From the NCBI GenBank assembly GCA_023249055.1, contig JAHFDH010000006.1, positions 1-32,211 on the forward strand: a DNA stretch of 32,211 nucleotides, in the 5' to 3' direction. The notes under the pieces are model-generated. The model had not been told where the DNA came from. It saw only the letters and a list, made by a program, of their open reading frames with translations, and did no database searches. The translations under genes and the position numbers were made by a program. Below, one piece after another: positions 1-32,211 of the stretch; positions within the stretch are counted from its first letter, which is position 1, and the number at the start of each line of letters is the position of its first letter. The stretch is from Candidatus Methylomirabilota bacterium. GTDB taxonomy: Bacteria > Methylomirabilota > Methylomirabilia > Methylomirabilales > Methylomirabilaceae.

Positions 1-291
1 AGCCACCGCATGCTCCAGACTGTCCATGACAGGCAGCAGTTCCAGGATCAGCCCTTCGTTCGCAAATTTCACGAACTCGCTCCGCTCTCGGGATGCCCGT
101 TTCTTGTAGTTCTCAAACTCCGCATGAAGGCGAAGCAGTCGGTCGTTGAGGGAGTCTACCTCAGCGGTCCGTTCCTTGAGGTCGGCCTGTAACTTGCCGA
201 TCATCGACTCCAACTCGGTCGCAGGGGTAACAGGACTCTCTTGAACAGTGTCGCTGGTCGATGCGCTGACGTCTTCGCTTTCTTGATTCAT
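1..291 (-). CDS. grpE: GrpE nucleotide exchange factor, N-terminal part (runs off the left edge)
   Basis: Minus-strand translation MNQESEDVSASTSDTVQESPVTPATELESMIGKLQADLKERTAEVDSLNDRLLRLHAEFENYKKRASRERSEFVKFANEGLILELLPVMDSLEHAVA; LRLHAEFENYKKRASRER...LLPVMDSLEHA is GrpE-like; directly downstream of hrcA. Confidence 0.93.
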   Translation of the reverse strand, partial: MNQESEDVSASTSDTVQESPVTPATELESMIGKLQADLKERTAEVDSLNDRLLRLHAEFENYKKRASRERSEFVKFANEGLILELLPVMDSLEHAVA

Positions 292-348
292 GATCCGGTC
301 GACTCCCGTCTATGTATCGGCACACTCGGCAGATCAGGCCGCCGCGCT

Positions 349-1389
349 CTACACATCCGCCTCTGTCAACAGCTTACTGACAAGCCTGGCCGTACAATCG
401 ACCAAGGCGATCATCCGGTCGTAGGCGATCCGTTTCGGACCAACGATTCCGAGCACGCCGACAACATGATCCCCACTCTTATACGGCGCGGCAATCAGAC
501 TCAGCTCGCGCATCTCTCTCATCTCGCTCTCGCGGCCGATGATGACCCGCAACCCCTCCCGAGTCAGGCATTGATCAAGGATCTTTACCAGCTTCGACTT
601 TTCCTCGAAGGCCGCGAAGATATGCTTCATCTTATTGATGTCGGCAAACTCCGGCTGATGGGCGATATTCGCTGTTCCCCCGATCCAGACATGCTCCTCC
701 TCACCCTCCAGCGTCTTATTGCTGAGTTCCAACGCGCGCAGCATCAGGCGGTTGAACTCATCGCGCTCCTCGGCCATCCGCGCAATGATCATGTTTCTGA
801 TCTCGTGAAGGGTCACCCCGCCCAGCACGCTGTTCAGGTAGTTCGAGATTCGATCCAGTTCCGGCTGCTCGATCAGCTCATCGATCGCGATCACCTTTTG
901 CTGTACGAGCCCGGAATCGGCCATGAGCACCACCAGGATCCGCTCTCGATTGAGGTGGACGAAGTTGATGCGCCGCCACGTGTTCTGCGCAAACTTCGGC
1001 GCAAGAACGACGGACGCATATCGTGACAGATCGGAGAGGATTCGGCTGACTCCCTGCACCAATTCCTCGGCCTCACCACGGCTGGGACGGATCCCCTGCT
1101 CGATTCGGCTTTCCTCTACCCTCGACAATTTGGGGCGCTGCATGAGGCTATCGACATAGAAACGGTACCCGGAATCGGTTGGAATCCTGCCGGCCGACGC
1201 GTGCGGTTGAGAGAGATAGCCCACCTCCTCCAGGTCCGCCATCACATTGCGGATGGTGGCAGGGCTGAGGTGGTCCAGGTGGCGTCTGGCGATACTTCTC
1301 GATCCTACAGGCTCCCCGGAGGTGATATAGTCATGGATAATCACCTTCAGGATCTGACGCTCCCTTGGGCTCAGTTCATGCGCTCGCAC
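349..1389 (-). CDS. hrcA: Heat-inducible transcription repressor HrcA
   Basis: LSPRERQILKVIIHDYITSGEPVGSRSIARR...LSPATIRNVMADLEEVGYLSQPHASAGRIPTDSGYRFYVD is characteristic of HrcA; CIRCE upstream. Confidence 0.97.
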   Translation of the reverse strand: MRAHELSPRERQILKVIIHDYITSGEPVGSRSIARRHLDHLSPATIRNVMADLEEVGYLSQPHASAGRIPTDSGYRFYVDSLMQRPKLSRVEESRIEQGIRPSRGEAEELVQGVSRILSDLSRYASVVLAPKFAQNTWRRINFVHLNRERILVVLMADSGLVQQKVIAIDELIEQPELDRISNYLNSVLGGVTLHEIRNMIIARMAEERDEFNRLMLRALELSNKTLEGEEEHVWIGGTANIAHQPEFADINKMKHIFAAFEEKSKLVKILDQCLTREGLRVIIGRESEMREMRELSLIAAPYKSGDHVVGVLGIVGPKRIAYDRMIALVDCTARLVSKLLTEADV

Positions 1390-1428
1390 AGGTCAATGAA
1401 CCCCCTTCTCTCATCTTTCTCTGCACAC

Positions 1429-1455
1429 TTGGCACTCCCGTGGTGAGAGTGCCAA
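1429..1455 (-). promoter_or_regulatory. CIRCE operator (HrcA binding site)
   Basis: TTGGCACTC-CCGTGGTGA-GAGTGCCAA: perfect 9-bp inverted repeat with 9-nt spacer, matching consensus TTAGCACTC-N9-GAGTGCTAA except for a symmetric change. Confidence 0.95.
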
Positions 1456-1466
1456 GCACTGAAAAA

Positions 1467-1495
1467 ATCCTAAGAAAAATAGCCACTATTGTCAA
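1467..1495 (-). promoter_or_regulatory. Sigma70-type promoter for hrcA-grpE
   Basis: Minus strand TTGACA (1495-1490), 17-nt spacer, TAGGAT (1472-1467); CIRCE begins about 12 nt downstream of the -10. Confidence 0.8.
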
Positions 1496-1538
1496 GCGGA
1501 TTTGCCGCCGGTCGCGCGCTATAGACCATGCGCTCACA

Positions 1539-2753
1539 TCACAGGAGCTGGACAATCAGTTCGTTAGCCACGAGGAGCCCCCGCTCTGCGATCTGCACGC
1601 GCCCGTCCTGCAGGCGAAGAAACCCGTCATCGAGGAGACGGGTCGCCCGATCGGACGCAGCGAGATCGTCAACGCCAAGCGCATTCTTGAATGTCTGCAG
1701 TTCCAGTCCGTCCAGAAGGCGAAGCCCCAACATCAGACGCTCGGCTCGCAGCATCTCATCGGACAGCTCTTCGCCGCAGGCTACGGCTGTTCCGCGCCCG
1801 GCAATGGCGGATACATAGCGGGCCGGCAGCAACTCATTAGAAAACCGGCGTCCGGCAAGGAATGAGTGGGCTCCCGCCCCAATACCGAGGTATTCCTGGT
1901 GTTGCCAATAGACCAGATTGTGCCGACAACGAAAGCCCGGACGCGCAAAGTTTGAGATCTCGTAATGCTCGAAGCCGGCCTCACGCAGTCGGTCTTTAGC
2001 CATTCGGTACATAGCTGCCTCTGTTTCCTCGTCGGGTAACCCGATGTCGCCGTTACGACGTTCCCGGTCAAGAGGCGTCCCCTCCTCGAGGATCAGCCCG
2101 TAGACAGAGAGGTGTTCCGGACCGACGCGAATGGCCCAATCAAGGGTCTCCGCCCAGTCGTCTACGCTCTGACCGGGCAGACCAAACATCAAGTCCAGAT
2201 TGATATTGCTGAAGCCGGCCTCACGCATCAATCGAAAGGCTCGTTCGGCTTCGTGGGCAGTATGGGCGCGGCCAATCCGTTGGAGGAGTCGGTCCTGAAC
2301 AGCCTGAACCCCTACACTCAGACGGGTCACCCCGCCCTCCATCAGTGCTTGAAGCTTTGGCAGGTCGACCGTCCCCGGGTTGACTTCAAGGGTGACCTCT
2401 GCGCCGGTCTCGAAGGTGAACGCAGCCCGGCAGCGATCAAGGACGCCGTTGAGTTGCGGCGCCAGAAGTATTGAGGGCGTCCCTCCGCCGAAGAAGACAG
2501 AGCAAACCCGCCGGTGTCGAATCGCGTCTGAGGAGGCGCGGACCGTGATCTCTCGCGCCAGCGCCTGAAGATACTGCTCTGCTTGATCAGAATCCAATCG
2601 ATAGCTGTTGAAGTCGCAGTAATGACAGCGCGACAGGCAGTAGGGGATATGGATGTACAGGCCGAATGATTGCGGATTGTGGATTGCGGATTGCGGATCA
2701 AAAGAAAGGTTCCAATTCGACATTCGACATTCGACATTCGACATGGTGTTCAT
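1539..2753 (-). CDS. hemW: HemW-like radical SAM protein (coproporphyrinogen III oxidase-like / heme chaperone)
   Basis: FGLYIHIPYCLSRCHYCDFNSY (CxxxCxxC), FFGGGTPSIL, SVGVQ, NLDLMFGLPGQ. ATG at 2751-2753 overlaps the lepB TGA (ATGA). Initiation must lie at or upstream of the ATG in the repeat. Confidence 0.9.
   Translation of the reverse strand: MNTMSNVECRMSNWNLSFDPQSAIHNPQSFGLYIHIPYCLSRCHYCDFNSYRLDSDQAEQYLQALAREITVRASSDAIRHRRVCSVFFGGGTPSILLAPQLNGVLDRCRAAFTFETGAEVTLEVNPGTVDLPKLQALMEGGVTRLSVGVQAVQDRLLQRIGRAHTAHEAERAFRLMREAGFSNINLDLMFGLPGQSVDDWAETLDWAIRVGPEHLSVYGLILEEGTPLDRERRNGDIGLPDEETEAAMYRMAKDRLREAGFEHYEISNFARPGFRCRHNLVYWQHQEYLGIGAGAHSFLAGRRFSNELLPARYVSAIAGRGTAVACGEELSDEMLRAERLMLGLRLLDGLELQTFKNALGVDDLAASDRATRLLDDGFLRLQDGRVQIAERGLLVANELIVQLL
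2668..2698. repeat. Heptanucleotide tandem repeat (GATTGCG), 4 units + partial, inside the hemW 5' codons
   Basis: GATTGCG GATTGTG GATTGCG GATTGCG GAT read directly. Confidence 0.95.
2715..2744. repeat. Heptanucleotide tandem repeat (ATTCGAC), 4 perfect units + AT
   Basis: ATTCGAC x4 followed by AT; overlaps the start of hemW. Confidence 0.97.
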
Positions 2754-3388
2754 CGCACCAACATCCCGAGCCGCTCCCAGCGGGGCCTGAAGCGCTCGCG
2801 GTCCCACGACCAGTAGATGATGAACGCCTTCCCCCTGATCTTCTTTACGTCAAGAAAACCCCAGAACCGGCTATCCATGCTGTAGTCCCGGTTGTCGCCC
2901 ATCATGAAGAGTTGGCCCGGCGCAACCACGACCGGGCCGAAACCGTCCCGTGGCGAGCTCGAACTCTCGAGGGTGGCAGGATCCAGATGAATCGCGTACG
3001 GCTCAGTCAGCGGCTTGTCATTGATATAGACCTGTTTTCCCCGAATCTCCACCTTGTCGCCAGGAAGCCCGATCACTCGTTTGATAAAGTCCCGCCCCTC
3101 ATCCTGGGGATACTTGAATACAATAATGTCGCCCTGCTGAGGATCCGTGAACCAATAGAGGAATTTATTGACCAGGATGTGATCGCCGACCTGCAGCGTC
3201 TGAAGCATCGATCCGGAGGGAATTTTAAAGGCCTGAACGACAAAGGTTCTGACCACCAGGGCCAGGATGACGGCAATAACGATCGCCTCGGCATACTGGC
3301 GAAAAACCGACTTCTCCGACTTTGCGCCTGGCCGCGAAGCCGGATTCTGGCCCTCCTTTATCGTCTCATCCATCGTCTGCCGCGTCAT
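2750..3388 (-). CDS. lepB: Signal peptidase I
   Basis: [22 protein letters not shown] (Ser), [17 protein letters not shown] (Lys), [17 protein letters not shown]. Confidence 0.96.
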
Positions 3389-5193
3389 GGGGTTCTGACT
3401 TTCAACACAGCCATAAAGGCCTCCTGCGGGATCTCGACCCTGCCGACCTGCTTCATCCTGCGCTTCCCCTCTTTCTGGCGCTCCAACAGCTTTCGCTTGC
3501 GGGTGATATCCCCACCGTAGCATTTAGCCGTTACGTTCTTGCGCAGGGGGCGTACGCTGTCTCGCGCGATGACCTTGCCGCCAAGCGCGGCCTGAATGAC
3601 CACCTCGAAGAGCTGTCTCGGAATCAGTTCGCGCATCCGCTCCACCAGCATCCGGCCCCTCAGATACGACTGCTCCTTAGGCACGATACAGGAGAGCGCA
3701 TCCACCTGTTCGTTGTTAACCAGGATATCCAGCTTGACCAGGTGACCCTCCCGATAATCGACAAATTCATAGTCCAGGGAGGCGTAGCCGCGGGTTGCCG
3801 ACTTCAGCCGGTCGTAGAAATCCATGACGATCTCGTTAAGTGGGAGGTCGTAGGTAATGACGATTCGACCACCTTCCATATACTCGACGCCGCGCTGAAT
3901 CCCGCGCTTCTCCTGACACAGCGCGAAGATCGGGCCGACGTATTCACCCGGCGCCATTATAGACGCCTTGATATACGGCTCCTCAATCCGTTCGATAGCC
4001 TGCGAGGTCGGCAGGTCGCTGGGATTATCCACCTCAACGACAGTTCCGTCCCTCTTGACCACCCGGTATACCACGGTCGGCGCAGTGGTAATCAGCGTCA
4101 GGTCAAACTCGCGCTCCAGCCGCTCCTGGATAATCTCCATATGGAGCAGGCCGAGGAAACCGCACCGAAAGCCGAAACCCAAGGCGACCGATGTCTCCGG
4201 CTCAAAGCTGAAGGAAAAATCGTTAAGCTGGAGCTTCTCCAGCGCCTCTTTAAACTCCAGGTACTGTTCGCTCTCGATCGGGTACAGGCCGGCAAACACC
4301 ATAGGCCGGACCTCTTTAAAACCGGGCAGAGGCTCGGCTGTCGGCCTGTCTTCGGCCGTCATGGTATCCCCGACCCTGGTATAACGCACGTCCTTGATCC
4401 CGGCAATGATGTATCCGACCTCTCCGGCCGACAGGAGATCTGCGGGACGCATCTGAGGGACGAACACGCCGACCTGCAACACCTCGAACGCCGCGCCGGT
4501 ACCCATCAGGAGTATCCGCATCCCCGGCCGCACCTGTCCTTCATACAGCCGGACATAGACGATCACGCCCTGGTACGGGTCGAACGACGAGTCGAAGATC
4601 AGCGCTTTCAGGGGAGCGTGCGCGGACCCTTTGGGGGGCGGAATCCGCTTGACGACAGCCTCGATCACCTCCTCAGTTCCGATCCCTTGCTTGGCGCTGC
4701 ACAGGATCGCCTCGGAGGCATCGATGGCCAGGGTCTCTTCTATCTGCGCCTTCACCCGGGCGATATCGGCGTTCGGCAGATCAATCTTGTTGATGACCGG
4801 GATGATGGCCAGGTCGTGCTCCATGGCGAGATGCACATTGGCGAGCGTCTGCGCCTCTACCCCCTGGACGGCATCGACCACAAGCAACGCGCCTTCGCAC
4901 GCGGAGAGACTTCGTGACACCTCGTAGCTGAAGTCCACATGGCCGGGCGTATCGATCAGGTTCAGGATATATTCTTGCGCGCCCTGCCGCTTATAGTGAA
5001 GGCGTACGGCCTTCGCTTTGATGGTAATACCCCGTTCCCGCTCAAGGTCCATGCGGTCCAGAACCTGAGCCTCCATCTCGCGGGGCGCGAGCGCTCCCGT
5101 GGCCTCCAGGATCCGATCGGCCAGCGTAGACTTTCCGTGATCGATGTGCGCAATAATAGAAAAGTTCCGGATCTGTTGCAGATTGATCGCCAT
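3385..5193 (-). CDS. lepA: Elongation factor 4 (LepA) GTPase
   Basis: [49 protein letters not shown]-terminal [28 protein letters not shown]. Confidence 0.98.
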
Positions 5194-5223
5194 GGCACTA
5201 CGGGCAGGAAAGCAGACCGGCAC

Positions 5224-6201
5224 TCACCAGTCTCGATCCCCGACAAAATCGACCATTAAGACAAGGGAGCGTTTGGCGGCCGAATCCGGAAAGATATTGA
5301 GCGATGCCTTGGCATTCTTGAGGTAGGTACGAACGAGGTCCATCGTCGCCGGAACGGCCCGGTACCGCTCCACTATCGCCTTCACCTCTGCCAGATCGGA
5401 CTCTCCGATACTCTCCTGCGCGGCCAGCTCTCTGATCCTGCCCTGATCGGCCTCTGAACCCGCCCGCATCACATGGAGTACCGGAAACGTCACCTTCCCC
5501 TCCTTAAAATCGTTTCCTACCGGCTTGCCCAGCCGGTCCTCCTCGGCGACAAAGTCCAACGCGTCATCGACCAACTGGAACCCGATCCCCACATTCAGGC
5601 CGAACTCGGTCAACGCAGCGACCTCTTCCGGTTGCCTGCCGGCGATCAGGGCGCCGGTCCTGCACGCGACTGAGATCAGGGCGGCGGTCTTTGAGGAGAT
5701 GATGTCCAGATACTCGTGATACGTCAGGTCGAGGTTTCCGGCATTCTGGACCTCGCGCACCTGGCCTTCAATCATTCGGACCGTCGCATCGGCAAAGGCC
5801 CGCATGACCGCCAGGTCACCATCGATCACCAGCATCTGAAGCGATCTGGCATACAGGAAATCGCCGGCCAGCACAGAGATCTGAGAACCCCAGGTGCTGT
5901 TCGCCGACGGCAGTCCGCGGCGCTTGTCGGCGCGATCGATAATATCATCATGGATCAGTGTGGCGGCGTGCATATACTCGGCTACTACTGCCAGATCGAT
6001 GTTGCGCGAACCCCCGCCATAGCCGCAGAGCTTGGCCGAGAGCAGCAGCAGCGCAGGCCGGACCCGTTTCCCGCCGCTCTTGAGCACATATCGGATGATC
6101 TCGGAGATCAACTCCACATCGCCGCTGATATCTTGGAGCAGCCGCTCCTCGACCAGGGCGAGTTCAGGAGCAACAGGGGAGAGAATTGTCTCGGCAATCA
6201 C
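5224..6201 (-). CDS. Polyprenyl (octaprenyl-type) diphosphate synthase
   Basis: GGKRVRPALLLLSA, LIHDDIID, GIGFQLVDDALDF, DFKEGKVTFPVLH. Confidence 0.95.
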   Translation of the reverse strand: MIAETILSPVAPELALVEERLLQDISGDVELISEIIRYVLKSGGKRVRPALLLLSAKLCGYGGGSRNIDLAVVAEYMHAATLIHDDIIDRADKRRGLPSANSTWGSQISVLAGDFLYARSLQMLVIDGDLAVMRAFADATVRMIEGQVREVQNAGNLDLTYHEYLDIISSKTAALISVACRTGALIAGRQPEEVAALTEFGLNVGIGFQLVDDALDFVAEEDRLGKPVGNDFKEGKVTFPVLHVMRAGSEADQGRIRELAAQESIGESDLAEVKAIVERYRAVPATMDLVRTYLKNAKASLNIFPDSAAKRSLVLMVDFVGDRDW

Positions 6202-6231
6202 GCGCGCGCCTCTCTGTCAACCGGACCCGTT

Positions 6232-7932
6232 TCACGGAGCAGAACGAGTAGAGTATAGGACATACCCCCCTCGCCTGTCCAAGGGGAAAATATCCGACAT
6301 CTCGCGTAAGCGAGTTTCTGCGGCAGCCTTGGCGACGATGAAGAGCCGCCCATGCGCGGCAGCAAGACGCCCAAACTCCGCCTCCTCCCCCTTCCTGATG
6401 ACCGCAATCGACCGTTCCGAGTAAAATACAAGGCTCGGCACGTTCAGGTCATAGGTCGCCAGGAGGTCCGCCGGGCCAAGCTCCTGCCTGGCGAGGAGGG
6501 CAAAGTCGCGAAGAGAGCTCTGCAGACGCTCATGGACAGCCGGAGCGATCCGATGTACGACCAGCATGATGCTCAGGACCATGGTGACCGCCATCCCAGC
6601 CGCCGCCGTATTCTCCTGCCCCCTTCGCCTGGCTGTGATTGCGAAGGCAAGCCCAACCAGGAGCAGAACGGCTAGTACGTATGGCGCAAACCCGAAGTCA
6701 AATGGGGGGATATCCGGCGCCGCGCGAACGCGGATGCGATCAGCAATCGAGGGCATGAAGAGGAGGACCGCAGCGAGTGCACAGGCCGTCCCCCCCACAA
6801 ACCAGTCGCATACCCCCGCCCACCTCTTATCCCGCTGTCGTACGTCGTAGACGGCATCGCCCGTGGTCCCAGCCAGCAGGGCAAGCGCAGGAACAGCGGG
6901 GAAGATATAGGAGGGAAGTTTCGTGCGGGACAACGAGAAAAAAACAATGACAACGCCGCACCACAGCCACAAAAAGAGCACCAGCTCCTGCCGTCCGGTC
7001 AGTTCAGCGCGCAACCGGCCACGAATCGCCCAGAGTCGGCTGAAGGCATTGGCCAGCGTACCGCTCCACGGGAAAAATCCAAGAACGATGACCGGCAGGA
7101 AATACAGGAGCCCCCCGACATGACCTGATATCACGCCCAGATAGCGGTTCAGATGGTGCTGCACAAAGAACCCTTGGATGAACGCCCCTCCATGCTCGCG
7201 CAGGACCAAGACGTACCAGGGGAGCGCGATCACGCCGAACAGGACCAACCCAGGAAGTAAACGGAGCCTGGAAAGAGTCGCCAGACCCTTTCCGCGAATA
7301 GCCAGAAACAGGCCGACAATCAGCCCGGGAAGCACCAGACCGATGGGGCCCTTCGTGAGAACGGCACACGCGAGGGCAACATATCCGGCAAATGGGAGAC
7401 GCGCATGCGTTTTGTCGGCGGCCAGATAGACGTCGAAAAAGCAAAAGAGCGTCCAGGTCATGCAAAAGGCAAGCGTCATATCGGTGACCGCCGCCCGCGC
7501 CAGGACGACGGTCCCGACGTTCGTCGCAAAGGCGAGCGCCGCAATCGTTGCGGCTCGCCGACCGAGCTGTTGCCGTCCGAACAGGTAGATTGACAGCGTC
7601 AGGCCGGTCGCGAAGACGGCGGACCAGAAACGGGCGGCGTACTCGCCGATCCCGAACCATGTGTAGGCCAGCGCAATCAGCCAGTAAAACAGGATCGGTT
7701 TGTCGAAGCGGGGCTGGAAATTGAAGTGGGGTGTGATCCAGTCGCCCGAGAGCAGCATCTCCCGCGCCGCCTCAGCGTAGGCCGGCTCGTCTGCATCGAA
7801 CAGCGAGAGCGAATCCAGGCGATAAAAAAAGAGGAGGAAGCTCGTACCGAGGAGGAGGGCCGTTACAGCAACTTCTCGAATCCATCGGCGGGAACCGGTT
7901 ACCGCAGGTGTCGCCTTCTCAGGTGCGCCCAT
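6232..7932 (-). CDS. ArnT/PMT-like glycosyltransferase family 39 membrane protein
   Basis: RLDSLSLFDADEPAYAEAAREMLLSGDWITPHFNFQPRFDKPILFYWL plus many TM segments; start placed at MGAPEKAT overlapping the PAP2 gene end. Confidence 0.88.
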   Translation of the reverse strand: MGAPEKATPAVTGSRRWIREVAVTALLLGTSFLLFFYRLDSLSLFDADEPAYAEAAREMLLSGDWITPHFNFQPRFDKPILFYWLIALAYTWFGIGEYAARFWSAVFATGLTLSIYLFGRQQLGRRAATIAALAFATNVGTVVLARAAVTDMTLAFCMTWTLFCFFDVYLAADKTHARLPFAGYVALACAVLTKGPIGLVLPGLIVGLFLAIRGKGLATLSRLRLLPGLVLFGVIALPWYVLVLREHGGAFIQGFFVQHHLNRYLGVISGHVGGLLYFLPVIVLGFFPWSGTLANAFSRLWAIRGRLRAELTGRQELVLFLWLWCGVVIVFFSLSRTKLPSYIFPAVPALALLAGTTGDAVYDVRQRDKRWAGVCDWFVGGTACALAAVLLFMPSIADRIRVRAAPDIPPFDFGFAPYVLAVLLLVGLAFAITARRRGQENTAAAGMAVTMVLSIMLVVHRIAPAVHERLQSSLRDFALLARQELGPADLLATYDLNVPSLVFYSERSIAVIRKGEEAEFGRLAAAHGRLFIVAKAAAETRLREMSDIFPLDRRGGYVLYSTRSAP

Positions 7933-8584
7933 GCACAAGGGAAAAGGCCGCAAACCGGCACACGATCCAACCCGCCATGATCCCAACAGCAGCTCCAGCC
8001 ACAACATCCGAGGGGAAATGCTTGGCAAGATAGACCCTGGAGAGGGCAACCAGGACGGCCAGTCCATAGAAGAGCACCGCGTACCTGGGGTAGGCGCGAG
8101 CGAGCACAAACGCCAGAGCGAAGGCGGTGACAGTATGGCCGGAGGGGAAGGAAATAAACCCGGCTCCTTTACCAAGACATGGAAACTCGGAAAAAAATTC
8201 GCCGGATTTTTCAGTCAGTGGTCGAGATCGGCAAAATAGATTTTTTAAGATCTGGCCGGAAAGGCTGCTGACAATCACCGCAAACAAGCCGAGTCTCCCC
8301 GCGAGCGCTTCTCGGGGCTTTCCAGCCTTCAGGCCGATCACTAACAGGATACCGGCAATCGCGGCATCCGCCAGGCCGTATCCCATGGCGGTGATCGCAT
8401 TCGCCACCCGCAGGCCCCAATCGCTTTGCACCGACAGGATAAAATTACTCGCCGGACCGTCTATATACAACACAAGGAAAGGCAGTACGACAAGTAACGC
8501 GGCGGCATAACCCGCCACCTTACCGTCAAACGACCGGGCCGACACGCTGGAAGGTTTTGGGTGATCTCGCAACCGTAGCATCAT
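7919..8584 (-). CDS. PAP2-family phosphatase
   Basis: KNLFCRSRP, FPSGHT, SRVYLAKHFPSD (three PAP2 motifs) in a multi-TM protein. Confidence 0.93.
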   Translation of the reverse strand: MMLRLRDHPKPSSVSARSFDGKVAGYAAALLVVLPFLVLYIDGPASNFILSVQSDWGLRVANAITAMGYGLADAAIAGILLVIGLKAGKPREALAGRLGLFAVIVSSLSGQILKNLFCRSRPLTEKSGEFFSEFPCLGKGAGFISFPSGHTVTAFALAFVLARAYPRYAVLFYGLAVLVALSRVYLAKHFPSDVVAGAAVGIMAGWIVCRFAAFSLVHGRT

Positions 8585-8597
8585 TCTCCCCCACCTC

Positions 8598-8852
8598 TCA
8601 CAGCAGATCGCGCTTCATGGTCTCGAACTCTTCCTTCCCGATCTCGCCCTTGGCGTACCGCTTCTTGAGGATCTCCATGGCCGACTCCTCCGGCAGCCGG
8701 ACGGATCGGGTCGCAGAACCGGCCTGCCAGAGCCACCGAACCGCCAGCACCAGTACCAGCAAGATGAGAAGCCAGAAGGCCGTCAGCATCACCATCCAGA
8801 GGATCCCCCATCCCCAGAACCAGGAATCATGCGCCATCTCCTCCATCATCAT
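8598..8852 (-). CDS. SHOCT-domain small membrane protein
   Basis: One TM helix then EILKKRYAKGEIGKEEFETMKRDLL. Confidence 0.85.
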   Translation of the reverse strand: MMMEEMAHDSWFWGWGILWMVMLTAFWLLILLVLVLAVRWLWQAGSATRSVRLPEESAMEILKKRYAKGEIGKEEFETMKRDLL

Positions 8853-9850
8853 TGTGGCGGGCTCGCTTCCAGCCGCCGCTCTAGCCCCCTCAGGCGGGCA
8901 ATCTCTCCCAAGGCGACAAGATGATCCCCAGCCGCAAGCTTTTCATCTATAGAGGGATCAAAGATCATACTGCCCGACGCCCGCTTGATCGCCACCACAA
9001 TCACCCCTCGCTCCTGGAACAGCCCGGAGTCGCGCAACGTGACTCCCTCGCATGGAGATTCCGGGGGTACTACAATCTCCTCAAGCTGCAACTCCAGGCT
9101 GCGATAGTGCGTGGCCAGTTCAATGATATCTACCACGGCAGGGCGAAGGGCCGCTTGAGCCATTCGGTGCCCCCCCATTGCGTAGGGCGAGATGATCTTG
9201 TCGGCCCCCGCGTGGGCGAGTGTCCTTTCGCTCCGCTCCGTCGTGGCCCTGGCCACCACAAAGATGGAGGAGTTGAGATCCTTGGCCGTAAGAATCATAA
9301 AGACATTGTCCGCATCGACCGGCAGAGTAGCAAAGAGACCTTTGGCCTTCATCACCCCAGCAGCCAGGAGGACCTTCTCATCGGTGGCATCCCCCTTGAG
9401 CAAAAGGTAGCCCGCCTCCTCCATCTTGCGAACCCGTTCTTCATCCAGCTCAATGACCACAAATGGGACGGGCTTTGAAGCCAACTCACGGCAGATCACC
9501 TCTCCGATGCGACCATAGCCGCACACGAGATAGTGGTTTGCCATGGCGGCGATTCTCTTTTCCATTCTCTTCCTCCCGAAGAATTGCTGAAACTCCCCCT
9601 CCACGATTTTTTCGGTGATGGTTCCCACTGTATAGAGCACGACTCCCAGTCCGCTAAACAGGAGCCCGATCGTGAAGACCATGCCGGCCGGGCTCAAGGG
9701 TCTGACCTCTTGAAACCCCGCTGTAGAAATGGTAATGATCGTCATAAAGAGGGCTTCGAGCCATGTATAGTCCTCAAGGAAGCGATACCCTACGGTCCCT
9801 ATTATTATTACGACCGCGAGAAACAGTGCGGAAAACCCTAGCCGTGCCAA
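8849..9850 (-). CDS. Two-TM K+ channel with RCK (TrkA-N/TrkA-C) domains
   Basis: LEALFMTIITISTAGFQEVRPLSPAG pore region; YLVCGYGRIGEVICREL Rossmann motif; C-terminal TrkA-C-like segment. Confidence 0.9.
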   Translation of the reverse strand: MARLGFSALFLAVVIIIGTVGYRFLEDYTWLEALFMTIITISTAGFQEVRPLSPAGMVFTIGLLFSGLGVVLYTVGTITEKIVEGEFQQFFGRKRMEKRIAAMANHYLVCGYGRIGEVICRELASKPVPFVVIELDEERVRKMEEAGYLLLKGDATDEKVLLAAGVMKAKGLFATLPVDADNVFMILTAKDLNSSIFVVARATTERSERTLAHAGADKIISPYAMGGHRMAQAALRPAVVDIIELATHYRSLELQLEEIVVPPESPCEGVTLRDSGLFQERGVIVVAIKRASGSMIFDPSIDEKLAAGDHLVALGEIARLRGLERRLEASPPQ

Positions 9851-9880
9851 AGAAGATACCCCTCTATCGCAAGATGATAG

Positions 9881-10468
9881 TTACGGCTGGATCGTGGAGC
9901 CTAAAATTTCCAGGAATTTGCGCATCCATTCGGGATGGCCGGGCCAGGCGGCGGCTGTAACCAGGTTGCCATCCACGTAGGCGTTGGAAAAGGTCGCGTT
10001 TACCTCTTCCCACTTGGCGCCGGCTCGGATCAGCTCTGGCTTCACGGCTGGGTAGGAGGTACAGCGTTTGCCTTCCACGACGCCGGCCGCCGTCAAGAGT
10101 TGCTGTCCATGACAAATCGAGGCAATCGGCTTGTTCTCCTTGGCAAAGTGGCGGACGATGTCAAGCACCTTCTCGTCCAGGCGAAGGTACTCCGGCGAGC
10201 GTCCTCCTGGAATCACCAGGGCGTCGTAATTCTTAGGTCTGATCTTAGCGAAGGTAGCGTTAAGGGCGAAGTTATGACCCCGCTTCTCGCTGTAGGTTTG
10301 GTCGCCCTCGAAGTCGTGGACGGCTGTACGGATGGTTTCTCCGGCCTTCTTGCCGGGACAGACTGCGTGGACCGTATGCCCGACCATAGTCAATATCTGA
10401 AAGGGGACCATCGCCTCGTAGTCCTCCACAAAATCCCCTACCAGCATCAGTATTTTTTTGGCCGCCAT
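9881..10468 (-). CDS. DJ-1/PfpI family protein
   Basis: [59 protein letters not shown]-like GAAAGGAG upstream of the ATG. Confidence 0.93.
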
Positions 10469-10584
10469 CCTGTGTCTCCTTTCAGAAAAGAGCACTCCCT
10501 TTCGAAAAGCAGTCGTGTCGTTCGCACGAACCCATGGCGAGGCTATCAAAAGGTAGGTATCGGCGCAAGCGGATTCCAGGCACG

Positions 10585-10614
10585 TTGACTTCGCCTACCG
10601 GCTTCTGGTAGGCT
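10585..10614 (+). promoter_or_regulatory. Candidate promoter with an embedded dyad (GCCTACC-N7-GGTAGGC)
   Basis: TTGACT (10585-10590), 18-nt spacer, TAGGCT (10609-10614); perfect 7-bp inverted repeat 10593-10613 in the DJ-1 / plus-strand-gene divergent region. Confidence 0.5.
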
Positions 10615-10690
10615 CTCACGCAGATGAAAATTCAAACGATTGTCCACCGCGCCGTCACAACGGCGCTCTTCACGGAGGATACTGACCGCG

Positions 10691-11092
10691 ATGAAGCGAT
10701 TCTTACAGTTGCTGGGAGAGATGCGTCACTACCGATTGCCACAGGCCAAGCTTGCGCTGCATGAGTTGGCAGCAGACGACGAGTTGGTGATTGTCGTGCC
10801 CGAGCAATCGCTGGTAGCGGAGATACAGCAGTGGGCCACCAGCCAGGGCTTTACCGTCGCCGCCCCGAAGAAGATGCTGGACGGCTTAGCCCGGTGGCAA
10901 CTGTCGGTCAAAAAAGCTGTACCCGCGCCTGCAGTGGAAGACAAGCCGGCTGCTGCAGCACCGGCACCTGCTGCTGCAGCAGCTCCCGCAGCAGCGCCAA
11001 CGTCTCCCGCAACGCCAGGACCTGCCGCAGCGTCAACGCCTCCTGCAGGGCCAACGCCTGCCGCAGCCCCAACCCCTGCTGGCGGAGCATGA
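10691..11092 (+). CDS. Hypothetical protein: TusA/SirA-like fold without obvious CPxP motif plus Ala/Pro-rich tail
   Basis: ALHELAADDELVIVVPEQSLVAEIQQWATSQGFTV...WQLSVKKA resembles the second half of TusA-like domains; tail AAAAPAPAAAAAPAAAPTSPATPG...; only plus-strand gene supported. Confidence 0.65.
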   Translation: MKRFLQLLGEMRHYRLPQAKLALHELAADDELVIVVPEQSLVAEIQQWATSQGFTVAAPKKMLDGLARWQLSVKKAVPAPAVEDKPAAAAPAPAAAAAPAAAPTSPATPGPAAASTPPAGPTPAAAPTPAGGA

Positions 11093-11149
11093 TATCGGTC
11101 GAACAATCTCTTTCTCAGCCACGAGGCCGGCGTCATCTTGTGGAATGGG

Positions 11150-11548
11150 CTACATCACTCGTGATTCAAGGCGCGCGCCATGCTCTTCGAGCAGCGCCTT
11201 GAGGATCGAGCGGTGACAGCGGGTCTCGTCTGCGCAATAGCACCCCACCGAAAAGGCTGTGTGCTGCGAAAAGGCAGCCAGGAGACTGAGGAGCCGCCTG
11301 GCGGCAGGACGCTTCATCTCGGCTCGATACCGCTTGACGAACGTCTGCCACTCACGCTCATCCTGAGCGCCGAGCGCGAGCTTGACAAGATCTTCTGACG
11401 GCGCCAGCTCCGGCAGCCAGACGTCATAGAAGTCGCGTGACGCGTATTCGTCCTTAGGCACTCCCCGCGGCGGACGCCGAACTGTACCCAGGCGCAGCCC
11501 CTCGCCGGGAGTCCGCGGGGTGCCGAGTCGAACAACCCGAATCGCCAT
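11150..11548 (-). CDS. DUF488 family protein
   Basis: FYDVWLPELAPSEDLVKLAL... FSVGCYCADETRCHRSILKALL is DUF488-like. Confidence 0.85.
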   Translation of the reverse strand: MAIRVVRLGTPRTPGEGLRLGTVRRPPRGVPKDEYASRDFYDVWLPELAPSEDLVKLALGAQDEREWQTFVKRYRAEMKRPAARRLLSLLAAFSQHTAFSVGCYCADETRCHRSILKALLEEHGARLESRVM

Positions 11549-11576
11549 GGCTCTGATTCTCCCCTTTTACTCACCC

Positions 11577-14279
11577 CTAACTCATCTCCCCGAACCAGCC
11601 GCGACGCGCCATCCACTTGGCCGATTCTAACACAGGGGAAATCGTAGAAGCCACCACGACGACGATCGCCCAATCCACGAGTGTGAGGCTCACCGTGCTA
11701 AACGGCTCATGCAGGAAAGGTGCATAGACAATGATGGCCAACAGCACTATCCCCCATACAATCGCCAGATTCAACCACCTATTGGCAAAGGGCTTATTCA
11801 ACACTGAATGGCGGTCGGAGCGGAAGTTGTAGGCCTTGAAGCACTCAATCAGGATCAGTGAGACGAACGTCATGGTCATGGCGTGTTCGATGCTCCGGCT
11901 GGAGTGGAGCGCCCATGCAAACAGGCCCACGTTGACGGCCGCCGACCAGAATCCTCCCACCACCATCACAGTGACTACCGGCCGAGTGAAGATGCCGGTA
12001 CGCGGGTTTCGCGGTCTGCGGCGCATCAAGTCGGGTTCGTGGGGGTCTACGGCCAACGCCAATGCGGGCAGGCCATCGGTGGCGAGATTGACGTACAAGA
12101 TTTGCACGGCAGTCAACGGCATGGGCAGGGCCAGCAGTACGGCTCCGGCCATCAGGATAATTTCACCGATGTTGCACGACAGCAGGTACATCAGATATTT
12201 TTTGATGTTGCCAAAGATGCCCCGCCCCTCTTCCACCGCCGCGACAATAGACGCGAAGTTGTCATCGGTGAGCGTCATGGCGGCGGCCTCTTTGGTCACG
12301 TCCGTTCCGGTGATGCCCATCGCGATGCCGATGTCGGCCTTCTTGAGCGCGGGCGCGTCATTGACCCCGTCGCCCGTCATCGCGGCTATGTGACCTTTCT
12401 TTTGCAACGCCGTGACCACACGCAACTTATGCGCCGGGGAGACGCGAGCGTACACGTCGATCTGCTCGACCTCACGCTCAAACTCAGCCTCGCTCATGGC
12501 CTCCAGTTCCGCGCCGGTCACGACGCGGCCTGTCTTGAGCAATCCCAACTCGCGCGCGACTGCTTGCGCGGTCAGCGGGTGATCGCCGGTAATCATGACC
12601 GGCTTAATCCCGGCTTGTTCGCACGTTTCAATCGCGGCCTTCGCCTCAGGGCGCGGCGGGTCGATCATCCCCACCAAACCAAGAAATGTCATGTCGTATT
12701 CAGCGTGTTCCGGTGTTGCGCCCGGCTTGAAAGCCACTGCCAGAACCCGCAACGCCTCGCCTGCCATCCCGCGAGCAGTTTCCAGAATCATCGCCCGACT
12801 CTCGATATCAAGGGCTGTTGCTCCATCCGCCGTCATCTGCCGGACGCATGAATCGAGGACCATTTCCGGCGCGCCTTTGCTGTACGCCACAACGTCCTCC
12901 GGCTCGCTGTGCAGCGTGGTCATGCGTTTGGTCTCGGAAGTGAAGGGGATTTCGTGCACGCGGGGGCATTGCAACTCAAGGTCGGCCTTGTTCAACCCGG
13001 CCTTAGCAGCAACGACGACCAATGCACCCTCCGTTGGGTCGCCTTTGACGTGCCAGCGGCCATCAGCCTCACTGTGAACGATATGCGCATCGGAGGCCAG
13101 CGCGGCAGCGCGTAACAGCAGTGTCAGCGGGTCGGACGGTTCAATCGTGAGGCCATCATGCGAGAACCGGCCGCGCGGCTCATACCCTGCCCCCGAAACG
13201 TCCAGCATCTGCCCGGCTACAAAAATCTTTCGAACCGTCATCTCGTCTTTCGTCAGTGTGCCGGTCTTGTCGGAGCAGATGACCGAAACGCTGCCGAGCG
13301 TTTCGACCGCCGGAAGGCGGCGCATTAGCGCATGGCGCTTGACCATCCTCTGTACGCCAATAGCGAGTGAGATCGTGACTACGGCAGGCAACGCCTCCGG
13401 GACAACGGCAACCGCCAGCGCAATCCCGAGCAGCAACATCTCAATGAAGGATTGCCCACGCAACAGACCGACAGCAACAATAGCCGTCACCACTGCCAAG
13501 GCGGCCCACGCCAGCGCGTGACCGACCTTATCCAGGTTTTCCTGCAACGGAGTCTTACCGGTTTCAACCGTTTGGAGCATTTCGGCAATCTTGCCACACT
13601 CAGTATGCATACCCGTCGTCACAACCACCGCGCGGCCCCGGCCATAGGTCGCAGCGGTGCCGGCGTAGGCCATATTCTTGCGGTCACCTAAGGCTAATTC
13701 ACCGTTCGTAAGGGGCGCGGCATCCTTTGCCACCGGAACCGATTCGCCTGTCAGCGCGGCCTCTTCGATTTGCAAATTAACGGCTTCGATCAATCTGACG
13801 TCGGCGGGAATTTTGTCGCCTGCCCGCAACAGGACGACATCACCCGGCACGAGGTTGCGCGCCGGGATCTCAACCTCCCCCCGATCGCGGAGGGCGGTTG
13901 CGGTCGGCGCGGCCATCTCACGCAATACTTCAGTGGCGCGTTCGGCCCGGTATTCCTGCACAAATCCTAACAACGCAGCACACAGTACGATGACGGCAAT
14001 AGAGATAGCCTCAATCCCGTGTCCAAGAAAGGCGGAGAGTGCTGTCGCCACGAGCAGCATGAGAATCAACACGTTCTTGAACTGCTCTAAGAGGATGGTC
14101 CACGGCGAGATGCGGCGGGCGGCTTGCAGCTCGTTCGGCCCATACTCCACCAACCGTCGGGAAGCCTCAACCTCCGTCAGACCGGTGGGCGTAGATTTCA
14201 GGTGGGCAAAAACGGTTTCGCTGGAGAGGGTATGCCAGAGGACAGGGTCGAACCCCCGTCGGGATTCAGGAGGGCCCAT
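11577..14279 (-). CDS. P2-type cation (probably Ca2+) transporting ATPase
   Basis: TGESVPV, VPEALPAVVTISLAIG, CSDKTGTLTKDEMTV, MTGDGVNDAPALKKADIGIAMG, NIGEIILM, LYVNLATDGLPALAL. Confidence 0.95.
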   Translation of the reverse strand: MGPPESRRGFDPVLWHTLSSETVFAHLKSTPTGLTEVEASRRLVEYGPNELQAARRISPWTILLEQFKNVLILMLLVATALSAFLGHGIEAISIAVIVLCAALLGFVQEYRAERATEVLREMAAPTATALRDRGEVEIPARNLVPGDVVLLRAGDKIPADVRLIEAVNLQIEEAALTGESVPVAKDAAPLTNGELALGDRKNMAYAGTAATYGRGRAVVVTTGMHTECGKIAEMLQTVETGKTPLQENLDKVGHALAWAALAVVTAIVAVGLLRGQSFIEMLLLGIALAVAVVPEALPAVVTISLAIGVQRMVKRHALMRRLPAVETLGSVSVICSDKTGTLTKDEMTVRKIFVAGQMLDVSGAGYEPRGRFSHDGLTIEPSDPLTLLLRAAALASDAHIVHSEADGRWHVKGDPTEGALVVVAAKAGLNKADLELQCPRVHEIPFTSETKRMTTLHSEPEDVVAYSKGAPEMVLDSCVRQMTADGATALDIESRAMILETARGMAGEALRVLAVAFKPGATPEHAEYDMTFLGLVGMIDPPRPEAKAAIETCEQAGIKPVMITGDHPLTAQAVARELGLLKTGRVVTGAELEAMSEAEFEREVEQIDVYARVSPAHKLRVVTALQKKGHIAAMTGDGVNDAPALKKADIGIAMGITGTDVTKEAAAMTLTDDNFASIVAAVEEGRGIFGNIKKYLMYLLSCNIGEIILMAGAVLLALPMPLTAVQILYVNLATDGLPALALAVDPHEPDLMRRRPRNPRTGIFTRPVVTVMVVGGFWSAAVNVGLFAWALHSSRSIEHAMTMTFVSLILIECFKAYNFRSDRHSVLNKPFANRWLNLAIVWGIVLLAIIVYAPFLHEPFSTVSLTLVDWAIVVVVASTISPVLESAKWMARRGWFGEMS

Positions 14280-15087
14280 CGTTCGGCCGACGCTCGCCTC
14301 GCAAGTAGGCCACCCAGTACACGCCGGCGACCAGCAGGGTTCCGCCGACCACATTGCCGGCGGTTACGGCAACGATATTTCTTGTAGCCTTAACGACCGA
14401 CACCGTACCTTCCGCATCCAACGCGAACCCGAAGGGCAGGAAGAACCAGTTGGCGATCGAGTGTTCGAGGCCCATGGCCACAAACGCGGTAATGGGAAAG
14501 AGAATTGCCAGAATCTTATCCGTCACGCTACGCCCGCCCATGGCGAGCCACACCGCCAGACAGACCAGCGCGTTGCACAGCACGCCGCGCGCGAAGGCCT
14601 CGATGATTGAGAGATCAGCCTTCGTGCGAGCGATATTGACGGCCGTCTCGCCGACAGCGCCCCCGCCCAGGCTCGCAACGTTGGCCCAGACGACGAGCAG
14701 TACCGTAGCCAGGCAGCCGCCCACATTGCCCAGGTAGGCCAGGAACCAGTTGCGCATGACCTCTCGGGTACTGATCAGCCCGCTCGCCCAGGCCATAGCA
14801 ATGAGGTTGTTCCCGGTGAACAGCTCGGCGCCCGCAACAACCACGAGGATCAGGCCGAGGCAAAAGCTCAAGCCGCCGAACAACCGCGTCAGACCGAAGC
14901 CAAGAGTGGATTTGGTCACCACGACGATGAAAAAGAACGCCCCCAGCGAGATGAAGGCGCCGGCCAGCACGCCCAGCACGAGCAGCGTGAGTGGATCGGT
15001 GCGCGCCTTCGCCACACCGAGGCCCTCGACTTTCCGCGCAATTTCGAGCGGCGAATACGCGTCACTGAAGCGCAGATCTTTATCCAT
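14266..15087 (-). CDS. Formate/nitrite transporter (FNT) family channel
   Basis: GLGVAKARTDPLTLLVLGVLAGAFISLGAFFF, GAELFTGNNLIAMAW, YLGNVGG, GVLCNALVCLAVWLAMGGRSVTDKI, GLEHSIANWFFLP. Confidence 0.94.
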   Translation of the reverse strand: MDKDLRFSDAYSPLEIARKVEGLGVAKARTDPLTLLVLGVLAGAFISLGAFFFIVVVTKSTLGFGLTRLFGGLSFCLGLILVVVAGAELFTGNNLIAMAWASGLISTREVMRNWFLAYLGNVGGCLATVLLVVWANVASLGGGAVGETAVNIARTKADLSIIEAFARGVLCNALVCLAVWLAMGGRSVTDKILAILFPITAFVAMGLEHSIANWFFLPFGFALDAEGTVSVVKATRNIVAVTAGNVVGGTLLVAGVYWVAYLRGERRPNDGPS

Positions 15088-15101
15088 CCGCTTGGCCCCC
15101 G

Positions 15102-15206
15102 CTAACGGAGCGGCGTCGCCGCATCGTGGAACGTGAGCAGGTCGGGAAAGGCGTACGCGTAGGACGAAGGCTTCGCGATGATCCCGTCCTTGTAGAGGCG
15201 CGCTGA
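15102..15206 (-). pseudogene. Possible 3' remnant of a degraded or truncated gene (start-less coding tail)
   Basis: Minus strand SARLYKDGIIAKPSSYAYAFPDLLTFHDAATPLR* with high-GC third positions; no upstream coding part before the iclR stop. Confidence 0.35.
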
Positions 15207-15232
15207 TAGTCTGACAATCAAACTCTGTTTTA

Positions 15233-16039
15233 TCAGTCGGCTGGAACTGTTGCCGTCTCGTAGCCGAGCCGTTCGGAGAGTTTGACCGCTGCCGTCTTGA
15301 CAAGCGGGGCGAGTTCATGCTCGATCCGCTCAAGGGAGAACCGGGTGACAGGGCCGGACAGGCCGATGCTGGCCACCACCTTTCGAGAATAATCTCTGAC
15401 GGGAGCGGCAATACACCGTACCCCCGGCTCGTACTCTTCATTATCAACGGCGAACCCGACTCTGGCCACCTCACGAAGATGGTCCCGGAATGCCTGGGGA
15501 TCGGTAATCGTATGCTCAGTCAGAGCGCGCATCGGCTGCTGTTGAAGGATGCTGTCCAACCGGTCGGCCGACTCATAGGCCAGTTGCGCCTTGCCTGCGG
15601 CGGTACAGTAGACCGGGAGACGCCGTCCGGGAAACGATGCGACCCGAACCATCAGGCTGGAGTCCTCAACCAGAACATAGATGACCTCCGATCCATCCAG
15701 TACAGCTAGATAGGCGGTTTCATTGCACTGGTTGACCAACTCCTCAATGATCGGCCTGGCCTGGCGACGAAAGCCGAGATGATGGAGGAAGACGTTGGCG
15801 ACCTCAAACGGCTTCATCCCCAAGCGGTAGTTGGCGGTCTTTTTGTCCTGCTCGATATAGCCCCGGACCTCAAGGGTAGCCAGTAGTCGAAAGACATTGT
15901 TTTTGGGTAGGTGAAGCTTCTCCGCGAGCTCTGTGACGCCCAACTCCCCCGTCTGATAATCGAACGACTCCAGGATGTCAAGCGCTCGATCGACAGACTG
16001 GACAAGGTAATCGGCCTTTTCCTTTTTTCGATGATCCAT
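15233..16039 (-). CDS. IclR-family transcriptional regulator
   Basis: VQSVDRALDILESFDYQTGELGVTELAEKLHLPKNNVFRLLATLEVRGYIEQD; C-terminal ...VRCIAAPVRDYSRKVVASIGLSGP. Confidence 0.96.
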   Translation of the reverse strand: MDHRKKEKADYLVQSVDRALDILESFDYQTGELGVTELAEKLHLPKNNVFRLLATLEVRGYIEQDKKTANYRLGMKPFEVANVFLHHLGFRRQARPIIEELVNQCNETAYLAVLDGSEVIYVLVEDSSLMVRVASFPGRRLPVYCTAAGKAQLAYESADRLDSILQQQPMRALTEHTITDPQAFRDHLREVARVGFAVDNEEYEPGVRCIAAPVRDYSRKVVASIGLSGPVTRFSLERIEHELAPLVKTAAVKLSERLGYETATVPAD

Positions 16040-16143
16040 ACACCCCTCGCACACCAGTCGGCAAAACAAGACAATGGGTTCTCAGTGTACATTGCCGTCG
16101 TGTCGCCGGAGATTCGTTGTCGGACGGAAGAAAAAACGGTGTG

Positions 16144-16172
16144 ATAATAAAAGGGCGTTCTATTACTGTCAA
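16144..16172 (-). promoter_or_regulatory. Near-consensus sigma70-type promoter for the iclR-like gene
   Basis: Minus strand TTGACA (16172-16167), 17-nt spacer, TATTAT (16149-16144). Confidence 0.8.
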
Positions 16173-16187
16173 CGAAAAATTGCAGGA

Positions 16188-16886
16188 TTAAACGGCTGAT
16201 CTGGCCTCGAAGATCGCCGTGCCGACACGAACCAGCGTGGCTCCTTCTTCGATGGCGATCTCGTAATCGTGGCTCATCCCCATGGAGAGGTGGCGGAGCG
16301 GATAGTCGGGACAGGCCTTGGCCGCCTCATCTCGCAGCAATCGGAGCCTTCGAAAAAAAGGACGAACGTCCTCAGGATTCCGGCGATATGGCGGGATGGC
16401 CATCAGGCCTTCGATAGCCAGATGTGTAAACTGACGACAGGATTCGAGCAGCGGTACGAGATCAGGTTCAAGGAGACCGGTCTTGCTCGGTTCGCCTCCC
16501 AGGTTGATCTCGACAAGAACTCGGACCTGCTTCTGTAAGGCGGCTCCATGCCGGTCCAGCGCGGCAGCCAGCTTCACAGAGTCGAGCGAATGGATCAGTT
16601 CAAACAGCTCAGCGGCGGGCCGGCTCTTGTTTGTCTGTAAGTGACCGATCAGATGCCAGGTGACCGGGAATGATCTGAGGAGAGCGATCTTATCTGACGC
16701 CTCCTGGACCCGATTCTCGCCCAGCAGCGTCACGCCGGCATCGATCACCTCCCGGATGCGGGCGACCGGTACGGTCTTGGTGACGGCAACCAGTTCGACA
16801 TCCTCAGGGTTTCGACCAACGCGACCGGCCGCCTCGGCCATCCGTTGCCGCACCCGTTCAATCCGATCCTTGACCCGCTCCGTCAA
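16188..16886 (-). CDS. yggS: YggS-family PLP homeostasis protein
   Basis: VELVAVTKTVPVARIREVIDAGVTLLGENRVQEASDKI, WHLIGHLQTNK, GLMAIPPY, LSMGMSHDYEIAIEEGATLVRVGTAIF. Confidence 0.96.
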   Translation of the reverse strand: MTERVKDRIERVRQRMAEAAGRVGRNPEDVELVAVTKTVPVARIREVIDAGVTLLGENRVQEASDKIALLRSFPVTWHLIGHLQTNKSRPAAELFELIHSLDSVKLAAALDRHGAALQKQVRVLVEINLGGEPSKTGLLEPDLVPLLESCRQFTHLAIEGLMAIPPYRRNPEDVRPFFRRLRLLRDEAAKACPDYPLRHLSMGMSHDYEIAIEEGATLVRVGTAIFEARSAV

Positions 16887-17110
16887 GCTCGCCCTTCTCG
16901 ACCTCCCGCGCCCGCATGCGCTGCCGCAAGGCGCGATCCGTCCGGACGGTTCGTCGCCCTGAGCTCCGCGATCCCCTCAAACCGCAACAGCCGACGGCAG
17001 TTCGGACAGACATTTTCCGATCCGCCGATCGGCAACAAGCAGTGCGGGCAGGTCGCTGCCGATCTGCTCGAAGACAGGAACATCTGAAACAGTTCGCTGA
17101 GTCGCATCAT
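16883..17110 (-). CDS. Small zinc-ribbon protein
   Basis: MMRLSELFQMFLSSSRSAATCPHCLLPIGGSENVCPNCRRLLRF; CPHC-x10-CPNC; SD-like GGAAGG; 4-bp overlap with yggS. Confidence 0.75.
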   Translation of the reverse strand: MMRLSELFQMFLSSSRSAATCPHCLLPIGGSENVCPNCRRLLRFEGIAELRATNRPDGSRLAAAHAGAGGREGRA

Positions 17111-17160
17111 TATCGCACCCCCTTCCCTGGCACGCCTCAAGAAGGAGCTGTCCGAGTTTG

Positions 17161-18339
17161 CTAATCGGCCTGGCGCCGCAAAAAGGTCGGGATATCCAAC
17201 TCGTCCCCGTCAAGGTCCGCCGCTCTCAGTTCCATCTCGCGAAGATTGAACTGCTCATCGGCAGCCTCGCGCCCGGGCGCCCCGCGCTTCCTGAGGAAGC
17301 CCCCGCGCTCCGCTGCTTTGGCTGCGTACGCCTTCATTTCGACCATATTTTTTGAAGACCCGTCCTCTATTACTGAGGCAGCAGCCTCGAACCCGGTGGC
17401 AATCACCGTCACGCAGACACTATCTTCCAACGACTCGTCGATCACCGCCCCAAAGATGATATTGGCATCTTGATGGGCCGACTTACAGATCGTGGAACTG
17501 GCCTCATTCACCTCGTAGAGCGACAGCGCCGAGCCGCCGGTGATGTTGATGAGGACGCCCCTGGCGCCGTCGATGGAGACGTTTTCCAAAAGCGGGCTGT
17601 TGATCGCTTTAACGGCCGCTTCGGAGGCTGCGTTCTCCCCCGACGCCACGCCGATTCCCATCATGGCAATCCCGCGCTCCGACATGATGGTCTTGACATC
17701 GGCAAAGTCCAGATTGATCAGACCCGGCACCACAATGAGATCCGCAATCCCCTGCACCGCCTGGCGCAACACGTCGTCGGCAACCTTGAAGGCGTCGGTC
17801 AGCGAGGTCTGTCGCTCCACGACCTGCAGCAGCCGCTGGTTTGGGATGGTAATCAAGGTATCGACGCTCTCGCACAGCGCGGCAAGTCCTCGGGTTGCGT
17901 GAGTCTCTCGGACCTTGCCCTCAAACGCAAACGGCCTGGTCACGACTCCGACCGTCAGAATACCCAACTCCTTGGCAAGGTTCGCGATGACAGGCGCGGC
18001 GCCGGTTCCCGTCCCTCCCCCAAGCCCTACGGTAATAAACACCATATCCGCGCCTTCCAGGAGAGACAGGATCTTGTCGCTGTCCTCAAGCGCCGCTTGT
18101 CGCCCGATCTCCGGATTCGCCCCCGCTCCCAGACCCCTCGTCACGTTCGCACCGATCTGAAGCCTGGTGTCCACCGGAGACATTCTGAGCGCCTGAGTGT
18201 CCGTATTCACCACAAAAAACTCAACCCCGGTGAAATCCGATGACGACATCCGATTGACCGCATTGGACCCCCCGCCTCCAATTCCGATCACCTTGATCTT
18301 GGCCGCGTGCTCACCGTCGATCTCCAGCGCAAATGGCAT
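17161..18339 (-). CDS. ftsZ: Cell division protein FtsZ
   Basis: [33 protein letters not shown]-terminal [23 protein letters not shown] before the ATG at 18339. Confidence 0.99.
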
Positions 18340-18363
18340 CTCCACCTCCCCTCGAACGTCGTT

Positions 18364-18377
18364 GTTGGATGTTGGAT
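18364..18377. repeat. Two copies of heptamer GTTGGAT in the ftsA-ftsZ gap
   Basis: GTTGGAT GTTGGAT read directly; minimal copy number. Confidence 0.6.
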
Positions 18378-18378
18378 C

Positions 18379-19614
18379 TTACAGGAAATCGCTAAACCAC
18401 TGCCGCATCCGATTGATAATCTTATCTACCAGGCTTCGCTCCGATGCTCTAGTGAATCGATGCTGGTCCAGATGCGCCGCGCCGTACAGCACCAGACCTA
18501 CGCCGGTTGCGTGCATCGGCGAGCTGACCACCTCCTTCAGGCCGCCAACGCCGGATGGGATCCCAAGCCGTACCGGCAGATCGAAGAGCTGCTCAGCCAG
18601 CTCCGGCACACCCGCCATCGCCGAGGATCCGCCGGTTACCACAATCCCTGCGGCCACCTGCTGCATCAATCCGGCCCTCCGCACCTCCAGTCCCGCATGC
18701 GTGAAGATCTCCTCCATCCTTGGCTGAACGATCTCGCACAACATCTGCCGCGACAGCAGGCGAGGCTTGCGGCCACCGACGCTCGGGACCTCCACCACCT
18801 CCTCGCTCCCCGCGAGGGAAGCCAGCGCGCAACCATACCGGCGCTTGATCTCTTCGGCGCTCTGCGGCGGCGTTCTGAGTCCGATAGCGATGTCATGGGT
18901 CAGATAGTCACCACCCAGCGGCAGCACCGCCGTGTGGCGGATGCTCCCATCAATAAAGACGGCGATGTCCGAGGTGCCTCCGCCGATATCGATCAGGATG
19001 ACCCCAAGATCCTTCTCGTCGGCGGTCAGCGTCGCTTCACTGGAGGCCAATGGCTGCAGCACGATATCCCGCACCTCCAACCCTGCCCCATTCGCGCACT
19101 TGACGATGTTTTCTGCCGAGGCAACGGCGCCGGTCACGATATGGACCTCGGCCTCAAGCCGACACCCGCTCATGCCGACCGGTTCTTTCACCCCCCCCTG
19201 GTCGTCGATGATGAACTCCTGGGGAATCGTGTGAATCACTCGACGATCCGCGGGCAGCGTAATGGCCTTGGCGGCTTCCATGACGCGATCGACATCGCTC
19301 TGGGTAACTTCCTGGTTTTTACCGGAGATGGCGATCACCCCCCTGCTGTTGATCCCCTTAATATGACTTCCGGCAATCCCCACAAATGCGGAGTCCAGGG
19401 TCACGCCTGCCATCGCCTCTGCCGCCTCGATCGCTTGTTTGATCGACTCAATGGTCACATCGATGTTGACGACGATACCCTTCTTCAGACCATGCGATGG
19501 GCTGATTCCACATCCGACGATTTCAACCTCATTCCCCGTCACCTCAGCAACAATGACGCAGATCTTGGTCGTCCCGATGTCGAGCCCCGTCACGATCTCG
19601 CCCTTCCGGCTCAT
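18379..19614 (-). CDS. ftsA: Cell division protein FtsA
   Basis: GEIVTGLDIGTTKICVIVAEV, KKGIVVNIDVTIESIKQAI, GVILIDIGGGTSDIAVF, GIVVTGGSSAMAGV. Confidence 0.98.
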   Translation of the reverse strand: MSRKGEIVTGLDIGTTKICVIVAEVTGNEVEIVGCGISPSHGLKKGIVVNIDVTIESIKQAIEAAEAMAGVTLDSAFVGIAGSHIKGINSRGVIAISGKNQEVTQSDVDRVMEAAKAITLPADRRVIHTIPQEFIIDDQGGVKEPVGMSGCRLEAEVHIVTGAVASAENIVKCANGAGLEVRDIVLQPLASSEATLTADEKDLGVILIDIGGGTSDIAVFIDGSIRHTAVLPLGGDYLTHDIAIGLRTPPQSAEEIKRRYGCALASLAGSEEVVEVPSVGGRKPRLLSRQMLCEIVQPRMEEIFTHAGLEVRRAGLMQQVAAGIVVTGGSSAMAGVPELAEQLFDLPVRLGIPSGVGGLKEVVSSPMHATGVGLVLYGAAHLDQHRFTRASERSLVDKIINRMRQWFSDFL

Positions 19615-20513
19615 GCGCCACCCTTCGCACGCGGCTTGACGATCACCTTATCGGCAAACCGGAAATCGGCATATTCCAACTCGCGCAGGGCAGTCCCGCG
19701 TATCTCAAGTACCCGCGTCAATCGATCCAACTGCCGCTGCACGTCTTCTTCCCCTCCAAAATGCAGGGAGGGCAACCCCTGATCCAGTAGCACCGTGTAG
19801 CTTCCGTCGCCTTTCAGTTGGATCTCCCTCGCCTGTACATCCGGTCCCAAGGCGCCCTGATGAAACCGCTGCCATAGATGCGTCCCCTGTTCAACGCGGG
19901 CGGAATCGATCCGCGCACCCGTCTCAAGGGGGCGCTCGGCGTGGAATCTGAGGAGCGGAAGATCGGACATCTCTGCCGATGACGCTTCCTGCAGGATCAA
20001 CCCATCCTCGCTGACAAGGTAGGCGCGGTCGGCTACCACTACGGCGCGCGGCGCGCGCTCCGTCACGTGAATCTGCAAGGTTGCCGGAAGGCGCCTGCTC
20101 ACCCGAACTGTGTTGATCCAGGGGTTACGCGCAACGATCGCCGCACATGCCCCCAGATCGACATCCAGAATGCTCGCATCGGGCGCCAGATCCAAGCTCC
20201 CGATAATCGCCGCAGCAGGCACGCGGTGGTTGCCTTCAACGAGAAGGTTGCTGATCTGGAAATAGCGCATAAGCCCGGCGCGTGGAATCTGCTGCCAGAC
20301 CAGCCATCCCAGACCGACCAGCAACACAGGAAGAATGGCCGCCCGCACGCCGCGTCTCAGACGCGAACTCACCCGCGAGCCCCTGCGAGTCACGCTCTGC
20401 CGCTGCCACCCTGATCCCCCCGATATCAACCTCAGGAAGCGGCGATTCGGGCGAAACCCGGCGTTATCCTCAACCCGCGCTGGGCGATCCGACGATCTGA
20501 ATCTCCAGTTCAA
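19611..20513 (-). CDS. ftsQ: Cell division protein FtsQ (POTRA)
   Basis: N-terminal TM, YFQISNLLVEGNHRVPAAAIIGSL, NPWINTVRVSRRLPATLQIHVTERAPRAVV; between murB and ftsA; exact start uncertain (44-bp overlap with murB). Confidence 0.9.
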   Translation of the reverse strand: MNWRFRSSDRPARVEDNAGFRPNRRFLRLISGGSGWQRQSVTRRGSRVSSRLRRGVRAAILPVLLVGLGWLVWQQIPRAGLMRYFQISNLLVEGNHRVPAAAIIGSLDLAPDASILDVDLGACAAIVARNPWINTVRVSRRLPATLQIHVTERAPRAVVVADRAYLVSEDGLILQEASSAEMSDLPLLRFHAERPLETGARIDSARVEQGTHLWQRFHQGALGPDVQAREIQLKGDGSYTVLLDQGLPSLHFGGEEDVQRQLDRLTRVLEIRGTALRELEYADFRFADKVIVKPRAKGGA

Positions 20514-21390
20514 GCGCGACTCCTGTCTTCGCCATCACCTCGGCTCTGGCTCGCTCGATCAGCCAGAAGACCTCTGCGGCCGTGGCCCCGCCGAGGTTCA
20601 CGATGAAGTTACCATGTTTCTCAGAGATCTGCGCCCCACCTCGCCGCAAACCCTTCAGTCCCGCATGTTCCACCAGACGTCCCGCGAAATCACCGGGAGG
20701 GTTCTTGAAGATGCACCCTGCTGATCTGACCTCCACAGGCTGCGTCAGATTGCGACGCACCAGCAACGTCGAGATCGTCTCCCTGATCTCTGCCGCCTCT
20801 GCGCGCCGGAGGGTGAAGCAGGCTTCGACGATCACTGAGCCCATCGGAAGCCTGCAGGTTCTGTAACCCGCGCTGAGTTCCTTCCGCGCGAGGCACCGCT
20901 CCTCGCCCAGTCGATCCACAAGGCGAACCCAGTCAAGATGATCAATGATAGCGCCCAGAGACGTCCCGGCATTTCCCTTGATCGCCCCTCCAATGGTTCC
21001 CGGCACGCCCGTCAGCCCCTCGAGACCCGTCAGACTTCTCATCGCGGAAAGGGCCAGCAAACGGCTTGTCCGTACTCCCGCCCCGCACCTGATCTGTTCG
21101 CCGGAGACCTCAAGCCCCAGGAAGGTTTCCGAGAGGTTCATGACCAGACCCCTGACGCCGCCGTCCAACACCAGCATGTTGCTGCCGCTGCCGAGGATCA
21201 GGACGGGGATCGCCTCATCCTGTGCGACCTTCAGCGCGGCCTTTACATCTTCAAGATCGGCTGGATAGACCATCACCTCGGCCGGGCCGCCGATCCGGAA
21301 ATAGGTGTGCGACGCAAGCGACTCCTCAGTGAGGACCCGCCCCTTCAGAAGTCCGTGGAGTCTTTCCTGCAGACTGAGCGTTTCTATCAT
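20470..21390 (-). CDS. murB: UDP-N-acetylenolpyruvoylglucosamine reductase
   Basis: SLASHTYFRIGGPAEVMVYP, ILGSGSNMLVLDGGVRGLVM, GVPGTIGGAIKGNAG, AGCIFKNPPGDFAGRLVEHAGLKGLRRGGAQISEKHGNFIVN. Confidence 0.98.
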   Translation of the reverse strand: MIETLSLQERLHGLLKGRVLTEESLASHTYFRIGGPAEVMVYPADLEDVKAALKVAQDEAIPVLILGSGSNMLVLDGGVRGLVMNLSETFLGLEVSGEQIRCGAGVRTSRLLALSAMRSLTGLEGLTGVPGTIGGAIKGNAGTSLGAIIDHLDWVRLVDRLGEERCLARKELSAGYRTCRLPMGSVIVEACFTLRRAEAAEIRETISTLLVRRNLTQPVEVRSAGCIFKNPPGDFAGRLVEHAGLKGLRRGGAQISEKHGNFIVNLGGATAAEVFWLIERARAEVMAKTGVALELEIQIVGSPSAG

Positions 21391-22823
21391 TGGCTTTCAG
21401 GCGTGAAAGCGATCGGCTTTTCGCTGATGCCTGGCGGCTGTTTGCCGGCTGCCGGCCCTTGCAGCCGGCTGATAATCTGCTCGCCAGCCTTCCAGATGTC
21501 GCCCGCACCCATGGTAATGACCAGGTCCCCGGGACGGGCCAGATCGACGACTCGATCCGGGATCTCTTCCTTACGTTCCACGTACACAACCTGTGGTCTG
21601 TTCCGGCCGATCACGCCGTCCGCCATCTGCCGACCGGAGACACCGGCAATCGGCGCCTCGCCTGCCGGATAGATCTCGGTGATGATCACCTGATCGGCGA
21701 GGTCAAAGGCCGAGGTGAACTCGTGGAGGAGTCGCTGTGTCCTGCTGTACCGATGCGGCTGAAACACAACGATCAGTCGGCGCCCGAATCCATCCTTGGC
21801 CGCTTTAAGCGTCGCCTGGATCTCCGCGGGGTGATGGGCGTAGTCGTCCACCACCATGATATCCTGAGGACTCCCCTTCACCTGGAAACGTCGAGCGACG
21901 CCGGAGAACTCCTCGAGCGCCGTCCGGATCGCAGCAAATTCGATCTCCAGTTCGAGGCCTACGGCTATGGCCGCCAATGCATTGGATACATTATGCAGTC
22001 CGGGAACCCTCAGTTGGATCTCCCCAAGCGGCTTCCCCATGAACCTCGCCTTGAAGGTGGAACAAAGCCCTGTCAGCGAGACCCCCTCAGCCGTCAAATC
22101 GGCCGGCGTGTGACAGCCATACGAGACAATGCGTTTCTGTACCCGGGGCAACAGGTCCCGGATCTGTTCTTGATCGAGGCACAGAATCGCAGAGCCGTAG
22201 AAGGGGACTTTATTGATAAACTCCAGAAACGTCTCCTTGATCTGCTGCAGATCGCGGTAGTAATCCAGGTGCTCGGCATCGATGGTCGTGACGACGGCAA
22301 TGGTGGGCGCCAGTTTCAGGAACGAACCGTCGCTCTCGTCGGCCTCCGCAACCATAAACTCGCCGCGCCCCAGCTTCGCATTGCTGCCAAGCGCATCCAA
22401 CCTGCCCCCGATGACGACCGTAGGGTCCAGGCCCGCCCCGGCCAGCACCGTCGCCACCATGGAGGTAGTGGTGGTCTTCCCGTGCGTGCCGGCAACGGCC
22501 ACGCCATACTTCATCCGCATCAGCTCGGCCAGCATCTCCGCTCGCTGAATGACCGGAATGGCATGCGCCTTCGCTGCAACAATCTCAGGATTCTCCGGAG
22601 AGACCGCCGAGGACCGGACCACGACATCGGCATCCTGTACGTGAGCGGGATCGTGGCCGATCTGTACGGTAATCCCGAGCGACTGGAGACGGAGGGCAAG
22701 CTCCGACACCTTCAGATCGGAGCCGCTGACGTGATAGCCAAGATTATGGAGGACCTCGGCAATCCCGCTCATCCCGACCCCACCGATCCCAACGAAGTGG
22801 ATGTGCCGGATCTTCTTAAACAT
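21387..22823 (-). CDS. murC: UDP-N-acetylmuramate--L-alanine ligase
   Basis: IRHIHFVGIGGVGMSGIAEVLHNLGYHVSGSDL, GVAVAGTHGKTTTTSMVATVL, VVDDYAHHPAEIQATL; start at MFKKI. Confidence 0.98.
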   Translation of the reverse strand: MFKKIRHIHFVGIGGVGMSGIAEVLHNLGYHVSGSDLKVSELALRLQSLGITVQIGHDPAHVQDADVVVRSSAVSPENPEIVAAKAHAIPVIQRAEMLAELMRMKYGVAVAGTHGKTTTTSMVATVLAGAGLDPTVVIGGRLDALGSNAKLGRGEFMVAEADESDGSFLKLAPTIAVVTTIDAEHLDYYRDLQQIKETFLEFINKVPFYGSAILCLDQEQIRDLLPRVQKRIVSYGCHTPADLTAEGVSLTGLCSTFKARFMGKPLGEIQLRVPGLHNVSNALAAIAVGLELEIEFAAIRTALEEFSGVARRFQVKGSPQDIMVVDDYAHHPAEIQATLKAAKDGFGRRLIVVFQPHRYSRTQRLLHEFTSAFDLADQVIITEIYPAGEAPIAGVSGRQMADGVIGRNRPQVVYVERKEEIPDRVVDLARPGDLVITMGAGDIWKAGEQIISRLQGPAAGKQPPGISEKPIAFTPESQ

Positions 22824-23979
22824 GGCGACAGCCCCCCGCCTCGCGTCGCAGGTCCCGATTGAACAGGGAGAACCTGACGCCTGGAGCCCGGCGCGCAGTC
22901 TGTATGACGAGATCGGCCAAACGAATCGCCGCATCCGGTTTCGCCAAGGCCTTCGCCCTGCGCGCCATGGCTTCAAGTCCCTCTCGGTCGCGGAGAAACG
23001 TTCGTATGATCTCGGCCATCGCGGCGCCGCTCAGCTCGCGGTCCGGCACCATTCGGGCGCCGCCTGAGGCGACCACCGCTTCCGCGTTGTAGCGCTGGTG
23101 ATCGTTGGCGGCAAATGGGAACGGCACGAGTACGGACGGTTTGCCCAGCGCGCAGAGTTCGACCACGGTGCCGGCTCCCGCCCGACAGACACAGAAATCG
23201 GCGGCGGCATACACGGCAGCCATCGCCTGGAAGAACGGCTCCACCACTGCCCGATACCCCCCTGTATCATATCCTTGTCGGACGGCAGCACAGTCGCGCG
23301 GACCGGTGGCATGGATGAACTGGATCTGCTCCCGCTCGTCCGCAAGCATCGGAAGCGCCTCCATGACCGCCTCGTTCAGCCGGTGAGCCCCCTGGCTGCC
23401 GCCGAAGATCAGAATCGTCAGTCGATCCGGATCGAGATCCAGGCGGGTCACTGCCTCCGCCCGGCTTACGCCGAACAGCTCCGTTCGCACCGGATTGCCG
23501 GTCACCCGCACCTTACTTTCCGGGAAAAAATCGGATGCCCCTTCGAAGGCAACCGCAACACGATCGACAATCTTCCCCAGCCATCGGTTGGCAAGCCCAG
23601 GCACGGCGTTCTGCTCGTGGATCACGGTCGGAACCCTCGCAAGCACCGCCGACAGCACGACGGCGGCCGAGGCGTAGCCGCCAAACCCGACCACGACATC
23701 GGGGCGGAACCCGCGAAGGATTGACAGCGACCGGATGAGACCCGAGGGGATCAGCATCAGGCTCCGAAGCCGCGACAGCAACCGCTTGCCCTGCAAACCG
23801 GAGGCCCTGATCCCTTCGAATTCAAACCCTCTCGCCGCCAGCAACGATGCCTCAACCCCGCCCTCAACGCCAACAAACAGCAGCGGCAGATCGGTCGTTC
23901 GCGACCTGAGTTCCTCGGCTAAGGCAACGGCAGGAAAGAGGTGGCCGCCTGTCCCGCCCCCTGCAATAATGGCCTTCAT
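22816..23979 (-). CDS. murG: UDP-GlcNAc:lipid I N-acetylglucosaminyltransferase
   Basis: MKAIIAGGGTGGHLFPAVALAEEL, VIHEQNAVPGLANRWL, FGGSQGAHRLNEAV, CRAGAGTVVELCALGKPSVLVPFPFAANDHQRYNA; ATGA overlap with ftsW. Confidence 0.97.
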   Translation of the reverse strand: MKAIIAGGGTGGHLFPAVALAEELRSRTTDLPLLFVGVEGGVEASLLAARGFEFEGIRASGLQGKRLLSRLRSLMLIPSGLIRSLSILRGFRPDVVVGFGGYASAAVVLSAVLARVPTVIHEQNAVPGLANRWLGKIVDRVAVAFEGASDFFPESKVRVTGNPVRTELFGVSRAEAVTRLDLDPDRLTILIFGGSQGAHRLNEAVMEALPMLADEREQIQFIHATGPRDCAAVRQGYDTGGYRAVVEPFFQAMAAVYAAADFCVCRAGAGTVVELCALGKPSVLVPFPFAANDHQRYNAEAVVASGGARMVPDRELSGAAMAEIIRTFLRDREGLEAMARRAKALAKPDAAIRLADLVIQTARRAPGVRFSLFNRDLRREAGGCRHV

Positions 23980-25094
23980 GCGATCCGCCCTCTCGCCGTC
24001 TGGTAACGCGAGATGCTGAGCAGGATGCCGATACAGAACAAGGTAATGACCAGCGATGTGCCGCCAAAGCTGACCAACGGCAACGGCAAGCCCGTAATAG
24101 GCAGCAGTCCGACAACCACTCCAAAATTGATCACGGCTTGAACGACAATGATAAAGGTGATGCCTATCGCCGTATAGGTACCGAACAGATCGGGCGCCCG
24201 GAGTGCAATCCGGGTCCCCCGCCACAAGAACATACCGAAAAGAGAGACGATCAGCAGCGACCCCACAAGTCCCGTCTCCTCCCCGACGACGGCAAAGATG
24301 AACTCGGTATGGGATTCGGGCAGATAACCCAGTTTCCCGTAGCTGTCGCCGAGCCCTCGGCCAAGCAACCCCCCCGGCCCTAATGCGTAGATCGACTGAT
24401 TGGTCTGGTGTACGGCCTTGGAGGAGGCGTGAGTACGATCCAGCACCGTCGTCACCCGCTCGAGCGCATACGGATGGGTGAGGACAAATACGACGGCAAC
24501 CGCCGCGACCACGAGACCGATGATGCCCAGGTGGCTGAGACGGACACCGGCCACGAAACAGAGCGCCAGGACAGCACACAGCAGGATCCCCACCATCCCG
24601 AAATGGGGCTGCAAGACAATCAGGCCGCACGCGAGTCCGGAGAGGACGAGCGGCAAGAAAAAGCGTTTGACAAACTGTTCCTCCTGATCGGCTCTTTTGG
24701 CGAGAACCCTGGCCATGAGGAGGACAACAGAGAGTTTGGCCAGTTCGGACGGTTGAAACGAGATCCCAAACAGCCGAATCCACCGCCTGGCATTGTTGAC
24801 CTTGACCCCGATGGACGGGACCAGCACCAGAATAAGGAGCAACAGCGAGAGTAGAAATAGTGGGAGCGCATAGCTCTGGAATGTGCGGTAGTCGCGGTTC
24901 ATCGCCCAGATCATCACCGCCACTCCGATCAAGGCCCAGAGGAGTTGCTTCTTCAGGAAAAAGAACGGGTCGTCGTATTTCTCCCCGGCCTTGATCGCGC
25001 CCGCGCTATAGACCATGATGATACCAAGCCCGACCAGCACCAACGAGATGCCGCACAGCAGCTTGTCATAGGGGAGGCGCTTAGCAGCGATCAT
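23976..25094 (-). CDS. ftsW: Lipid II flippase/SEDS protein FtsW
   Basis: GIIMVYSAG, RRWIRLFGISFQPSELAKL, GRGLGDSYGKLGYLPESHTEFIFAVVGEE, GLLPITGLPLPLVSFGGTSL. Confidence 0.97.
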   Translation of the reverse strand: MIAAKRLPYDKLLCGISLVLVGLGIIMVYSAGAIKAGEKYDDPFFFLKKQLLWALIGVAVMIWAMNRDYRTFQSYALPLFLLSLLLLILVLVPSIGVKVNNARRWIRLFGISFQPSELAKLSVVLLMARVLAKRADQEEQFVKRFFLPLVLSGLACGLIVLQPHFGMVGILLCAVLALCFVAGVRLSHLGIIGLVVAAVAVVFVLTHPYALERVTTVLDRTHASSKAVHQTNQSIYALGPGGLLGRGLGDSYGKLGYLPESHTEFIFAVVGEETGLVGSLLIVSLFGMFLWRGTRIALRAPDLFGTYTAIGITFIIVVQAVINFGVVVGLLPITGLPLPLVSFGGTSLVITLFCIGILLSISRYQTARGRIA

Positions 25095-26485
25095 GCTTGC
25101 CCCCGTATGCTGGAAGCGGGAGGCAGAAGCCTCCGTACAGCCGCCTTGAAGACGCGCCCGCGCTCCTCGAAATCGGCAAACATATCGAAGCTGGCGCAGG
25201 CCGGCGACAGCAAGACGACCTCTCCCGGCGATGCGGCATCGGCAGCGCGCCGTACCGCCTCCTCAAGACTCGACGCCCCCTCTGTCGGACAGACAGAAGC
25301 GAGTACGCGCCGCAGTGTGTCAGCAGCCTCACCGATCAGGATCAGCCTCTTGACCCGCTCGCGGACCAGGGGGATGAGCGGCGCGAAATCGCCATGTTTG
25401 TCCCTGCCGCCGGCAATCAGCACAACGGGGTCCGCAAAGCTCTCCAGCGACCGGACGACCGCCCCAACATTGGTCCCCTTGGAGTCGTTGACATAGCGAA
25501 CGCCGTCGATCTCCGCGACAAACTCCAGGCGATGTTCAAGCCCCTCGAAACTGGTGACCGCCGTTCGGATCACTGTCGTGGGTGCGCCGGCTACCGCCGC
25601 CGCCAGGCTGGCGGCCAGCGCGTTCTCCAGATTATGCACCCCCTGGATCTTCAGTTCGGACACCCGGCATATGACCCCTCGCCTGCCATCAAGGGCCAGA
25701 ATAAGCTGATCGCCTTCGACGCACGCCCCAACGTCCAGCAGTCTGGTTCGGCTGAATGCGATCCTCCGCCCCTTGGCCTGTGCTGACGCCTGAAGTACCA
25801 GCGGATCGTCCGCATTGACAATGGCAAAGTCGGACGGTCGTTGGTTCTCAAAGATGCGAGCCTTGGCCCGGTAATAGTCCTCGACCTGATCGTAGCGATC
25901 GAGATGATCGGGCGCAAGATTCAAGAGCAACGCCACATGCGGCCTGAACTCCTCAATCGTTTCCAATTGAAAGCTCGACAACTCCGTGACCACGCACTCG
26001 CCAGCAGCAAGGGACGGCGCCACCCTGCAGAGGGGGGTACCGATGTTGCCGGCCACATGCGCAGGCAGACCGGCTTGCTGCAGCATTGCGCCGAGAAGGG
26101 TCGTCGTGGTGCTCTTGCCGTTGGTCCCGGTGATCCCGATAAACGTGGCGTCACTGTGCCGATAGGCCAGTTCGACCTCGCCGATAAGCGGGATGTCCGC
26201 CTCACGAACCCGTTGAAACAACGGTTCGCGCAGATCGATCCCGGGACTGACCACGATAAGATCGGCCGAGAGCAAAGAGCGAAGATAACGCTCGCCAAGC
26301 TCAAGTCTGACCCCGTCCTGTTCCAGACGACAGAGGTCGGCGCCGATCTCGCGCTCACCCCTTCGGTCGGTACCGACGACCGCGGCGCCCTGTTTGAGCA
26401 ACAGACGACAGGCCGCCTCCCCGGATCGCGCCAATCCGATGACCACCACATGCTTGCCGGCCAGATCGATCATCGCACGCTGCAT
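25091..26485 (-). CDS. murD: UDP-N-acetylmuramoylalanine--D-glutamate ligase
   Basis: KHVVVIGLARSGEAACRLLLKQGA, VSPGIDLREP, GITGTNGKSTTTTLLG, VNDSKGTNVGAVVRSLESF, LLSPACASFDMFADFEERGRVF. Confidence 0.98.
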   Translation of the reverse strand: MQRAMIDLAGKHVVVIGLARSGEAACRLLLKQGAAVVGTDRRGEREIGADLCRLEQDGVRLELGERYLRSLLSADLIVVSPGIDLREPLFQRVREADIPLIGEVELAYRHSDATFIGITGTNGKSTTTTLLGAMLQQAGLPAHVAGNIGTPLCRVAPSLAAGECVVTELSSFQLETIEEFRPHVALLLNLAPDHLDRYDQVEDYYRAKARIFENQRPSDFAIVNADDPLVLQASAQAKGRRIAFSRTRLLDVGACVEGDQLILALDGRRGVICRVSELKIQGVHNLENALAASLAAAVAGAPTTVIRTAVTSFEGLEHRLEFVAEIDGVRYVNDSKGTNVGAVVRSLESFADPVVLIAGGRDKHGDFAPLIPLVRERVKRLILIGEAADTLRRVLASVCPTEGASSLEEAVRRAADAASPGEVVLLSPACASFDMFADFEERGRVFKAAVRRLLPPASSIRGQA

Positions 26486-26486
26486 G

Positions 26487-27569
26487 TCATCTCAATTTCA
26501 ATGTCGTGAGCGAGAGCAGAGCCAGGATAAACGAGATGATCCAGAACCGGACAATGATCTTCGGCTCCGCCATCCCATTCAACTCGTAGTGGTGATGGAT
26601 CGGCGCCATCCGGAAGACCCGTCGGCCGGTCGTTCGGTAGGAGAAAACCTGCAGGATCACCGAGATCGCCTCCGCCACGAACACCCCTCCGACAATGAGT
26701 AAGAGCAGTTCGCTCTTGACCAGAACCGCAAGCGTCGCCACAGCGGCCCCAAGCGCCAACGAGCCGGTGTCGCCCATAAAGAGCTGCGCGGGGTAGGTGT
26801 TGTACCAGAGAAATCCCAGGCTCGCCCCGACGATGGCGCCGCCAAAGATCGTCAGCTCCGAACTCTCCCTTACAAAGACAACCTGCAGATAGTGAGCGAT
26901 GCTGGCGTGTCCCGCAATGTATGCCAGGACCGTGTACGCCGCAGCGGAGATCAGGACCGGGCCGATAGCCAATCCATCCAAGCCGTCGGTCAGGTTCACC
27001 GCGTTTGACGCGCCGACGATCACCAGCGCCACGAACAGGACATAGCCCCAGCCCAGATCGGGTATCCAGTGCTTGAAGAAAGGAATAGCCAGCTTCGTGG
27101 TGTACGCATCGATAGGGTTGATGTACAGGAAGAGCCCGATAAACACGCTGGGAATCACCTGCCACAACAGTTTGGTCCTGGCTGACAGCCCCTTGCTGTT
27201 CTTGGCCACGACCTTCCGGTAGTCGTCGACGAACCCCACTGCTCCCATCCAGACCGTGCTGAACAGCGCAAGCCAGACGAACCGGTTGGTCAGATTCGCC
27301 CAGAGCAACGTCCCGATGCACACAGAGGCCAGGATCAGGAGACCGCCCATCGTGGGCGTTCCGGCCTTCTGCAGATGACCCGCCGGCCCGTCGTCTCTGA
27401 TGCTCTGGCCGATCTGCAACGTCTGAAGTCGGCGGATCAATGCCGGCCCCATCAGCAGACTGATCAGCAGCGCGGTGAGGATGGCCCCGGCCGTGCGGAA
27501 GGTCACGTACCGGAAAACGTTCAAAATAGTGTAGCTCTCGTGCCATGGGAACAATAGATGATATAGCAT
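26487..27569 (-). CDS. mraY: Phospho-N-acetylmuramoyl-pentapeptide-transferase
   Basis: [70 protein letters not shown]. Confidence 0.98.
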
Positions 27570-27578
27570 TCAACTTCT

Positions 27579-27599
27579 ACCCAACACCCTCCACCCTAT
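27579..27599. repeat. Degenerate heptanucleotide repeat (ACCCAAC ACCCTCC ACCCTAT) in the ddl-mraY gap
   Basis: Three ACCC(T/A)NN units read directly. Confidence 0.75.
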
Positions 27600-27609
27600 A
27601 TCCGGCCTT

Positions 27610-28920
27610 TCACTTGCCGGGCGTCACCAGATGCCGCCGATCGACCAACGCCTTACCCTCTGTCGATTTGAACTGGGTTGACCGCTTGTCCCGATGAGTC
27701 TCAAGCGCTAATTCTACCAGGCGAACGATGAGCTCCGCCGGCTTTACCCCGCTCCGCTCCCAGAGGGTGAAGGACAGCGACCCCGGCATAGTATTGATCT
27801 CGTTGACGTACGGCCTCATGGCGGCTGAGTCGACCAGGAAATCAACCCGCGAGATCCCGCGCGAATCGATCGATTTGAAGGCCGCGGCCGCCATCGACCG
27901 TATCTCATCAGAAAGCGCCTGAGGAATCCTGGCGGGGATAATGCTCGGCGCCAGGTCTGCGCGCCCCGGCTTCTTATCCTCGGGGTATTTGTCACGGTAG
28001 CCCACCACCTCACCCGAGCTGATGAGCTCCTCACATTCCGAGACGGTCAACGCGTGATTGCCGAGGACGCCGCATTGCACCTCGATCCGCTGCTGTACGG
28101 CTCGCTCAACCAACACGCGGCAACTGAAGCGCATCGCGCGCTTTGCCAGGCTCACCGCTTCACCCGCATCATGAGCGACACCGATACCGACGCTGGAACC
28201 CGCCACCGCCGGCTTGACCACCACCGGATAGCACAGTGTGCGCTCAATCGCCTGCACGACGGCCGCCTCATCTTCCAGCAGTTCGCGCCGGGTAATGCCA
28301 ATCCCCTCGACAACGGGCAGGCCTGCGCCTTGAAATACGAGCTTGGACATAATCTTGTCCATGCCTACCGCCGAGGCGGCGACTCCAGCCCCGACATAGG
28401 GCAGATTGGCCAGTTCACACAGACCCTGAATCGTTCCATCCTCGCCATGCGTCCCATGAATGACCGGAAAGGCCACGTCGATGGCAGGATGAACCTGTTT
28501 GCGAAGCCAGCCTTTCCGTTCCTGCTGCGGCATCAACCCGCCGACCGACGGATCCGGCGCCAGAAAGAGCGGCTCCGCCCCCATTGCGCTCACGCCCCGG
28601 TCCAGGTTCTCAAGCTGCGGCGCGTATCGCTCGCGATTCAACCGCAGCTTTTCGGCGTCGAGCTTCGCTCGCTCAGCCGGTTCCGCTATGATGTCGCGTT
28701 CCGCCAGCTTTCGTATCTCGGCATCGACCGTCAACAATTCCCGAACCGCCTCGCCGGTAAGCCACGTACCCTCCGCCGTCAGAAAGATCGGCAGCGTCTC
28801 GAACCGGTCCTGTAACGACAGCAAGACCTCATAGACCTTGCTGGCGGTCAGGATCGAAATTTCACGCTCCACCGAGCGGCTTCCGAAGATCAGCCCTATG
28901 CGTGTCAGACTGCTGTTCAT
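27610..28920 (-). CDS. D-alanine--D-alanine ligase-like ATP-grasp ligase (long, atypical)
   Basis: RIGLIFGSRSVEREISILTASKV, VAFPVIHGTHGEDGTIQGLCELANLPYVGAGVAASAVGMDKIMSK, VVKPAVAGSSVGIGVAHD, RVDFLVD, YVNEINTMPGSLSFTLWERSGV; 436 aa. Confidence 0.9.
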   Translation of the reverse strand: MNSSLTRIGLIFGSRSVEREISILTASKVYEVLLSLQDRFETLPIFLTAEGTWLTGEAVRELLTVDAEIRKLAERDIIAEPAERAKLDAEKLRLNRERYAPQLENLDRGVSAMGAEPLFLAPDPSVGGLMPQQERKGWLRKQVHPAIDVAFPVIHGTHGEDGTIQGLCELANLPYVGAGVAASAVGMDKIMSKLVFQGAGLPVVEGIGITRRELLEDEAAVVQAIERTLCYPVVVKPAVAGSSVGIGVAHDAGEAVSLAKRAMRFSCRVLVERAVQQRIEVQCGVLGNHALTVSECEELISSGEVVGYRDKYPEDKKPGRADLAPSIIPARIPQALSDEIRSMAAAAFKSIDSRGISRVDFLVDSAAMRPYVNEINTMPGSLSFTLWERSGVKPAELIVRLVELALETHRDKRSTQFKSTEGKALVDRRHLVTPGK

Positions 28921-30638
28921 GCAAATTCCAAGTAGCTGTCCGGCAGCCGATTCTCATACAGCAGCACGTCGCCTTCGCAGACGATCGCATTGAGACAGTC
29001 GGCGACGTCATCGGCATGCCTGGCGGTCAGGACTCGACTTCCGGCAAAACCGGCCTCGCGAAGCCCTTCCCGCAGCGGTTGTGTCTGCTGCGGCCCGACC
29101 AATACCACATAATCGCATACTGCGGCCGCCGCCCGGCCCAACCGCCGGTTCTCCTCCGCCTCGATCTGGCCCAGTTCTACCAGTCCCGGCGTGATAAGGA
29201 TCTTCGAACCCCCCTCAAACTGGCTGAGAACCTCCAGGGCCATCTGCGCCCCGCGCGGGTTGGCGTTGGCGACATCGATCAGCTTGATAACCCCGCCTTC
29301 TTCGCGAATCTCCAGGCGTTTTGGGGCCGGCGCGAGCGTCCTCACGCTATCGGCAATCTCCTCCAGAGGCACGCCACACTCCAACGCGGCAGCCGTTGCC
29401 CCAAGGATATTGCCGATATTCCAACCGCCCAGCAACCTGGTCTCGAACATGGCGGCGCCATACTCGGTCTCCACGCGAAAGGCCGAACCCTTACTGGAGA
29501 GCTTGACATCTTTCCCGCGAACGCTCAGCGCTCTCTCATCCTCGCCGATCCCATATAAGCGCACGCGCCGACCTTCTCGTCCGGCGCGTTCGGCCAGCCG
29601 CAGACAGTTCGGATCGTCGGCGTTCACGATCGCCAAACCATCCGGCGGAAGCGACGCAATCAACTCATACTTTGCTTCGGCGATCCGCTCCGGCGTGCCG
29701 AACCGCTCGAGGTGCTGGACACCGACCGCCGTGAGGATGCCGAACCGGGGGCGCAGGATCTCACACACCTCCCTGATCTCGCCGGGGCCGTATGCCGCTA
29801 CCTCGACAACGAAAAAGCGATGATCATCCCGCAAGGCCTCACGGACGATCCGCACAATGCCCATCGTGGTGTTGACCCCATCAGGCGTCTTGAAGACCGA
29901 ATAGCGCCTCTGAAGCAACGCGGCAGTAATAAACTTGGTCGTAGTTTTTCCGTAGCTCCCCGTAATCCCGACCACCTCTCCGGGATACCGGCGCATGCGC
30001 GTCGCCGCCTGCGCGTAGAAGCGTCGATTGACCGTCCGCTCCCACGGCGCGAGACTCAGATTTGCAACGAGGATGGTGCCCGCTGCCGCTTCGGACATGA
30101 CGCACAGGCCGGCGGCCAGGCCGATGCCGACCAGCAGGACGCGAGGAGCCGCCGTCAGCTGAGACAGCACAGCCGCAGTCAGCCATGCGGCGGCCAGCAT
30201 AGCCGCCACTGCCAGGACGCACGTGACCGCCGCCAGGCGCACCGTACGGGGCGTCCATTGCAGCCGCTGGCTGACCTGGAGCGAGGCGTACCGGGCGCTC
30301 AACCATCGCCCGGCGGCCAGCCACGCGATGTACAAGATACCTGTTCCGGCGTACCCGAAGCCGGGGATGGAAGAGAGCGGCGACCACGCAAGGACGATTC
30401 CGGCCCCAAGGACCGCTACCTGGGCGAGGGCTCCTCGGCCGTCCAGGATGATGCGCCAGTGTCTGGCGACCCAGCTCCGCAGGCGCGCACTGCTGTACCG
30501 CTCCAACTGGGTGAGGTAGATCAGATCCAGATGACGCGCCACCACAACCGCCGCATACGGCAGCAGACCGGTGACGACCCGGCCTGCGAATGAAGGTCCG
30601 AGCACCGTATCCGCCCGTATCACCGGCTGTCCTGCCAC
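28917..30638 (-). CDS. Membrane-anchored MurF-like Mur ligase
   Basis: Hydrophobic multi-TM N-terminal ~200 aa, then GEVVGITGSYGKTTTKFITAALLQ, VEVAAYGPGEIREVCEILRPRFGILTAVGVQHLERFG, AEAKYELIASLPPDGLAIVNADDP, DVANANPRGAQMALEVL. Confidence 0.88.
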   Translation of the reverse strand: MAGQPVIRADTVLGPSFAGRVVTGLLPYAAVVVARHLDLIYLTQLERYSSARLRSWVARHWRIILDGRGALAQVAVLGAGIVLAWSPLSSIPGFGYAGTGILYIAWLAAGRWLSARYASLQVSQRLQWTPRTVRLAAVTCVLAVAAMLAAAWLTAAVLSQLTAAPRVLLVGIGLAAGLCVMSEAAAGTILVANLSLAPWERTVNRRFYAQAATRMRRYPGEVVGITGSYGKTTTKFITAALLQRRYSVFKTPDGVNTTMGIVRIVREALRDDHRFFVVEVAAYGPGEIREVCEILRPRFGILTAVGVQHLERFGTPERIAEAKYELIASLPPDGLAIVNADDPNCLRLAERAGREGRRVRLYGIGEDERALSVRGKDVKLSSKGSAFRVETEYGAAMFETRLLGGWNIGNILGATAAALECGVPLEEIADSVRTLAPAPKRLEIREEGGVIKLIDVANANPRGAQMALEVLSQFEGGSKILITPGLVELGQIEAEENRRLGRAAAAVCDYVVLVGPQQTQPLREGLREAGFAGSRVLTARHADDVADCLNAIVCEGDVLLYENRLPDSYLEFA

Positions 30639-31387
30639 AAGAACCCCCTCACTACCCGGCTAAAACGGTCCGGACTGTCAATAAACGGGAAATGGCCGGC
30701 TCCCTCAAACACCTCCAACTGCGAGCCCTGTATGCCGCGCGCCATGATCTGCATCGAAGACAAAGGCACCTCCTGATCACGATCGCCCCAGATGATCAGA
30801 GTGGGCGCACGAATAGCCGCTAAGATCCCTCGAAGATCTTCGGCTACGACCTTCACCAGCGTGGCGCGCATCGATCCCGCATTCCGATAGTCTCGAGATC
30901 CTATGCGCCCATAGAGTTCGGCAATAATCCGCTCGCCCGCCCTGCCCCACCCAGGCAGCGAAAAGAGCCGCTTTGCCAGCTTCACGGCGCCGACCTTGAC
31001 ACGATGCAGAAGTCCTCGTCTCGGGCGGATCCCCGCGCTAGCTACCAGCACGAGGCGTCGAACCCTGTCGGACCTTTGAGCGGCCAGGACAAGCGCGATT
31101 CGGCCTCCGAATGAATGACCGATCAGATCGGCTGCCGGGATACCGACGCGATCCATAAATGCCTCGACATAGGACGCATACTCCCATGTCCCCCACGTCG
31201 TGGCAGCAGATGGGGTCCAGCCAAAACCGGGCAGGTCAAGGGCGTACACTCGGAATCGATCCTCTAAGGCCTTGGCAACCGGGCTTAGAGATTCGGCTGA
31301 ACTGCCCCATCCATGCAGGAGAACCACCGGCCTTCCTTCTCCCCACACCATAAAATGGGTGTCCAGGTCACCGACACGAATCAGCAC
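30620..31387 (-). CDS. Alpha/beta hydrolase
   Basis: VVLLHGWGSSAES, LIGHSFGGRIAL (nucleophile elbow), IIWGDRDQEVPL (acid), GAGHFPFIDSP (His). Confidence 0.93.
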   Translation of the reverse strand: MLIRVGDLDTHFMVWGEGRPVVLLHGWGSSAESLSPVAKALEDRFRVYALDLPGFGWTPSAATTWGTWEYASYVEAFMDRVGIPAADLIGHSFGGRIALVLAAQRSDRVRRLVLVASAGIRPRRGLLHRVKVGAVKLAKRLFSLPGWGRAGERIIAELYGRIGSRDYRNAGSMRATLVKVVAEDLRGILAAIRAPTLIIWGDRDQEVPLSSMQIMARGIQGSQLEVFEGAGHFPFIDSPDRFSRVVRGFLWQDSR

Positions 31388-31402
31388 GCCAGCCCTAAAT
31401 AC

Positions 31403-31487
31403 TAGGGTGTAGGGGGTAGGGTATCGGGGCTAAAACTGCCCCTCTCTTCTCCACCCTACACCCTATACCCTGCACCCTACACCCTGT
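31403..31487. repeat. Telomere-like heptamer repeat block in inverted arrangement (TAGGGTG-type arm / ACCCTAC-type arm)
   Basis: Left arm TAGGGTG TAGGGGG TAGGGTA TCGGGGC (31403-31430); right arm ACCCTAC ACCCTAT ACCCTGC ACCCTAC ACCCTGT (31453-31487); 12-bp perfect inverted repeat TAGGGTGTAGGG / CCCTACACCCTA (31403-31414 / 31454-31465). Confidence 0.93.
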
Positions 31488-32211
31488 CTTCGCAGCAGAA
31501 CCCCAACTCGTGAAGCGCCTCTCGAGCCACCAGCCGGTCGTCAAAAGCAATCGTACGATCGCGGAGAATCTGGTAGGTCTCGTGCCCCTTCCCCGCGATC
31601 ACCACCATATCGCCTCTCCCCGCCAACGAAAGGGCCTCTCGAATTGCCATCCCTCGATCTAAAATTGTAACATAGCCCTTTCCCTGACCCCACACCTTTT
31701 TCGCCCCGGTTTCGACCTCCTCGATGATCTGATGAGGGTCTTCGCCGCGAGGATTGTCGGAGGTGATGATCGTAAAGTCGGCCAACTGCAAAGCCGCTTC
31801 TCCCATAAGCGGGCGCTTCCCCCGATCGCGCTCTCCCCCGCATCCGAACAGAACGATCAGACGTCCCGGACAGCACTGCCGCGCCATGCGGAGGACACGC
31901 CGCAGCGCGTCAGGGGTATGCGCATAATCGACCATCACACTGAACGCCTGCCCCTCATTCACCCGCTCGCACCGACCAGGAACGTGGCGGAGCGCGGCGA
32001 TCCCGTCTGCCACCACAGACAGATCCGCGCCCAGATGCAAGCCGGTGGCCGCCGCCGCCAGGATGTTGGACAGGTTGTAGCGCCCCAACAGCGGGGAGTG
32101 AATCGCCGTTGTCCCCCACGGGGTCTGCAGCCGGCACCGGATTCCATCCGGCCCCATATCGACATCGGTGACCGACAGATCCGCCGGCCCTTCTGCGCTG
32201 TAGGTGTAGCG
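31477..32211 (-). CDS. murE: UDP-N-acetylmuramoyl-L-alanyl-D-glutamate--2,6-diaminopimelate ligase, C-terminal part (runs off the right edge)
   Basis: LLGRYNLSNILAAAATG, VMVDYAHTPDALRRVLRM, LFGCGGERDRGKRPLMGEAA, TSDNPRGEDPHQIIEEV, VVIAGKGHETYQI; DNPR motif indicates a meso-DAP enzyme. Confidence 0.97.
   Translation of the reverse strand, partial: RYTYSAEGPADLSVTDVDMGPDGIRCRLQTPWGTTAIHSPLLGRYNLSNILAAAATGLHLGADLSVVADGIAALRHVPGRCERVNEGQAFSVMVDYAHTPDALRRVLRMARQCCPGRLIVLFGCGGERDRGKRPLMGEAALQLADFTIITSDNPRGEDPHQIIEEVETGAKKVWGQGKGYVTILDRGMAIREALSLAGRGDMVVIAGKGHETYQILRDRTIAFDDRLVAREALHELGFCCEDRV

Follow-up and report, generated by a model that had tools for sequence, protein, structure and literature searches.

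In the textbook view, MurF is a soluble enzyme that completes UDP-MurNAc-pentapeptide ahead of the membrane steps of peptidoglycan synthesis, and its standing as a drug target builds on this view. A membrane-associated Mur-type ligase, CapB/PgsB, also exists. MurT, of the MurT/GatD lipid II amidation complex, is a Mur ligase without a UDP-binding domain that acts on lipid II, and such a domain has been argued to clash with the membrane (PMC6113224). At another step, an alternative lipid II synthase is reported to be able to substitute for MurG (PMC8092295).

Here, we describe a MurF-type ligase with a membrane domain (TM-MurF), encoded in 32,211 nucleotides of DNA from a Candidatus Methylomirabilota bacterium (GenBank assembly GCA_023249055.1, contig JAHFDH010000006.1). 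This whole stretch is called the window below. Full-text searches of an open-licence library turned up no account of a MurF with such a domain. The gene belongs to a dcw cluster that reads, on the minus strand, murE-hydrolase-TM-MurF-ddl-mraY-murD-ftsW-murG-murC-murB-ftsQ-ftsA-ftsZ. Its immediate surroundings are as follows:

31477..32211, minus strand: murE, C-terminal part, cut by the contig end (TIGR01085, 270.8 bits); upstream boundary of the murF slot.
30620..31387, minus strand: alpha/beta hydrolase, partner of TM-MurF, 255 aa (PF00561, E 6e-37), with a 19 bp overlap with TM-MurF.
28917..30638, minus strand: TM-MurF, 573 aa, GTG start; membrane N-domain plus MurF-type ligase.
27610..28920, minus strand: Ddl (D-Ala-D-Ala ligase), partner of TM-MurF, 436 aa (PF07478, PF01820; NCBIfam NF002528 over cut-off), with a 4 bp overlap with TM-MurF.
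26487..27569, minus strand: mraY, an ORF with 56-92% identity to the MraY that relatives encode in this position; it bounds the murF slot downstream.

The two overlaps indicate that hydrolase, TM-MurF, and ddl are probably translated together. A Mur ligase piece fitting the missing part of the window's murE lies at the end of G000:C107. The window is from a genome of the Candidatus Methylomirabilis type, a group of methane-oxidizing bacteria; the named matches to the TM-MurF protein are in MAGs of Candidatus Methylomirabilis and of Methylomirabilota (NC10). The sacculus of Methylomirabilis can be digested with lysozyme (PMC8671808), so MurF activity is expected there.

TM-MurF resembles canonical MurF (TIGR01143) in its middle and C-terminal domains, its P-loop, and most catalytic motifs. 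Unlike canonical MurF, it has a membrane domain of about 217 residues in place of the UDP-binding N-domain and carries the signatures NTTMG and, at its C-terminal end, ENxLPD, where MurF has KGSRG. The protein is organized as follows:

29988..30638, minus strand: N-terminal membrane domain, residues 1-217; all helical, AlphaFold pLDDT 89.
30471..30509, minus strand: motif 1, residues 44-56 (QLERYSSARLRSW), at the predicted cytoplasmic end of TM1 and the next amphipathic helix; Q44 and Y48 invariant, W56 over 90% conserved (31 sequences).
30237..30263, minus strand: motif 2, residues 126-134 (LQWTPRTVR), a basic loop, predicted cytoplasmic; L126, T129, R131, and R134 invariant (31 sequences).
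30039..30047, minus strand: motif 3, residues 198-200 (PWE), on the long helix that runs into the ligase domain; P198 and E200 invariant (31 sequences).
29385..29966, minus strand: Mur ligase middle (ATP-binding) domain, residues 225-418 (PF08245, E 2.2e-39).
28959..29318, minus strand: Mur ligase C-terminal domain, residues 441-560 (PF02875, E 1.5e-9).

The best NCBIfam match of TM-MurF is murF (TIGR01143), and no CapB/PgsB model is among the matches listed at E <= 1. The murF model also matches all 31 TM-MurF members with the best E-value. However, the alignment starts only at residue 210 of the window's protein, and across TM-MurF proteins the profile is aligned only from model position 57-73. 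The resulting score, 218 bits, is below the curated cut-off of 288.6, and the other scored TM-MurF genomes give 201-257 bits. A whole-model Foldseek search of the PDB returned MurF for all ten best matches, via the ligase part. Because the core still matches MurF models, automatic annotation hides TM-MurF. The preliminary description had read this protein as a MurF-like ligase whose UDP-binding N-domain is apparently replaced by a membrane domain. The motifs that it listed (GSYGKTTTK, AAYGPGEI, HLERFG, ANANP) and its hydrophobic segments are all present in the 573-aa translation. Moreover, the profile alignment and the all-helical AlphaFold model, which shows no genuine alpha/beta MurF N-domain, confirm that the UDP-binding N-domain, a defining feature of MurF, is absent and that a membrane domain stands in its place.

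The modeled N-domain consists of 5-6 long helices (17-45, 67-85, 95-116, 130-161, 166-183, and 185-217), with short helices at 50-64. Confidence is pLDDT 89.0 and pTM 0.83 for this domain alone, and pLDDT 85.6 for the full-length model. Ahead of the P-loop, 12 of 12 homologues have 3-6 transmembrane segments in a hydropathy scan, against 0-1 weak segments in three canonical MurFs. In the same twelve homologues, the loops after TM1 and before TM4 are basic, and the other loops are nearly uncharged. By the positive-inside rule, this pattern suggests a topology with the N-terminus outside and the ligase domain in the cytoplasm. Across 31 sequences drawn from several phyla, eight residues (Q44, Y48, L126, T129, R131, R134, P198, and E200) never vary, and the polar ones lie at the predicted cytoplasmic ends of helices. 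In most homologues, motif 2 takes the form KKPLVxTxRxxRL. Searches with the domain found no Pfam family, no match in a profile search of PDB sequences, and no fold match in the PDB by Foldseek (best E 2.2). Chance hydrophobicity of the N-terminal part was considered and rejected, as conservation of the domain extends over 21 Methylomirabilota genomes and into other phyla.

TM-MurF is similar to MurT in that it lacks the UDP-binding N-domain. However, MurT pairs with GatD, carries a Cys4 zinc ribbon in its middle domain, and is short at the N-terminus. The 573-aa translation of TM-MurF contains no CxxC pair, and GatD is not among its neighbors (hydrolase, ddl, mraY, and murE). Unlike CapB/PgsB, TM-MurF scores as MurF and excludes MurF.

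Among 95 Methylomirabilota genomes, the membrane domain is found in all 15 of family f1, to which the window's genus belongs, in 6 of 7 of family f5, and in none of the 73 others. The gene order in f1 and f5 is murE-hydrolase-TM-MurF-ddl-mraY; in families f2, f3, f4, and f7 it is murE-murF-mraY, with a canonical MurF. Within this phylum, TM-MurF lies in the slot between murE and mraY that canonical murF has in the other families. A tree of seven neighboring genes places f1, f5, and f2 together, with the canonical f2 among them at weak support, and is compatible with either one or two gains of the set in f1 and f5. One f3 genome has a second, divergent dcw cluster (L047, G026:C19:32000-47331), which encodes a further canonical MurF and has a Ddl gene placed between murB and ftsQ.

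Proteins that share this membrane domain are encoded in Thermosipho, in roughly 15% of the Clostridia sampled, in a single Hydrogenedentota genome, and in a further bacterial class, that of genome G042. The hydrolase and TM-MurF adjoin, with ddl alongside, at every Thermosipho, Clostridia, and Methylomirabilota locus with enough flank and at the Hydrogenedentota locus. In the class of G042 (loci L115-L120), only three of six loci have ddl next to TM-MurF and none shows a hydrolase, so the hydrolase is a usual rather than universal partner. In neither Thermosipho nor Clostridia is the set part of the dcw cluster or close to mraY. Thermosipho-group genomes have murE followed by mraY with no murF in between. 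Spread by plasmids was also considered and rejected: the ligase core is matched by 76 plasmid records, but no record reaches 80% coverage of the protein, and in the 12 listed the match begins no earlier than residue 184.

A ligase-core tree (a quick reconstruction scored by SH-aLRT, in which one TM-MurF branch is long) groups 23 TM-MurF with 9 canonical MurF sequences (SH-aLRT 98), each as its own clade (96) and both apart from MurE and MurD. TM-MurF is thus a sister clade of canonical MurF. The Methylomirabilota TM-MurF groups with that of other phyla and is not nested in Methylomirabilota MurF, which indicates that the lineage exchanged whole genes, not a domain; a domain swap inside the Methylomirabilota murF was rejected on this ground. 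The exchange of an N-domain within one murF, as first envisaged, therefore gives way to an old, separate MurF clade that displaced ordinary murF in several lineages.

The two enzymes never co-occur in the genomes scored. With canonical MurF defined as a score over the curated TIGR01143 cut-off of 288.6 bits, none of 43 TM-MurF genomes (14 Methylomirabilota, 5 of the Thermosipho group, 19 Clostridia, and 5 more) has one, and 23 of 26 genomes without TM-MurF do (345-450 bits). Fisher's test on 38 TM-MurF genomes against these 26 gives p about 2e-14, a figure that ignores kinship and carries little weight, since the switch was made independently only a few times (at least in Methylomirabilota, Thermosipho, Clostridia, and Hydrogenedentota). 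Family profiles give the same picture. Nine of 45 Thermotogales have TM-MurF and no canonical MurF; the other 36 have no TM-MurF, and nearly all of them show a MurF of canonical length. One of 60 genomes of the Hydrogenedentota phylum has TM-MurF, without canonical MurF, and most others have canonical MurF. TM-MurF is found in 8 of 9 genomes in the class of G042. Two Clostridia genomes (G144 and G154) match neither enzyme at E <= 1e-30, which may reflect incompleteness or a third solution. A second, canonical murF, which the preliminary description had named as a possible objection, is found neither in the window's genome (83.5% complete) nor in a close relative with TM-MurF, G005, whose assembly is one contig of 2,752,854 bases with a listed completeness of 100%. 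TM-MurF is almost certainly the cell's only D-Ala-D-Ala-adding ligase. Judging from mutual exclusion and gene slot, it very probably has the MurF role, the addition of D-Ala-D-Ala onto a MurNAc-tripeptide.

Both partners keep invariant residues. In the Ddl, K311-Y312 is invariant, a Lys-Tyr pair that we take to mark D-Ala-D-Ala ligases rather than D-Ala-D-Lac ligases. The operon Ddl is the only strong Ddl in Methylomirabilis, the complete genome included, and sister families have a different Ddl elsewhere. One f2 genome has two adjacent Ddl-type C-domains (G015:C58:7340-9150); f2 is the canonical-MurF family nearest the TM-MurF families in the neighboring-gene tree. In the hydrolase, the Ser-Asp-His triad (S92, D204, and H232) and S164-x-D166 are invariant in 28 partners, and the enzyme is presumably active, given its triad. 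The invariant S-x-D precedes the triad Asp. The cap segment of the hydrolase (30620-31387) is rich in Lys/Arg and aromatic residues, with YYxKVYTYKxxKK in most homologues. With these features, the hydrolase might bind a membrane or a phosphorylated substrate.

These features can be combined into a candidate mechanism. In the TM-MurF clade, a membrane domain of about five helices replaces the UDP-binding N-domain and would hold the ligase domain on the cytoplasmic face. In the window's lineage, the set took the place of the ordinary murF between murE and mraY. The MurE product, UDP-MurNAc-tripeptide, would pass straight to MraY. TM-MurF would then use ATP to add D-Ala-D-Ala, supplied by a partner Ddl made with it, to the tripeptide once this is lipid-linked, in lipid I or lipid II, at the surface of the membrane. 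Conserved membrane-domain residues at the cytoplasmic interface may take over the recognition done by the UDP-binding domain in ordinary MurF.

A lipid-linked substrate is suggested by the loss of the UDP-binding domain in every member, as in MurT, which likewise lacks it and acts on lipid II (PMC6113224). It is also suggested by the conserved membrane-domain residues, which are predicted to be placed where the lipid pyrophosphate would lie. However, the catalytic core keeps most MurF motifs, which counts against this model, and MraY would have to accept UDP-MurNAc-tripeptide. We know of no sequence feature that alone reads out a lipid substrate. Action on the lipid-linked tripeptide after MraY is the favored reading of the substrate, at about even odds. 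The explanation as a whole, a sole MurF that is sited at the membrane and most likely works via the lipid-linked tripeptide, is slightly favored. That the order of peptidoglycan synthesis is changed in TM-MurF bacteria of at least four phyla, with MraY moving the tripeptide and D-Ala-D-Ala from a dedicated Ddl being added on the lipid-linked intermediate at the membrane, is put forward tentatively, as a proposal that falls a little short of an even chance.

A serious contender, although probably not the correct reading, is a membrane-tethered MurF, perhaps beside MraY, that converts UDP-MurNAc-tripeptide to the pentapeptide and hands it straight to MraY, leaving the soluble order unchanged. 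An intact MurF-type core, canonical MurF as closest relative, and the closeness of the gene to mraY in Methylomirabilota would all fit such an enzyme, which accounts equally well for the mutual exclusion with MurF. However, continued binding of UDP is hard to reconcile with the disappearance of the UDP-binding domain from every member, and the Thermosipho and Clostridia sets are far from mraY, outside the dcw cluster. It is improbable that TM-MurF makes a precursor other than the ordinary D-Ala-D-Ala pentapeptide. Such a product would explain why TM-MurF and a distinct Ddl travel with an esterase-like hydrolase of invariant triad, and why the C-terminal end differs from that of MurF (ENxLPD vs KGSRG). 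Nonetheless, the Ddl keeps K311-Y312 and scores as a D-alanine--D-alanine ligase over the NF002528 cut-off, and the G042 class has no hydrolase adjoining TM-MurF. A non-peptidoglycan ligase (capsule or poly-gamma-glutamate, CapB/PgsB-like) or a MurT-type amidation enzyme would be in keeping with a membrane-bound protein without the N-domain, but is disfavored as highly improbable, since TM-MurF occupies the murF slot, excludes MurF across phyla, scores 29 bits on MurT vs 218 on murF, has no CxxC pairs or adjoining GatD gene, and is placed beside MurF in the tree.

By all indirect evidence, TM-MurF is like MurF in function, yet it lacks the UDP-binding domain, a defining feature of MurF. Like the reported MurG substitute (PMC8092295), it is an alternative enzyme for a step thought universal. 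Unlike that case, it concerns a different step and enzyme, and TM-MurF is the sole MurF-type enzyme of its genomes, with no spare. The findings suggest that the last step of wall-peptide building takes place at the membrane and not by an enzyme free in the cell, a location that we infer. A widespread membrane clade without the UDP-binding domain that stands in for MurF means that bacteria have more than one way of carrying out the MurF step. If the substrate is indeed lipid-linked, the textbook order of the pathway would have an exception in several phyla, Clostridia included, and bacteria that rely on TM-MurF would escape inhibitors directed against the MurF N-domain.
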